Source: Stappia sp. | GTDB taxonomy: Bacteria > Pseudomonadota > Alphaproteobacteria > Rhizobiales > Stappiaceae | Assembly: GCF_040110915.1 (NCBI RefSeq) | Contig: NZ_CP157793.1 | Span: 2,802,939-2,866,938 of the forward strand | DNA: 64,000 bases | Reading direction: 5' to 3' | Shown: positions 1 through 64,000 of the stretch, in pieces | Position numbering within the stretch: position 1 is the first letter of the stretch | Layout: each line of letters starts with the position of its first letter | Position numbers and translations under genes: made by a program | The notes under the pieces: model-generated | What the model was told of the DNA's origin: nothing | Seen by the model: only the letters and a program-made list of their open reading frames with translations | The model's database searches: none

Positions 1-2015
<2,015 letters not shown>

Positions 2016-2023
2016 GATTGGTC

Positions 2024-2938
2024 TCAGGCCGCCTGCTTTTCTTCCGGGGCCGGGCGCAGGCCCAGCATGTGACAGATCGCGTAGGTCAGGTCCGCACGGT
2101 TCATCGTGTAGAAGTGGAAGTCGCTCACGCCACGGTCGACCAGATCGAGCACCTGCTCGCAGGCCACCGCCGAGGCGACCAGCTTGCGCGTCTCCACGTC
2201 CTTGTCGAGCCCGGCGAAGCGCCGCGCCAGCCAGTGCGGGATCGAGGTGCCGCACTTGGCGGAAAACACCATGGTCTGCTCGAAGTTCACGATCGGCAGG
2301 ATGCCCGGCACGATCGGAATGTCGATGCCGGCCGCCCGCACCTTCTCCATGAAGGTCTCGAACATGTCGTTTTCGAAGAAGTACTGGGTGATCGCGCGCG
2401 TCGCGCCGGCGTCCACCTTGCGCTTCAGGTTGTCGATCTCCACCGTCCAGTCCGCGCTTTCGGGATGAAGCTCGGGATAGGCGGAGACGGAGACCTCGAA
2501 ATCGGCGATGCGGCGGATGCCCTCCACCAGATCGGAGGCATAGGCGTAGCCGTCCGGCTGCGGCGTGTAGCGCGCGCCGAGGCCTTCCAGCGGGTCGCCA
2601 CGCAGCGCCACGATGTGCCGCACGCCGATGTCGTGGTAGTCGCGCACGATGGCGTCGACCTCGTCGCGCGAGGAGCCCACGCAGGTCAGATGCGCGGCCG
2701 GGGCGAGCCCGGTCTCGTCGACGAGCCGCTTGACGGTGCGATGCGTGCGCTCGCGCGTCGAGCCGCCGGCGCCATAGGTCACCGACACGAAGCTCGGCGC
2801 CAGCGGCTCCAGCCGCTGCACGGCCGACCACAGCGACGCTTCCATCTTCTCGCTCTTGGGCGGAAAGAACTCGAAGGAGACGGACACGTCGCTGTCCGCG
2901 CCCAGTTCGAACCGACGAAACTTGTCAGCGGTTTGCAT
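2024..2938 (-). CDS. metF: Methylenetetrahydrofolate reductase
   Basis: Flavoprotein of 304 residues that reduces 5,10-methylene-THF to 5-methyl-THF, the methyl donor used by MetH encoded just downstream. The N-terminal SFEFFPPK motif carries the conserved glutamate (E23) at the expected place, and the TIM-barrel motifs [13 protein letters not shown] and ALRGDP follow. The ATG at 2938 is chosen because the protein then begins just before the family motif and only one base separates it from the stop of the upstream regulator gene, which implies translational coupling. Longer upstream reading in this frame overlaps the regulator and is not supported. Confidence 0.97.
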
Positions 2939-2939
2939 A

Positions 2940-3950
2940 TCAGGCGACCTCCTGGGTCCGGTTGAGATCCGGCAGGTCCGACACGATGCGCGGATCGCGG
3001 GCAAGCCAGATGGTGACGGTGAGATGATCGCTGTCGCGCGCGTCCGGCACGAGATCGCGGGTTTCCACGACGTCGAGACCGGCCTCTTCCAGCCAGCGAT
3101 GCATCTGCTCGTGGGAAAATCCGAGCCGGCGATGCGCATGCGCGTCGCGCAGGAACTCGAATTCATGCGGGGCGAAATCGACGATCAGCAGCCGGCCGCC
3201 GGGGCGCAGCACGCGGGCGGCCTCCGCGATGGCCCGGCCCGGATCGTCGAGATAATGCAGGACCTGGTGGATCGAGACCAGATCGAAGCTTTCCACCGGC
3301 ACGTTGAGCGCGTGAATGTCGCCATGGCGCACCTGCGCGCTTTTCACGCCCTCGCGGTCGAGATTGGCGCGCGCCACGGTGAGCATGTCATGGCTCGCGT
3401 CGATGCCGAGCGCCTGCGTGTAGCGGTCGGAGAAGAGCGACAACAGGCTGCCCGTGCCGGTGCCGAGATCGAGATAGGTGCGAAACGGCACATCCCCGAC
3501 CGTCTCGCGGATCGCCGCTTCCACGGCCGCTTCCGGCACATGCAGCGAGCGCTCCTGATCCCAGGTGCGGGCACGGGCGGCGAAGAAGGCGGCGGCGGCT
3601 TCCGCCTTGGCGCGGCGGGTCGCGGCCAGACGCACCCGGTCGGCGGCCAGCACCGCGTCCTCCGGATCGAGGCGGTCGAGCAGCGCGCGGGCGAACTCGC
3701 CCATCGCGCCGTCCCCGAGGCGATAGAACACCCAGGCGCCTTCGGGAAAGCGCTGCACCAGTCCGGCCTCGGTCAGGAGCTTCAGATGCCGCGAGATGCG
3801 CGGCTGGCTCTGGCCGAGAATGACGGTCGCGTCCTTCACGGTCAGTTCGCCGTCGGCCAGCAATGCGAGCAGGCGCAGGCGCGTCGCCTCACCGGCGGTG
3901 CGCAATCCGCTCAGCACCTGTTCCACGCCCAGACGGGATGTCGTCGTCAT
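2940..3950 (-). CDS. ArsR-family regulator fused to a SAM-dependent methyltransferase domain
   Basis: A 336-residue fusion. Residues about 10-85 form an ArsR/SmtB winged helix (recognition region QSQPRISRHLKLL at 47-59). Residues about 155-270 form a class I methyltransferase fold with motif I DLGTGTG at 161-167 and the acidic LGIDAS strand end. No metal-binding cysteine pair is seen in the HTH part, so it is not an obvious metal sensor. It is first in the operon with metF and metH, and a perfect 16-bp palindrome lies 20 bases upstream of its ATG. This context fits a SahR-like sensor of S-adenosylmethionine or S-adenosylhomocysteine controlling methionine synthesis. The ligand is inferred, and whether the domain catalyses anything is unknown. 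Confidence 0.85.
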   Translation of the reverse strand: MTTTSRLGVEQVLSGLRTAGEATRLRLLALLADGELTVKDATVILGQSQPRISRHLKLLTEAGLVQRFPEGAWVFYRLGDGAMGEFARALLDRLDPEDAVLAADRVRLAATRRAKAEAAAAFFAARARTWDQERSLHVPEAAVEAAIRETVGDVPFRTYLDLGTGTGSLLSLFSDRYTQALGIDASHDMLTVARANLDREGVKSAQVRHGDIHALNVPVESFDLVSIHQVLHYLDDPGRAIAEAARVLRPGGRLLIVDFAPHEFEFLRDAHAHRRLGFSHEQMHRWLEEAGLDVVETRDLVPDARDSDHLTVTIWLARDPRIVSDLPDLNRTQEVA

Positions 3951-3970
3951 CGCAACCTCAACAGCAAGAT

Positions 3971-3986
3971 ATAAAGATATCTTTAT
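3971..3986. promoter_or_regulatory. 16-bp palindromic operator of the methionine operon
   Basis: The sequence ATAAAGATATCTTTAT is a perfect palindrome 20 bases upstream of the regulator ATG (3950), in an AT-rich patch within GC-rich DNA. Position and symmetry fit a homodimeric ArsR-family regulator acting on its own operon. It resembles AT-rich sites with a central GATATC described for SahR-type methionine regulators; that link is from memory of the family and needs a motif search. Confidence 0.75.
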
Positions 3987-4040
3987 ACGTGGATTGCCGA
4001 GGATTCAAGCGAAACGTCGCGACACGCTCGAAATCCATGG

Positions 4041-4127
4041 AGCGTCAGGGGAAGCGTCAGGGGAAGCGCAAACGCCGAAAGGACCGGCGCCGCAGGCGGA
4101 TACGGCAAGCGGACACGGCAAGCGGAC
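4041..4127. repeat. Two adjacent short tandem duplications
   Basis: The 12-mer AGCGTCAGGGGA occurs twice head to tail at 4041-4052 and 4053-4064. The 13-mer ACGGCAAGCGGAC occurs twice at 4102-4114 and 4115-4127. Both lie in the non-coding gap between the operator and the end of the mechanosensitive channel gene. They look like recent slippage or replication duplications. Confidence 0.8.
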
Positions 4128-4248
4128 ACGGGGGCGCGGGGGGATTGGGCCAGGGCATCGGCCCAGCCCACAGGCAAGCCGCCCGCGGGCCCGCGCCGGA
4201 GATCGATGCGGGAGCGCGCGGCGAAGACGTTGCGGCAACGCGTCGGGT

Positions 4249-6570
4249 CTAGCGTCCCTCGGCGGCGGCCGTCGTCGCGGCCTGCCGCTGCGCGGCCTGC
4301 TCGTCCACCACCGGCAGCACGGCGCCGCCGATGGCCTTTTTCTCGGCCTCGGAAAACTGGCGCGGGTCGTCGGCCTCCTGCTGGACGCGCACGGTGACTT
4401 CGCGGTGAGCGAAGTGAATGCCCTCGCGCTCGCACAGATCCCGGATGCCGGCGTAGACCACCTTGCGCAGCTCGAACTGGTCGCCCGGCCGGGTCATGAA
4501 CTTGACCCGCACGATCATCGCCGAGTCTTCCAGCGCCGTGACACCTTGCGACTTCACCGGCTGCAGGAATTTCGGCCCGTAGTCGGGATGCTCCAGCAGC
4601 TCCTGGCCGAACTTCTTGATGAGCTTGCGCATGCGTTCAACGTCGGTGTCGTAGGTGACGCGGAAAGCGAGCTTCATCATCGCCCAGTCGCGCGAGAAGT
4701 TCTTCACGAACTTGATCTCGCCGAAGGGCACCGTATTGAGCGGTCCGTTGTGATGGCGCAGCTGCATGGAGCGGATCGAGATCTTCTCGACCGTGCCCTT
4801 CACGTCGCCGATGTCGATGTATTCGCCCTTGCGGAAGGCATCGTCGATGAGGAAGAACGCGCCGGAGAAGATGTCGCGGATCAGCGTCTGCGCGCCGAAG
4901 CCCACCGCGAGCCCGACGACGCCGGCGCCGGCGAACAGCGGCCCGATGTTCACGCCGAGCTGCGACAGGGCGATCATGCCGGCGATGACCACGATGGTGA
5001 TCAGCAGGAAATTGCGGAAGATCGGCAGAAGCGTGGCAAGCCGGCTTTCGCCGGCGCCGCCGACCTCGGCATCCTCGTTCTTTTCCGTGCCGCCCGATTC
5101 CAGCGCGATCTGCCGGTCGATGGAGATCGCCACGGCCCGATAGGCCATGTAGCCGAGAAACAGGATCAGACCGATCTCGAAGAGATTGGCGGCAAGAAAC
5201 CTGTCGTCGGACAGCGGCACGCCCCAGCGCGACAGCAGAAACCCGAGCCCCACGACGATAGAGAGGATCGCCGCGCCGTGATCCAGCAACTCGCGATAGG
5301 GCGAGCGCGCGCCTTCCGCGTCGAGCGCCTCCGCCTCGGCCTGCGCGCGGGTCGCCGCCGTGTCGGCCTCGCCGCCCTCGCTGGTCGCCGCCCGCTCCAG
5401 ATCCTCCGCCGTGCGCGCCTGCGCGGCATCGCTGTCGAGACGCGGCAGCAGCCAGGTGTCGATGACCAGCACCAGCAGGCCGTAGACGACGGCGCCGACG
5501 AGCAGCGCGAAGACCGGCGCCCCGACGAGCCCCAGCGCCGCCGGCAGATCGAGCAGCACCCGCACCCCGGAGAACAGGAAGGCCACCGCGAAATAGACCA
5601 GCGTGACCGGAAGCCACAGCAGGGTCGCCACCCGCCGCCAGAGCGGTTGCTCGCCCGCGCCGTCGGTTGCCGCGATGCCGCCCGAGATGAGGCGCGTGAT
5701 CGGCCGGCGGAACGCGATGGCGACCCCGGAGAGGGCGATGCAGGCGAAGGCGGCCCCGAACAGCAGCGCCAGCTTGTGCGCGTCGGGGTCGAGGCGCATG
5801 GCCGCCATCCAGGCGCACAGGCCGACGATGACATAGGCGACGCCCGCCACGCCGATCAGGGCGCGGTAGAGCGCATGCGCTTCCGCATCCTGCAAGCCGA
5901 TCATGCGATGCGATCGGGCGTCGGGCGCGAGCACGTTGCGAAAGATGATGCGCAGCACGAGGATGACCGCGACCGCCTCGAGCCCGGTGAAGACCGTGAC
6001 CCGCGACGGCTCGTGGCCGGAGACGAAGGCAAGTGCCACGGCCGCCGAGACGATGGCGAAGACGACGAGCCCCGCCCCCATCATCAAGGCGCGCGTGAAG
6101 AGATATCCGATCTTGGACGCCCGCCCGGTCGGGTTGGGATCGTAGAGATGCAGGAACCGGTGCCGGCCCCAGCGTTCGGTGAGCGCGAGCGCGGCGATGC
6201 CCGCCAGCGCCGAAAGCCCCAGAACCGCCACGGACGACCAAAGCCACGCCAGCGTGTCGTCGGGGGAATGGGCGGCGAGAGCCTGCCCGGCAAGCGTGGG
6301 AAAGGCATCGGCGGCGGTCACCGCCCGCGCGAAGGCGTCGCGCACCTCAAAGGCCAGCGTCCGGTAATCGACCGGCGCCACCGTCGGCCCGGTGCCCGGC
6401 GCATCCGGCGGGGCGTCGGATGCGGCGGCCGTGCCGGCCTCCTGCTGCGCGAGAACGGAGAGAAGTCCCTGCGCCTGTGCGGCGGGCGCGAAGACCACCG
6501 CCATGAACACGAGACAGATGGCCGCGCGGACGATCCCCGCGCCGAAACGCATAGTCTTCATGGTCTTCAT
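4249..6570 (-). CDS. MscS-family mechanosensitive channel with long N-terminal membrane region
   Basis: A 773-residue inner-membrane protein. It begins with a signal-peptide-like segment ending in APAAQAQ, followed by many hydrophobic helices. The MscS core lies in the C-terminal third: the glycine/alanine-rich pore helix (FAGAGVVGLAVGFGAQTL), then the beta domain IGDVKGTVEKISIRS and VPFGEIKFVKN. The extra N-terminal helices resemble MscM/MscK-like and YbiO-like relatives rather than small MscS. Its role would be release of solutes on hypo-osmotic shock. The start at 6570 is preferred because AAGGGG lies just upstream and the signal peptide then begins at residue 1; longer upstream reading adds an arginine-rich stretch with no family support. 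Confidence 0.9.
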   Translation of the reverse strand: MKTMKTMRFGAGIVRAAICLVFMAVVFAPAAQAQGLLSVLAQQEAGTAAASDAPPDAPGTGPTVAPVDYRTLAFEVRDAFARAVTAADAFPTLAGQALAAHSPDDTLAWLWSSVAVLGLSALAGIAALALTERWGRHRFLHLYDPNPTGRASKIGYLFTRALMMGAGLVVFAIVSAAVALAFVSGHEPSRVTVFTGLEAVAVILVLRIIFRNVLAPDARSHRMIGLQDAEAHALYRALIGVAGVAYVIVGLCAWMAAMRLDPDAHKLALLFGAAFACIALSGVAIAFRRPITRLISGGIAATDGAGEQPLWRRVATLLWLPVTLVYFAVAFLFSGVRVLLDLPAALGLVGAPVFALLVGAVVYGLLVLVIDTWLLPRLDSDAAQARTAEDLERAATSEGGEADTAATRAQAEAEALDAEGARSPYRELLDHGAAILSIVVGLGFLLSRWGVPLSDDRFLAANLFEIGLILFLGYMAYRAVAISIDRQIALESGGTEKNEDAEVGGAGESRLATLLPIFRNFLLITIVVIAGMIALSQLGVNIGPLFAGAGVVGLAVGFGAQTLIRDIFSGAFFLIDDAFRKGEYIDIGDVKGTVEKISIRSMQLRHHNGPLNTVPFGEIKFVKNFSRDWAMMKLAFRVTYDTDVERMRKLIKKFGQELLEHPDYGPKFLQPVKSQGVTALEDSAMIVRVKFMTRPGDQFELRKVVYAGIRDLCEREGIHFAHREVTVRVQQEADDPRQFSEAEKKAIGGAVLPVVDEQAAQRQAATTAAAEGR

Positions 6571-6786
6571 GATGCCCCTTCCGCAGTGCCCTGCGGCCCC
6601 CTTGCGCCCGGGCGCGCCCCATGCGCCGCGACCCTGTCGGGCCAGCCCCGTCCGGTCGATCCGCCCGGAGCGCGCGGCCAAGGCGATCACGATGCGGGCG
6701 ACGCTGGTAACATGCGAAAAGGTACTCGAGGTTTCATGACCTGTCCAAGGCGGAACATCGCGTATCCCGCCCCGGCCGCCGCGAAA

Positions 6787-7863
6787 TCAGCAGGCGATCC
6801 GCCCCTGCCACTGGGCCAGCAGATTGCGCGCCTGGGCGGGCACGATCCGCTCGTAGCGCTCGACCAGCCGGCGGCGTTCCGCGTCCGGCAGGCGGTAGCG
6901 CCACGGACCGATCGTCAGCAGCACGCCGACGGTCGCCGGGCGCAACCCGCTGGCGCGGGCGACGATCAGGAACGGATCCACATCGAGACGCACCATCCAG
7001 TGCTTGGCCTCTTCCAGCCCGATGTCGCCAAGGATGGCGAAGATCGCAACCACTTCCGCGAAGCGGTCTTCCTCGGCGAACCTGAGCAGCGTCGCCTCGT
7101 CGAGCCCGGGATCGCGGGCCAGCGCGCAGACCCGCCCCATGGCGGTCTCGAAGTCGTAGCGGGCGAGCCAGAAGTCGTTGGACAGCCGCTGCGCCGCCAT
7201 CTGCGCCGCCTGCGGCACCGCGCCGGCCGCCCGGCGCGCCCGGTCGAAGAGGCGGATCCGGACCCGCTCGCCGGCAAGCGAGGCAAGCTCCGCGATATCG
7301 GTCTCCGACAGATCCTCGCGCTCTGCGAGCGCCAGTTGCAGGTCCTCGTCGAGCCGCGCGGCATCGAGCAGGTGGCGCACCCCGTGGCGCGACAGGCTCG
7401 CGCCGAGGTTCTCCGCCAGCCGGCGCTTGACCCGCTCGCCGCCCTTTTCGACGAGCGTGTCGGTCACCAGTTCCGACAGAATATCGCGGGTGGCGATGGC
7501 CAGGCGATGATCGTCGCCATGGTGACAGGCGATGTCGATCAGATCGCCGTCGCGCAGCACGGTGGAGCGCTCCAGAAGGGGCCGCGCGACGGCAATCTCG
7601 TCGCCGGCGAGCCGGCGCACCGTCGCCTCCGGCGCCCGGCGCAAGGCCGCAAGGCGGCCGGCAATGAACTCGCGCGCCTGCTGCTCCACCATCTCCGACA
7701 GACGTACCAGAACCGAATCATAGATCTGGATCTGCTCTTCCGAACAGGTCTCGGAGGTCAGGGAGAACAGCATGGCGACGTTGCATGCCAGATCGTTCCG
7801 CCGGGAGATATCGTCTTCCCGGGCAAGGGCCTCGAAGTTTACGAGCTCCGTGTTCGCCATCAT
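6787..7863 (-). CDS. DUF2336 domain protein
   Basis: A 358-residue soluble helical protein matching the DUF2336 family, common in Alphaproteobacteria and without an established function. The N-terminal half has repeated short helices with alternating acidic and arginine-rich faces (for example LLERSTVLRDGDLIDIA), reminiscent of HEAT-like packing. No signal peptide or membrane segment is seen. Two adjacent ATG codons (7863 and 7860) are possible starts. It stands alone, with non-coding gaps of about 216 and 330 bases on either side, so context gives no pathway. Confidence 0.85.
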   Translation of the reverse strand: MMANTELVNFEALAREDDISRRNDLACNVAMLFSLTSETCSEEQIQIYDSVLVRLSEMVEQQAREFIAGRLAALRRAPEATVRRLAGDEIAVARPLLERSTVLRDGDLIDIACHHGDDHRLAIATRDILSELVTDTLVEKGGERVKRRLAENLGASLSRHGVRHLLDAARLDEDLQLALAEREDLSETDIAELASLAGERVRIRLFDRARRAAGAVPQAAQMAAQRLSNDFWLARYDFETAMGRVCALARDPGLDEATLLRFAEEDRFAEVVAIFAILGDIGLEEAKHWMVRLDVDPFLIVARASGLRPATVGVLLTIGPWRYRLPDAERRRLVERYERIVPAQARNLLAQWQGRIAC

Positions 7864-8103
7864 GGACAGGGCCTCGATTCGCTGTTCGTAGCTTCAGTTT
7901 GCGTGAAATAGCATGGCCCACGTGAACAAAAATTGCAGTGACGCACGTCGCCTTATAATAAAAGTCGAAAAGTTGTTTCGAAAAAACTGTCCCTCAATCG
8001 TCTAAAATTTTAGAGACGGGCCGGACACCCTTTTCCGGCGTGGAAGACAGAACGGCGGGAAGGGATTATGGTCACGCGCCGTCCGGCGGCAGCGCCCCCA
8101 CGC

Positions 8104-8190
8104 GCGAGGCCCCCAACCCGCGAGGCGCCCACGCGCGAGGCCCCCCATCCGCGAGGCCCTCATGCGCGAGGCCCCCATGCGCGAGGTATG
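8104..8190. repeat. Six-copy 15/16-bp tandem repeat, GCGAGG-containing, upstream of trmO
   Basis: GCGAGG followed by a C-rich tail recurs at 8104, 8120, 8135, 8151, 8166 and 8181, a period of 15 or 16 bases. The last copy supplies the GAGG that serves as ribosome-binding site for the ATG at 8195. Every unit therefore carries a Shine-Dalgarno-like core. The remainder of the 330-base gap (7864-8103) is an AT-richer promoter-like stretch near 7925-8010 with no gene. Confidence 0.9.
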
Positions 8191-8194
8191 AACC

Positions 8195-8728
8195 ATGACA
8201 GACACGACGCACTCCTCCCCCGTGAAACCGCCGCGCCCCGGCGAAGAGCGGCTCGCCCGCGATCCCGCGGAGCTTGCCCCCGACGCGGGCCTGGTGTTCA
8301 TCGGCCACATCGAAACACCCTGGCAAACGCCGGACGCCTGCCCGCGCAACGCCCGCGCCAGCGACGCCACCGCCCGCGTCCGCCTCAAGCCCGAGTATCT
8401 GCCCGGCCTCGCCTCGATCGACAGCTGCACCCATGTGATCCTGCTCTACTGGATGCACCGGGCGCGCCGCGATCTGATCGTGCAGGCCCCCTCCTTCGCG
8501 AAAGGCGCGCACGGCTGTTTCGCCCTGCGCTCGCCGATCCGGCCCAATCCGGTCTCGCTCAGCGTGTCGGAACTGGTGGAGCGGACCGACGACGGCCTGA
8601 TCGTGCGCGGCATCGACTGCCTGAACGGAACGCCGCTCATCGACATCAAGCCCTATTTCGCCCGCACCGACAGCGTGGCCGGGGCAAGCGTCGGCTGGTT
8701 CGAGCGCGAGGACGACGGCGGATCGTGA
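8195..8728 (+). CDS. trmO: tRNA (N6-threonylcarbamoyladenosine-37 N6)-methyltransferase, TsaA/TrmO family
   Basis: A 177-residue protein of the TsaA-like beta-barrel family that methylates the t6A37 base of certain tRNAs using S-adenosylmethionine. Family motifs are FIGHIETPW near residue 36, LASIDSCTHVILLYWMH, RSPIRPNPVSLSV and IDCLNGTPLIDIKPY. The first 30 residues are a proline-rich extension. The ATG at 8195 is preceded by GCGAGG from the last unit of a tandem repeat. No partner gene is nearby; the next gene, oxyR, starts 93 bases on. Confidence 0.92.
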   Translation: MTDTTHSSPVKPPRPGEERLARDPAELAPDAGLVFIGHIETPWQTPDACPRNARASDATARVRLKPEYLPGLASIDSCTHVILLYWMHRARRDLIVQAPSFAKGAHGCFALRSPIRPNPVSLSVSELVERTDDGLIVRGIDCLNGTPLIDIKPYFARTDSVAGASVGWFEREDDGGS

Positions 8729-8821
8729 CGGCGCAAGGCCACCGGCGGGGCGGCATTCTCGCGCATAGGCATCAGCACAAACCCCATTGAACGCCGCGGC
8801 ACATCAGCATACCTGATAGGC

Positions 8822-9775
8822 ATGCTGACCCTTCGCCAACTTCGCTATTTCGATGCGCTGGCCCGGCACCGTCATTTCGGGCGCGCCGCGGAAGACGTTT
8901 CCGTCTCCCAGCCCGCCCTGTCGATGCAGATCCGCGAACTGGAAGCCACGCTCGGCATCGCGCTGGTGGAGCGCCGGCCGAACGCGGTGCGCCTCACCGA
9001 ACGGGGACGGGAGGTCGCCCGGCGCGCGGCGCGGATACTCTCCGACGCCCGCGACCTGACGGACTATGCCCGCCACTCCGGGCAGGTGCTCACGGGCACG
9101 CTGCGGCTCGGCATCATTCCTTCGATCGCCCCCTATCTGCTGCCGCAGGTCCTGCCCGAGCTGACGCACGCCTATCCGCAGGTGGACCTTCAGATCCGCG
9201 AGACCCTGACCCGCTCGCTGGTCGACGAACTCGCGCATGGCGATCTCGACGTGATCCTGGCCGCCCTGCCACTGGACGGCGCGGACCTGGAAACCCATGC
9301 GCTGTTCGACGACCGCTTCCTGCTCGCGGTGCAGAACGGCCCCGACCTCGACGAGCGCAACCGGGTCGATCCCTCGACCATCGACGGCGCCTCCCTGCTC
9401 CTGCTGGAGGAAGGGCATTGCCTGCGCGACCAGGCACTCAACTATTGCGAGGGACTGCGCCCCACGGGACGCTCCACCTTCGGCGCGACGAGCCTGTCGA
9501 CGGTGATGCAGATGGTCGCCGCCGGCTACGGCGTCACCTTGCTGCCGGAACTCTGCGCTTCGGTCGAGGTGCGCGACGAGCGGGTGAGCCTGCTGCGCTT
9601 CACCGACCCGCAGCCGCAGCGCGTGGTCGGGCTCGCCTGGCGCAAGACCTCGCCGCGACGCGCCGATTTCCTGGCACTCGGCGACTGCGTGCGCGCCGCG
9701 CTGAAGCTGCCCCCGACACCGGCCGCCGACCCGGCTCCCGCCGCCGCGCCGTCCGCCGTGCCGCCCGCGCCATGA
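8822..9775 (+). CDS. oxyR: OxyR-type LysR-family hydrogen peroxide sensor
   Basis: A 317-residue LysR regulator: N-terminal winged helix (residues 1-60, with VSQPALSMQIRELE) and a substrate-binding-like domain. It holds the two redox cysteines of OxyR at C200 and C209 within GHCLRDQALNYC, the same nine-residue spacing as C199/C208 of E. coli OxyR. A disulfide between them on peroxide exposure is expected to activate target genes. No katG or ahpC lies beside it here; a LuxR-type regulator follows 58 bases downstream. The last 20 residues are an alanine/proline-rich tail. Confidence 0.93.
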   Translation: MLTLRQLRYFDALARHRHFGRAAEDVSVSQPALSMQIRELEATLGIALVERRPNAVRLTERGREVARRAARILSDARDLTDYARHSGQVLTGTLRLGIIPSIAPYLLPQVLPELTHAYPQVDLQIRETLTRSLVDELAHGDLDVILAALPLDGADLETHALFDDRFLLAVQNGPDLDERNRVDPSTIDGASLLLLEEGHCLRDQALNYCEGLRPTGRSTFGATSLSTVMQMVAAGYGVTLLPELCASVEVRDERVSLLRFTDPQPQRVVGLAWRKTSPRRADFLALGDCVRAALKLPPTPAADPAPAAAPSAVPPAP

Positions 9776-9833
9776 GGGAGGCTCCGCGCGTCCGCCCCCA
9801 ACCCGAGGCTGCGCCCGCGCGCAGGACCGCCGC

Positions 9834-10460
9834 ATGATCCTTCACCCGTCGTCCTCCGTCGCCGCCCCAGGTCTCGCGCTGCTGTTTCAGGTGCTCGACA
9901 AGCGCGGCAGTTCGGCGTTTCTGCTCGACCGGCAGGCGACGATCCTGGCCCGCAACGAGGCGGCCCAGCGCCTGCTGGAGGGCGCCTGCGGCCTGCTCGT
10001 TCCCACCGGGCGGCGCGGCAACCGTCTGGAGTTCGCGCATCCGCTCACCCAGCGCACGCTGACCGCAGCCCTTGCCGCGCTGCTGCGCCCGACCGGCCCC
10101 GATCCGACGCAGCAAAGCGATCTGTGCCTGACCTGCGACGACGGGCCGATGCTCGGGGAACTCTACCCCGTTCTGCTGCCCGACCCGGGCCCGGCGGGTC
10201 CGCGCGGCGCGGTGCTCGTGCTGTCGCGCGGCAACGCGCCACCGCCCACGCTGGAACCGCGCCTGCGGCTGCTGTTCAACCTGACCCCGCGCGAAAGCGC
10301 CGTCGCGGTGCATCTGGCCAGCGCCCTGCCCGAAACCGAGATCGCCCGCGACCTCGACATCAGCGAAAACACCCTGCGCACCCACCGCAAGGCGATCTAC
10401 GCCAAGCTCGGGGTGAACAGCCGGGCGGAGTTTTCGGCGATCGTCGCGCGGCTGATGTGA
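9834..10460 (+). CDS. LuxR-type helix-turn-helix regulator with PAS-like N-terminus
   Basis: A 208-residue protein. The C-terminal 60 residues form a LuxR/FixJ-type HTH (LTPRESAVAVHLASALPETEIA, then SENTLRTHRKAIYAKLGV). The N-terminal 120 residues resemble a small PAS-like sensor (AFLLDRQATILARNEAAQRLL). No receiver domain or autoinducer-binding domain is recognised, so this is not a quorum-sensing LuxR. It lies between oxyR and the DUF2293 gene, all on the same strand with short gaps, and may share a transcript. Confidence 0.82.
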   Translation: MILHPSSSVAAPGLALLFQVLDKRGSSAFLLDRQATILARNEAAQRLLEGACGLLVPTGRRGNRLEFAHPLTQRTLTAALAALLRPTGPDPTQQSDLCLTCDDGPMLGELYPVLLPDPGPAGPRGAVLVLSRGNAPPPTLEPRLRLLFNLTPRESAVAVHLASALPETEIARDLDISENTLRTHRKAIYAKLGVNSRAEFSAIVARLM

Positions 10461-10467
10461 GGCGGCG

Positions 10468-10803
10468 ATGCTGCGCGGCAAGGGCACGAAGCGCCAGCGC
10501 GAGATGCGCCGGCACTTGCGCCGGCTCGCGCCGCGCATTCCCTATGGCGATGCCGAGGCCGTGCTCGACGGCGCGCTTGCCCCCCATCTGCGCCACCTGC
10601 CGCCGGCCATCGCGCTGTGGCAGGCGATGACCGCCCGCGTCCGCCACGCCCACAGCCCCTATGAGACGCTGCTCGACGAGGGTTACGACCGCGACGCGGC
10701 GCGGTTCTTCGTGCTCGACGACATGAACGCGACGCTGCAGGACTGGGGCGTCACACGCCGCGTCGACGCCGACGGGTCCGATGACGGCGCCGACCACACC
10801 TGA
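10468..10803 (+). CDS. DUF2293 domain protein
   Basis: A small basic protein of 111 residues matching DUF2293, a family of unknown function. The conserved core is AMTARVRHAHSPYETLLDEGYDRDAARFFV, followed by a short region ending in LQDWG. It starts 8 bases after the upstream regulator stop, suggesting co-transcription. It converges on the MOSC gene with a 29-base gap. No signal peptide or membrane segment. Confidence 0.82.
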   Translation: MLRGKGTKRQREMRRHLRRLAPRIPYGDAEAVLDGALAPHLRHLPPAIALWQAMTARVRHAHSPYETLLDEGYDRDAARFFVLDDMNATLQDWGVTRRVDADGSDDGADHT

Positions 10804-10832
10804 CACCGCTCCCGACGGGACGCGGGAGGTGG

Positions 10833-11450
10833 CTAGCGATAGAGCCAGTGCTCGGGGATATGGGCGGTCACCGCCTCGCCGGGGCGAATGACGCCGGGGC
10901 GCTCGACATAGGCGACCAGCCCGCGCCGGCGGCGCGCGACCTTGGGAAACAGAAGATCCAGCCCCTCGTGCCCGGGGCAGCGTTCGGCGATTGCCTTGCC
11001 CGCGATCCGGCAGGGCGCGTTGTCGCCGTCGACCCGCAGGACCACGCCGCCGGCGAAGACGAGACGCGTGCGCGGCGGGACGAGCGACAGACGGGGAATG
11101 CCCTCGGTCACCACATTGCCGCCGATCCACCCCGCCTCCAGACGCTCGATGCCCATGTCGGCGGCGACCGCGGCCAGTTCCTCCGCCGACAGCACCGAGA
11201 TCTGGCGCTCGTTGCACATCTCCGTGCCGTTCGGATACCAGGGCTCGCGTCCGCCGGAACGCCGGGTGAAACCGGAATGCCGGTCGCCGGGAATGCCCTC
11301 GAAGCCGATCTTGAGCGCCGCCGTCCACTCGGTGCGGAAATCCTCGGGCCGTTTCGTGGCAAGCGCCTGCACGACCGTGCCCGACACCTTGCGCGCCGGT
11401 GCGCTGATCAAGTCTTCCGCCTGTTCGCGCCCGAAGAGATCGGCCGTCAT
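10833..11450 (-). CDS. MOSC domain protein
   Basis: A 205-residue protein with the MOSC (molybdenum cofactor sulfurase C-terminal) beta-barrel. The expected conserved cysteine is in DGDNAPCRIAG, and GWIGGNVVTEGI and LVPPRTRLVF match the family core. Related stand-alone proteins bind or carry molybdenum-cofactor sulfur or act in detoxifying reductions; the substrate here is unknown. The ATG at 11450 is preferred over the one at 11462 because GGAG lies at proper spacing upstream of it. About 280 bases between it and ettA hold only a terminator. Confidence 0.87.
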   Translation of the reverse strand: MTADLFGREQAEDLISAPARKVSGTVVQALATKRPEDFRTEWTAALKIGFEGIPGDRHSGFTRRSGGREPWYPNGTEMCNERQISVLSAEELAAVAADMGIERLEAGWIGGNVVTEGIPRLSLVPPRTRLVFAGGVVLRVDGDNAPCRIAGKAIAERCPGHEGLDLLFPKVARRRRGLVAYVERPGVIRPGEAVTAHIPEHWLYR

Positions 11451-11667
11451 CCTGGTCTCCATTGTCCAATCTCACGCAGCCGTGGCCCGCCGCTGTCGCG
11501 TTTCCCGCTCGCAGACGGTCGTTGCGTTTTGCAGCCGCGCGGGGTGCGGGGACATTGCCGCAAGCCCCGATGCGCCCGCGCCGCGCCTTCCAGTCGCAAC
11601 CCTAGTCCGATTCCGCCGGTCGGAAAACGCGGGCGCGCCGGTCGGAGCGGCGAACGCCGCCCAGACG

Positions 11668-11701
11668 AAAAACCGCGCCCGCGCGGGGTGCGCGGACGCG
11701 G
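11668..11701 (-). terminator. Rho-independent terminator of ettA
   Basis: On the minus strand an 11-bp stem (11691-11701 with 11673-11683, one G-T pair) closes a 7-base loop and is followed by five T residues (11668-11672). It lies just past the ettA stop codon (11735). Confidence 0.8.
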
Positions 11702-11734
11702 CTTGCGTCGTTTCGGCCCGTGGGGTCGGCCAGC

Positions 11735-13390
<1,656 letters not shown>

Positions 13391-13590
13391 AGGTGCCTGC
13401 CGCTCCGCTAATGTCGAGAAGGGGAAACTGAGGTCGTGTCTTAGTCGAAGGCACAGGCCGGAGCAAGGGCTGCCCGCGCCGCGGCCGCCCGCGGACGCCG
13501 TCCGGCGTTTACCGCGCGTTCACCGCTTGCCAGCAGCATCGCGCCGGGGCCGGGCACTTTGTGAAACCCGCAAGTCTGGAAGGAAGTCTC

Positions 13591-13848
13591 ATGCGTCTCC
13601 GGCACGGGCCGCGCCTCGCGGCCATCACCGCCGCCGCCCTCCTGGTGGCGGCCTGCGGATCCAATCGGTTCGAACGCGGCGTGACGGGCGGCGCCATCGG
13701 CACCGCCGCCGGCGCGGGCGTGCTCGCCGTCGCCGGCGGTCCGGTCCTCCTGGGAGCAGCCGCCGGCGCGGCCGGCGGCGCGGCCATCGGCGCCCTTACC
13801 AACGAGTGCCAGATCGATCTCGGCCCGCAGCGCCCGAACGGCTGCTGA
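13591..13848 (+). CDS. Small glycine-zipper lipoprotein
   Basis: An 85-residue protein. The signal sequence ends in a lipobox (LLVAACG), so it is probably a lipoprotein. It is followed by glycine-zipper repeats (GGAIGTAAGAGVLAVAGG and GAAAGAAGGAAIGAL) and a short polar tail with two cysteines. The ATG at 13591 follows GGAAGGAAG, a good ribosome-binding site; starting earlier would put charged residues before the signal peptide. Proteins of this type are outer-membrane or envelope-stress associated, but the precise role is unknown. It stands alone. Confidence 0.8.
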   Translation: MRLRHGPRLAAITAAALLVAACGSNRFERGVTGGAIGTAAGAGVLAVAGGPVLLGAAAGAAGGAAIGALTNECQIDLGPQRPNGC

Positions 13849-14061
13849 CCGGAAACGGCGGCTGACGAGGCCGGGCTTCGGCCCACACCTCCCTGCGCGC
13901 CCCCGCCGCAAATCCCCGGCGGGGGTGCGGAGGCGGTCCGCTCGCCACGAGCACAACCCAGACGTTATTCCAAAAAATATCTTCCGCCTTGATTGCGTGT
14001 CACAGAGATCACAAGATCGCTGGATAGAAGCAGGCTGCGGCACGTCCAAAAGGAGGGTGGA

Positions 14062-14346
14062 ATGAGCTGGTCTTTGTTGTGGGTCGACCATTGGTCCGGA
14101 TGCCCGGACACGCAGGAGGCAACGCGGGACGGCCGGAATCCGGCACAGGGCGCGATGGTCTCCGGCAGGACCGACCTGCCCACGTCCTCCGGGACCGCGT
14201 CCTCGACGTCCCAGCCGGCGTCCCCGCTGACCGAGGGGATCGACCCCCGGATTGCCGCCGCCGCGCACAGCGCCCTGGAGCGCATCGCGCAGGTGCAGGA
14301 CACCCTTCTCGATCCGGTTCTCGACCCCGCGCCGGGTCCCGCCTGA
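14062..14346 (+). CDS. Small hypothetical protein
   Basis: A 94-residue open frame starting 7 bases after a perfect AGGAGG Shine-Dalgarno. The product is serine/threonine/proline-rich in the middle, with a short helical C-terminal part (IAAAAHSALERIAQVQDTL). No family is recognised and no signal peptide or membrane segment is seen. The strong ribosome-binding site and the codon pattern of the C-terminal half are the main reasons to accept it. It converges on the membrane protein gene ending at 14422. Confidence 0.55.
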   Translation: MSWSLLWVDHWSGCPDTQEATRDGRNPAQGAMVSGRTDLPTSSGTASSTSQPASPLTEGIDPRIAAAAHSALERIAQVQDTLLDPVLDPAPGPA

Positions 14347-14421
14347 CGGTCCGGCGGCGGCAGACCCTCCGCGCGCCAACCGCGCGGGTCCCGCGCCCGT
14401 GTCCCGCACTAAGCGCCGGAC

Positions 14422-15282
14422 TCAGTGCCGCAGCAGCGATGCGTCGGCCGGGGCCGCAGTGGCGTCCGGCGCGGCACACGCGGCCGCCCGATAGCGGCGG
14501 AGCACCATCACCAGATCGAGGTGGAAGATCGACACGAACAGCAGGAAGGACGAGATCACCGCCGGTTCCGTCCACACATAGGCCTGATAGACGGCCGCGT
14601 TGCCGAGCGGCAGGGTGATGTCCTTGACGACGAAGAGCACCAGATAGCTCAGCGCCAGCACGGCGCTGATCTTGCCGACCGTCCGGCGCATGCGCGCCGC
14701 CGGCAGATGCACCAGTGCCGTCGCATGCAGGACCGGATGCACCTCCTCGTTCCGCAGGATGCTGGTCGAGATCAGCAGCCCGGACAGCACCACGAAGCCT
14801 TGCGAGAAGAAGAACAGATAGCTGCCGACCATATGCATGTCGTTGTCGACGCCCATCCGGTACTGGCTGAGCACGACCATGCCCGCCGAGGCGCCGATCT
14901 GCAGCACGATGGCCGTGCAGGCGGCCGCCGCCATGGTCCGGGCGGTCGCCGGCGACACGTCCTTTAGATGCCGGGCCGCCAGCAGGGACAGACCCGCGAC
15001 CACGCACACGCCCACGAACAGAATGCCCGCGCTCAGGGAAATCCAGAAGGCGAAGGGCTCGCCGATCAACGGATCGGACAGCGCGCGGCTGATCGTCGGC
15101 GGATATTGGGCCACATAGTCGGGATGGGTGGCGATGAAGCGCGCCCGCGCCCAGTAGATGTAGTAATTCACCACCGCCACCACGAAGGTGTTGGCGACAA
15201 GCGCCGTCACGGCGGCCGCGGCAAGCCATTTCGGCGGGCGGGCCCAGAAGGGATGCCGGGCGGCGGTATAGTGGTCGTTCAT
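14422..15282 (-). CDS. Multi-pass membrane protein, possibly Frag1/DRAM/Sfk1-like
   Basis: A 286-residue integral membrane protein with about six hydrophobic helices. Features are a first helix ending in YYIYWARARF, a loop YPPTISRALSDP, and later helices around LFFFSQGFVVLSGLLIS and SYLVLFVVKDI. The PTISR loop before helix two recalls the Frag1/DRAM/Sfk1 family, but the match is by eye only. The ATG at 15282 is chosen because the coding-like residue pattern begins there; the upstream frame is an arginine- and proline-rich shadow. No neighbour suggests a function. Confidence 0.7.
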   Translation of the reverse strand: MNDHYTAARHPFWARPPKWLAAAAVTALVANTFVVAVVNYYIYWARARFIATHPDYVAQYPPTISRALSDPLIGEPFAFWISLSAGILFVGVCVVAGLSLLAARHLKDVSPATARTMAAAACTAIVLQIGASAGMVVLSQYRMGVDNDMHMVGSYLFFFSQGFVVLSGLLISTSILRNEEVHPVLHATALVHLPAARMRRTVGKISAVLALSYLVLFVVKDITLPLGNAAVYQAYVWTEPAVISSFLLFVSIFHLDLVMVLRRYRAAACAAPDATAAPADASLLRH

Positions 15283-15975
15283 TCCGGAAGCGTCCTCGAC
15301 TGATCCGGCCCATCGGTGCGGCGGAGTATTCTGCAGCGCAAACGATTGCGCAACCTGCCAAAGGCGGCTTTGGCGCAGACAGGCCACACCTGTGTCCCGG
15401 AAGCCGCAGGGGACACGGCGGAGTCTGGCGGCGCGCCTTCTGGGCGAGCATTGGGCGGGAGGTCGGCGCAGGAATTCGGAGATCCCGAACAATCAGGTTC
15501 AACGAACCGCCCGTCACTCCGCAGGAATGCTACAAATCATTGAGAAGATGGTGGGCCCCACTGGATCAAAGAAAATAATAATTTCAATGATTTAGGGTGC
15601 TCTATTTTCCCGGTACCGTCCGAAATCCCGTCACTTTTTCCGGTGTCGTGAGCTAGCCATTTCGCTCGCAACGACAGCGAAAGCATATCAGATTCTGATG
15701 AGAACGACAGGCTTCTGCGGCAAATTATGGGCCAATTTTCGCTTCGTCGTCGTCCTCTATATCCCCAATTTGATAACAATCCAGAAATCTTAAATAGCAT
15801 TCCCGCTAAGCCGCGAGCACCCAACCCATCTGCGCCGGTTGCTCCGGAGAGGCCGGCGCCGGACGATCATTGTCGTCACGAAGCTCGAACATTATGTGCC
15901 ACTCGATCATCGCCGCTAGTAGCAGCCCCAAGGTTGATAGGGTGCCGCATGCCTCCAAGTGTCAACGCGAGGCCG
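15283..15975. other. Gene-poor stretch: island boundary
   Basis: No gene I can support in 693 bases. Base composition shifts toward AT from about 15,540 onward. The region contains the left copy of the tRNA-end repeat (15549-15558). Several short frames occur on both strands, none with a ribosome-binding site and recognisable product. It may be decayed DNA of the inserted segment. Confidence 0.6.
15549..15558. repeat. Candidate distal attachment site (copy of tRNA-Ile2 3' end)
   Basis: TGGTGGGCCC here is identical to 17869-17878, the last ten bases of the tRNA-Ile2 gene including the encoded CCA, in the same orientation. It lies on the 3' side of the tRNA, where integration duplicates would be expected. 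The following bases match only weakly (GGA a few bases on). Confidence 0.45.
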
Positions 15976-17268
15976 TCAATCGTCAGCGTCTGTTTCTGTC
16001 CACGAAAGCCCGCTTAGTATTTCCCATGCCGCTAGAAAATGATCATGGGCGATGTAACCAAACTTCGGAAGGTCATCCGAAAAGTAGATATCGTCGATGC
16101 CGTTTCGATAGCAATGAGCGATATAATCGCTGAAAACGGTTCGCAAAATCCCGCTAAGCCTTATGTGCATGTTATGGCAAATTACTGCCTCAATCATGCT
16201 GGTCTTGAAGCTTCTCCAATCAGGGGTGCATATTTCCGGCAAAACGGAAACGCCATCCTTTCCCATGAAGAATTCATCAAAGGAATCCTGCATAATACGG
16301 ATTGCCTGCCCAATAAACGCCGAGTGCAAGCTCTCCAACCAGTATTCATTATTGGGAACTTGATCGATTAGGGCCTGCACCGCTTCTAGTCGAGACGGAT
16401 CGGAGGTGCCAGAAACCTTACCTTCAGAAGATGAAGCTCTGAGAGGGCTGAATGGATTCACAATGCAGAGAACCAAGGTGTTCGGAAGGGCGAAGACCGC
16501 GGTGGTCTCAGCCCAGTACTGCCGCGCATAGATGAGCCCATGTAGCCCTGCTGCTTCAAGTCTCTGCGAGACTAATCCCGTCATGATTTTAAACGCATCT
16601 TGGGCATAGTCTGGGGGCATGCAGCCGGGCTCGCCTGCATCAATCCACCCGTCGATTAAAGGAAAGGATGCCGTCACCACAGTCATCGACCCATCGTCGA
16701 GGACATTGTTTTCGATCCAACGGTAGTACAGTTCGCTTGGATAATATGTCTCAAGCACGATTTGATCGCCATCCATCCGAGGAATAAAAGCGAGGACGTT
16801 CTTATTGTTGATGATCAGTTCTTGCGCCAGTGCATCTCTAACGCCCCTTCCTTCCATCGGTGCAATCAGAACCGACATCAGGCTTGACTCAGACAGCGGC
16901 GGGAACAAAGTGCAGAAGTGATTTGCGTAGCCCAAAAGCTCATTGAACGCTTGGCGCTCTGTCTGGGTAGATTTTTTTAGTTCGATTATGACGAGATCGC
17001 CTGAACCCGAGATGATTCCTAGTAGATCAATACGAGTCGTACTGTCACCGTCTCGAACCAAACGTACCTCTTTTCCGTCGATTTGAAGCTCCTCTAGATC
17101 TTCAATCATTCGATTGATCTTCGTTTCCGTCCGATTTTGAAGAAGGTCCGCTATGCTAGGGAAAGATCCTTCTGGCAGGGCGAGAGGTTCACGCTTCTCG
17201 ACTATCAAGGAATGCAGATCGTCCTTGTGGTTACTGAACAGGTAATCTCTTAATTCGTTTTCGTTCAT
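15976..17268 (-). CDS. PD-(D/E)XK nuclease-like protein, island-borne
   Basis: A 430-residue soluble protein. Around residues 70-110 it has the restriction-like nuclease signature: D81 in RIDLLGI, then E96 and K98 in VIIELKKS, followed by a helix containing LLGYANHF, as in NucS/DUF91-like and DUF4263-like nucleases. The C-terminal 300 residues are not recognised. ATG at 17268 follows GGGGAC. Codon use is AT-richer than all neighbours, indicating horizontal transfer. As an orphan cargo gene next to a tRNA it could be a defence nuclease, but no partner gene is present and the function is inferred. Confidence 0.75.
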   Translation of the reverse strand: MNENELRDYLFSNHKDDLHSLIVEKREPLALPEGSFPSIADLLQNRTETKINRMIEDLEELQIDGKEVRLVRDGDSTTRIDLLGIISGSGDLVIIELKKSTQTERQAFNELLGYANHFCTLFPPLSESSLMSVLIAPMEGRGVRDALAQELIINNKNVLAFIPRMDGDQIVLETYYPSELYYRWIENNVLDDGSMTVVTASFPLIDGWIDAGEPGCMPPDYAQDAFKIMTGLVSQRLEAAGLHGLIYARQYWAETTAVFALPNTLVLCIVNPFSPLRASSSEGKVSGTSDPSRLEAVQALIDQVPNNEYWLESLHSAFIGQAIRIMQDSFDEFFMGKDGVSVLPEICTPDWRSFKTSMIEAVICHNMHIRLSGILRTVFSDYIAHCYRNGIDDIYFSDDLPKFGYIAHDHFLAAWEILSGLSWTETDADD

Positions 17269-17868
17269 AAGTCCCCGCAGTGGATGTATTTTATGCGAGA
17301 TCGCATTCGCTTTACTCGGACGACGGCACTGAGAGACTGCTAGTATTCGCGCCCGATGACAATGACCGATTTTAAAATACACTCACTGACCTCTGGCTTC
17401 GAACAAGGGTTGTCAGCCGAACGGCGGCCCGCAGGTCGCACCGATCTGAATCAGACGGCTGCTCGTTAGACGAGTCCACGCTTACGGGGGCCTCTATAGC
17501 TGTCCCTCGATTCAGCAGCAGCGCAGACAACATTTGGTTGGATGGACTTGGCAAAAGTTGGTGTGGTTGCACGTGGTTTCGTGTTGAGGACTCGAACCCG
17601 CAACCAAGACGAAAATGCCGCCATCCAAAAGCGCCTAGATTCGAGGTGTTGCTGTATTCGTCAAAATATTTGATGGTTAACGGTATTTTTGGATTGAAGG
17701 CGCTGCGGCTTTACTAGGGCAAAAACGGCCTGACGGTATCCGAGGCTTAAAACTGGCGGTATTTTGGGGGTCAGGATACCGTCAAAATGGCTTGGCTGGG
17801 CCATTTTCTGAAAGTTAAGTTATTGATTTTATTGTTAAAATATTTGACAAATGGTCAAAAAAGGCAGT
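17269..17868. other. AT-rich non-coding arm next to the tRNA
   Basis: No gene is supported in these 600 bases. Visible structures: a tRNA-like T-arm and CCA at 17574-17605; near-identical 13-mers T(C/T)AAAATATTTGA at 17661-17673 and 17835-17847; a 10-bp inverted repeat GACGGTATCC (17732-17741) with GGATACCGTC (17774-17783); and CGGTATTTT motifs near 17681 and 17757. Such arrays are typical of recombinase arm and core sites. Confidence 0.55.
17574..17605 (-). repeat. tRNA-like 3' fragment (T-arm plus CCA)
   Basis: Aligned without gaps to the last 32 bases of the tRNA-Ile2 gene (17869-17900), 21 of 32 positions match. The CCA end, the GGACTCGAACCC loop region and AACC are kept, while the acceptor strand differs. 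No anticodon arm or matching 5' half is found upstream. It is a pseudo-tRNA fragment or a diverged attachment site. Confidence 0.5.
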
Positions 17869-17945
17869 TGGTGGGCCCGGAGGGACTCGAACCCCCAACC
17901 AATCCGTTATGAGCGGACGGCTCTAACCAATTGAGCTACAGGCCC
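17869..17945 (-). tRNA. tRNA-Ile2 (anticodon CAT, lysidine-modified)
   Basis: A full 77-base cloverleaf including encoded CCA. The acceptor stem is GGGCCTG with CGGGCCC (one T-G pair), the D-arm is TAGCTCAATTGGTTAGAG, the anticodon stem GTCCG/CGGAT encloses loop CTCATAA, and the T-loop is TTCGAGT. A CAT anticodon can be elongator Met or Ile2; the GGGCC acceptor and the anticodon arm context favour Ile2, whose C34 is changed to lysidine by TilS. It is the likely integration target of the adjacent mini-island. Confidence 0.9.
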
Positions 17946-18154
17946 ATGGTGCAACGCAGCGGGTGCGAGCGCGGCGACACCTTGACGCATTGGTATAGCA
18001 GGCGGGCGATGGCTGACAAGCGAGGCGTGCCGCCGGCGCGCGGCCTTTCCCGAGGTTTTGCTCCCGCCGCGCCGGCCGGGCATGCTACGTCAGGAGAAGG
18101 CCGTCGCCATCGCAGGGCGCGGCCGACCCTCAAGGACAGACCGAGGATACGCCC

Positions 18155-18676
18155 ATGTTCCGGCTCACCGCCCTCCTGCCGACCCGCGTCCTCGCCGCGT
18201 CGTTCGCCGTCGCCGTCGCGGGCTGGACGGCGGCGGCCGGCGCGCAGGACAGTCTTCCCTGCAGCGCACGGGCGACGGCGGAGACGATCTACCTGCCCGC
18301 CTATTCCGAGGTTCCAAGCTCCGACAGAGGCCGGGTGCAATTCGCGTCCACCGTGCTGGTGCACAATGTGGATCCCGACACGGATCTGGTGCTGACCCGG
18401 GTCAGCTATCATGACGCGAGCGGCGCGAAGGTGAGGGACATGCTGGGCGAGGAGACGCCGCTCGCGCCCTTCGCCTCCTTCAGCGCGGTCGTGGATGTGA
18501 CCGACCGCTCGGGCGGAATCGGCGCCAATTTCATCATCGAATGGCGCGCCGAAACGGCCAGTCTGTCGCCCATCGCGGAGGCCGTGATGCTCGGCTCGCG
18601 CGGAACGCAGGGCTTCGCGATCGGCACCGAGGGGCGCACGATCCGGCGAACCCCGGCCCCCTGCCCGCAAGACTGA
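18155..18676 (+). CDS. DUF3124 exported protein
   Basis: A 173-residue protein with an N-terminal signal peptide (cleavage likely after AAAGAQD) and a DUF3124 core: ETIYLPAYSEVPSSDRGR, then STVLVHNVDPDTDLVLTRVSYHD and later ANFIIEWRA. A beta-sandwich periplasmic protein is likely; function unknown. ATG at 18155 follows GAGGATA. A 14-base duplication covers its stop codon (18668-18695). The next gene on the same strand starts 160 bases on. Confidence 0.82.
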   Translation: MFRLTALLPTRVLAASFAVAVAGWTAAAGAQDSLPCSARATAETIYLPAYSEVPSSDRGRVQFASTVLVHNVDPDTDLVLTRVSYHDASGAKVRDMLGEETPLAPFASFSAVVDVTDRSGGIGANFIIEWRAETASLSPIAEAVMLGSRGTQGFAIGTEGRTIRRTPAPCPQD

Positions 18677-18695
18677 CCGGTCAAGACTGACCGGT
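18668..18695. repeat. 14-bp tandem duplication over a stop codon
   Basis: CAAGACTGACCGGT occurs twice head to tail at 18668-18681 and 18682-18695. The first copy contains the TGA of the DUF3124 gene (18674-18676) and the second repeats it just downstream. Confidence 0.9.
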
Positions 18696-18836
18696 CTCGC
18701 GACGCCCTGATCCTTCCCTCCTGCGCGGCCGGCCATCGGCCCATTGCCTTGAGCGGCAAACCGCGCGACAAGCAGAGGCGCGCGGACGCGGCCATTGCGC
18801 GCCGCGTCGGTCGTCCGTGCCAGTCGAGAGGCTTCC

Positions 18837-19940
18837 ATGCCGCGCTTTCCCCTCACCGTGACCCTCGTGCTCGTCTCGCTGACGCTGATCGGATGGCTGC
18901 TTGTCGTTGGCCGGGCGCTGCTTCTGCCCTTCGTTATCGCGATCCTCGTCTGGTACCTGATCAACGCCCTCGCGGCGGCGATCCGGGCGATTCCCCTCGG
19001 GCCCTATCGCCTGCCGCCCGTCGTCGCGCTGCCGGCGGCCCTGGCGGTCATCTTCGGCGTCTCGACCATGGTGGTGGACATCGTCACGGCGAACCTGACC
19101 GAGCTGGCGCGCGACGCGCCGGTCTATCAGGCCCGGCTCGAGGCGCTCGTCGCCACCTATTCCGAAAAGCTGGGGCTGGAAAACCCGCTCGAGTTGCGCG
19201 ATCTCGTGCCCGACAACGCGCTCAACCGGGCGATCGCCGCCGGCGCCAATGCCATCACCACCATCGCCGGATCCGCCTCGCTGGTCTTCATCTACGTGCT
19301 GTTCCTGTTGCTCGAGCAGAAGACCTTCGACCGCAAGATGCTGCGGCTGTTCACCTCGCCCGAGCGCGCGGAGATCGCCTTCAAGGTGCGCGAGCGCATC
19401 GCCGTGGCGCTGCGGCACTATCTCGGCATCAAGACGGCGGTGAGCGTGCTCACCGGCGTGCTGACGCATGTGCTGCTCACCGTCCTCGGCCTGCCCTATG
19501 CCGCGCTGTTCGGCTTCATCGCCTTCCTGCTGAACTACATCCCGACCATCGGCTCGCTGACGGCGGTGATTTTCCCCAGCCTGCTGGCGCTCGTCTATTT
19601 CGACAACCTGACGCCCTTCCTGATCATCAGCCTGGGGCTCGGCACCATCCAGTTTTCCATCGGCAACCTGCTGGAACCCCGGTTGATGGGCACGAGCCTC
19701 AACATGTCGGGCCTCGTGATCATGCTGTCGCTCGCCTTCTGGGGCTCGATCTGGGGCGTGACCGGCATGGTGCTCTGCGTGCCGCTGACGGTGATGGTGC
19801 TGATCATCTGTGCGCAGTTTCCCGCCTCCCGCCCGATCGCCGTGCTTCTGTCCGCCGACGGCGACGTCGGCGAGCCGATCGCCATGACGTCCGGCGCGAA
19901 TGGCGCAAATGGCGCGAAGGAGGCCGGGGGCACCCCCTGA
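18837..19940 (+). CDS. AI-2E family transporter (PerM/TqsA-like permease)
   Basis: A 367-residue inner-membrane protein with the AI-2E transporter layout: two or three N-terminal helices, a polar loop of about 100 residues (LTELARDAPVYQARLEALV), then helices with the conserved LNYIPTIGSLTAVIFPSL and GNLLEPRLMGTSLNMS. Members export varied small solutes or ions, and the substrate cannot be told from sequence. ATG at 18837 follows GAGAGG. The SIMPL-domain gene follows 127 bases downstream. Confidence 0.9.
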   Translation: MPRFPLTVTLVLVSLTLIGWLLVVGRALLLPFVIAILVWYLINALAAAIRAIPLGPYRLPPVVALPAALAVIFGVSTMVVDIVTANLTELARDAPVYQARLEALVATYSEKLGLENPLELRDLVPDNALNRAIAAGANAITTIAGSASLVFIYVLFLLLEQKTFDRKMLRLFTSPERAEIAFKVRERIAVALRHYLGIKTAVSVLTGVLTHVLLTVLGLPYAALFGFIAFLLNYIPTIGSLTAVIFPSLLALVYFDNLTPFLIISLGLGTIQFSIGNLLEPRLMGTSLNMSGLVIMLSLAFWGSIWGVTGMVLCVPLTVMVLIICAQFPASRPIAVLLSADGDVGEPIAMTSGANGANGAKEAGGTP

Positions 19941-20067
19941 CGCCGCCTTCGACACGCCGCAATTGAAGCGGAAGGTCCGCGCGATCGGCCCCGCGATCTC
20001 GCGATTGCGGACGATCGGACACACAATTTCGGGCCCCGGCGAACGGGGCTGGATCGGGAGTTTCTCA

Positions 20068-20796
20068 ATGCGTCTCTTCACCACCCGCCGCGCGCTCCTG
20101 CCCGCGGCCCTGCTCGCCGTCGCCCTGGCCGCGCCGGCCGCCGCCGACAGCCCGCGCGTCGCCACGCTCGACATGACCGGCACCGGAAGCGTCACCGCCG
20201 CGCCCGACATGGCGATGGTCAGGAGCGGCGTGGTCACCCAGGCGCCGACGGCTGCCGAGGCCCTTTCCGCCAACACCGAGGCGATGACATCCGTGATCGC
20301 CCGCATCAAGGACACCGGTGTCGAGGCACGCGATATCCAGACCTCGGACTTTTCCGTCGTGCCGCAGTACCGGCGCGTGAAGCCCAACGATCCCATCGAC
20401 CACAGCCGGGAACTCGTCGGCTATCAGGTGTCCAACACCGTGACGGTCCGGGTCCGCGATCTCGGCGGCCTCGGCGGCCTGCTCGATGCGGTCGTGCGCG
20501 ACGGCGCCAACAGCATCGACGGCCTGTCCTTCGTCGTCAGCGACGCCGACGCCCGCAAGGACGCGGCGCGCAAGGCGGCCATGGCCGATGCCCTGCGCAA
20601 GGCCCGCCTCTATGCCGAGGCCGCCGGCGTGGACCTCGGGCGGGTGCTGTCGATCTCGGAGCAGGATTATTCCCCGCGCCCGCAGATGATGATGGCCCGC
20701 TCCGCCATGGAAGGCGCCGCGGACGCCGTGCCGCTGGAAGCCGGCGAGACCACGCTGCAGGTGCGCGTCAACGTCACCTGGGAACTGCAGCAGTAA
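20068..20796 (+). CDS. SIMPL domain (DUF541) periplasmic protein
   Basis: A 242-residue exported protein: signal peptide ending in AAPAAADS, then the SIMPL/DUF541 fold with DMTGTGSVTAAPDMAMVRSG, a DIQTSDFSVVPQY segment, and C-terminal VPLEAGETTLQVRVNVTWEL. Relatives include E. coli YggE and BP26 of Brucella, oligomeric periplasmic proteins linked to oxidative stress or antigenicity; the exact role is open. The start at 20068 places the signal peptide at residue 1 and follows CGGGAG. It converges on the GNAT gene. Confidence 0.9.
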   Translation: MRLFTTRRALLPAALLAVALAAPAAADSPRVATLDMTGTGSVTAAPDMAMVRSGVVTQAPTAAEALSANTEAMTSVIARIKDTGVEARDIQTSDFSVVPQYRRVKPNDPIDHSRELVGYQVSNTVTVRVRDLGGLGGLLDAVVRDGANSIDGLSFVVSDADARKDAARKAAMADALRKARLYAEAAGVDLGRVLSISEQDYSPRPQMMMARSAMEGAADAVPLEAGETTLQVRVNVTWELQQ

Positions 20797-20826
20797 CCGC
20801 CCGCAAGGGGCCGGCGCGCGCAACGC

Positions 20827-21426
20827 TCACGCCGGTCCCAGCCCCTCGCGGATCCAGACCTGCAGCGCCTTGCGGCTGGAGGTCGTCTCGCCGATATCGG
20901 GCCAGTCGAAGCCGACGGTGAGCCCGTCGACCGGATGGTAGCCCCGTTTGCGCCAGAACGGATCGAGCGGTCGATAGCCGTCGGGCCTGCGCGGATCGTC
21001 GTCGCCCCGGATGACGGCGCAAAAGGCGGCCGCGTCGAAGCCCAGCGCGCGGGCATGCGCCTCGCGATGGTCGAAGAACGCATGGCCGATGCCCTGGCCG
21101 CGATACGCCGGATCGAGCACGGATTCGGCGAAATAGAAGAAACGCGCCGGATCGTGGCCCGCCGCCGCGAAGGGCGCGCGGAACTCCTCCACCTCTTGCG
21201 CCAGCGGTTGCCCCGTCGCCGCCCCCACCAGCCGGTCGCCGTCGCGCGCCGCCACGACCACCGCGCCCGGTGCCGCCGCGTATCGCGCCAGATAGTCCTC
21301 CTCGTAGGCGCGCGACCCCTCGTAAAGATACGGCCAGTCGCGAAACACGGCGACGCGAAGGTCCGCGAGCGCGGAAAGCACGGGCTCTATTTCCTTACCC
21401 GTCAAACTAATTACGGTGAGCGCCAT
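20827..21426 (-). CDS. GNAT-family N-acetyltransferase
   Basis: A 199-residue acetyl-CoA-dependent acetyltransferase. Motif A is LDPAYRGQGIGHAFFDHREAHA (about residues 108-130), preceded by FYFAESV, with a C-terminal FWRKRGYHP strand. The substrate is unknown. ATG at 21426. It is divergent from speD with about 150 bases between them and convergent with the SIMPL gene. Confidence 0.88.
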   Translation of the reverse strand: MALTVISLTGKEIEPVLSALADLRVAVFRDWPYLYEGSRAYEEDYLARYAAAPGAVVVAARDGDRLVGAATGQPLAQEVEEFRAPFAAAGHDPARFFYFAESVLDPAYRGQGIGHAFFDHREAHARALGFDAAAFCAVIRGDDDPRRPDGYRPLDPFWRKRGYHPVDGLTVGFDWPDIGETTSSRKALQVWIREGLGPA

Positions 21427-21579
21427 TCTTCCGGTCCGTTTTTCCTGTCAATTGCTTAGCCGACTTTCCTGCGATTTGTCCTGACCAGAAAAAATGCATT
21501 GAAATCGACTCACGGCGAGCTTATACGGTGGTGCTTCGGGACTGAACCCGGGTTTCATCTACTGGTTGGGGAGACCGCC

Positions 21580-22116
21580 ATGTCTGACGACGGCCTCTTC
21601 CAATTGGGGATGGACTTGGAGGCTCGTGACTACGACGGATCGCATGCGTCCACGCGGGACGCGGTCGACCGCATCGAGCCAAGAAGCACCACCCATACGG
21701 AAGACAAATACGAAACGTCCGCAGTGCTCACGCAGGACGACCGGCTCGATCACTTCATCGAGAAGGATGGCGTGCGCTGTGCGGGATCGCATCTGATCAT
21801 CGATCTCTACGATGCCGAAAAGCTCGACGACCTTCCCTATATCGAGGAAGCGTTGAAGACCTGCGTCGAGGAGGCGGGCGCGACCCTGCTGCACATTCAT
21901 CTTCATCCGTTCGAGCCGACCGGCGTGAGCGGAGTGGCGGTGCTTGCCGAAAGTCACATCTCCGTCCACACGTGGCCGGAGGCCGGCTATGCCGCCTTCG
22001 ACGTCTTCATGTGCGGCGATGCGATCCCGGAGAAATGCGTCGAGGTTCTCGAGCGTGCCTTCGCGCCCGGGCGCTGCGAGGTCAGCGAGCTTCTGCGCGG
22101 CAGGCAAGTCGCATGA
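21580..22116 (+). CDS. speD: S-adenosylmethionine decarboxylase proenzyme, class 1b, with N-terminal extension
   Basis: Makes decarboxylated S-adenosylmethionine, the aminopropyl donor for SpeE. The proenzyme self-cleaves between E124 and S125 in AESHISVHTWPE, giving the pyruvoyl group. S125, H130 and C145 sit at the spacing of the catalytic trio of class 1b enzymes. At 178 residues it is about 55 longer than typical class 1b proteins; the extra N-terminus is acidic and polar (residues 1-60). ATG at 21580 follows GGGGAG. Its stop overlaps the speE start. Confidence 0.93.
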   Translation: MSDDGLFQLGMDLEARDYDGSHASTRDAVDRIEPRSTTHTEDKYETSAVLTQDDRLDHFIEKDGVRCAGSHLIIDLYDAEKLDDLPYIEEALKTCVEEAGATLLHIHLHPFEPTGVSGVAVLAESHISVHTWPEAGYAAFDVFMCGDAIPEKCVEVLERAFAPGRCEVSELLRGRQVA

Positions 22117-22982
22117 GTTCGGGCCTGACCTTCAAGGAAACGCTCTATCCGGGCGTCGAGGTGAACTACGCCTGCGACAGCGTTCTGTATCAGGACCGCT
22201 CCGAGCATCAGGATCTCGTGCTGTTCGAGAACCCGGTCTTCGGCAAGGTCCTGATGCTGGACGGGATCACCCAGGTCACCACCGCGGACGAGTTCATCTA
22301 TCACGAGATGATGGCCCATGTGCCGATCCTGGCGCATGGGGCCGCGCGCGAGGTTCTGATCGTCGGCGGCGGCGACTGCGGCATGGCCGAGGAAGCGCTG
22401 AAGCATCCCGGCATCGCCCGGCTGACGCAGGTCGAGATCGACGATGCGGTCGTGGAGTTCTCCAGGACGAATTTCTCGGAGTTCAACGCGCCCGTGTTCG
22501 ACGATCCGCGCTTCGATCTGGTGATCGCCGACGGTGCGCGCTTCGTCGCCGAGACGGATCGGCGCTTCGACGTGGTGATGGTCGATTCCACCGATCCGAT
22601 GGGACCGGGCGCGGTGCTCTTCACGCAAGAGTTCTACCGCAACGTCCACCGCTGCCTGACGCCCGGTGGCGTGCTCGTCACGCAGAACGGCGTGCCGTTC
22701 CTGCAGCGTGCGGAACTGGTCACCTCGGTGCGCCATTTCGCGTCGATCTACAAGGACGCGGCGGCCTATGTCGCGGCCATCCCGACCTATTTCGGCGGCC
22801 ACATGGCGTTCGGCTGGGCCAGCGACAACGCGGACTTGCGCAAGACGCCGGTCGATGTGCTCACCGAGCGCTTCGACGCGGCCGGCTTCGACACGCGCTA
22901 CTACACGCCGGAGGTTCACGCCGCCGCCTTCGCCCTGCCGCGCTTCATTCGCGACGCGGTGGACGAGGGCCGCAAGGGCTGA
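22113..22982 (+). CDS. speE: Spermidine synthase
   Basis: A 289-residue aminopropyltransferase that joins decarboxylated SAM and putrescine. The Rossmann motif is VLIVGGGDCGMAEEALKH (residues 81-98), the catalytic aspartate lies in VMVDSTDPMGPG, and GGVLVTQNGVPF and IPTYFGGHMAFGWA match the E. coli SpeE type. The start ATG at 22113 overlaps the speD stop (ATGA), so the two are translationally coupled. A strong hairpin terminator ends the operon. Confidence 0.96.
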   Translation: MSSGLTFKETLYPGVEVNYACDSVLYQDRSEHQDLVLFENPVFGKVLMLDGITQVTTADEFIYHEMMAHVPILAHGAAREVLIVGGGDCGMAEEALKHPGIARLTQVEIDDAVVEFSRTNFSEFNAPVFDDPRFDLVIADGARFVAETDRRFDVVMVDSTDPMGPGAVLFTQEFYRNVHRCLTPGGVLVTQNGVPFLQRAELVTSVRHFASIYKDAAAYVAAIPTYFGGHMAFGWASDNADLRKTPVDVLTERFDAAGFDTRYYTPEVHAAAFALPRFIRDAVDEGRKG

Positions 22983-23007
22983 CCCGCGCACCGCGCGTGA
23001 ACACATC

Positions 23008-23035
23008 GGGGGCGGCCATTGGCCGCCCCCTTTTT
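23008..23035 (+). terminator. Rho-independent terminator of speD-speE
   Basis: A perfect 10-bp stem (GGGGGCGGCC at 23008-23017 with 23021-23030) with a 3-base loop, followed by five T residues. Confidence 0.93.
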
Positions 23036-23214
23036 CTGTGGCGGCCCGCGGCCACCGCCCGTTTCTGTCGCAAGTCATCGCCGGGGCCCGTCCCTGCGAC
23101 ATCTTGCGACACTCTTGACATAGCTCAGCGACACGTGCGCGAGACGCTCGCATCCTCACAACCGGGCCGCTTCATGGCGACCGGGTCCCGTCCTTCGACC
23201 GGAGAGGTGCTTCC

Positions 23215-23778
23215 ATGTCCGCCGATACATCGTCCGCCCCTGCGCCAACCGCGCAGGAGCCCGCCGCCGGCACGGCGCCGGCCGCCTATTCCCCGACGCA
23301 GATCGTTCTCCACTGGGTCGTTGCCGCCCTTGTCGTCTTCCAGATCGTCTTCGCCGAGGCGATGGAGGAATTGGGCGAGGCCGCCGAATACGGCGAGCGG
23401 ATCGGCGCCGGCGAGGCGTTGCTCGGCAACCTGCACATCTGGGCCGGCTTCGCGATCCTGGCGCTGACCGTCTGGCGCCTCGTGCTCAAGGCGACGCATG
23501 GCGCCCCGCCCGAGCCGAAGGGCACGCCCGCGACGCTCTTTCTCATGCGCGCCACCTACGCCCTGTTCTACCTGCTGCTGATCGCGGTGCCGCTCACCGG
23601 CGCGGCCGCCTGGTATCTCGGGATCGAGGCGGCCGGCGAGGTCCACGAGCTGTCCAAGCCCGCCTTCATCGCGCTGATCGCGCTGCATGTGGCGGCGACG
23701 ATCTGGCACGGCGTGGTGCTCAAGGACCGGGTGATGGCCCGCATGCTGCCCGCCCGCGGGCGCGGCCAAAGCGCGTAA
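23215..23778 (+). CDS. Cytochrome b561-family protein
   Basis: A 187-residue four-helix inner-membrane di-heme cytochrome. Candidate axial histidines are H33 (VLHW), H74 (NLHIWAG), H158 (ALHVA) and H165 (IWHG). The N-terminal 25 residues are alanine/proline-rich and cytoplasmic. It resembles the YceJ/CybB type that shuttles electrons between quinol and a periplasmic partner; no YceI-like partner gene is next to it. ATG at 23215 follows GGAGAGG. Confidence 0.9.
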   Translation: MSADTSSAPAPTAQEPAAGTAPAAYSPTQIVLHWVVAALVVFQIVFAEAMEELGEAAEYGERIGAGEALLGNLHIWAGFAILALTVWRLVLKATHGAPPEPKGTPATLFLMRATYALFYLLLIAVPLTGAAAWYLGIEAAGEVHELSKPAFIALIALHVAATIWHGVVLKDRVMARMLPARGRGQSA

Positions 23779-23790
23779 GCCCTGGCCGGC

Positions 23791-23829
23791 TCAATCGCGC
23801 GCTTTAAGCCCCGCGCGTCAATCGCGCGC
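23791..23829. repeat. 12-bp direct repeat over the flavoenzyme stop codon
   Basis: TCAATCGCGCGC occurs at 23791-23802 and again at 23818-23829. The second copy begins with the stop codon of the flavoenzyme gene on the minus strand (23818-23820). The gap between copies is 15 bases. Confidence 0.75.
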
Positions 23830-24915
23830 CTCGAGCCATTCCCGCATCGTCTCGCGATCGCCGGAGAGCACGCCTTCGGCGATCCGCTCCCCGACGACCG
23901 CACCGAACTTGTAGCCGTGCCCGGAACAGGCCGAGACGATCGTCGCCCGGTCCTCGGCCGCCGCGAAGAAATGCTCGTCGCGGGTGAACGTATAGGCGCA
24001 GGTCACCACGTCGGTCACCGCATAGTCATCGATCCGGGCGAAGGGCGGCGCGAAGAGATTGCGGATGATCTCGCCTTCGCCCGGCTCCGGCGTGCGTCGG
24101 TCGTTCGCGTGACACGGCACCTTGTGGACGCCCGCGCCGACCTTCAAGCCGGTGCCGGCCACCGGCGGCAGCACATAGCCGTCGACGGTGCCGCCGACAT
24201 CGAGAATCGCCGGCGCGGCCTCCCAGGCGGCCTTCAGGTCGGCCGGCGGGGCGAGATAGGCGACCGCCGTTCGGTAGCTGGTCAGATGGCCCGAAAGCAC
24301 GGGGAAGAGATCGAGCACCCAGGCCCCGGCCGTGACCACCACGTGATCCGCGCTGAGCGTCTCGCCGTCCGCCAGCGTCACGGTCCCCTTCGCCGCATCG
24401 ACCGACGTCACCTTCGTGGTCTCGCGCAAGGTCGCGCCGGCCCGACGCAGCCAGCCGGCCATGTCGGCGGCGATCTTCCGGCACAGCAGCACCCCGCCTT
24501 CCGGGCTCGTCGCGGCGAAGCGGACATGCGCGGGATCGAGGAACGGATAGCGCTCCGCCGCCTCCCGCGCGCCGAATTCCTCCAGCGGATAGCCGCCGGC
24601 GATCAGACCGTCGCGATACTCCGTCGCCTCGTCGTCCGGCGTCTGGGAGACGAGCAGAAAGCCGGTGTCCACCAGATGCCTGGCGCCGAGATCCTCCCAC
24701 AGTCTGTCCCACGCCTCGAAGGCGGCGCCGATGCGCCGCTGGTATCCGCCCTGCCCGCCATAGGCGCGGCGGATGATGCGATGCTGGTCGCCGGAGGCCG
24801 ACAGCGGATTGGGGATCGGCCCCTGCTCGATCAAGGTGACGGCAACGCCCCGCCGGATCAGCGCCCAGGCGGTGGACAGACCGGCAATGCCGGCCCCGAC
24901 GATGATCACATGCAT
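23818..24915 (-). CDS. FAD-dependent oxidoreductase, monomeric sarcosine oxidase-like
   Basis: A 365-residue DAO-superfamily enzyme. The dinucleotide motif is VIIVGAGIAGLSTAWAL (G7, G9, G12). The C-terminal region has CAYTFTRDEHF and CSGHGYKFGAVVGE, the arrangement in which monomeric sarcosine and N-methyltryptophan oxidases attach FAD covalently to a cysteine. It probably oxidises an N-methylated or secondary amine to release formaldehyde or an aldehyde plus peroxide; the substrate is unknown. ATG at 24915 follows GGAGGG. It is divergent from dddL, sharing a 189-base promoter region. Confidence 0.87.
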   Translation of the reverse strand: MHVIIVGAGIAGLSTAWALIRRGVAVTLIEQGPIPNPLSASGDQHRIIRRAYGGQGGYQRRIGAAFEAWDRLWEDLGARHLVDTGFLLVSQTPDDEATEYRDGLIAGGYPLEEFGAREAAERYPFLDPAHVRFAATSPEGGVLLCRKIAADMAGWLRRAGATLRETTKVTSVDAAKGTVTLADGETLSADHVVVTAGAWVLDLFPVLSGHLTSYRTAVAYLAPPADLKAAWEAAPAILDVGGTVDGYVLPPVAGTGLKVGAGVHKVPCHANDRRTPEPGEGEIIRNLFAPPFARIDDYAVTDVVTCAYTFTRDEHFFAAAEDRATIVSACSGHGYKFGAVVGERIAEGVLSGDRETMREWLEARD

Positions 24916-25104
24916 GACGCGCCCTCCGTGTGTTGTCCGGTGCCGGACCCGTCGGCCCGTCGCGCTCCGGTGACGGGATCGTAGCGCCGGATGACGCCCC
25001 TGGACCACGCTTGCACCTGCGCCTGCGCGAGGTTCCCCACAGCCAAGATATCGATCAGGATGCCGATGCCCTCCGCAGGGAGCGGCACGGGAGACGGAAA
25101 CGCC

Positions 25105-25767
25105 ATGACCGACCTTCGCCTCGCGGACCTGCCGGACCTCGGCTACCTGCTGCGCGAGTACTATGAGCTCTACCGCTTTCTGTCGTCGGGCGGGTCGGAC
25201 CGCATCCGCGCCCATCAGCGCGCCGTGCGCGAGGCCATCGGCCGCGTGCTGAAGGCGAACGGGCCGATCGGCTTCGCCGAGCCCGCGCAGAAGCCGGTGA
25301 CCGCGCATCTCAAGCGCGCCCTCGACGAGGGACGGCTGGAGCGCACCGCACCCTTCATCCGGGCGGTGGAAGCGGTCGCCGACCGGCTCGTCTGGCAATA
25401 CGGCTACGAGAAGGTGCCCAAGGGTCTGGAGCGCAAGTTCGCCTATGCGGAGATCTGCGGCCCGACCGGCCCGGTGCTGAGCGACCAGGTGATCCTCGGC
25501 CTGGTGCTCTTCGCACCGGGCTGCACCTATCCGGCCCATTCGCACAAGGGAATTTCGGAGAGCTACATCTGCCTGTCCGGATCGGTCTCGGAAAACCACC
25601 AGGGCGTCTATGCGCCGGGCTCGATGATCTTCAACCCGCCCGAACACATGCACCGCATCACCGTGTCGACCACGGAACCGGCCCTGCTCGCCTATGCCTG
25701 GGTCGGCCCGCCGGAGCTGCTCGCCAACCAGAAGATGGTGTTCTCCCGCCCGCGCAAGAGCGGCTGA
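25105..25767 (+). CDS. dddL: Dimethylsulfoniopropionate lyase, DddL-like cupin
   Basis: Cleaves DMSP to dimethyl sulfide and acrylate. The 220-residue product has a helical N-terminal half and a C-terminal cupin whose first motif is PAHSHKGISESYICLSG (metal ligands probably H145, H147, E152 or Y154) and second motif PGSMIFNPPEHMHRITV (H181/H183). This matches DddL rather than the shorter DddQ, DddW or DddK cupins in length and motif spacing. ATG at 25105 follows GGGAGACGGAAA. It is divergent from a sarcosine-oxidase-like gene. No acryloyl-CoA handling genes are adjacent. The identity rests on motif recall, not a search. Confidence 0.78.
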   Translation: MTDLRLADLPDLGYLLREYYELYRFLSSGGSDRIRAHQRAVREAIGRVLKANGPIGFAEPAQKPVTAHLKRALDEGRLERTAPFIRAVEAVADRLVWQYGYEKVPKGLERKFAYAEICGPTGPVLSDQVILGLVLFAPGCTYPAHSHKGISESYICLSGSVSENHQGVYAPGSMIFNPPEHMHRITVSTTEPALLAYAWVGPPELLANQKMVFSRPRKSG

Positions 25768-25890
25768 GCGTCGCGCGCGTGGCGATTTGCGCCACCAGTC
25801 CGCGGCCCGCGATGCCGTCACGCCTTGCCTGGCAGGCGCGCGCCGACCCATCCGGGACAGTCGGCCGCAGACAGCGAATCGCCACCGCGT

Positions 25891-25922
25891 GATCCCGGCC
25901 GAATGCAGTGAGAGCCGGGATC
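25891..25922. repeat. REP-like intergenic palindrome
   Basis: GATCCCGGC (25891-25899) and GCCGGGATC (25914-25922) are inverted repeats enclosing a 14-base loop with GAATGCAGTGAGA. This form of GATCCCGGCC...GCCGGGATC element is common between genes in Alphaproteobacteria. It lies in the gap between dddL and the SnoaL-like gene. Confidence 0.75.
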
Positions 25923-25968
25923 GAAGAGCCCCGCCGGCAAGCAGACCCCGCGCCGACCTTTCCCGCAT

Positions 25969-26039
25969 CGGCGTCAGGCGCCGGCTTTTTGCCTGTCGGC
26001 GTCAGGCGCCGACCTCTCTCGCGCCGGCGTCAGGCGCCG
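25969..26039. repeat. Three copies of a 15-bp motif with 28-bp period at a gene end
   Basis: CGGCGTCAGGCGCCG occurs at 25969-25983, 25997-26011 and 26025-26039. The third copy contains the stop codon of the SnoaL-like gene (26030-26032, minus strand). The two others repeat the gene terminus downstream, so the end of the gene appears to have been duplicated twice. Confidence 0.92.
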
Positions 26040-26449
26040 ACCTGGGCAATCCAGTCCTGGAGATTGTAATAGGTCGTGATGCGCGCGATTTTTCCCTCGC
26101 GGATGGCGAAGAAGCTGCCCGCCGGCAGCCGGTACGTCTGTCCCTTCGCCTCCGGCAGCCCCTCGTCGCTCGCCAGATAGGTCCCCGACACGATGAACTC
26201 GGCGGCCGCGCGCGTGCCGTCCTCGGCGACGAAGATCACCATGTCGGAGAGCTCTTCCTTGTAGCACCGCGTCATATGCGCGTTGAACTCCGCAAAGGCC
26301 GCCTTGCCCTGGCGCCGGCCGCCCTGATTGACGTCATGCGCCACATCGTCGGTGACGAGCTCGGCCATCGCGGCCGTGTCGCCGGCATTGAAGGCAGCGA
26401 AATAGCGCTCAACGAGCGCGCGGGTGTCGGCGGAGGGCGAAGACGACAT
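26030..26449 (-). CDS. SnoaL-like / nuclear transport factor 2-fold protein
   Basis: A 139-residue protein with the NTF2/SnoaL cone fold: N-terminal helix VERYFAAFNAGDTAAMAELV, a central VAHDVNQGGRRQGKAAFAEF and the final IREGKIARITTYYNLQDWIAQV. Relatives include ketosteroid-isomerase-like enzymes and many uncharacterised small proteins; no reaction can be assigned. ATG at 26449 is preferred over an arginine-rich upstream extension and is preceded by AAGGAT. Its 3' end is repeated downstream. Confidence 0.85.
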   Translation of the reverse strand: MSSSPSADTRALVERYFAAFNAGDTAAMAELVTDDVAHDVNQGGRRQGKAAFAEFNAHMTRCYKEELSDMVIFVAEDGTRAAAEFIVSGTYLASDEGLPEAKGQTYRLPAGSFFAIREGKIARITTYYNLQDWIAQVGA

Positions 26450-26573
26450 GAGCGGATCCTTTGAAGGCAATAGGGGGCGGCAATCGGCATCGCCCGCGTG
26501 AAAGCCGGCGGCGCGGCGGAGTGTGTCCCCGCCGCGCCGGCGGTTCAAGAGAGAGGAACTCCCTTTCCCCGGC

Positions 26574-27656
26574 TCACATCACCGCCTGGAACGCCAGCCC
26601 CGAGACAATCGCGCCCAACACCCCGAGCCCGAGATAAGCGGCGAAGACCGGCGCGCGCACCAGCGACCAGACGGCGGCCATGGCGGGCACGGAGCTGACC
26701 GCCCCGGCGATCATGAAGGCCATGGCCGCGCCCGCCGTCATGCCCTGCTCCATCAGGCCGGCAAGCAGCGGCGGTGCGACATAGCTGTTGAGATAGGCCG
26801 GCATGCCGACGAGCGCGGCAGTCGCCACCGGCAACACGCCCTCGCCGCCGACGAGCCCGGCAATCGTCTGCGCCGGAACATAGGTGACGAGCAGGGCCTC
26901 CAGCACATAGGCAAAGGCAAGCCACTTCACCAGAAACAGCGCGTTCGCCCTGAGCTCGGTGGCGAAGGTCGCGCGCCGCGCCGCCTCCCGCCAGAACCGC
27001 CAGACGGGACGGCCGGAAAAGGGCGACGGCCCGCAGCCGCAGCCGCCCGAGGACCGCGCCCGCACCGGCGCCGCGAAGAAGCCTGCTGCAAGCAGCGCCT
27101 TGACCGCGAAGCCGCCGACCAGCCCCAGAGCGACCGCGAAGACCGCCTTGCCGATGGCGAAGGGCCAGCCGAGCGCGGCGGCCGTGATCAGGAGCGTCGG
27201 CGGGTCGATCAGCGGCGAGGACAGCCAGAAGGCCATGACGGCGGAGAGCGGCGCGCCGACGGCAAGCAAGCCGGCGATGAAGGGAATGACCTCGCAGGAG
27301 CAAAAGGGCGCGAGCCCGCCGAACAGCGCGGCCAGCAGGATCGCCGGCGTCTCGCGCCCCTGAAAGGCGCGGCCCACCGTCGCCTCCGCGCCGGATGCCT
27401 TGAGCGCGGCGATCAGAAACACGGCGAAAGCGATATAGGGCGCGGTCCCGGCGAAGGCGGTGAGCGCGAAGACGATCACATCGACGGTCCGCGCCGGATC
27501 GAGCACCGCCACGAGAAGCGGCAGACCGACGACCAGCGTCCAGGGCGTCGTCAGCGCGGCGCGAATGCGGCCCCAGGGAACGCCCGGCCGGGCCGGCGGG
27601 CTGGCCGGACCGCAGCACCCGGCCTCGGGCGAAGAGGAGGAAGAGGCGTCAGCCAT
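26574..27656 (-). CDS. Permease of the ArsP/DUF318 family
   Basis: A 360-residue membrane protein with about eight helices and the family motif PFCSCEVIPFIAGLLA in one helix, plus MAFWLSSPLIDPPTLL. Cysteine-rich patches occur at the N-terminus (AGCCGP) and in the central loop (GGCGCGP), suggesting soft-metal or metalloid binding. The family includes the organoarsenical exporter ArsP and Cu/Zn exporters; the substrate is inferred only from the linked ArsR gene. Its start (27656) overlaps the arsR coding region by 8 bases, so the two are coupled. Confidence 0.85.
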   Translation of the reverse strand: MADASSSSSPEAGCCGPASPPARPGVPWGRIRAALTTPWTLVVGLPLLVAVLDPARTVDVIVFALTAFAGTAPYIAFAVFLIAALKASGAEATVGRAFQGRETPAILLAALFGGLAPFCSCEVIPFIAGLLAVGAPLSAVMAFWLSSPLIDPPTLLITAAALGWPFAIGKAVFAVALGLVGGFAVKALLAAGFFAAPVRARSSGGCGCGPSPFSGRPVWRFWREAARRATFATELRANALFLVKWLAFAYVLEALLVTYVPAQTIAGLVGGEGVLPVATAALVGMPAYLNSYVAPPLLAGLMEQGMTAGAAMAFMIAGAVSSVPAMAAVWSLVRAPVFAAYLGLGVLGAIVSGLAFQAVM

Positions 27657-28071
27657 CGGTCGCTGTCCTGTGTCGTGGGGTATCGGGCGCCGGCGCGTCC
27701 GGCGTCCATTCGTCGGCGCAGCATTCCTTCATGATGAACCCGGCCAGATGTTCCAGCCGGTCGAAGGCCGCGCGGCTGATCACCGCCCGTCCCTGCTTTT
27801 CCTGAAAGATCAGCCCGCCGGCGGCGAGAAAGCGCAGGTGATGCGCGAGCGTGGAAGCAGCCATGCCGGTGCGCGCCTGAATATCCCCGACGGTCAGCCC
27901 CGCCGACCCCGCCTTGACCAGCGCCAACACCACCGCCAGCCGCGCCTCAGACCCGATGGCGGCAAACCCCTGCGCGGCTTCCTCCAGCGTGAGCCCCGGC
28001 GCGCAGTCCGCCGCCGCCACGCCACTGGCGGCCGCAGTGTCCGCATCTTCGGTCCGTGTGTCGTCGCTCAT
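27649..28071 (-). CDS. ArsR-family metalloregulator
   Basis: A 140-residue repressor with a winged helix (TVGDIQARTGMAASTLAHHLRFL) and a C-terminal vicinal cysteine pair C117-C118 in MKECCADEW, a plausible thiophilic metal or arsenite site. It is first in a two-gene operon with the permease and lies 39 bases from an 18-bp palindrome that should be its operator. Ligand binding would relieve repression of the permease. ATG at 28071. Confidence 0.88.
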   Translation of the reverse strand: MSDDTRTEDADTAAASGVAAADCAPGLTLEEAAQGFAAIGSEARLAVVLALVKAGSAGLTVGDIQARTGMAASTLAHHLRFLAAGGLIFQEKQGRAVISRAAFDRLEHLAGFIMKECCADEWTPDAPAPDTPRHRTATDG

Positions 28072-28109
28072 GAGATTTCCGCTCGCGCTCCCGGAGGCTA
28101 CGATTAATT

Positions 28110-28127
28110 TATAAAACTAGTTTTATA
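28110..28127. promoter_or_regulatory. 18-bp palindromic operator of arsR-permease
   Basis: TATAAAACTAGTTTTATA is a perfect palindrome 39 bases upstream of the arsR ATG, in an AT-rich patch (28100-28137) that would also hold the promoter. Confidence 0.8.
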
Positions 28128-28189
28128 GTTATATTAGACGGACGTCAAGGCGAGCAACGGCATCCCACGCCAGAGCGGGCTCCGCCCCC

Positions 28190-29626
28190 TCACCGTGCCG
28201 GAAAACCGCGCGCGCGCCACTGGGAGCGCGGGACGGGCGGGCCGACGCGGAAGGAGAAGCGTTCGACCCGGGTCACGCCGGGGTCGGTTTCGCAGCGGAA
28301 ATTCAGCTCGTACCATTGCCCGCGCGAGCGATAGGCGGCGCGGGCCGGTTCCAGCACATTGCCCGGGGCGGGGCGGAAGGACGGCAGCAGTTCCGCCGGC
28401 CGGTCGGGATAGAGGCTGGAAATCTGCGCGCGCAGTTCCGTCACGCACAGAAGATTGAGCCGCTGCGGTCCGGACAGACCGGCCATCGCCGTGCGCCCGC
28501 GCGCGCCACCGAGGATCTGGTTGGAGAAGAGTTCCTGCGCAGACCCGGTTCGCGGACCGCCGCCAGGCGGCGTCAGCTCCACCGCGCGCCCGGGCAGGCG
28601 CACGCCGGGCGGCAAGGTCTCGTCCTCCACCGCGCGCCCCGGCGCGCCCGGCACCGTCCGCGCCAGATCCCGCAGGACAGGTTCCGGCGGCGGAACCGGC
28701 TTGGCGCGCGGCGCGGCCGCCGCGATGGCCGCGAAAGCCCCCTCGCCATCCGGCGCGCTCGCAGGGGCCTCGTCCACCGCTGTCTCGCCTTCGCGCGCGA
28801 CCTCGCCCAGGGCCTCAGGCCCCTCGGCGCTCTCCGCCTCGGGCGCAGGGTCCTCCGCGCTTTCTGTGTCGGTGGTTTCTGTCTCGGCGTTCTCCGTGTC
28901 GCCGGTCTCGCCGACCGCTGTTTCAGGTGTTTCGGTGTCGGCTGTCTCGGTGTCGGTGCGCCCGTTTTCCGCGCGCGCCGTCTCCGTCGCCGCATCATCG
29001 GCGCCCATGTCCCCGGCCGGGACGTCCCCCTCCTCGCGGGAGGCCTCGGCCGGTTCGCCGGCCGCCTCCCCGGCGTCGGCCCGGGCGGGATCTTCGCCCG
29101 TAGTCTCGCCCCCATTTTCGCCCGCGTCTGCGGCAGACGGCGCGTCTTCGGCGGCCGGCGGCAGCGCGTCGCGGAGCGCTTCGTCCCGCGTGCCCTCAGC
29201 GGGGCGCGCCTCCTCGGCGAACTCCTCGACCGCCTGCAACGTCCGAACGCTGCCGGCCTCCGGCTGCGGCGCGTCCTCGACCTCTTGCGGTTCGGGCTCC
29301 GGTTGGGGCTCCGGTTCGGGCACGGGTTCAGGCTCGGGCACAGGCTCCGGTTCCGGCGCGGGCTCGGGTTCGGGAACGGCTGCGGGCGCTTCGGTCTCCG
29401 CCTCTTCCGGCGCCGGCGGTTCGGGAGCGGGGGCCGGCGCGACCTCGGGCGCCTGCGGCGCGGCCGGCGGCGGCACGAGCTCAACCTCGAGCGGTGCGTC
29501 CTCGATCCCCGGGGGCGGCGTCCGGTCCGGCTCCGGCGCAGCGACCATCAGCGCCACGACAAGCGCATGCAGGACGAGCGAGGCCGAAAGGCCCGCCACC
29601 CACGCCCGTCGGTCGCCGGGTGGCAT
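28190..29626 (-). CDS. DUF930 domain protein with N-terminal membrane anchor and acidic/proline linker
   Basis: About 478 residues. One TonB-like membrane helix lies near the N-terminus (VAGLSASLVLHALVVALMVAA). It is followed by a long disordered region rich in PEPEP repeats (roughly residues 75-125) and a Thr/Glu-rich stretch (roughly 230-270). A C-terminal DUF930 domain of about 110 residues closes the protein (LCVTELRAQISSLYPDRPAELLPSF, then YELNFRCETDPGVTRVERFSFRVG). It is probably anchored in the inner membrane with the domain in the periplasm; function unknown. The ATG at 29626 is preferred; an in-frame GTG at 29704 would add 26 residues. Confidence 0.85.
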   Translation of the reverse strand: MPPGDRRAWVAGLSASLVLHALVVALMVAAPEPDRTPPPGIEDAPLEVELVPPPAAPQAPEVAPAPAPEPPAPEEAETEAPAAVPEPEPAPEPEPVPEPEPVPEPEPQPEPEPQEVEDAPQPEAGSVRTLQAVEEFAEEARPAEGTRDEALRDALPPAAEDAPSAADAGENGGETTGEDPARADAGEAAGEPAEASREEGDVPAGDMGADDAATETARAENGRTDTETADTETPETAVGETGDTENAETETTDTESAEDPAPEAESAEGPEALGEVAREGETAVDEAPASAPDGEGAFAAIAAAAPRAKPVPPPEPVLRDLARTVPGAPGRAVEDETLPPGVRLPGRAVELTPPGGGPRTGSAQELFSNQILGGARGRTAMAGLSGPQRLNLLCVTELRAQISSLYPDRPAELLPSFRPAPGNVLEPARAAYRSRGQWYELNFRCETDPGVTRVERFSFRVGPPVPRSQWRARGFPAR

Positions 29627-29811
29627 CGCTTGCCGCCCCGGGCGGTCCGGCACGATGTCCGTCGCTGCGGTGATGGTCGTCGCCTCCGGGTTCGCGGGAT
29701 CCACTCCCGCCGCGATCCGATCCGATACGGCCGGCGGATGCCCGCAGGCTGAGGGAGCGCATGCGCCGCGTCAATCGCATCCGTGGTCGGGAAACGCGCG
29801 CGCCGTAACAC

Positions 29812-29840
29812 AAAAAACCCGGCGTCGCCGCCGGGTTTTT
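29812..29840 (-). terminator. Rho-independent terminator of rpoD
   Basis: A 7-bp GC stem CCCGGCG/CGCCGGG (29818-29824 with 29829-29835) with a 4-base loop. It is flanked by six A and five T residues, so it can work on both strands. It lies just past the rpoD stop (29864) on the minus strand. Confidence 0.9.
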
Positions 29841-29863
29841 CAGGAACCGTCCGGCACGCGCGA

Positions 29864-31882
<2,019 letters not shown>

Positions 31883-32373
31883 GTTTTTCTCCGGCCTCGC
31901 CGGCCTCTCGCGGCCTGGCGCTGTCGCGTTTCAATTCGGGATCGCCCGCCCGCCACCGCATGCCGATGCACGCGGACGAGGCACGGCCCGCCTCCGCGTC
32001 ACCGCGGATCCGGGCGTCGATTTCCTACTGGTAAATGCTGTCCGTTAAGTGCCACTTAACCCTGCAAGACGATTCGACAAGCTGGACCTCGCCTCGACAC
32101 CGAACGTCTCCGCGAGCGTGCATGTGGATCGGTGGTTTGCGACACCGAACCCGATACGGGTTTTTGAGACAGCCGGGTGATTTCCTGCCGCTTGGGAGGC
32201 GATGCCGTCTGGGCTGCCGGACGCGGCGCGAACGCTGTCTAATGGGTCTATGTAGCGTACCGGCGGGGATTCGCAAGAGTGATTCGCCGCGCGTCAATCG
32301 ATTCGGCGCGCAATCCCCATCGCGTGAGCCCCCTTCGCCCCGCGATACTGCGCGGGGAGCCCCCTTACGCCCC
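31883..32373. other. dnaG-rpoD intergenic region
   Basis: No gene seen in 491 bases. The rpoD-proximal part (32030-32060) is AT-richer and contains the 17-base palindrome at 32044-32060. The region is expected to hold rpoD promoters on the minus strand. Confidence 0.6.
32044..32060. promoter_or_regulatory. Palindrome upstream of rpoD
   Basis: GTTAAGTG and CACTTAAC form a perfect 8-bp inverted repeat around one central base, about 160 bases upstream of the rpoD start. It lacks a T-run, so it is more likely a protein-binding site than a terminator. The binding protein is unknown. Confidence 0.5.
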
Positions 32374-34359
32374 TTACGCCGGAGCCGCCAGCGGGACAGC
32401 GGCCGTTTCCGCACCGCCGCCGCGCAGCTGGCGCGCCCGCTCGGCGAGCGCGTGTTCGTCGCGCGCGCATTCCTCGCGCCGGCGCGCGAGATCCTGCGAG
32501 TGGGCGCGGATGCGCTCCCAGTCGCCTTCCTCCAGCGTATCGCCGAGCGACGCCAGTTCCTCCTCCAGATCCGCCTCGGCCGCGCGCAGTTCCAGCAGGT
32601 CGAGGTAGTGGGCGAAGAGATCCTCCACGAAGTCGACCGGCGGGTCGAAGCGCAGGATCGGCAGCCGCTGGGCGAGATCGCGAAAGCGCGCCTGCCCGCG
32701 CGCGCCCGGCTCATGCATCGGCCCCGCCTCCCCCTCGCCGAGCGCCTCGCTCAGGATCTGATAGAAGCGCGTGTCGAGCGTTTCGAAGAAGCGGCTGACG
32801 GGAACATCCTCCAGCTCCGTCGCGATACGGCACAATTCGTCTCGGAAGCGCGCATGCAGCGCGTCGCCGAAGCCGGCGGTGCTCAGCCGCTCCACGTGGC
32901 GCTCAAGCAGATGCGGGTACTTGAGGCAAAGCCCGCACAGGATGCGCTCATTGCCGAACATCGTCGTTTCGGGCAGGTCGCCGCCGCGCGCCGGCAGCGA
33001 GGGCTCCTCCGCCCCGCTCGCGCCGGGACGACGGGCGGGGCGCGCGCCTCCCGCGCCGCGCTGCGCGCGGGCCTGCTGGTAGAAGAGGTTCGACAGGCGC
33101 AGACGGATGTCGAGCTGGTAGCCGCGCCGCACCCGCTCGTCGGCGATCGTGCGCACCAGATCGTCGAGGCTCTTTTCCAGCGCCGCGCGCCGTTCCGGCG
33201 TGTCGATGCGCGCGGCCTGCACCTCGCGCTCCCACAGCACCTCGATCAGCGGCCGGCTGCCGGAGAGCGCACCGGCGAAAGTCTCGCGCCCGCCCGTCTG
33301 GATCAGGTCGTCCGGGTCCTTGCCGTCGGGCAGGAACACGAAGCCGAAGGAATAGCCGCTCTTCAGCCCCGGCAGGATGCGGTCGACCGCGCGGTGCGCC
33401 GCCGACACGCCCGCCGCGTCGCCGTCGAAACAGACGACCGGCTCCGGCGCCAGCCGCCAGAGCCTGGCCACCTGCTCCTCGGTGAAGGCCGTGCCGAGCG
33501 CGGCCACCACATTGCGCATGCCGGCCTGCCAGATCGCGATGGCATCCATGTAACCTTCCACCACGATCGCCTGGCCCGACCGATGGGCGGGCTCGCGGGC
33601 GCGGTGAAAGTTGAAGACCATCGTTCCCTTGTGGAACAGCGGCGTTTCAGGGGAGTTGAGGTATTTCGGCTGGCCGTCGGGGTCGAGCGTGCGCCCGCCG
33701 AAGGCGATCACCCGGCCGCGGTCGTCCTGGATCGGGATCATCAGCCGGTTGCGGAAACGGTCGTAGGACGCGCGCCCGTCGTCGGGACGGATGACGAGCC
33801 CGGCCTCGATCATCTGCGCCTCGTCCACGCCCTTGCCGATCAGATGGCGCTTGAGCGCGTCGCGCCCGTTCGGCGCATAGCCGAAGCGGAATTCGCGCAA
33901 GGTCTCCGGCAACAGCTTCCGCCGCGCGACATAGGCGCGCGCCGCCTCGCCGCTGGAAGTCGCGAATTCGTCCTGAAAGAAGCGTGCCGCCATCTCGCAG
34001 ATCTCGGCGAGACCGGCGCGCCGCTCGGCCCGCGCCGCCGCCTGCGGATCGGGCGCCGGCAGGGGAACGCCGGCCTGTTCGGCGAGCCGCTCCACCGCCT
34101 CGGGAAAGCTCAGCCCCTCGGTCTCGGTGAGAAAGCGGAAGTGATCGCCCGACGCGCCGCAGCCGAAGCACTTGTAGCGCCCCCGCCGGTCGTCGACGTG
34201 GAAGCTCGGCGTCTTTTCCTGGTGAAACGGGCAGCAGGCCCAGAAGTCGCCGCGCGCCGGCTGGCTCTTGCGCCGGTCCCAGCTCACGCGCCGCGCCACG
34301 ACATCCGAAATCGGAAGCCGGTCGCGGATCTCGTCGAGCAATCCGGGAGAAAAGCGCAT
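32374..34359 (-). CDS. dnaG: DNA primase DnaG
   Basis: A 661-residue primase that makes RNA primers at the replication fork. The N-terminal CHC2 zinc finger has C43, H46, C64 and C67. The TOPRIM catalytic core has AIVVEGYMDAIAI and VVCFDGDAAG, with PDGKDPDDLI after it. The C-terminal helicase-binding domain starts near residue 440 and carries an arginine/glycine linker. The ATG at 34359 gives the canonical RFSPGLLDEIRDRLPISDVV start. It is upstream of rpoD and downstream of yqeY. Confidence 0.97.
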   Translation of the reverse strand: MRFSPGLLDEIRDRLPISDVVARRVSWDRRKSQPARGDFWACCPFHQEKTPSFHVDDRRGRYKCFGCGASGDHFRFLTETEGLSFPEAVERLAEQAGVPLPAPDPQAAARAERRAGLAEICEMAARFFQDEFATSSGEAARAYVARRKLLPETLREFRFGYAPNGRDALKRHLIGKGVDEAQMIEAGLVIRPDDGRASYDRFRNRLMIPIQDDRGRVIAFGGRTLDPDGQPKYLNSPETPLFHKGTMVFNFHRAREPAHRSGQAIVVEGYMDAIAIWQAGMRNVVAALGTAFTEEQVARLWRLAPEPVVCFDGDAAGVSAAHRAVDRILPGLKSGYSFGFVFLPDGKDPDDLIQTGGRETFAGALSGSRPLIEVLWEREVQAARIDTPERRAALEKSLDDLVRTIADERVRRGYQLDIRLRLSNLFYQQARAQRGAGGARPARRPGASGAEEPSLPARGGDLPETTMFGNERILCGLCLKYPHLLERHVERLSTAGFGDALHARFRDELCRIATELEDVPVSRFFETLDTRFYQILSEALGEGEAGPMHEPGARGQARFRDLAQRLPILRFDPPVDFVEDLFAHYLDLLELRAAEADLEEELASLGDTLEEGDWERIRAHSQDLARRREECARDEHALAERARQLRGGGAETAAVPLAAPA

Positions 34360-34690
34360 GTCTGGTCCTGTTCGAACAAGGCGGATCGACGGCGGAGATT
34401 GCCCACACGGCGCGAGGATCGTCGCGGGCCCGGACGGTGCGACCCGGTCAGGCCCTGCCCCCCACACGGGATCCCACGCCCGGTCCCGGCGCGCGGGCTG
34501 CATGGCGTCCGCGAGCGGCGCAGTCTATCGCAAGGAGGCGGGGCGCACCACGCGCAAGGCGCGCATCGAGGAAGCGATGGGGACAGCCGTGCACGGTGTG
34601 TGGACAGGGCGGCGGCCCGGACGCGGCCACCGGCCGCGAGGGGCCGGAGCGGACCGGCCGACGGTCAAGGTCGAGGCGGAGCCGGCGGTG
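34360..34690. other. yqeY-dnaG intergenic region
   Basis: No gene, repeat or clear hairpin seen in 331 GC-rich bases. It may contain a dnaG promoter on the minus strand. Confidence 0.5.
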
Positions 34691-35146
34691 TCAGTCGAGG
34701 CGGAGAAGATCCTTCACCACGCAGCTGGCGCGCACGAAATCCATCTGCCCCGGATAGCGCTGCTTGAGTGCCGCCATGCAGCGCCCCATATCGCGCAAGC
34801 CGCTTGCGTTGATGTCGCGCACGACATCCTCGCAGGCTTCCTTCATGGCGACATCGTCGAACTGCTTGGGCAGAAACTCGCGAATGATCTCGACTTCTTC
34901 CCGCTCCTGTTCGGCGAGATCCAGCTGTCCGGCCTCCTCGAAATCGCGGATCGAGGCGCTGCGCTGCTGCACCATCTTCTGCAGAACCTGCTCGATCTCG
35001 GCATCGGCAACCCCGTCGCGACCGCTCGCCCGCGCCCGCGCGTCGCGATCCTGGATCGCGGCAAGCAGCAGGCGCAGCGTCGCCGCCCGATGTTTGTCGT
35101 TGCTCTCCACGGCCCCTTGCAGCGCCGCATCGATCCTTTCACGCAT
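34691..35146 (-). CDS. GatB/YqeY domain protein
   Basis: A 151-residue helical protein of the YqeY family, related to the tail domain of GatB. Family motifs are THR-rich helix KHRAATLRLLLAAIQDRD, a central VLQKMVQQRSASIRDFEEAGQLDLAEQE and EFLPKQFDD, with the final DMGRCMAALKQRYPGQMD. It is thought to interact with tRNA or amidotransferase complexes, but the role is not established. It is commonly placed before dnaG-rpoD in Alphaproteobacteria, as here. ATG at 35146. Confidence 0.92.
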   Translation of the reverse strand: MRERIDAALQGAVESNDKHRAATLRLLLAAIQDRDARARASGRDGVADAEIEQVLQKMVQQRSASIRDFEEAGQLDLAEQEREEVEIIREFLPKQFDDVAMKEACEDVVRDINASGLRDMGRCMAALKQRYPGQMDFVRASCVVKDLLRLD

Positions 35147-35477
35147 GACCTACCCTGTCGTCCGCTCGTCGGCTCCGGGTCCGTTTCGGCGAAACGGAAC
35201 TCCAGGACATGACGTTCATCGATCAAGTCTTTGTTTTTCTTCTATATTTTTCGAAGGGCCGAGAGTTGACCGTTGCACCGGCTTCCCATAAAGTGCGGCC
35301 CTCGAAAGCACCGTTGACACCAACACCGTGCTGCGTCAAGGCACTCGGATCGCAAGACACGAGCCGCCAGGTCGCAGGAAATAGGCGTCCAGTGCGAAAG
35401 AGCAAGGTGTCCGACGCGCGACAGCCAAAGCGCCCGGCACGCCAGAACAGTCACCGTTCGAAACGAGAAAGCACCAC
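35147..35477. other. yqeY-carA divergent promoter region
   Basis: No gene supported in 331 bases. It contains an AT-rich patch at 35225-35255, the likely carA promoter (35266-35292), and a leader of about 175 bases before the carA ATG. I see no clear attenuator hairpin with a T-run. Confidence 0.55.
35266..35292 (+). promoter_or_regulatory. Probable carA promoter
   Basis: TTGACC (35266-35271) and CATAAA (35287-35292) are spaced 15 bases apart, or 16 to ATAAAG. They resemble sigma-70 -35 and -10 elements upstream of carA on the same strand. Confidence 0.5.
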
Positions 35478-36695
35478 ATGACGACCGCCGACGCCTGGTC
35501 CGCGACGCCGCCCACGGCCATCCTCGTGCTGGCCGACGGCACCATCATCGAAGGCCAGGGGTTCGGCGCGACCGGCCAGGCCTGCGCCGAGGTGTGCTTC
35601 AACACCGCCCTCACCGGCTACGAGGAAATCCTCACCGACCCGTCCTATGCCGGGCAGATCGTCACTTTCACCTTCCCGCATATCGGGAACGTGGGGACGA
35701 ACGACGAGGATGTCGAGACGGTCAACATGGCCGCCGCCTCGGGCGTGCGCGGCACCATCGTGCGCGCCGACGTCAGCGAGCCCTCCAACTACCGCGCGGC
35801 GCGCCACTTCGACGCCTGGCTGAAGGCGCGCGGGATCATCGGCCTTTCGGGCATCGACACCCGGGCGCTCACCGCGCTGATCCGCGAGACCGGCGCCGCC
35901 AACGCGGTGATCGCGCATGATCCCGACGGCAACTTCGACAAGGACGCGCTGAAGGCAGCGGCCGCGAACTGGCCCGGGCTCGTCGGCATGGATCTCGCCA
36001 AGGACGTCACCGCCGGCCAGAGCTACGGCTGGACGCAAACGCCCTGGGAATGGAACAAGGGCTACGGCGAGCGCACCGACGGTCCGTTCAAGGTCGTGGC
36101 CATCGACTACGGCATGAAGCGCAACATCCTGCGGCTTCTGACCGATGCCGGCTGCGACGTCACGACGCTGCCCGCGACCGCCACCGCCGAGGAGGTTCTG
36201 GCCCACGATCCGGACGGCATTTTCCTGTCGAACGGCCCCGGCGATCCGGCGGCGACCGGCGTCTACGCGGTTCCCGAGATCCGCAAGCTGGTCGAAAGCG
36301 GCTTGCCGGTCTTCGGCATCTGCCTCGGCCACCAGATGCTCGCGCTGGCGCTCGGCGCAAAGACCGTGAAGATGCACCAGGGCCACCACGGCGCGAACCA
36401 TCCGGTCTTCGACCGCACGACCGGAAAGGTCGAGATCACCTCGATGAACCACGGCTTCGCGGTCGACCGCGAGACGCTGCCCGAGGGCGTGGAGGAAACC
36501 CACGTATCGCTGTTCGACGGCTCCAACTGCGGGCTTCGGCTGGGCGACCGGCCGGTGTTCTCCGTGCAGTATCACCCGGAAGCCTCGCCCGGACCGCGCG
36601 ACAGCCACTATCTCTTCCTGCGCTTCACCAACCTGATGCGCGCCCGCAAGGGCCAGCAGCCGGTGGCGGAAAAGGCCTCCGCGCCGGCCGCCTGA
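35478..36695 (+). CDS. carA: Carbamoyl-phosphate synthase small subunit
   Basis: The glutamine amidotransferase subunit (405 residues) that feeds ammonia to CarB for pyrimidine and arginine synthesis. The N-terminal CPSase small domain has LADGTIIEGQGFG and FNTALTGYEEILTDPSYAGQ. The class I amidotransferase domain has the nucleophilic cysteine in VFGICLGHQMLALA and the His-Glu pair in YHPEASPGP. ATG at 35478. Its partner carB begins 3.3 kb downstream on the same strand, separated by three regulator genes. Confidence 0.97.
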   Translation: MTTADAWSATPPTAILVLADGTIIEGQGFGATGQACAEVCFNTALTGYEEILTDPSYAGQIVTFTFPHIGNVGTNDEDVETVNMAAASGVRGTIVRADVSEPSNYRAARHFDAWLKARGIIGLSGIDTRALTALIRETGAANAVIAHDPDGNFDKDALKAAAANWPGLVGMDLAKDVTAGQSYGWTQTPWEWNKGYGERTDGPFKVVAIDYGMKRNILRLLTDAGCDVTTLPATATAEEVLAHDPDGIFLSNGPGDPAATGVYAVPEIRKLVESGLPVFGICLGHQMLALALGAKTVKMHQGHHGANHPVFDRTTGKVEITSMNHGFAVDRETLPEGVEETHVSLFDGSNCGLRLGDRPVFSVQYHPEASPGPRDSHYLFLRFTNLMRARKGQQPVAEKASAPAA

Positions 36696-36724
36696 GGGCG
36701 GGCGCAGTCCGCACGCAACGCAAC

Positions 36725-36756
36725 AAAAAACGCCGGGTCGCCCCGGCGTTTTTTTT
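36725..36756. terminator. Bidirectional terminator between carA and merR-family gene
   Basis: Stem CGCCGGG (36731-36737) with CCCGGCG (36742-36748), 4-base loop, six A on the left and eight T on the right. It serves carA on the plus strand and the converging regulator gene on the minus strand. Confidence 0.92.
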
Positions 36757-36817
36757 GACAGGCCCCGGATCGGCGACGACCGGTCCGGCGACCTCAGTTG
36801 CAGCCCGTGCGGCAGGA

Positions 36818-37270
36818 TCAGGCAGGCGCGCCGGCTTCGATCAGCCCGTCGAGCGCGGTCAGGACGTCATCCATCTCCGCGATCTGGTCGCGCAGCTGAA
36901 GCTGCTGCTCCTTGAGCATCTCGTCCTGACGGCGGCAGATCTCGCGCAGTTGCGCCAGCTGCGCCCCGCGTTCCATGCGCCCTTCGACCAGCGCGATGAC
37001 GTCGCGGATTTCGGTGAGGGTCAGGCCCAGACGCTTGGCCTGGAGGATCACCCGCATGCGCCCGATATCGCGGGCATGATAGTACCGGCGCGCGCCGCGG
37101 CGTTCGGGATTGAGCAATCCCTTTTCCTCGTAGAAGCGCAGGGCGCGCAAGGTAACCCCGAAGGTCTCGGCCATTTCGGCGATCGAAAGCTTGCGGTCAT
37201 CCTTGGCGTCAACGTCGATCGGCCCCGCCAGATCCGGCGCCACGCCGCGTTTCCCCGATATGTCCAACAT
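36818..37270 (-). CDS. MerR-family regulator
   Basis: A 150-residue MerR protein. The HTH (LSIAEMAETFGVTLRALRFYEEKGLL) is preceded by an unusual 27-residue N-terminal tail, and the dimerisation helix runs to about residue 135. No cysteines that would mark a metal or thiol sensor are seen in the C-terminal loop, so it is more likely to sense a small organic effector or act structurally. ATG at 37270. A 686-base non-coding region lies upstream. The target gene is unknown. Confidence 0.87.
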   Translation of the reverse strand: MLDISGKRGVAPDLAGPIDVDAKDDRKLSIAEMAETFGVTLRALRFYEEKGLLNPERRGARRYYHARDIGRMRVILQAKRLGLTLTEIRDVIALVEGRMERGAQLAQLREICRRQDEMLKEQQLQLRDQIAEMDDVLTALDGLIEAGAPA

Positions 37271-37956
37271 TCCGATACTCTTCTCGTTGCGTTTTTCTGT
37301 TGTTCGCGGGCCCTGGGCCAATGCCCCGGTTCCCGATCGCCGATACGGTCGTTCGGCCGGGACCCCCGAGGCCGAACAGAGATCGCCGATCCCGCACGCT
37401 CCCGCTGCGTTACAGGCTGTGAAACACTCCATACGCCGGCTGTCGGCGGGGCACGTGGCCGCTGCGACACCCACTCGGCGACGACGGAACTATCTCACTT
37501 TCCGTTGCGGCCGACGTTCTCATTTTACGCCATTTTCTTATCATTTCGCTCCGTGGAATGAAAAATAAGGCAATCGAGACATGATTTTTCGTCATGATGT
37601 GATGCCAAACGCTCCGGCGGCAACCAAAGAGCGGTGTGCCGCAACGTCTCGGCCGGCCATTAATATGATTTTTAGGAGGTTTTATTTTTGGAAGTTCGCA
37701 AGACCCCGACGTGAAACTTGAGATGAGAGACGTTCAAGACTGAAAACTTGACGATTACGATTTCGATTTCTTGAGTACTTCAAAGCAGAAATAATTCCAA
37801 AGAATGAGGTCCGGCGCCGGAACTCCATGGCCCGCGACAGACGAACGCCGCCGCGCACTGTGAAACATCCGCAATCTTCTCAGCGGTTAACGGCCGGCAT
37901 CAGCACCCGCTCGCGAAAAACGGGAGGTCGCATCGAAATCTCTCTCCAAACGTGCA
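37271..37956. other. AT-rich gap upstream of the MerR-family gene
   Basis: No gene supported in 686 bases. The part from about 37530 to 37810 is clearly AT-richer than the surroundings. It contains CATGATTTTTCGTCATG (37579-37595 region), an imperfect inverted repeat, and an AGGAGG at about 37675 followed only by a very short frame starting with TTG. Promoters for the MerR-family gene are expected here. Confidence 0.5.
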
Positions 37957-39012
37957 TCAGGCCGAAATTCCCCCGCCGCGCCACACCGACGGCGGACACC
38001 CGAACCAGCGCCGCGCCGCCCGCGTGAAGTTCCCGGTCGCGGAGAATCCCAGGCGGAAGGCGATCTGCGAGACCGTCAGGTCGGTATGGCGCAGAAAATC
38101 GGAGGCCATGCGCTGGCGCAGCGCATCGTGCAGCGCGTGAAACGTCAGGCCGCGCTCGCGCAGCCGGCGCTGCAGCACCCGGGTGCTCATGGCCAGGTCC
38201 GAGGCGATGTCGGCGGCGGTGAGCGCCGGTTCGGCGACGCGGGCGCCGATGGCGTCGTTGACGGCGGAGACGAAATCCTGGACGCGCTTGCGCTCGTCGA
38301 GCCGGCGGCGGTTGAGGTCGCAGAGTGCGGCGAAGAGATCCGTGTCGTGCAGGGGATTGCGGGCACCGGCCGGATCGACGCGAAAATGCAGCGCATTGCG
38401 CGGGGCGGAAAACCGCACCGGCGCGCCGAAGAACGTCTCATGGGCCACGCCGGACCCCGGACGGCCGCGGGCCAGGTCCACCTGCTCCAGGCGCACCCCC
38501 GGACCGGCGCAGATCATCAGCCGGGCGAAGGTCTTGCTCAACGAGCGGTCGGTGAACTGATCCCGGCAGACGAGCGCCCGCGAGAAGGAATAGGACAGCG
38601 TGGCTCGCGCGCCCTCTTGCCGCATCTCCGTCTCCACCGCGTCGACCACGATGCGCAGGAACCGGGCGCTGACCTCCAGCGCGCTCAGGAAATCCGGCGC
38701 ATAGCGGGCCGCCAGGGAGACCGTGTCATCCGGCCCCGGCCCGAGCGACCGCGTCCAGTTGAGGGCAAAGGCCGGATCGCCGGCCTCCACGCTGCAGGCC
38801 TCCAGCACGAGGGCATGCATGCGCAGGCTCATGTGATCCCAAAGGGCCGGCGGGCCGTCCGGCGCGTCGCCGCCGAGCGTTTGCAGGATCCGGGCATGGG
38901 AAATGCCGCGCAGGGCGCAATAGTCGGCAAGGCCGGCCTGCGCGCGCGCGTGGACGCACAACAGGTCGCTTGCGGGAACGGCTTCGGGGCGCGCTAACAT
39001 GGGAGCATCCAT
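37957..39012 (-). CDS. AraC-family regulator with arabinose-binding-type N-terminal domain
   Basis: A 351-residue regulator. The N-terminal 230 residues match the Arabinose_bd (PF12625) sensor type found in OruR/ArgR/VirF-like AraC proteins. The C-terminal AraC HTH pair has ADIASDLAMSTRVLQRRLRERGLTF and VSQIAFRLGFSATGNFTRAARRWFG. Such proteins often control catabolic genes, but none is adjacent. The ATG at 39012 is chosen; 39000 is an alternative. It is divergent from the small HTH gene upstream of carB. Confidence 0.9.
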   Translation of the reverse strand: MDAPMLARPEAVPASDLLCVHARAQAGLADYCALRGISHARILQTLGGDAPDGPPALWDHMSLRMHALVLEACSVEAGDPAFALNWTRSLGPGPDDTVSLAARYAPDFLSALEVSARFLRIVVDAVETEMRQEGARATLSYSFSRALVCRDQFTDRSLSKTFARLMICAGPGVRLEQVDLARGRPGSGVAHETFFGAPVRFSAPRNALHFRVDPAGARNPLHDTDLFAALCDLNRRRLDERKRVQDFVSAVNDAIGARVAEPALTAADIASDLAMSTRVLQRRLRERGLTFHALHDALRQRMASDFLRHTDLTVSQIAFRLGFSATGNFTRAARRWFGCPPSVWRGGGISA

Positions 39013-39431
39013 CACCGCTGCGCAGGGATCGCCGATGCGGCGTGTCGCCGCAAAGGCGTGCCGCGCCCTGCTTGTCTCGACGGCATTCCAAACGGCTTAT
39101 CAAGCTTGGCCTTGGCGTTCCAGATCGAACCGCCGACCGAGGCCCGTTTCCCGGCGGAAGGTAAATGTAGGAAAGCGGCGAAGTTTGACATTTTCCCGGC
39201 AAGCCCCGATTGATGGATCTGCCGAGGGCGGGAGCACATGGTGCGCCATCGCGCGCCAGGTCGGCAGAGCCGGGACGGCAAGCGCGGGACCCGGCGACGC
39301 GCAAGGACGGGGCGGCAGTGCAGGACGTGGCGGCAGAATGGGGCGCGGCGGCAGGATGGGGCAAGATCCCCCGACCGCGCGAAACGGGCACAAGACAGAC
39401 ACGAAACGGGCGGAACCGGACCGGGGCGGAC
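39013..39431. other. Divergent region between AraC-family and XRE-family genes
   Basis: No gene supported in 419 bases. It contains short GGCAGNNNGGGGCG-type repeats around 39310-39360 (GGCGGCAG recurs) and probably the promoters of both flanking regulator genes. Confidence 0.45.
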
Positions 39432-39782
39432 ATGACGAAAAAGGCGGATGAGCGAACCGGCTTCGCGGTCATGACCCCGGAGCATTTCCGACAGTGGCGC
39501 AAGTCGCTGGGCCTGAAGCAGAAGGACGCGGCGGACCGTCTGGGGCTCAAGAAGCGGATGATCCAGTATTACGAGAAAGGCGACCGCGACGGTCGCCCGG
39601 TCGAGATCCCCAAGTCCGTGCGCCTGGCCTGCTATGCGATTTCCAAGGGGATCGACGACTTCAACGGCGAGACCTCGCTGGCCGAGGCGCCCGGCCCCGA
39701 CGCCGGCCCCAATGCCGACCCTGGCGACGCAGCCTCCCCGGCCGAGGCGGACGCGCCCGCGAACGACGACCGCGCGCCCTGA
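39432..39782 (+). CDS. Small XRE-family helix-turn-helix protein
   Basis: A 116-residue protein. Residues about 14-60 form a Cro/CI-type HTH (MTPEHFRQWRKSLGLKQKDAADRLGLKKRMIQYYEKG), and a disordered Ala/Pro/Asp tail follows. It lies directly upstream of carB on the same strand with 201 bases between. Small HTH proteins at this position are seen in related genomes, but the target is unknown. ATG at 39432; an internal ATG at 39471 is possible. Confidence 0.85.
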   Translation: MTKKADERTGFAVMTPEHFRQWRKSLGLKQKDAADRLGLKKRMIQYYEKGDRDGRPVEIPKSVRLACYAISKGIDDFNGETSLAEAPGPDAGPNADPGDAASPAEADAPANDDRAP

Positions 39783-39983
39783 CCCGCTCCGCCCGAATCC
39801 ATCCGGCGGCGATCCGGCCCGGGCGTTGCCCGCGCGAAACGCTTGTGCCGAAACGGCGGCGATGGGGTTTCGCAGACCTCTCTTTTTCCCTATAAGGCGC
39901 GCTCAGCCGAACACTTCGACACGATGTCCTTCCCTCCCGCATCGCGCCGCTTGCGCGTGCGGGCGTATCCTCGCGAGCGACCC

Positions 39984-43298
<3,315 letters not shown>

Positions 43299-43529
43299 AA
43301 CGAAATCACCCCGGTCGGTCCGCCCGGCCGGGCATTGACATGTTTTCGCGTCTCCCCCGCGTCTCCCGGCCGTTCGCGTCGGGGCGCGGGGCCGGCCGTC
43401 CCGGGCCGGGCCACGTCGATCCAGGAGACGCCGGGACCGGTCGGTCCAGCACACGGCGCCTCGGGTTGCCGTTGCGCCGGAACGGGCACCAGAGGCGCCG
43501 GAAGACGCCAGAAGAAGGGTCGAGGACCT

Positions 43530-44003
43530 ATGGAAAAAGTTCCGATGACGAGCGCTGGCTACGCCATGCTGGAAAAGGAGCTGAAGCAGCGGACGTCGGA
43601 AGAGCGTCCGCGCATCATTGCGGCGATCGCGGAAGCGCGCGCCCATGGCGACCTTTCGGAAAACGCGGAGTATCACGCGGCCAAGGAGCAGCAGAGCCTG
43701 AACGAGGGCCGCATCTCGGAGCTCGAGGACAAGCTCGGCCGCGCCGAGGTGATCGACGTCACCAAGCTGTCCGGCGACACCGTGAAGTTCGGCGCGAAGG
43801 TCAAGCTCGTCGACGAGGACACCGAGGAAGAGAAGACCTACACCATCGTCGGCGACGTGGAAGCCGACGTGAAGGCGGGCCGCATCTCGATCTCCTCGCC
43901 CATCGCCCGCGCGCTGATCGGCAAGGCCGTCGGCGACAGCGTCGAGGTCACCGCCCCCGGCGGGGCGCGCGCCTATGAGATCATCGAGGTGGTCTTCGGC
44001 TGA
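43530..44003 (+). CDS. greA: Transcription elongation factor GreA
   Basis: A 157-residue factor that inserts its coiled coil into the RNA polymerase secondary channel and stimulates cleavage of backtracked transcripts. The coiled-coil tip acidic residues are in [18 protein letters not shown] (about residues 37-54), and the C-terminal FKBP-like domain ends in [12 protein letters not shown] at 43530 follows GAGG. It is downstream of carB by 231 bases, a frequent order in Hyphomicrobiales. Confidence 0.97.
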
Positions 44004-44370
44004 GGCCGAGGGGCCGGCGCAAAAGCCTGCGCGGCATGCGATCGCCGGAGCCGACGATCGCCTTGCACAAAGAGCATCCTTGCAGACAACAACAATAAGG
44101 GCGGCGCCGGTTCGGCCCCGCCCTTTGCTGTACGGTTCCTGCATGTCCGGGACGCGTCTTGCACCCCGTCGCTGGCGGAGACATTCCGCGGACGAAGACG
44201 CTGGAGCCTTGCCCCAAGCGGCGGCGCCGCTCGCGGGATCAGCCGATCCCACGGCGCGGCCGAGTTGCACGAGCGCCCAATTGCGCAAACCCACCCACCT
44301 TCGCGGCCGATCAGATCGGTAGAGGGGGCCCCGGCCATGCCATCCACCGGAGCGCTTTGGCAGCCCCGCC
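44004..44370. other. greA-lrp convergent region
   Basis: Contains the greA terminator hairpin at 44097-44126; the remaining 240 bases up to the lrp stop hold no gene that I can support. Confidence 0.55.
44097..44126 (+). terminator. Probable greA terminator
   Basis: Stem AAGGGCGG (44097-44104) with CCGCCCTT (44118-44125). The 13 bases between can extend the helix through GCCG and CGGC. The T-run is short (three T). Confidence 0.65.
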
Positions 44371-44847
44371 CTACTCCACCCGCTCGATGGGCACCACCGG
44401 GGCGTTCTTGGTCTGGCGGATGGTCAGCGCGGTGCGCACGCTGTCGACGTTGGGGGCGGCGGTCAGGTCGCGGATGATGAAGTTCTGGAAGGTCTGCAGG
44501 TCCGGCACGACGCATTTCAGCAGGAAGTCCACCTCGCCGGAGAGCATGTAGGATTCGCGCACCTCCGACCAGCCGGTGATCCGGTCCTCGAAGGCGTTGA
44601 GGTCGGCCTCGGTCTGGCTGTGCAGCCCGACCATGGCGAAGGCGGTGACATCGTAGCCGAGCTGCTTTTCGTCCAGGAGCGTGCGGTAGCCCCTGATCAG
44701 CCCCGCCTCCTCCAGCGCGCGCACGCGGCGCAGGCACGGCGGCGCGGAAATGCCGACGCGCCGCGCCAGCTCCACATTGGTGATGCGTCCGTCGTCCTGC
44801 AGCTCTTTCAGGATGTGCCAATCAATCGCGTCGAGGCGGATTTTCAC
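44371..44847 (-). CDS. Lrp/AsnC-family regulator
   Basis: A 158-residue Lrp-type regulator: HTH IDWHILKELQDDGRITNVELARRVGISAPPCLRRVRALE near the start and a C-terminal RAM domain with GLHSQTEADLNAFEDRI and SGEVDFLLKCVV. It probably responds to an amino acid. The GTG at 44847 is chosen because GAAGGAGACCAGA lies immediately upstream at good spacing; the upstream ATG at 44916 would add an unrelated arginine/cysteine-rich tail. It is divergent from the ELM1-family gene. Confidence 0.9.
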   Translation of the reverse strand: MKIRLDAIDWHILKELQDDGRITNVELARRVGISAPPCLRRVRALEEAGLIRGYRTLLDEKQLGYDVTAFAMVGLHSQTEADLNAFEDRITGWSEVRESYMLSGEVDFLLKCVVPDLQTFQNFIIRDLTAAPNVDSVRTALTIRQTKNAPVVPIERVE

Positions 44848-45023
44848 TCTGGTCTCCTTCGCACATCGCTGGCACGTAAGCGCATATCGCCGGCATACGG
44901 CCCGCGCGGGCCACACCCCGCGGGCCAGGCCGGTCGCCCGGCACCCGCGCGCCGGGCACCTGCCGTTCGGGTAGGCACTTATGATTTTTTGCGCAAACCT
45001 GCAATACTATAACAACGGGCGTC

Positions 45024-46046
45024 ATGAACGGGAAACATCACGAAAGCGAACGGGCTGTGGACGACGCACGGATCTGGATCGTGAGCGACGGCAAGGCGGG
45101 CGACGAAACCCAGTGTATCGGTGTCGCCGAGGCGCTGGAGCGCGCCTATGAGATCCGCCGCGTGGCGCCCCGCGCGCCCTGGAGCTGGCTCATGCCCTAC
45201 GGCCCTGTGGACCCGCGCGATGCGCCCCACCGGCCGACGAGCCCGATTCGCCCGCCCTTTCCCGAGATCGCCATCGCCTCGGGCCGGCGCGCGGTCGCCT
45301 ATCTGCGGGCGATCAAGGAGGCGAGCGGCGGGCGCACCTTCACGGTGTTTCTCAAGGACCCGCGCATCGGCACCAGGGCCGCCGACCTGATCTGGGTCGC
45401 CGAACACGATGACCTGCGCGGCGAGAACGTCGTGGTGACGGCCACCGGGCCGCATCGCTTCTCGGCCGAGCGCATCGCGGCGGCCCGCGCCGCGCCATTG
45501 CCCGGGATCGCAGGCCTGCCGCATCCGCGCGTCGCGGTGCTCGTCGGCGGCGACAGCCGGCACTACCGTTTCAACGATCTCGACGTCTCCGGTTTCGTGG
45601 ACGGGCTGAAACGGCTCGACGCCGCCGGCGCGCATTTCATGATCACCGGTTCGCGGCGCACGCCGGTGCCGCTGCACGACGCGCTTCGGGCCTTTACCGC
45701 GATGCCGGGGCACCTGATGTGGGACGGGACGGGCGAAAACCCGCTCCTGCAGTATCTCGCCAATGCCGATGCGGTGGTCGCCACCGCCGATTCGGCCAAC
45801 ATGATCGGCGAGGCGCTGGCCACCGGGCGCGCCATCCATGTTTTCCACCCTTCGGGCGGCCATCGGAAATTTGATCTGTTTCTGGCCGCGCTCGGCGAGA
45901 TCGGGGCGGTCCACCCCTTCCCTGGACCGCTGAAAACGACTACCTACGAGCCAATCGACTCCACGCCCCGGATCGCCGCCGCGATCCGCTGGCACCATGC
46001 CCGGCATCGCGCGGCCCTCGGTGACGCACCGCACGCGCCCGCCTGA
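45024..46046 (+). CDS. ELM1/GtrOC1-family protein (mitochondrial fission ELM1 family)
   Basis: A 340-residue protein of the PF06258 family, widespread in Alphaproteobacteria and named after plant ELM1. The N-terminal [21 protein letters not shown] and the central [14 protein letters not shown] resemble a glycosyltransferase-B-like fold, and the C-terminal half has [24 protein letters not shown]. Function in bacteria is not established; a surface glycan role has been suggested for relatives. Together with trxB 44 bases downstream it probably forms an operon. Confidence 0.88.
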
Positions 46047-46090
46047 TCGCCCTCACCCGCTCGCCACGTATCCTCCCAGGGAGACACTCC

Positions 46091-47056
46091 ATGGCCGAAC
46101 AGCACCACAAGCTCCTGATCGTCGGCTCCGGTCCCGCCGGCTACACCGCCGCCGTCTATGCCGCGCGCGCCATGCTCGAGCCCGCCCTCGTGACCGGCAT
46201 CCAGCCCGGCGGCCAGCTCACCATCACCACCGATGTGGAGAACTACCCCGGCTTCGCCGACCCCATCCAGGGCCCCTGGCTGATGGAGGAAATGCGCAAG
46301 CAGGCGGAAAACGTCGGCACCGCGCTGATCTACGACACGATCCTCGAAGCCGACCTGTCGACACGGCCCTTCCGTCTCGTCGGCGACAGCGGCACCACCT
46401 ACACCTGCGACGCGCTGGTGATCGCCACCGGCGCGCAGGCCAAGTGGCTCGGCCTGCCGAGCGAGGAGGCCTTCATGGGCGCCGGCGTCTCGGCCTGCGC
46501 GACCTGCGACGGCTTCTTCTACCGGGGCAAGGAGGTGATCGTGGTCGGCGGCGGCAACACCGCCGTGGAGGAAGCGCTCTATCTCTCCAACCTCGCGTCC
46601 AAGGTCACCGTGGTGCACCGCCGCGACGAATTCCGCGCGGAAAAGATCCTGCAGGACCGGCTGTTCAAGTCGGACAAGATCGAGGTCGTGTGGGATAGCG
46701 TGGTGGAGGAAGTGCTCGGCGGCGGCGTGCCGAAGACGGTGACCGGCGCCCGCATCAGGAACGTCAAGACCGGCGAGACGCGCGATCTGGCGGCCGACGG
46801 CTTCTTCGTCGCCATCGGCCACGCACCGGCCGTGGAGCTGTTCAAGGATCAGGTGAAGATGAAGCCGTCCGGCTACATCTGGACCGCGCCCGACAGCACG
46901 CAGACCTCGATCCCCGGCGTCTATGCCGCCGGAGACGTGACCGACGAGGTCTACCGCCAGGCCGTGACGGCGGCGGGCATGGGCTGCATGGCGGCGCTCG
47001 AGGCGGAGCGTTTCCTCGCCGAGCAGGACGTTGCCGGCGCAGCAGCCGCCGAATAA
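46091..47056 (+). CDS. trxB: Thioredoxin reductase
   Basis: A 321-residue FAD/NADPH enzyme that reduces thioredoxin. FAD motif [17 protein letters not shown] (residues 11-27), active-site disulfide C136-C139 in [16 protein letters not shown] motif [13 protein letters not shown], and C-terminal FAD contact [26 protein letters not shown] at 46091 follows GGGAGACAC. A LysR-family gene follows 46 bases downstream on the same strand, a conserved alphaproteobacterial pair. Confidence 0.97.
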
Positions 47057-47102
47057 CCTCATAGACCCGAAGCCCGACCGAAGACCGCGAGGCCAGATCA
47101 CC

Positions 47103-47999
47103 GTGCCGTTGGACTGGGACAAACTGCGCATCTTTCATGCGGCTGCGCAGGCCGGCAGCTTCACCCATGCGGGCGAGATGCTGAACATGAGCCAGTCGGC
47201 GGTGAGCCGGCAGGTGAGCGCGCTGGAACACGACCTCAAGGTGCCGCTGTTCCACCGCCACGCGCGCGGCCTGTTGCTGACCGAGCAGGGCGAGGTGCTC
47301 TATCGCACCGCCCGCGAGGTGTTCATGAAGCTGGAGGCGGCGCAGACGCGGCTGACCGACAGCCGCGAGAAGCCGAGCGGGGCGCTGCGCGTGACCACCA
47401 CCGTGGGGCTCGGCTCCACCTGGCTCACCCAGCGGCTGAACGAATTCGTCGACATGTATCCGGAGATGGAGCTGCGCCTCATCTTCGCCGACGACGAACT
47501 GGACCTCAGCATGCGCGAGGCGGACGTGGCGATCCGCCTGCGCCAGCCGACCCAGCCGGACCTGATCCAGCGCAAGCTGTTCACGGTGCACTTCCACCTG
47601 TTCGCCGCGCCCGCCTACATCCAGCGCTTCGGCGCGCCGGCCTCGATCGACGATCTGGACGGTCACCGCATCATCACCTTCGGCGAGCACGCGCCCTCCT
47701 ACCTGCGCGACATGAACTGGCTGGAGACGGCCGGCCTGCCGGCGGGCCAGCACCGCAGGTGCGTGCTGCGCATAAACAACGTCGTGGCGATCCGCCGCGC
47801 GGTGCAGCGCGGCATCGGCATCGCGCTGCTGCCCGACTACATCAACGAGGAGGGCTCGGGCCTGGTGCAACTGCTGCCCGAGGCGGCGGTGCCGAGCTTC
47901 GACACCTATTTCGTCTATCCCTCGGAACTCAGGAACACCGCCCGCGTCATGGCCTTCCGCGACTTCCTGTTCTCCAAGGCCGAACGCTGGACGTTCTGA
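47103..47999 (+). CDS. LysR-family regulator linked to trxB
   Basis: A 298-residue LysR protein: winged helix WDKLRIFHAAAQAGSFTHAGEML with SQSAVSRQVSALEHDLKVPLF, then a substrate-binding domain. The GTG at 47103 is preferred because relatives begin with a short P(L/I)DWDKLRIFH segment and GAGG lies upstream; a TTG at 47031 would overlap trxB. No OxyR-like cysteine pair is present. The conserved position after trxB suggests a link to redox or thiol control, but targets are unknown. Confidence 0.88.
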   Translation: MPLDWDKLRIFHAAAQAGSFTHAGEMLNMSQSAVSRQVSALEHDLKVPLFHRHARGLLLTEQGEVLYRTAREVFMKLEAAQTRLTDSREKPSGALRVTTTVGLGSTWLTQRLNEFVDMYPEMELRLIFADDELDLSMREADVAIRLRQPTQPDLIQRKLFTVHFHLFAAPAYIQRFGAPASIDDLDGHRIITFGEHAPSYLRDMNWLETAGLPAGQHRRCVLRINNVVAIRRAVQRGIGIALLPDYINEEGSGLVQLLPEAAVPSFDTYFVYPSELRNTARVMAFRDFLFSKAERWTF

Positions 48000-48016
48000 C
48001 GCCCCCACGGCGCGGG

Positions 48017-48064
48017 CCAGAGAGCGTGCCAGAGAGCGTGCCAAGGAGTTTACCAGGGAGTTTG
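48017..48064. repeat. Four-copy 12-bp tandem repeat after lysR
   Basis: CCAGAGAGCGTG occurs twice exactly (48017-48028, 48029-48040), followed by two diverged copies CCAAGGAGTTTA and CCAGGGAGTTTG. It begins 17 bases after the lysR stop codon. Confidence 0.9.
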
Positions 48065-48306
48065 CCAAGCGTACCGCAGTTCCCCGGCCCCCCACAGACA
48101 ACAGCCGGACCGGACCCGTCGTGCCGCGACAGCGGCACGGCGGGTCCGTCTTGGCCTTCGCCTTTGCTCGGATCCTGAGCAAAACGCCCGCGTTTCAGGC
48201 AACAACCGCCCATCTGCAATGCACCGCACAATCGGGATCTGCGCATTCTGACAAGGCCCTTGGCCAGCTACCCGCTAAATGCATATCTGCATTGCGAGAC
48301 TGCTTC

Positions 48307-48335
48307 TTGATTAAGCGCGTTGTGCACTGCATATA
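48307..48335 (+). promoter_or_regulatory. Promoter of the anti-SD small RNA
   Basis: TTGATT (48307-48312) and CATATA (48330-48335) separated by 17 bases make a good sigma-70 promoter. Transcription would begin near 48342. Confidence 0.75.
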
Positions 48336-48341
48336 AGCAAC

Positions 48342-48478
48342 AGGCTGTTGGTCTGCTTCGTCGCTTCCTCCTCCCAGCGACGTGTGATGCGACCAGCTGT
48401 TCCCCTCTGGAAGGTGATTGCGCCACGCAAGTGGCAAAATCAAATAACTGCCGGGCCTCATGGCCCGGCATTTTTTTT
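48342..48478 (+). ncRNA. Small RNA with CCUCCUCCC anti-Shine-Dalgarno loop (alpha-r14/suhB-like)
   Basis: A transcription unit of about 137 bases with no reading frame. Hairpin 1: stem CGTCGCT (48359-48365) with AGCGACG (48376-48382) presents TCCTCCTCCC in the loop, complementary to ribosome-binding sites. It is enclosed by TGGTC (48349-48353) with GACCA (48391-48395). A second hairpin GCCAC-GCAA-GTGGC lies at 48422-48435, and a strong terminator ends the unit. The loop motif and layout resemble the alphaproteobacterial suhB (alpha-r14) family; CcsR-type RNAs share the motif. It would act as a trans-acting, probably Hfq-linked, translational repressor. Confidence 0.72.
48449..48478 (+). terminator. 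Rho-independent terminator of the small RNA
   Basis: Perfect 9-bp stem TGCCGGGCC (48449-48457) with GGCCCGGCA (48462-48470), loop TCAT, then eight T residues. Confidence 0.93.
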
Positions 48479-48546
48479 GCCCGCACGCTTGCGCCCTGCC
48501 CGCCCCGCGGAAATGCTTCAAGGCAGTCGTTGCAAGGGGAGACGGC

Positions 48547-49419
48547 GTGGAGCGCAACAGGCTGCATCATCTGGGCTGGCTCGGCGGCATCGAGGTCTTC
48601 GAGGCCCGCTTCGACACGCACCGCTTTCCCCGCCACGCCCATGAGGGATTCGCCATCGGCGCCATTCTGGACGGCGTGGGCGGCTACACCTGCCGCGGCG
48701 AACGCAAGGTGCTGCCACCCGGCCGGCTGTCGCTGATGAACCCGGAAGAGCCGCACACCGGCGAGGCGCTCGACGGGTCCCTGCGCTACGTGATGGTCTA
48801 TGCCGATGAGCCCGCCGTGCGCCGTACCCTCGATCTGCGGAGCCTGCCCGGCTTCGCGGAGGTGACGCCGGCGGATGACGGGCGGGTTCTGGGACGTGCC
48901 CTGACCCGGCTCGCCGCGCGTCTCGGCACGGCCCACACGCCGAGAACGGACGCCCAAGCGGATCCGCTGGCGATCGAGGAGGCCGTGCAGGCCGTGCTGT
49001 CGCTGGCCTTCGCCCTGCACGGCAGGGCGCGGCTGCGCCCGCCCGGCCGCGAGCCGTCTGCCGTGCGGCGGGTGCGCGCCGCCATCGAGGCGCATGCGCC
49101 CGGCGATCCGCCCCTGTCGCTGGCCTCCCTGGCAGGCCTTGTGTCGCTGCACCCCAACTATCTGATGCGGGTCTTCACCCGGACCTGTGGCCTGTCGCCC
49201 TACGCCTGGCACATCCGCCATCGCGTGCAACGCGCCAAGGCGGCGATGCTCGACGGCGCTCCCATCGCCGAGGCCGCGCAGATGGCCGGCTTCTGCGATC
49301 AAGCCCATCTGACCCGGCAGTTTCGCCGCCAGTACGGAGCGACGCCCGGCCGTCTCGTCGCCCACGGCCCGCGCATCGGCGTTGACCGGGATCGCTCCTG
49401 CAAGGCCGGCGGGGGTTAG
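48547..49419 (+). CDS. AraC-family regulator with AraC-like cupin N-terminus
   Basis: A 290-residue regulator: an N-terminal cupin (ARFDTHRFPRHAHEGFAIGAILDG, then PPGRLSLMNPEEPHTGE) and a C-terminal AraC HTH pair (LASLAGLVSLHPNYLMRVFTRTCG and IAEAAQMAGFCDQAHLTRQFRRQYG). The GTG at 48547 is chosen because GGGGAGACGGC precedes it; the ATG at 48460 lies within the small-RNA terminator and is rejected. Such cupin AraC proteins often control neighbouring exporters; here the next gene is a DUF2000 protein 75 bases downstream. Confidence 0.9.
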   Translation: MERNRLHHLGWLGGIEVFEARFDTHRFPRHAHEGFAIGAILDGVGGYTCRGERKVLPPGRLSLMNPEEPHTGEALDGSLRYVMVYADEPAVRRTLDLRSLPGFAEVTPADDGRVLGRALTRLAARLGTAHTPRTDAQADPLAIEEAVQAVLSLAFALHGRARLRPPGREPSAVRRVRAAIEAHAPGDPPLSLASLAGLVSLHPNYLMRVFTRTCGLSPYAWHIRHRVQRAKAAMLDGAPIAEAAQMAGFCDQAHLTRQFRRQYGATPGRLVAHGPRIGVDRDRSCKAGGG

Positions 49420-49494
49420 GATCGTTCAAGACCGCCCGGAAGGCAGCCCGCTAGAACCGCTCCGACGCCACTCGACGCGAAGGAGCATTCGTCC

Positions 49495-49896
49495 ATGCCG
49501 CACAAGGCCGTTATCGTCGTGTCCGACGCCCTGCCGACCGGCCTGAAGGCCAATGTCGCGGCCGTCCTTTCCATGGCCTTCGGCAAGGCCCATCCCGATC
49601 TCGTCGGCCCGGACGTGACCTGCGCGGATGGGGAAACATTCGCCGGGATCGTCGCCATTCCGCTGCCGATCCTTTGCGCCCCGGCCGAGGCGCTGCGGGA
49701 TCTCGATGCGGCGGCCGAGGCCCTGCCCTATCGCGCGGCCTATACCGACGCCGCGCTCAAGACGCGCAGCTACGACGACTACGCCCGCCTCCTTGCCGCG
49801 GCCCCCCGCGATGCCCAGCCGGTGCACGGACTGCTGTTCTACGGGCCGCGCAAGGCCATCGACCGCATCGCCGGCCGTCTGCCGCTGTTGCGCTGA
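49495..49896 (+). CDS. DUF2000 family protein
   Basis: A 133-residue protein matching DUF2000 (PF09391), a peptidyl-tRNA-hydrolase-like fold of unknown function. It begins with HKAVIVVSDALPTGLKANVAAVLSMAFG and ends in HGLLFYGPRKAIDRIAGRLPLL. ATG at 49495 follows AAGGAG. It lies 75 bases after the AraC-family gene and may be its target or simply co-transcribed. Confidence 0.87.
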   Translation: MPHKAVIVVSDALPTGLKANVAAVLSMAFGKAHPDLVGPDVTCADGETFAGIVAIPLPILCAPAEALRDLDAAAEALPYRAAYTDAALKTRSYDDYARLLAAAPRDAQPVHGLLFYGPRKAIDRIAGRLPLLR

Positions 49897-49922
49897 CCGC
49901 CTTTGCCCCCGGCACGCAACGC

Positions 49923-49954
49923 AAAAGCCCGGCGCATCGCGGCGCCGGGCTTTT
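49923..49954. terminator. Bidirectional terminator between DUF2000 gene and msrP
   Basis: Thirteen-pair stem AAAAGCCCGGCGC (49923-49935) with GCGCCGGGCTTTT (49942-49954) and a 6-base loop. It serves the two converging genes. Confidence 0.93.
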
Positions 49955-49991
49955 CATTCCGATGGCATATGTCGCCGGGCGCGCATCCCGC

Positions 49992-50960
49992 TCACATGAA
50001 CAGCCGTTCGCCGTCCATGCCGGTGTAGAGATCGGCGACCTGGTCGCCGTAGCCGTTGAAGAGCCGTGTCGGCACGCGCTCGTCGGAGCCGAGCAGCCGC
50101 TCGGTCGCCTGGCTCCAGCGCGGATGCGGCACCTCCGGGTTCACATTGGCCCAAAACCCGTATTCCGACGCCTGAACCTCTTCCCAGAAGCTCACCGGGC
50201 GCTCGGCGGTGAAGGAGAAGCGCACGATCGACTTGATCGACTTGAAGCCGTATTTCCACGGCACCGCGAGGCGGAGCGGCGCACCGAACTGCCTGGCCGC
50301 CGGCTTGCCGTAGACGCCGGTTACCAGGAAGGCGAGTTCGTTGGTGGCCTCCGCCAGCGTCAGCCCCTCCACATAGGGCCAGGGGTACCAGCGCGCACGC
50401 TGTCCGCTCGCCGTGTCAGGATCGAGAAAGGTCTCCATCCGCACGTATTTCGCATCCGTCGTCGGGCTGGCGAGCCGGACGAGATCGGCGAAGGGAAAAC
50501 CCGTCCACGGCACGGTCATGGCCCAGGCCTCGACGCAGCGCAGCCGGTAGACACGCTCTTCCAGCGAGACCTTCTTCAAAAGGTCGTCGATGCCGATGGT
50601 CTGCGGATTGTCGCAAAGCCCGTCGATGACGATCTCCCACGGGCGGATCTGCAAGGCCTGCGCCGCGCGCGCGATCTGCTTGTGGGAGCCGAACTCGTAG
50701 AAATTGTTGTAGGTGGAGCTGACCGTTTCCGGCGTGATCGCGCGCTCCACCGTGAAGGCCTCGTTGCGCGGCGCCGGATAGAGGCCGGCGCTCGGATCGC
50801 TCTCGGCCCGCGCCGGCGACGGCATCAACCCGCCGCCAAGCCCGATCGCGGCGCCCGCGCCGAGCCCGGCCAGGATCTGGCGGCGGTTGAGAAACACCTC
50901 TTCCGGCGTCACGGCGCTCTCGGGCAGGGCCCAGGAGGGGCGCTTGCGGATGGTCGGCAT
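49992..50960 (-). CDS. msrP: Protein-methionine-sulfoxide reductase, molybdopterin subunit MsrP (YedY)
   Basis: A periplasmic molybdoenzyme of 322 residues that repairs oxidised methionines. A twin-arginine signal (LNRRQILAGLGAGAAIGLG, RR at 26-27) directs Tat export. The molybdenum ligand cysteine is C142 in YRLRCVEAWAMTVPW. LAVPWKYGFKSIKSI and NGYGDQVADLYTG near the end are typical. The ATG at 50960 follows GAAGGAGAG. The heme partner gene msrQ is not next to it in this window. Confidence 0.95.
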   Translation of the reverse strand: MPTIRKRPSWALPESAVTPEEVFLNRRQILAGLGAGAAIGLGGGLMPSPARAESDPSAGLYPAPRNEAFTVERAITPETVSSTYNNFYEFGSHKQIARAAQALQIRPWEIVIDGLCDNPQTIGIDDLLKKVSLEERVYRLRCVEAWAMTVPWTGFPFADLVRLASPTTDAKYVRMETFLDPDTASGQRARWYPWPYVEGLTLAEATNELAFLVTGVYGKPAARQFGAPLRLAVPWKYGFKSIKSIVRFSFTAERPVSFWEEVQASEYGFWANVNPEVPHPRWSQATERLLGSDERVPTRLFNGYGDQVADLYTGMDGERLFM

Positions 50961-51083
50961 GGGCCGTCTCTCCTTCGGTTCGGTCACTCGCGTCCCCGTG
51001 TCATGCCGGGCGCGGGGAACACGCGCAAATCACTGTGCGGTGAGCCGCGCACGGCTTTCCCGCTTGGTCTGTCAGACCATCCT

Positions 51084-52220
51084 TCAGGGCGCTGCGATGC
51101 GGTACAGCGCCCCGTCGGGCTCGTCGGTCGAAAACCACAGGCTGCCGTCGGGCGCATTCCTGAGCGTGCGGATGCGGCCGTAGTCGCCCTGCAGCATCTG
51201 TTCCTCGCCGACCACCTTGCCGTCGCGCACCTCCAGACGCGAGATCAGCCGGTCCTTGAGCGCGCCGACGAAGAGATCGCCGCGCCAGGCGGGGATCGCG
51301 TCACCCGCGTAGAAGGTCATGCCGGAGGGCGCGATGGAGGGATCCCAGTAGTGCACCGGCTGCTCATAGCCTTCGGCGGCCGTGCCGATGCCGATCTTGC
51401 CGCCCGAATACTGCCGCCCGTAGGAGATCACCGGCCAGCCGTAGTTGAGCCCGGCCTGCGGCACGTTGATCTCGTCGCCGCCGCGCGCGCCGTGTTCCAC
51501 GGTCCACAGGACGCCGGTCGCCGGATCGATGGCCGCGCCTTGAATGTTGCGGTGCCCGGTGGACCAGATCTCCGGCAGGCCGTCGCCTCCATTCGCGAAA
51601 GGATTGTCGGCCGGCGCCGTGCCGTCGCGCGCCACGCGCAACACCTTGCCGGCATGGTCGCGCGGATCCTGCGCCCGGTCCGGGTCGCCCCGGTCGCCGG
51701 TGGTGACGAAGACCGTGCCGTCGGGCGCCGGCACGACGCGCGATCCGAAGTGCCGTCCGCCCCCCGTCCGCCGGTCCATGCGGGCGATCACCGTGACATC
51801 CTCAAGCCGCGCCGCGCCGCCCTCCTTGACGAAGCGCGCATGCGCGGCCGTGGTGCCGGCGCCGCTGCGCCCGGGTTCGGAATAGGTGAGAAAGACGCGC
51901 CCCGTCGTCGCGAAGTCGGGATCGACGACCAGATCGAGCAGTCCGCCCTGACCCGAGGCCCGCACCTCCGGCACGCCGGCAACCTCGATGCGCTCGCGCC
52001 CGTCCGGCGTCACCCACCACATGCGCCCGCCGACCTCATTGACCAGCACCGAGCCGTCGGGCAGGAAATCGAAGCCCCAGGGGAAGGAGAGATCCGCCAC
52101 CGTGCGCGTGACCGAGACCCGCGCCTCGTCCGTGGCATGCACCGTCTGGGTGAAGGCCATCTCCGTGGACAGGCCGTAGAGCAGCGCCGCGGCCGAAATC
52201 GCCAATATCCGTGAACGCAC
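51084..52220 (-). CDS. PQQ-dependent aldose sugar dehydrogenase-like protein (YliI family)
   Basis: A 378-residue exported six-bladed beta-propeller. A signal peptide ends near residue 24, then come WGFDFLPDGSVLVNEVGGRMWWV, GGLLDLVVDPDFATTGRVFLTYS, a GGGRHFGSRVV motif with the active-site histidine, and the typical NPFANGGDGLPEIWSTGHRN and LNYGWPVISYG. It is expected to oxidise soluble sugars or alcohols in the periplasm with PQQ. The GTG at 52220 follows GGGAGGTGA, a strong ribosome-binding site. Confidence 0.92.
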   Translation of the reverse strand: MRSRILAISAAALLYGLSTEMAFTQTVHATDEARVSVTRTVADLSFPWGFDFLPDGSVLVNEVGGRMWWVTPDGRERIEVAGVPEVRASGQGGLLDLVVDPDFATTGRVFLTYSEPGRSGAGTTAAHARFVKEGGAARLEDVTVIARMDRRTGGGRHFGSRVVPAPDGTVFVTTGDRGDPDRAQDPRDHAGKVLRVARDGTAPADNPFANGGDGLPEIWSTGHRNIQGAAIDPATGVLWTVEHGARGGDEINVPQAGLNYGWPVISYGRQYSGGKIGIGTAAEGYEQPVHYWDPSIAPSGMTFYAGDAIPAWRGDLFVGALKDRLISRLEVRDGKVVGEEQMLQGDYGRIRTLRNAPDGSLWFSTDEPDGALYRIAAP

Positions 52221-52358
52221 GTGTCACCTCCCTGCGCGAACGCCCCTCACATCCCCACGCAGGTTTAGGTAGGGGCGCGCGGGGCGGTTTCCAGAGGGCG
52301 CGCGGGAGGTTCGGCCGGCAAGGCCGGAGCGCGCCCCGGCCCTGCCGTCGTCATGGCG

Positions 52359-54413
52359 TCACGCCGCCTGACGGCCATGGCGGGCGCAGATTTCCTCCGC
52401 CGCCTTGCCGCCGACCTCCGCGAGATGATCGAAGCTCTTGCGGAAGCTCGCCACGCCGGCCGTCGCGGAGCGCAGTTCGACGATCAGCCGGGCGGTTTCG
52501 GCTTCCGGCATCATCGCCTGAACCTCGTCCCAGCCGAGCCAGCCCGGGCGCGCGTCGAAGCCGAGCAACTGCCCGCGATGGGCCGAGACAATGCCGTTGA
52601 TGCGCGGCGTCGCCTCGCTCGGGCAGTGGATCGTGACCCGGCACACCGGCTCCAGCAGCACCGGCTTGCACTTGGGCAGACCCTCGCGCATCGCCTGGAT
52701 CGCCGCCATGCGAAACGCCTGATCGGAGGAATCGACGCTGTGAAACGACCCGTCGGTGAGCGTGACCGCGAGATCGACCGTCGGAAAGCCGAGCGTGCCG
52801 GTCTGCAAGGCCTCCTCCACCCCGGCGCGCACCGCCGGAATATATTGCTTGGGGATCACGCCGCCGGTGATCGTGTCGGCGAACTGGAAGCCCTCGCCGC
52901 GATCGAGCGGGCGAATGTCGAGCGCCACGTCGCCGAACTGGCCGTGCCCGCCGGACTGTTTCTTGTGCCGGGCGCGCACGCTGGTCGTGCCGCGGATCGT
53001 CTCGCGGTAGGGCACGCGCGGGGCGTCCGTCTCGACGCTGAGGCCGTATTTGCCGGTGAGACGCTCCAGCGCCACGCGCAGATGCATCTCGCCCTGCCCC
53101 TCGAGCAGGGTCTCGCCCGTCGCCTGCGCCTGGGTGACCCGCAAGGAGGGGTCTTCCTCCACGAGCCGGGCGAGCGCCGTGGAGAGCTTGACCTCGTCGC
53201 TGCGTTCGCGCGGCGCGACCGAAAGCGCCAGCACCGGCTCGGGCAGGTCCAGCGTCGCAAGCTGCGCGGGCGCATGGCCCCCGCCGAGCGTCTCGCCGGT
53301 GAGCACATGTTCCAGCTTGCCGAGCCCCGCCGTTTCGCCGGGCCCCGCCGGCGCCCGCTTGGTTGCCTGCTGGCCCATCACCGCGAAGAGACCGGACACG
53401 CGCGCCGTCGACCCGTCGCCGCGCGTCAGCGTGTCCCCGTCCGCCAGTTGCCCGGCGAGCAGGCGCGCCAGCGACAGCTTGCCCGCATGCGGCGTGTGCA
53501 GCGTCTTGAGGATCTGCACCACCGTGCCCGTCTCCTCCGACAGGCCGAGGCGCGCGCGCGTGTCGGCAACGTCCGGCGCCTCGTGGCGCAGCGCCTTCAG
53601 CAACCGCCCGATGCCGTTGCCATGGTCGGCGGAGCCGAACAGCACCGGCACGATCAGACCCTCGCGGGTCTCGCGCACCAGGTCCTGAAAGATCCGCTCG
53701 CGCTCCGGCGCGATGTCGTCCAGCAGCGCCTCCATCAGCACGTCGTCGTGATCGGCCAGCGTCTCCAGCATGGAAAACCGCGCCTCGACCTCGCGCGCCA
53801 TCTCCGCGTCGGGGATCTCGATGACCTCGCTCGCCGCGTGCTCGCGGTAGACGAAGGCACGCTCCAGCGCCAGATCGATGAAGCCGGTCGCGATGCCGTC
53901 GTTCCAGATCGGGATCTGGCGCAGCACCAGCGGGACGGAGGAGGCCGGCTGCAGCAGGCTCAGTACATCGCGGATGCGCGTCGCAGTGCGGTCGATCTTG
54001 TTGACGAAGAGCAGATGCGGGACGCCCCGGTCCTGCAGCGTCTTGAGAATGACCTGGAGCGCGGGAACCTTCTTTTCATCGGCTTCCGCGACGACGATGG
54101 CCAGATCGCAGCCGGCCAGCACGCCCGCGCTTTCGCCGAGAAAATCGATGGCGCCGGGACAGTCGAGAAAGGTGAAACGGTCGCCCAGAAACTCCGCCTC
54201 GGCCATGTTGACCTCGACGCTCATGGCATGGGCGCGCGCCTCCGGCGCCCCGTCGCCGACCGTATTGCCGGCGGCCACCGTGCCCTGGCGGGTGAGCGTG
54301 CCCGCGCGCGCCAGCATGGCTTCCATGAGGGAGGTCTTGCCGCTGCCGAAGGGCCCGACAAGGGCGATGCACCGCGAACCCGCCACACCGGCGGCGGCTG
54401 TGTTGCCGGCCAT
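52359..54413 (-). CDS. Elongation factor G-like GTPase (EF-G paralog)
   Basis: A 684-residue translational GTPase of the divergent EF-G-like group. The P-loop is GPFGSGKTS (residues 20-28), DCPGAIDF stands in place of the usual DTPGHVDF, and NKID gives guanine specificity. Domain IV/V landmarks are HGQFGDVALDI and PSEATPRINGIVSAHRGQLLGFD. The switch II histidine that EF-G uses for GTP hydrolysis is replaced by alanine (PGAID), so its cycle probably differs from canonical FusA. Function in this group is not settled. ATG at 54413 follows AAAGGGA. Confidence 0.92.
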   Translation of the reverse strand: MAGNTAAAGVAGSRCIALVGPFGSGKTSLMEAMLARAGTLTRQGTVAAGNTVGDGAPEARAHAMSVEVNMAEAEFLGDRFTFLDCPGAIDFLGESAGVLAGCDLAIVVAEADEKKVPALQVILKTLQDRGVPHLLFVNKIDRTATRIRDVLSLLQPASSVPLVLRQIPIWNDGIATGFIDLALERAFVYREHAASEVIEIPDAEMAREVEARFSMLETLADHDDVLMEALLDDIAPERERIFQDLVRETREGLIVPVLFGSADHGNGIGRLLKALRHEAPDVADTRARLGLSEETGTVVQILKTLHTPHAGKLSLARLLAGQLADGDTLTRGDGSTARVSGLFAVMGQQATKRAPAGPGETAGLGKLEHVLTGETLGGGHAPAQLATLDLPEPVLALSVAPRERSDEVKLSTALARLVEEDPSLRVTQAQATGETLLEGQGEMHLRVALERLTGKYGLSVETDAPRVPYRETIRGTTSVRARHKKQSGGHGQFGDVALDIRPLDRGEGFQFADTITGGVIPKQYIPAVRAGVEEALQTGTLGFPTVDLAVTLTDGSFHSVDSSDQAFRMAAIQAMREGLPKCKPVLLEPVCRVTIHCPSEATPRINGIVSAHRGQLLGFDARPGWLGWDEVQAMMPEAETARLIVELRSATAGVASFRKSFDHLAEVGGKAAEEICARHGRQAA

Positions 54414-54649
54414 GGGGCTGTCCCTTTCTCCCGGCCATCGGCCCGTTCGCGCCGGCCCGCCACATCTCATCGGCGACGGGGTGTGTGGCGCAAACATCCG
54501 GCTTCGGGCGCGGCGATGACCGGGGCGGGCCGCGTCGAAACCGCCGCCCGCCGGTCGCGGGCGGACGGACATCGTCGCGCCGATGAACCGCCGATGGCAA
54601 GGGAAACCGATGCCGCAGCGCAGCACGCGCCGACCGCGCCGAGGCATGC

Positions 54650-54684
54650 AAAAAGGCCGGCGAACGTTGCGTCCGCCGGCCTTT
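54650..54684 (-). terminator. Rho-independent terminator of the aspartate aminotransferase gene
   Basis: Stem AAAGGCCGGCG (54652-54662) with CGCCGGCCTTT (54674-54684), 11-base loop. On the minus strand the stem is followed by a T-run (five A on the plus strand, 54650-54654). Confidence 0.88.
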
Positions 54685-54713
54685 CGATCCTGTCGTTTCC
54701 GCGCGGGATGCGA

Positions 54714-55955
<1,242 letters not shown>

Positions 55956-56086
55956 CTAGTCGCGCACCGGCACGGGTGCAAGGCCCTGTCCGGCGGCAAA
56001 CGGGCATTCCCACCGCTCAGGCGCCAGTGACCCACCGCTCCCGCGCGACCGCACGGGCGCCCGCCCGCCAGGCTCGGCCGTCAAGC

Positions 56087-57787
56087 TCAGCCTGCAAGCG
56101 TGCCACCGTCACAGCGCACGTCCTGCACGCTCACGTCCGCCTCGCCCAGGCTCACCCCCAGCGTCAGCAGCAGCGTTTCCAGCACCGCATCCACCGGCGC
56201 CGCCACCTCGCTCAGGATCGTGCCGATGAGCCGGCTGACCGGCCTGATCGACAGACCGAGCATGAGCACCCGGACCTCCAGGTCGATGTCCTCCAGAAGC
56301 GACCCGGCGAGCCCGCCGACGAGGCCGGACGAGGCCACGCGCTGCACCGTGCGCCGCTCGATCTGGCGGCGCGAGAAGTGCACGGTCTCCGCTTGCGCAC
56401 TGCCGAGGCGCACATGCGCGCGCGCCGAGGCGCTGATCAGCGGCGCGCGCACGATCCGCGCCGCGGTCACCTGAAGCGGCCGGGAGAAATCGTCCATCCG
56501 CCCGTGCGCGACCTCGCCGATCCAGGCCTCCGCCACGCCGGGGCGCACCTCCAGCGAGACCCGCGACGCGCGGCCGGCCCGGCAGCGGATCTCGGCCAGC
56601 CCGGCGCGCGCGTAGGCGAGATCGAGGGCGAGCGGAAAGCGCACCGCGATGCCCCCGAGCAGGCCGCGCCCGCCGACCTCGGCCACCAGCCTGAGCCGCG
56701 TCTGCGCCGTGGAGACCGTGGACGCGGGCGCGCCAACCCGAATGAAGGGAGAGCCCTGCATCGGCTCGCCGACCGCAAGGTCGAGGTCGAGCGACAAGAG
56801 CCCCGGAACCTCCGCGCCGAGATCGACCGAGATCTGCCGCGCGCCGTTGGCGAGAATGCCGGCGATGGACACCAGTTGCATCGCGCTCGCCCGGATATCG
56901 AGCCCGGGCGCCCGGTCGCCGAGGGCCAGCCCGCCATAGGGCCCGGCATCGAACAGCGCCGACAGCGGCACCTCGAGCCCGCGCGCCGCCGACCGCGACA
57001 GGCGCTGCAGCGCGACCCCGGCGGCCGGCGCGCCGGAGTTTCCCGCAACCGACGCCGCCGCCGCGAGAAAGTCGGCCAGCGACACCTCGGCGGCGGCAAC
57101 CTCGTCATAGGTGCCAAGGCGCAGATCGGCCTGCACGTTCACCGCCTGCAGGAGATCGACGATATCGAGATCGACGTCGGCAAGCCCGCGATAGTCCATC
57201 ACCGACAGCGAGACATTGGTACCGAGCAATCCGCCGAGCAGGGCGTTGGCGACGCCCCCGCGCAGGGCGAGAAGCCGCGATCCGACCTGAAAGCTCGCAA
57301 GCTCCGCCGTCGCCGCCAGCGCGGAGACCCCGATCCGCGGCCCCTGCACGTCGAAGACCCGCGCGAAGAACACGCGCCCGGGCCGGCTGACCTCGACCCG
57401 CAGCGCGTTGAACGGCCGTTCGCCGGGGGTGAAGCGGGCGTCATGCGGCACTCTGGCGTCGGCCACGTAGCGGCCGCGCACCACGCGTGCCTCCGCCGCG
57501 ACGCCATTGGCGTCGAGCACCTCCGCGACCACGCGTTCGGCATTGGCCAGATCCGCGACGCCGGCCATGGCGGCCACATCCGACACGCCTTGCAGGTCGC
57601 GACGCTCGACGTAGAGAGACGCCAGGTCGATCGCGAGCGCGGCAATCGCGGCCAGCAGCGCGAAGCCGGCCGCCGCCGCGATGCTCACCGAGCCCGCCCG
57701 GTTCCCCGCCAGGCCGGCCGCAAGGGTCGATGCCCCCGGTCGGGTTCGACGGCCCGCACGACGCAAACGTCCAGAATTCCGGTCCAT
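56087..57787 (-). CDS. TadG-like pilus assembly protein
   Basis: A 566-residue protein with one N-terminal membrane anchor in the TadG/Flp pattern (AGSVSIAAAAGFALLAAIAALAIDLASLYVERRDLQGVSDVAAMAG). A long beta-rich exported part follows without a von Willebrand domain. Such proteins are minor components of Tad pili or envelope-linked structures. ATG at 57787 follows GAGGAGGCGGAG. It is downstream of the TadE-like gene by 10 bases, so they form an operon; no other tad genes are visible. Confidence 0.82.
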   Translation of the reverse strand: MDRNSGRLRRAGRRTRPGASTLAAGLAGNRAGSVSIAAAAGFALLAAIAALAIDLASLYVERRDLQGVSDVAAMAGVADLANAERVVAEVLDANGVAAEARVVRGRYVADARVPHDARFTPGERPFNALRVEVSRPGRVFFARVFDVQGPRIGVSALAATAELASFQVGSRLLALRGGVANALLGGLLGTNVSLSVMDYRGLADVDLDIVDLLQAVNVQADLRLGTYDEVAAAEVSLADFLAAAASVAGNSGAPAAGVALQRLSRSAARGLEVPLSALFDAGPYGGLALGDRAPGLDIRASAMQLVSIAGILANGARQISVDLGAEVPGLLSLDLDLAVGEPMQGSPFIRVGAPASTVSTAQTRLRLVAEVGGRGLLGGIAVRFPLALDLAYARAGLAEIRCRAGRASRVSLEVRPGVAEAWIGEVAHGRMDDFSRPLQVTAARIVRAPLISASARAHVRLGSAQAETVHFSRRQIERRTVQRVASSGLVGGLAGSLLEDIDLEVRVLMLGLSIRPVSRLIGTILSEVAAPVDAVLETLLLTLGVSLGEADVSVQDVRCDGGTLAG

Positions 57788-57797
57788 CTCCGCCTCC

Positions 57798-58226
57798 TCA
57801 ATATCCGCCCTTCACGACCACGATCCGGCGCTCGATGGTGCGGGCCGGCAACGGCAGGAGAGGCTCCATCTGCCAGATCGGCAGATCGGCCGCGTCGTAG
57901 CGCAGCACGATGCGGAATTGCCGTGCGCTCCCGGGGACGGATCCGGTCTCCACCTCGATGCCGGCCGGCTGGATGAAGGCATAGCCGCTGGCGGCGGAGC
58001 GCACGTGATCGCGCACGATGGCGGCGCGCTCGTGATCGGTGAGCCCTGCAACGGAGGCCCGCGCCGCATCGGCGGCGAGCTGCGCGAGACTGTGCGCCGC
58101 GGCGAAATAGAGGCCGTAGGCGAGGATTCCCAGCATCATCAGAAGGAAGACCGGAAACACGATCGCGAATTCGACGGCTGCCACGCCGTCGCGCGCGGAA
58201 ATCCACTGCAAGACGGGTCTGCGCAT
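57798..58226 (-). CDS. TadE-family pseudopilin-like protein
   Basis: A 142-residue protein with the TadE signature: a prepilin-like N-terminus RDGVAAVEFAIVFPVFLLMMLGILAYGLYF, where the Glu after the processing site is E19, then a short extracytoplasmic domain. It is paired with the TadG-like gene downstream. A pre-pilin peptidase and the Tad ATPase must be elsewhere. ATG at 58226. Upstream is an AT-rich region likely holding the promoter. Confidence 0.85.
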   Translation of the reverse strand: MRRPVLQWISARDGVAAVEFAIVFPVFLLMMLGILAYGLYFAAAHSLAQLAADAARASVAGLTDHERAAIVRDHVRSAASGYAFIQPAGIEVETGSVPGSARQFRIVLRYDAADLPIWQMEPLLPLPARTIERRIVVVKGGY

Positions 58227-58763
58227 GACGCACCTCTACGCACCTGTGAGGGTCGAAGCGGGCATCGCGGCCAGGTGGCGTGCAATGCCACACGAAATCA
58301 ACTTCTGATGCTCATATCGGGTGCGTAAAGAGCGCGTAAATCAAATCGACAAATATAAATCGAAGAATTTACCGATAAAAAGCCAGATTCAAAATAGAAA
58401 AGTTCGACACTGTCAATTGAGCGGAAATGGATATTGGCACTCGTCACAGATGACAATTTGATGACGAATAAGTGCAAATACCTACCCCGGCATCCCGGAC
58501 CCCGGAAGGCGCGCGGCGGTCGCGACTTTCGCTCTGTCCGGGCCAGTCGGCCGACGATTTCGGGCGGAATCGGCCCGACGGAACGCGACTGCAGGCACTT
58601 GCAGGCAAGGCGTGGCGCGTGCCGGGAGGACCGTTGGCCGCGGGCGCGCTCCGCCGCCCGCATCGACCGACCGGTCGACGGCGTTTCTCGGCTCGGCACT
58701 TGCGACGGGTCTCTCTTTGACGGCTGAGCCGTCGGCCGGCCCGGGGGCCGGTCGCATGCAGGC
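58227..58763. other. AT-rich promoter region upstream of the TadE-TadG genes
   Basis: No gene supported in 537 bases. The part at 58310-58470 is distinctly AT-rich (ATAAATCGAAGAATTTACC-like stretches) and is the expected promoter region for the minus-strand TadE gene. The rest is GC-rich with no clear hairpin terminator. Confidence 0.55.
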
Positions 58764-59891
58764 TCAGTGTTTGCTTTCGATCAGCAGATATTGCGTGCGC
58801 CCGCCGTCGAGCAGGCTGGCGCGCAGCCGCTTGCTTCGGGTCACCCCGTCGAAGCCGCTGACCGTCGCCTGGGTCGGGGTCGTGCTGCCCTTGCGGGCAT
58901 GATCGACCAGCGTGACCAGCGTGCGCGGGTGCAGCATGGTTTCGGTGATCGGCGCGGCTTCCATCATCTGCTCGGTGATGGCGAAGGTCTTGCGCGCGGC
59001 ATTGTTGGAGGCGACCAGCATGCGCGAGCGCAGATCGACCACGAGCAGCGGCGCATGCACCATGTTGAAGATCTGCTGGAAGTCGATCGCGCATTCATTG
59101 ATGCGTTCGGCCGAAAACACCACGCCGCCAAGTCCCGCCGACACCCGGAAGGGGATCATGTCGTACTTCAGCGTCATGGAATCGCCGCTGGCGAGGAAAA
59201 ACCGCTTGTTGCCCTCCACCGGCGCGCGGCGGGCGAGCGTGGTCAGCACCACCGAGGTCAGCGTCTTGCCGACGCGGTTGGGGATATGGGCGATGTTGCG
59301 GCCGATGCACAACGACGCGTCGGGGATCTGGAACAGGTCGAACAGCGCCTGGTTGGCGTAGCGCAGGTAGCCGAAGCTGTCGACGACGAGCACCGCCCGC
59401 TCGCTGCCTTCCACCAGATGCCGGATGAGCGGGGCGACGCCGCGAACGGCCGTGCCGGTGCCCTCTTCCTCGAGGTCGCTGCCGGCCACCGCGACGACGA
59501 AGGTCCGTCCGCCCTCGGCCTGATAGCGCGTGGCGATCAACGACAGCCCGTTGCCGAGATCGTCGCCGCCGAGTTCGACCGGCCCGGCGCTGCCATGCTT
59601 CACCGTGTGCTGGATCAGGTTGAGGATCTGCTTCTGGTCGTTTTGCGCCAGATTTCTCAGCGCGCTCGACAGGCTGGCCTCGTTGAGGCCCGCGATCTGC
59701 TCGAAATCGAGCGCCTGAGGCTCCATCCACACCAGCCGCTTCGCCTGGATGTCGACCATGAAGAAGTCGAGACCGGCGAGCGACAGGGACGGCTCCCCCC
59801 CGGCGGCGCGGACCGGCGGACGCGCGGTGGCCTGATCGTGATCGTTTTCGGCAGGCAAACGCTCAACACTGTCCATGGCGCTCGTTTTCAT
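58764..59891 (-). CDS. PAS-domain protein of unknown function
   Basis: A 375-residue soluble protein. Two PAS-like segments are visible: around residues 160-215 (ERAVLVVDSFGYLRYANQALFDLFQI) and around 275-330 (HAPLLVVDLRSRMLVASNNAARKTFAI). No kinase, cyclase or HTH output domain is found. It ends in a beta-rich part. It may relay a signal by protein contact. ATG at 59891; a second ATG at 59876 is possible. No neighbour suggests a pathway. Confidence 0.72.
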   Translation of the reverse strand: MKTSAMDSVERLPAENDHDQATARPPVRAAGGEPSLSLAGLDFFMVDIQAKRLVWMEPQALDFEQIAGLNEASLSSALRNLAQNDQKQILNLIQHTVKHGSAGPVELGGDDLGNGLSLIATRYQAEGGRTFVVAVAGSDLEEEGTGTAVRGVAPLIRHLVEGSERAVLVVDSFGYLRYANQALFDLFQIPDASLCIGRNIAHIPNRVGKTLTSVVLTTLARRAPVEGNKRFFLASGDSMTLKYDMIPFRVSAGLGGVVFSAERINECAIDFQQIFNMVHAPLLVVDLRSRMLVASNNAARKTFAITEQMMEAAPITETMLHPRTLVTLVDHARKGSTTPTQATVSGFDGVTRSKRLRASLLDGGRTQYLLIESKH

Positions 59892-60202
59892 CGTCTGTTC
59901 GTCGGGACGTCCGTTCGACGGGACCGCTTCCGCCGCGGCGGACCGGGCCGCTGCGGGAGTCGCCGATCAGGCTCCCACAAAGCTCCTGCCAATCGGTAAA
60001 GGCGAAGCGCGAAATTGCAGACAGGAGGCCGGCCGCGCCGCCCGCCCCTGCCACGAATTGGCCGCGAAATGACACGCGGAGCGCCAGATTGGCGGCCCGG
60101 CACGGCCCATTTCCCCGGCAAGGATGCCAAGGTCAGCGGATCGCCGGGTACGACATGCCCGGCGGTCTCCACGGTCCCGACCCCGACGTCCCGGAGTCTG
60201 TC
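59892..60202. other. Divergent intergenic region
   Basis: No gene or clear regulatory motif seen in 311 GC-rich bases between the PAS-protein gene and the small membrane-protein pair. Confidence 0.5.
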
Positions 60203-60538
60203 ATGCGTATCCGCGTCTCTTCTCTTCGCTCCTCGCGCCGGCGCGCGCCGGTCGTCCGCCAGGCGCTTCTCGTCATGCTGGGCGGCACGGTGCCCGCCCT
60301 GCTCATCGCCTCCAGCGCCCGCGCGGCGAGCGCGACACCGGCCGACGGCCTCGCCATCGGCGTTCTCGCCGCCGTCTTCGCGGCCATGCTCGCGCTGCTG
60401 ACCCTGCTCGCGCGCCGGATCGCCCGCGGGCTCATCGCCGCGCCGCAGCGCTCCGCTCCGCCGCGCCGCCCGACGCGCCGCCCGACGCGCATCGCGGATG
60501 CGAAGCGAAGCGGACACAGGCCGGGAGACGCACGATGA
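60203..60538 (+). CDS. Small membrane protein, first of an overlapping pair
   Basis: A 111-residue protein with a basic N-terminus, two hydrophobic stretches (QALLVMLGGTVPALLIASSARA and GLAIGVLAAVFAAMLALLTLLA) and a strongly basic proline/arginine-rich tail. The first may be a signal peptide (AxA at its end). No family recognised. ATG at 60203 follows CGGAG. Its stop overlaps the start of the next small gene by ATGA. Confidence 0.6.
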   Translation: MRIRVSSLRSSRRRAPVVRQALLVMLGGTVPALLIASSARAASATPADGLAIGVLAAVFAAMLALLTLLARRIARGLIAAPQRSAPPRRPTRRPTRIADAKRSGHRPGDAR

Positions 60539-60732
60539 GCCGTCCGATCGTCGACCGCACGCCGCCGCTGCGCGCCGGCCGCGCCCCCGCAGACGCGACC
60601 AACGGCGCGCCGCTGATCGCGGCGATCGCCCTTGGCCTGGTCTTCGCCGCATCGCTGTCGCTTTTCGGCGGCCCCTTGACCGACGGCGTCCGGCAGATCG
60701 GCCTCGACGCGATGGTCATCCAGTCGCGCTGA
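60535..60732 (+). CDS. Small single-pass membrane protein, second of an overlapping pair
   Basis: A 65-residue protein with one hydrophobic helix (APLIAAIALGLVFAASLSLFG) between polar ends. It begins at an ATG that overlaps the stop of the preceding gene, so the two are probably translationally coupled and co-expressed. No family recognised. Such 60-residue alphaproteobacterial proteins are often missed in annotation. Confidence 0.6.
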   Translation: MSRPIVDRTPPLRAGRAPADATNGAPLIAAIALGLVFAASLSLFGGPLTDGVRQIGLDAMVIQSR

Positions 60733-61046
60733 CCCTTTCCCCGCCTCACCGGCACCGCTTTGCAGGCGCGCACCCGCGCGCCTCTTGGCACTGGCCAAGA
60801 CCGCATCCGGTGCGTAAGTTCGTCGCGATTCCGCCCGGCGCCGTCCGGCTCGCGTCCCCGCCCTCACCGGGTTGCGCTGGATCAAGGCGCCGCGCCGCGG
60901 TCCGTTGGACTGTCGGTTACCCCGTCGGAAAGACCGTCGGGAGAGCCCGTGGGAAAGACTGTCGAGCGGACTGCCGGAGGGTGGGCGGTCGGCGAAATAC
61001 GCTCCGCCGATCCCGGCGACGAGCGCAGCAAGTGGAGTGCGTGACC
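60733..61046. other. Gap before the DUF3775 gene, with degenerate repeat
   Basis: No gene supported in 314 bases. The degenerate 12-base repeat at 60902-60986 lies within it, close to the DUF3775 start. Confidence 0.5.
60902..60986. repeat. Degenerate 12-bp tandem array
   Basis: About seven units of 12 (once 13) bases with a loose consensus CGGNNNGACCGT, for example CGGAAAGACCGT (60926-60937) and GGGAAAGACTGT (60951-60962). The units are too diverged for certainty, but the 12-base rhythm is clear. It lies about 60 bases upstream of the DUF3775 gene. Confidence 0.5.
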
Positions 61047-61457
61047 ATGGCGGTCGATCTGTCCCTGTCTCCGGATACGATCCGGATGCTGATCCAGAAG
61101 GCCCGCGCGGCCTCGGCATCGCTCGAGGATTCCTTCGAGGACGGCGGCGAGCACGACATCGAATTCGACGCCGAGACGCTGGAGGACAGCCACGCCCACG
61201 ACGGCCTGGCCGAGGAAGAAGCCGACGACATGACCGGCGAGGAAGTGCGGGAACTGATCGACGATCTGAACGTCGACGAAGCCGCCGAGGTCGTCGCCAT
61301 GGTGTGGATCGGGCGCGGCGATTTCGACGCGGGCGACTTCGAGCAGGCGGTAGAGGAGGCGCGCGAACGCGCCGTCGGCTCGACCTCGAAATATCTGCTG
61401 GAAATGCCGCTCTTCGCCGATCACCTGGAAGCCGGCCTCGACGCGCTCGAGCTTTAG
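61047..61457 (+). CDS. DUF3775 domain protein
   Basis: A 136-residue acidic protein matching DUF3775: LSLSPDTIRMLIQKARAAS at the start, a Glu/Asp-rich middle, and the conserved EVRELIDDLNVDEAAEVVAMVWIGRGDFD, then a C-terminal STSKYLLEMPLFADHLEAGLDAL. Function unknown; typical of Alphaproteobacteria. ATG at 61047; GTG at 61041 is an alternative. Confidence 0.85.
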   Translation: MAVDLSLSPDTIRMLIQKARAASASLEDSFEDGGEHDIEFDAETLEDSHAHDGLAEEEADDMTGEEVRELIDDLNVDEAAEVVAMVWIGRGDFDAGDFEQAVEEARERAVGSTSKYLLEMPLFADHLEAGLDALEL

Positions 61458-61597
61458 GCGCTCGTTTTCCACAGAGTGAAAAATCGCGCTGCAGTTAGTG
61501 CTGAACAACACGCACCCGCAGCGCGATTGGCTCTTTACACATCGTTAACCATAACGCGTATCCTCTGGACCTGGGATCACGCAGCGTGGAGACAACG

Positions 61598-61732
61598 ATG
61601 GCGGTATCGGATCACGTGCAGGACGATGCTTTCGCGGCGCGCAAACCCTCTCCCTGGCCGGTGGCCCTGCGGGTGGTCGTGGCCGTGCTCGCCATCACGA
61701 TGATCGCCTTCTTCGCCTTTCCCGACGGCTGA
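61598..61732 (+). CDS. Very small membrane protein (44 residues)
   Basis: A 44-residue frame with ATG at 61598 preceded by GTGGAGA. It has a polar N-terminal 20 residues (SDHVQDDAFAARKPSP) and one hydrophobic helix (VALRVVVAVLAITMIAFFAF) ending in a short PDG tail. It ends five bases before the start of the DUF1624 membrane protein gene, suggesting coupling. No family known. Confidence 0.55.
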   Translation: MAVSDHVQDDAFAARKPSPWPVALRVVVAVLAITMIAFFAFPDG

Positions 61733-61737
61733 CCGGG

Positions 61738-62817
61738 GTGGGTTCCCCTCCCCCAGGACCGTCGTCCTCACACGATCCGGACACGCAAGGCGACGGGCCG
61801 TCGCCCGCGCAGCCGTCGCCCGCCGGACCGACACTCCCGGCACGTTCCTTCGCGCATGGCGGGCCGGCCGGCCCCCGTCGCCTCGATGTCTTCGACGTCG
61901 GACGCGGGATCGCGCTGGCGGCCATGGCCGTCTATCATTTCTCCTGGGATCTGAGCTGGTTCGCCCTGGTCGACTGGCCGGTCGATCGCGGATTCGGCTG
62001 GCGCCTGTTCGCCGCGGCCATCGCGACGAGTTTCCTGGCGCTGGTCGGCGTCTCGCTGGTGCTGGCGCATGAGGCCGGGATCCGCTGGCGCCCGGCGCTT
62101 CGGCGAATCGCCCGCGTCGCGCTTGCCGCCGGCGCGATCAGCCTCGTCACCTGGCTGGCGCTCGGCGATCAGTTCGTGCGCTTCGGCATCCTGCACGCGA
62201 TCGCGCTCGGCTCCCTCATCGCCCTGCCCTTCGTCGCTGCGCCGCCGGCGGTGACGGCGCTCGCGGGGCTCATTGTCCTCGCCCTGCCGCTCGGCCTGCG
62301 GGTCTCCTTTCCCGGCGACGCCTGGTTCGGCTGGACCGGTCTGGTGGCCACCCCGCCGCTCTCGGTCGACTTCGTCCCCGTCTTCCCCTGGCTCGGCGTC
62401 ATCCTGCTGGCGGTCGCCGCGACCCGGGTCTTTCGCGATGGTCCTGCCTGGCGCTCCCTTGCCGCCTGGCGCGCCCGCGGCCGGATCGCCGGTCTTGCCG
62501 CCCTGGCCGGGCGCCATTCGCTGCTCGTCTATCTGCTGCACCAGCCGATCCTGTTCGGCAGCGTCTGGGCGGTCGTGGCACTCGGGCTTGCCCCGGACCG
62601 CACGGAGCAGACCTTCGTCGAGACCTGCGCCATGTCCTGCAGCGTGGCGGCCGAGCCCGGCATCTGCGAAAGAGCCTGCCAATGCACGCTCGACGCGCTC
62701 AAGGCCGACGGCACCTGGACCCGGTTGCTGGACGCCCCCGACGATCCCGCGCTCAATGCACGCCTGTCCGACGCCTATGGCCTCTGCCGAACAGAGATCG
62801 GACCGGCGCGGGAGTGA
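61738..62817 (+). CDS. DUF1624 / HGSNAT-like membrane protein
   Basis: A 359-residue multi-pass membrane protein. After a proline-rich 45-residue N-terminus it has [29 protein letters not shown] and [14 protein letters not shown], hallmarks of the heparan-alpha-glucosaminide N-acetyltransferase-like acyltransferase family. A C-terminal tail of about 70 residues has a cysteine cluster (ETCAMSCS, then [10 protein letters not shown]). No ATG lies in frame upstream of the conserved part, so the GTG at 61738 is taken as start, five bases after the small gene. Substrate unknown. Confidence 0.82.
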
Positions 62818-63070
62818 GGCGAGACTGCCTCTTCACGGACATGTGACCGGCGTCACAGACCCGGCCCGACCGACGGGCGAAAGTGCTGATCCGCACCGCA
62901 GCTCGCGCCCTCGCCTGTTGCCCTCCCTCTCCTGCCCCCGGCAAACCGGAGCACACGAATTGATCGGCGGCCCCGATTGCGCGCATGATCGCGCGACTGC
63001 CGCCCTTTCGAAAACCGCGCGGACCGCTCGACACGGACCGCGCCCTCACGCCAGACGGGATTTCGCACCT

Positions 63071-64000
63071 ATGACCCCAGCCTGGGCCATCGGCCTGATG
63101 ACCGGCACCGTTCTCGACGGCAACATCGACGTCGCCGCGATCCGCACCGACGGCGAAACCGTGTCCGAATTCGGCGTGTGGCGTCTCGAACCCTATCCGG
63201 GCGATCTGAAGCCGCTCTTGCAGGAGACGGTGGCCGCCGCGCGGGCCTGGGGCTTTTCGGGCGCCGAGCCCGCCCTCTTCGCCCGCGCCGAGGCCCGGGT
63301 AACGCAAGCGCAAAGCGACGCGGTCGCCACCGTGCTGCGCGACGCCGGCCTGCGCCCGACCGACATCGCCGTGATCGGCTTTCACGGCCAGACGGTGCTC
63401 CATCGCCCGCCGACAGCGGACGGACCGGGCCGCACGCGCCAGCTCGGCAACGGCGCGGAGATGGCGGCCCGCCTCGGCATTCCGGTGGTCGACGACTTCC
63501 GCAGCGCCGACATGCGCGCCGGCGGTCAGGGCGCGCCCTTGTCGGCGATCTATCATGCCGCGTTGCTGGAGCGCATCGGCGCCGGCGACGACACGGCGGT
63601 GGTGAACCTCGGCGGCGTCGCCAATCTGACCTGGGTGGATTCAGCCGGCACGCCGCATGCCTTCGACACCGGCCCCGCCAATGCCCCGGTCAACGACTGG
63701 ATCGCCGCGCACGGACTGGGGGACATGGACCGCGACGGCACCTGCGCGCGCGCCGGCACCGTCGACGAGGCCCGCCTGGCGCAGGCGCTGACCCATCCCT
63801 TCTTCGCCGCCGCCTATCCCAAGTCGCTCGACCGCAACGACTTCACCTCCGATCTCGCCCGGGGACTGACGGTCGCCGACGGTGCGGCGACGCTGACGGC
63901 CTTTTCCGCCGCGGCCGTCGGCGCCGGTCTCGACCGGCTGCCGAAACGCCCGTCGCGGCTGATCGTGGCCGGCGGCGGACGGCGCAACCCGCAGATGCTC
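63071..64000 (+). CDS. anmK: Anhydro-N-acetylmuramic acid kinase, N-terminal part (cut by window edge)
   Basis: Phosphorylates and opens 1,6-anhydro-MurNAc from recycled cell wall. The first 310 residues are visible: ATP-site [13 protein letters not shown] near the start, [45 protein letters not shown] and [14 protein letters not shown]. The C-terminus, including [14 protein letters not shown] at the edge, continues to the right. ATG at 63071. The neighbouring DUF1624 gene ends 253 bases upstream; no tyrS is seen. Confidence 0.95.

What the first reader, a model, noticed from the sequence alone, without database searches (positions are those of the whole stretch)
15549..17945. Small island on the 3' side of tRNA-Ile2, with a 10-bp end repeat
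The last ten bases of the tRNA gene (TGGTGGGCCC, 17869-17878) recur in the same orientation at 15549-15558. The 2.3 kb between is AT-richer than its flanks and carries a foreign-looking nuclease-like gene. This is the geometry left by tyrosine-recombinase integration into a tRNA 3' end, but no integrase remains. tRNA-Ile2 is essential, so the intact gene copy is kept on the chromosome side.
Basis: partly seen in the sequence, partly recalled or inferred. Interest (0 to 1): 0.65.

Follow-up and report, generated by a model that had tools for sequence, protein, structure and literature searches.

The report
Integrase-less nuclease island beside tRNA-Ile2
A 2.3-kb piece of foreign DNA carrying one defence-like nuclease gene has been spliced onto the end of a tRNA gene and has no integrase of its own, a small relic-type example of a well-known way in which bacteria gain genes.

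Summary
TGGTGGGCCC occurs at 15549 and 17869 and nowhere else in the window. The DNA between is 49% GC against about 69% outside. Its one sizeable gene (15976-17268, minus strand) has no match in the other 86 genomes of the family.

The 60 nt beyond the distal repeat match the native 3' flank of the same tRNA in congener G007 at 35 of 60 positions; the other 85 tRNA flanks reach at most 24. G007 is therefore an empty site.

The tRNA end is a repeated target: 7 of 86 related loci carry 15-19-nt copies of it downstream, against 0 of 435 shuffled sequences. Two of those seven retain whole integrases, two show apparent stumps, in three none was found. Best reading: a decayed, CIME-like integrative element, probably built in tandem (a tRNA-derived scrap lies at 17550-17607).

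The gene encodes a PD-(D/E)XK nuclease whose N-terminal domain resembles NucS/EndoMS (Z 10.7, 110 residues). Homologues lie in restriction islands, viral contigs, and beside Shedu and Gabija genes. An anti-phage role is inferred, not shown. New member of a known kind.

The parts
17869..17945 (-). tRNA gene with CAU anticodon (tRNA-Ile2 by recalled features), single copy, intact; integration target
   Evidence: ARAGORN tRNA-Met CAT; one match in own genome
17869..17878 (+). proximal copy of the 10-bp repeat = last ten bases of the tRNA gene including CCA
15549..15558 (+). distal copy of the repeat = left end of the island
   Evidence: flank homology
15559..17868 (.). inserted segment, 49% GC
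15495..15548 (.). native chromosomal flank: aligns to the DNA directly 3' of the same tRNA in congener G007 (empty site)
15976..17268 (-). 430-aa PD-(D/E)XK nuclease gene (ATG at 17268; homologues start at the same place); D81, E96 and K98 invariant
17588..17607 (-). tRNA-derived fragment (T arm, tRNA nt 44-63, 19 of 20); weaker match with gaps on to 17550; likely scar of a second, tandem insertion
   Evidence: score 19.8, 300 shuffles max 18.8; pattern found only here and in the tRNA gene
17804..17840 (+). AT-rich end motif near the tRNA; similar motif directly follows tRNA-Pro in G448 and a tRNA-3'-like scrap in G023; candidate recombinase-binding end

Best explanation
The segment 15559-17868 is what is left of an integrative element (or of two in tandem) that a tyrosine recombinase inserted at the 3' end of tRNA-Ile2. 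Recombination within a 10-bp identical core (GGGCCCACCA) left the tRNA gene whole on the right and a copy of its last ten bases, followed by the original flank, on the left. The integrase has since been lost or was supplied in trans, so the element is now CIME-like: ends present, no recombinase, no transfer genes. What persists is one cargo gene, a PD-(D/E)XK nuclease with a NucS/EndoMS-like N-terminal domain and a roughly 250-aa C-terminal part. The most likely role is single-gene anti-phage defence by cutting foreign or replicating DNA. Shown: the ends, the empty site, the foreign composition, the patchy distribution, the reuse of the tRNA site, the nuclease motif and a matching predicted fold. 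Inferred: the recombinase class, the tandem history, the defence role.
For: Empty site in G007. Composition change points at both ends. Gene found in 1 of 87 family genomes, yet 66-81% identical in Sphingopyxis, a Hoeflea MAG, Parasphingorhabdus and another alphaproteobacterial MAG, where only the gene itself is similar. Seven of 86 relatives' loci carry 15-19-nt copies of the tRNA end, 0 of 435 shuffles; whole integrases in two of the seven (G021, G065), apparent N-terminal integrase stumps with stops in two (G009, G103, read by eye). tRNA-derived scrap inside. Nuclease: PDC-S11 6e-5, phrog_30092 8e-8, HSDR_N 0.004, all overlapping at residues 77-103; model pLDDT 77, top fold matches EndoMS/NucS Z 10.7-9.7 against 8.2 for the next row. 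Homologues: beside SduA (1e-136), GajA (2e-64) and GajB (4e-54) on a Rhizobium plasmid, beside restriction genes, in four IMG/VR viral contigs.
Against: The repeat is 10 bp, shorter than the 15-19 nt at the seven other loci. No integrase scrap was seen in the island. Shared arm-type repeats at the two ends are not significant here (GACGGTA, 112 of 300 shuffles do as well), though they are in two of the other seven. The best left change point (15473) is 76 nt outside the repeat, though 15549 is inside its support interval in one of the two ranges tried (15438-15565; the other gave 15447-15535). The empty site rests on one congener at 58-70% identity; two further congeners, G005 and G011, match only the first 7 nt after CCA. 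Foldseek alone gave no PDB match under E 0.001.
Confidence: 0.8

Rival explanations
1. The segment came in by homologous recombination of shared flanks (transformation or transduction of a neighbour's already filled site); no recombinase acted in this lineage and the 10-bp repeat was inherited with it.
For: No integrase is present; congeners G010 and G011 carry other DNA between the same neighbours, so the locus is a hotspot that flank recombination could reload.
Against: It does not explain how the tRNA-end copy arose, only how it spread; the gene was found in no other of 87 family genomes, and the 600-nt tRNA-proximal stretch matches 6 others of 397 genomes of the order over 31-51 nt only.
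Confidence: 0.12
2. The island is larger and runs from about 13990 to 17868, including the Frag1-like gene; the 10-bp repeat is chance.
For: The Frag1-like gene has no match in the 13 congeners; relatives have a GGDEF-EAL gene and tRNA-Arg(CCT) there.
Against: 15495-15548, between the two, is native flank by homology with G007; the Frag1-like gene has native composition (GC 0.668, GC3 0.885).
Confidence: 0.05
3. The cargo nuclease is a DNA-repair or element-maintenance nuclease rather than a defence protein.
For: Its best fold matches are repair enzymes NucS/EndoMS; one homologue scores weakly with the NCBIfam NucS model (1.7e-4, 20.7 bits, cut-off 216).
Against: Patchy distribution and neighbourhoods rich in defence genes.
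Confidence: 0.25

Closest known systems
CIME (cis-mobilizable element), decayed ICE/IME remnant that keeps attL and attR
   Same: Direct repeats of a tRNA end, no integration or transfer genes, a scrap suggesting tandem accretion. Definition read in passages of PMC5704250.
   Different: Only 2.3 kb, one gene, 10-bp core; excision not tested; no resident related ICE/IME found.
tmRNA (ssrA) genomic islands of Dehalococcoides
   Same: Insertion at the 3' end of an essential RNA gene leaving a direct repeat; 15 of their islands lack integration modules (passages of PMC3146451).
   Different: Those use serine recombinases and 20-bp repeats; here two of the relatives' islands carry tyrosine integrases.
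Defence-carrying tRNA hotspots of Escherichia coli
   Same: tRNA hotspot with defence cargo and unclear mobilisation (passages of PMC10121019).
   Different: Other host group; the islands described there as of unclear mobilisation typically keep integrases or recombinases.
NucS/EndoMS endonucleases
   Same: Nuclease domain fold (Z 10.7, 2.7 A, 110 residues, 21% identity).
   Different: Here the nuclease domain is N-terminal (model residues 1-170 align to chain residues 126-240) and is followed by about 250 aa of other structure.
Shedu (SduA, DUF4263)
   Same: Single-gene nuclease with an ExK-type motif; a homologue sits one gene cluster away from an SduA gene.
   Different: No SduA model matches the window protein; profile comparison gives 4% probability over 28 columns.

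Membership tests
tRNA-integrated genomic island | tRNA gene whole at one end, copy of its 3' end at the other | tested here: met
tRNA-integrated genomic island | relative with an empty site | tested here: met
   G007: (one congener, diverged)
tRNA-integrated genomic island | patchy presence and foreign composition | tested here: met
CIME | no integration or transfer genes | tested here: met
   one sizeable gene, no PF00589 within the window
CIME | att sites still usable (excision with a helper) | not testable with these tools
   needs PCR for circle and empty site
Autonomous ICE/IME, prophage or P4-like satellite | own integrase | tested here: not met
PD-(D/E)XK nuclease superfamily | D...ExK motif on the fold | tested here: met
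   D81, E96, K98 invariant in A2 and A3; predicted fold; activity not tested
NucS/EndoMS | score over the family cut-off | tested here: not met
   window protein has no NucS hit; homologue L159 20.7 bits against cut-off 216
Shedu (SduA) | match to SduA models | tested here: not met
PDC-S11 (PADLOC candidate) | match over the length of the model | tested here: inconclusive
   E 6.1e-5 but residues 74-119 only, model 52-95 of 358
Anti-phage defence system | protection against phage | not testable with these tools
   only neighbourhood evidence

The most novel reading that the evidence does not exclude
tRNA-Ile2 in this bacterial family is a docking site for very small, integrase-less cassettes, each carrying one to a few defence-like genes, which move by borrowing the integrases of larger elements that use the same tRNA end; and the 430-aa protein founds an unnamed single-gene defence nuclease family (NucS-like domain plus a new C-terminal part).
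Probability: 0.2. Interest if true: 0.6.

Novelty: new member of a known kind. Interest (0 to 1): 0.35.

Why it matters
It gives a clean worked case of a tRNA hotspot in several states (empty, with integrase, with apparent stump, without integrase), which makes the decay path of small islands readable. It also points to an unnamed nuclease family that travels in islands, plasmids and viral contigs and sits near known anti-phage genes, so it can be tested directly.

Tried and rejected
Arm-type repeats shared by the two ends of this island: GACGGTA twice near the tRNA and once at the far end, but 112 of 300 shuffles do as well; the commonest 6-mer count is also ordinary (153 of 500). Not used as evidence.

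A resident helper integrase: the genome's third PF00589 gene (478-aa ORF, 2.2 kb from tRNA-Leu(CAG)) was examined. The tRNA-Leu has no longer 3' repeat downstream than 9 nt, no island end motif was found there, and only weak blastn matches to the island (best E 0.038). Rejected.

First structure model (5 close sequences) was useless, pLDDT 34; a second with 9 sequences reached 77. Foldseek alone gave no PDB match under E 0.001, best XisH-type proteins at 7e-3; the NucS ranking comes from VIA-align on Foldseek's list. The C-terminal part was not folded alone. The viral structure library gave two matches under 0.001 with low TM-scores (0.27 or less), not interpreted.

No match of the tRNA-proximal 600 nt in phage or plasmid records, and none of the protein in phage records. 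Literature: search listings; passages read of PMC5704250, PMC3146451 and PMC10121019 only. No claim is made that this nuclease family is absent from print; the searches were narrow.

The family survey has limits: downstream DNA was cut at 18 kb and was much shorter at some contig ends (748 nt in G005), so 7 of 86 is a lower bound. Integrase state of the seven: G021 and G065 confirmed with Pfam; G009 and G103 stumps read by eye from translations; G009 and G019 also have no PF00589 hit near the tRNA; G080, G103 and G076 were not in that search, and G076's genes were not scanned with Pfam.

Full report
Observation. The repeat, the tRNA and the composition break are as described. TGGTGGGCCC occurs at two + strand places in 64 kb, 15549 and 17869, and the scan of the other orientation found none. 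GC falls from 0.69 to 0.49 between them. Right change point 17870; left 15473 with a support interval of 15438-15565 in one range tried and 15447-15535 in the other. The gene's GC3 is 0.53 against 0.83-0.91 in five neighbours. The tRNA is called Met(CAT) by ARAGORN; calling it Ile2 is from recalled features. It is single copy at E <= 1e-15.

Empty site. In congeners G007, G010 and G011 the order is an ABC-F gene, a small gene, variable DNA, the tRNA and an AI-2E-type permease, as in the window. In G007 the tRNA is followed by a 75-nt spacer and a GGDEF-EAL gene. The 60 nt beyond the distal repeat of the window match this flank at 35 positions without gaps; over all 86 relatives' tRNA flanks the mean is 17.4 (SD 3.4) and the second best 24; the best other place in the same G007 stretch is 28. 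Blastn joins repeat and flank in one 64-nt match, 70%, E 4.7e-6. The flank next to the tRNA in the window itself is unlike G007 (13 of 60). So 15559-17868 was inserted between the tRNA end and its native flank. G005 and G011 share the first 7 nt after CCA with the distal flank, weaker support.

A reused site. Among 86 loci from 85 other genomes of the family, seven have a 15-19-nt copy of the tRNA 3' end within 18 kb: G009 at 3.2 kb, G019 1.4 kb, G080 2.4 kb, G103 3.6 kb, G065 12.3 kb, G076 13.4 kb, G021 16.6 kb; 0 of 435 shuffled sequences do with a 14-nt criterion. G021 and G065 have whole tyrosine integrases next to the tRNA. G009 and G103 have the start of an integrase-like reading frame, broken by stops (by eye). 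In G019 and G080 no integrase was seen among the listed reading frames. Cargo includes DUF7002 and M48/M78-like genes (G009), an eCIS-core-like gene (G019) and an RTasTM-like gene (G103). G009's element has the near end of G103's type and the far end of the type of G019 and G076, which is what recombination between tandem elements would leave.

Inside the window's island. A fragment at 17588-17607 equals tRNA nt 44-63 at 19 of 20 positions, and a gapped match continues to 17550 with the CACCAACT end (score 19.8; 300 shuffles at most 18.8). Within the genome the 20-mer pattern, two mismatches allowed, is found only here and in the tRNA gene. I read it as the scar of a second insertion. The stretch at 17804-17840 resembles DNA that follows a tRNA-Pro directly in G448 and a tRNA-end-like scrap in G023.

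The gene. 430 aa, no Pfam family at 0.001. Weak matches of PDC-S11, phrog_30092 and HSDR_N share residues 77-103. D81, E96 and K98 are invariant in alignments A2 (7 sequences) and A3 (9), together 11 sequences. The model from A3 has pLDDT 77, pTM 0.78; EndoMS/NucS chains lead the VIA-align list (Z 10.7, 10.5, 9.7; next 8.2), while Foldseek alone is not significant. Relatives at 66-81% lie in other alphaproteobacteria, sharing only the gene at DNA level, one of them in a restriction island. More distant ones (25-44%) lie on plasmids and in four viral contigs; the Rhizobium one stands near Shedu and Gabija genes, one viral one follows an integrase-like gene (Phage_int_M 2.4e-5, under its cut-off).

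Verdict. The thing is a small, integrase-less, CIME-like remnant at a tRNA hotspot with a probable defence nuclease. The kind is known (passages of PMC5704250 and PMC3146451). The nuclease family is the more interesting part; its role is inferred.

Noticed in passing
13990-15495: Separate replacement: a Frag1-like membrane gene of native composition stands where G007, G010 and G011 have a GGDEF-EAL gene and tRNA-Arg(CCT); in this genome tRNA-Arg(CCT) lies at 3.69 Mb beside tRNA-Ala(CGC).
   Followed up: partly
L033, L038 (G013, G009): tRNA-Ile2 sits in the opposite orientation between the same neighbours, with the variable DNA still on its 3' side.
   Followed up: no
L038, L050, L114 distal ends; L038 and L122 proximal ends: Elements of different genera with different cargo share about 100 nt of end sequence (TACTCC repeats); the G009 element combines two end types.
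   Followed up: partly
G009 contig C14 (L059, L061): A 50-nt copy of the tRNA-Arg(CCT) 3' part lies 10 kb from the gene, another typical tRNA island.
   Followed up: no
L036 (G011) 5600-13500: An 8-kb insert (sulfatase-like and other genes) lies between the GGDEF-EAL gene and tRNA-Ile2 without a detectable tRNA-end copy.
   Followed up: no

Follow-up and report, generated by a model that had tools for sequence, protein, structure and literature searches.

Genes and features of the locus

The window analysed here is a stretch of 64,000 nucleotides from a single-contig Stappia genome of 4.67 Mb. On its forward strand, the genes for a thioredoxin reductase (trxB) and a LysR-type regulator (lsrB/vtlR) are followed by a small RNA (sRNA) gene, downstream of which lies a gene for an AraC-type regulator (Table 1). 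The closest named relatives of the LysR-type protein come from Stappia strains (84–92% identical), and its structural match, 9HH1, is the cryo-EM structure deposit of Agrobacterium tumefaciens LsrB (PMC11975290). Two cysteines of the A. tumefaciens protein, C144 and C273, have been called conserved and implicated in redox sensing (PMC11975290). We found that C144, C236, C244 and C273 are all replaced in the window LsrB and in 69 aligned relatives; the redox-switch model as published therefore cannot be carried over without modification, and the signal sensed by Stappia LsrB may differ from that of A. tumefaciens. Short degenerate direct repeats (gagagcgtgcca / gggagtttgcca) occur directly after the lsrB stop codon (48020–48070). 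Further past lsrB, a strong GC-rich hairpin without a T-run lies at 48106–48152. Its similarity to the F6 model is weak and no better than chance; this hairpin is possibly the end of the lsrB transcript.

Table 1. Features of the trxB–lsrB–sRNA region, in window positions
Feature	Coordinates	Strand	Remarks
trxB, thioredoxin reductase	46091..47056	+	TIGR01292, 409 bits (cut-off 343); conserved trxB-lsrB-abcR order
lsrB/vtlR, LysR-type regulator, presumed activator	47082..47999	+	9HH1 match of 424 bits across 299 residues; start codon unsettled
Predicted LsrB/VtlR box, GCATATCTGCATTGC	48281..48295	+	First 13 bases a perfect GCAT-N3-TG-N3-T; –61..–49 of the inferred start
Promoter	48306..48335	+	CTTGAT(T) –35, CATATA –10, 17-nt spacer; position conserved in relatives
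AbcR (alpha-r15, RF02345) sRNA gene	48342..48478	+	About 137 nt; start deduced from the –10 element and LsrB-box spacing, end from the U-run
Stem-loop 1, lower and upper stems	48347..48397	+	Displays aSD1; compensatory changes in both stems
aSD1, CUCCUCCC	48368..48375	+	Holds most of Brucella M1 (CUCCCA, 48371–48376)
aSD2, GUUCCCCUCU	48399..48408	+	Holds M2 (GUUCCC); stretch nearly invariant in 40 relatives
Stem-loop 2	48415..48442	+	Sequence variable; hairpin in nearly all relatives
Intrinsic terminator	48449..48478	+	9-bp stem, U8

A first-pass annotation of this DNA had proposed a complete sRNA gene at 48307–48478. All the sequence elements that it named were found in place, and the fold, conservation and covariation of the element exceed chance. 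Its promoter (TTGATT-17-CATATA) is indeed present, with TTGATT at 48307–48312 and CATATA at 48330–48335 separated by 17 nt. A generic sigma-70 scan of the region did not call this promoter, and its support is therefore comparative: the distance between the –10 element and a box upstream of it is constant in 69 of 71 distinct relatives. The box had been missed in the first-pass annotation. In Sinorhizobium meliloti, the LsrB consensus is GCAT-N3-TG-N3-T at –61 to –49 (PMC8844928). In the window, GCATATCTGCATT (48281–48293) matches this consensus perfectly and implies a start at 48342, seven bases past CATATA; the predicted Stappia box thus occupies a position identical to the published one. The pattern GCAT-N3-WG-N3-TGC was found 47–49 bases upstream of the –10 element in 69/71 distinct copies, with a background of 0.12 per kb across the same loci.

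The 137 nt from position 48342 fold at –58.5 kcal/mol, compared with –41.4 ± 3.9 for shuffled sequences (z = –4.4; 0 of 200 shuffles as stable). The 7-bp hairpin with an anti-Shine-Dalgarno loop proposed earlier, CGTCGCT/AGCGACG (48359–48365 with 48376–48382), was recovered and exposes UCCUCCUCCC. Hairpin 1 is longer than had been described, with a lower stem (48347–48356/48389–48397) that co-varies too, and in the folding calculations aSD1 is fully open. A second conserved anti-Shine-Dalgarno motif, aSD2 GUUCCCCUCU, had been overlooked. Its mean unpaired value was 0.53 in the window copy and 0.66 over relatives, and the folding suggests that it may be partly shut in a small UUCC/GGAA hairpin in the Stappia lineage. 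The second hairpin had been described as GNRA-capped, and GCCAC-GCAA-GTGGC does lie at 48422–48435, but the tetraloop is not conserved (GCAA, GATA, TTAG, CTAG and others). Hairpin 2 is rebuilt from a different sequence in nearly every relative; its pairs are misaligned in the MAFFT alignment, and it was assessed by folding each sequence singly. From stem-loop 2 to position 48448 runs an A/U-rich linker resembling the Hfq site of AbcR RNAs, which is an A/U-rich stretch (PMC3712013). The predicted terminator was likewise verified, with a 9-bp stem (48449–48457/48462–48470) followed by eight T. Three terminator-like sites were counted in the region, two of them being the abcR stem on both strands, compared with 0.5 in shuffles.

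Conservation and autonomy of the element

We compared the element with its counterparts in related genomes. Pairing is kept in 97.9% of cells across 40 relatives, with double changes at 13 of the 21 pairs (0/500 shuffles); neither shuffles nor slides, used as covariation controls, came near the observed pairing. The stems vary with compensation, while AGCTGTTCCCCTCTGGAAGGT is almost wholly invariant in the same 40 relatives. DNA similarity detected the element in 28 of the 41 genomes of a first set of relatives, and it lies downstream of lsrB in most of 80 named loci. A tandem duplication of abcR, with copies about 277 bases apart, was specific to the lineage of S. taiwanensis and one relative. 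Each tandem copy of the S. taiwanensis lineage has a promoter and an LsrB-type box, but one C has been lost from aSD2.

Since the element sits between lsrB and the AraC-type gene, it might be read as the lsrB 3′ UTR or as a leader of the AraC-type gene, or, with mechanical ORFs crossing it on both strands, as a small-protein gene. However, it comes with a conserved promoter, an activator box and a terminator of its own, the last of these ahead of the AraC-type gene, and more than 2 kb separates it from lsrB in Labrenzia sp. 011 and others, which makes it autonomous. The claim that no reading frame is present was too strong as worded, although the crossing ORFs are not conserved, and single-base indels among congeners break any frame. 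A UTR, leader or small-protein gene is accordingly scarcely credible. We conclude that 48342–48478 is a genuine, autonomous sRNA gene, and that it belongs to the already known AbcR family rather than to a new one.

Assignment to the AbcR family

AbcR is a regulatory RNA of alphaproteobacteria that lowers nutrient-uptake proteins. In Brucella AbcR, loop 1 holds the motif M1 (CUCCCA), and M2 (GUUCCC) occupies the stretch separating hairpins 1 and 2 (PMC5461406); S. meliloti AbcR carries aSD1 CUCCUCCC and aSD2 UUCCCCUC (PMC8844928). In the Stappia gene, M1/aSD1 is found in loop 1 and M2/aSD2 between hairpins 1 and 2, within a three-hairpin fold that includes an A/U-rich stretch and an intrinsic terminator. 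The gene lies next to lsrB/vtlR and after trxB, where canonical AbcR genes lie. Its anatomy, synteny, conservation, covariation and complementarity can be read directly from the sequence.

The Rfam model of the family, RF02345 (alpha-r15), scored the locus at 25.6 bits, under its gathering cut-off of 40, which is a detection threshold set by curators and not a biological feature; for this reason, Stappia abcR is unannotated. In Oryzibacter (43.6) and Pleomorphomonas (42.5), the same locus does pass this threshold. We also used a covariance model, R1, for which the training set consisted solely of Stappiaceae-group copies, with no alpha-r15 seed. R1 scored the window abcR at 132.9 bits, although this sequence was in its training set, and it gave hits in 54 of the 150 genomes searched from this order. 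By manual count, about 21 of 24 RF02345 hits coincide in their coordinates with R1 hits in the same genomes, canonical alpha-r15 genes from other families among them. R1 recovered all three canonical alpha-r15 genes of one genome (112–127 bits), which belongs to another family; two of these genes (127 and 119 bits) form a tandem pair next to trxB-lsrB, and the first copy has the same box at –61. Because nearby families pass at the same locus and R1 recovers canonical members, the sequence comparisons indicate that the low RF02345 score is a matter of model coverage and not of missing homology. We regard this reciprocal finding by R1 as decisive for the AbcR family. Elsewhere in the genome, a second RF02345 hit (1964116, 20.4 bits) was rejected as false, with no AbcR motifs seen in AbcR position. 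R1 also gave a weak match at window positions 36656–36756 (21 bits, E 0.0024), probably a chance GC-rich hairpin.

The first-pass annotation had noted a resemblance to the suhB/alpha-r14 family. An alpha-r14 (NfeR1-like) RNA would repress through repeated CCUCCUCCC loops, and the loop CCUCCUCCC at the locus is identical to the alpha-r14 motif; however, RF02344 gave 26.4 bits, under half of its cut-off of 58.8. The genome holds two true alpha-r14 genes about 0.6 kb apart, at 1699991–1700114 and 1700740–1700862 (76.8 and 74.3 bits), each with three CU-rich anti-Shine-Dalgarno loops, compared with one CCUCCUCCC-type loop at the locus. Thus, alpha-r14 RNAs share this loop with the window RNA but differ in having three of them, another hairpin order and another genomic place. 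The synteny of the window gene is also wrong for alpha-r14, and the gene carries aSD2 together with an LsrB box. The difference in scores and the gene order rule out alpha-r14 identity, which we consider extremely improbable. The suhB half of the resemblance was indirectly apt. In a joint scan with other Rfam models, the suhB model (RF00519) had no match at the locus up to E ≤ 1, nor was one listed as suppressed, but S. meliloti AbcR1 and AbcR2 (SmelC412, SmelC411) have been listed as RF00519 hits (PMC2873474), and partial homology to SuhB has been described for alpha-r15 (PMC7143759). The correct assignment is alpha-r15/AbcR. A CcsR-like relationship had also been suggested for checking; RF02791 was without a match at the locus up to E 1. 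CcsR RNAs have the CCUCCUCCC motif in common with the window RNA, and weak CcsR matches were found only at the alpha-r14 loci. Matches to F6, anti-hemB, isrK, SorX and ncS011 were far under their cut-offs.

Predicted targets and comparison with known AbcR systems

It had been proposed that a large number of messages with strong AGGAGG sites could be repressed by the RNA. Pairing at Shine-Dalgarno sites is well supported, but the proposal was too general. We compared 51 substrate-binding-protein genes with 239 background genes and found that their aSD2 pairing energy was not stronger (P = 0.11; P = 0.46 with correction for Shine-Dalgarno strength), but a few of them show long and specific complementarity. 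The 9-mer CAGAGGGGA, the complement of UCCCCUCUG in aSD2, is present at seven genomic sites, one of which is the sRNA gene. Of the other six, three lie just upstream of a start codon, and two of these three belong to substrate-binding-protein genes: urtA (TIGR03407, 574 bits, cut-off 493) and an oligopeptide-type binding protein. The third gene encodes an EAL-domain-like protein, a label based on reading its sequence. With ten occurrences of the reversed control pattern, the count of CAGAGGGGA itself is not raised; the point of interest is the start-codon placement, which was noticed post hoc.

At the urtA ribosome-binding site (3301372–3301380), the complementarity to aSD2 extends to 11 nt (CAGAGGGGAAC). 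Among the other Stappia genomes with one abcR copy, urtA leaders were recovered from 10, and all 10 keep the 9-nt urtA site CGCGACAGAGGGGAA, although some of this conservation may stem from the Shine-Dalgarno core and from the genomes being related. The CAGAGGGGA site is missing before urtA in two genomes whose AbcR lost one aSD2 C. These observations point to urtA (urea transporter) as the best candidate among predicted AbcR targets, with the oligopeptide-binding protein next. A trans-acting RNA of AbcR descent might instead have lost its transporter role and repress any message with a strong Shine-Dalgarno sequence, in line with the generic anti-Shine-Dalgarno character of aSD1 and with the overall lack of enrichment of transporter genes. 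However, the near-invariant flanks of aSD2 and the conserved 9-nt urtA site favour specific targets, and we consider such a generic repressor unlikely.

Taken together, 48342–48478 is very probably the single abcR gene of a Stappia-type genome. It would be orthologous to the AbcR1 genes of Sinorhizobium, Agrobacterium and Brucella, and probably encodes an LsrB-activated repressor acting at ribosome-binding sites. In the AbcR model that we propose, LsrB, encoded just upstream, would bind the box at 48281–48295 and activate the sigma-70 promoter, giving a 137-nt RNA with three hairpins that would offer two sites for pairing: aSD1, carried by the first loop, and aSD2, in the segment that joins hairpins 1 and 2. 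Together with Hfq, on which Stappia AbcR probably depends by analogy with its relatives, aSD1 and aSD2 would pair with the ribosome-binding sites of selected mRNAs. The chief targets would be ABC-transporter substrate-binding proteins (urtA as best candidate, then the oligopeptide-binding protein), and pairing would block translation and favour mRNA decay. For Stappia abcR, we infer transcription, LsrB binding, Hfq binding and repression from the family. We tentatively suggest, as a possible though doubtful extension, that the Stappiaceae circuit has kept the DNA box and the RNA while its input and aim have changed, and that an LsrB lacking the redox cysteines and a single AbcR with a urtA-tuned aSD2 might couple a non-redox signal to nitrogen scavenging.

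These results extend AbcR, well studied in host-associated bacteria, to the Stappiaceae, for which we found no published description of AbcR, a weak indication given the limited reach of our literature search. The Rfam alpha-r15 model overlooks most Stappiaceae abcR genes. The conserved part of the circuit, LsrB box and AbcR, is also set apart from the redox cysteines, for which these relatives show no conservation, and urtA provides a concrete testable target.

Compared with AbcR1/AbcR2 of Brucella abortus and A. tumefaciens (PMC5461406, PMC7486931), the Stappia RNA has the same M1 in loop 1, the same M2 between hairpins and the same adjoining VtlR gene, whereas the Stappiaceae fall outside the host-associated species studied and a host role is not evident here. 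Compared with S. meliloti AbcR1 (PMC8844928, PMC3712013), the genome studied here has a single copy instead of a tandem pair, and its RNA is 137 nt rather than 121, with a longer first stem of other sequence and a score below the Rfam cut-off. The two nevertheless share the place after lsrB, the LsrB box at –61..–49, the three hairpins, aSD1 CUCCUCCC, aSD2 UUCCCCUC, the A/U-rich stretch and the U-tail.
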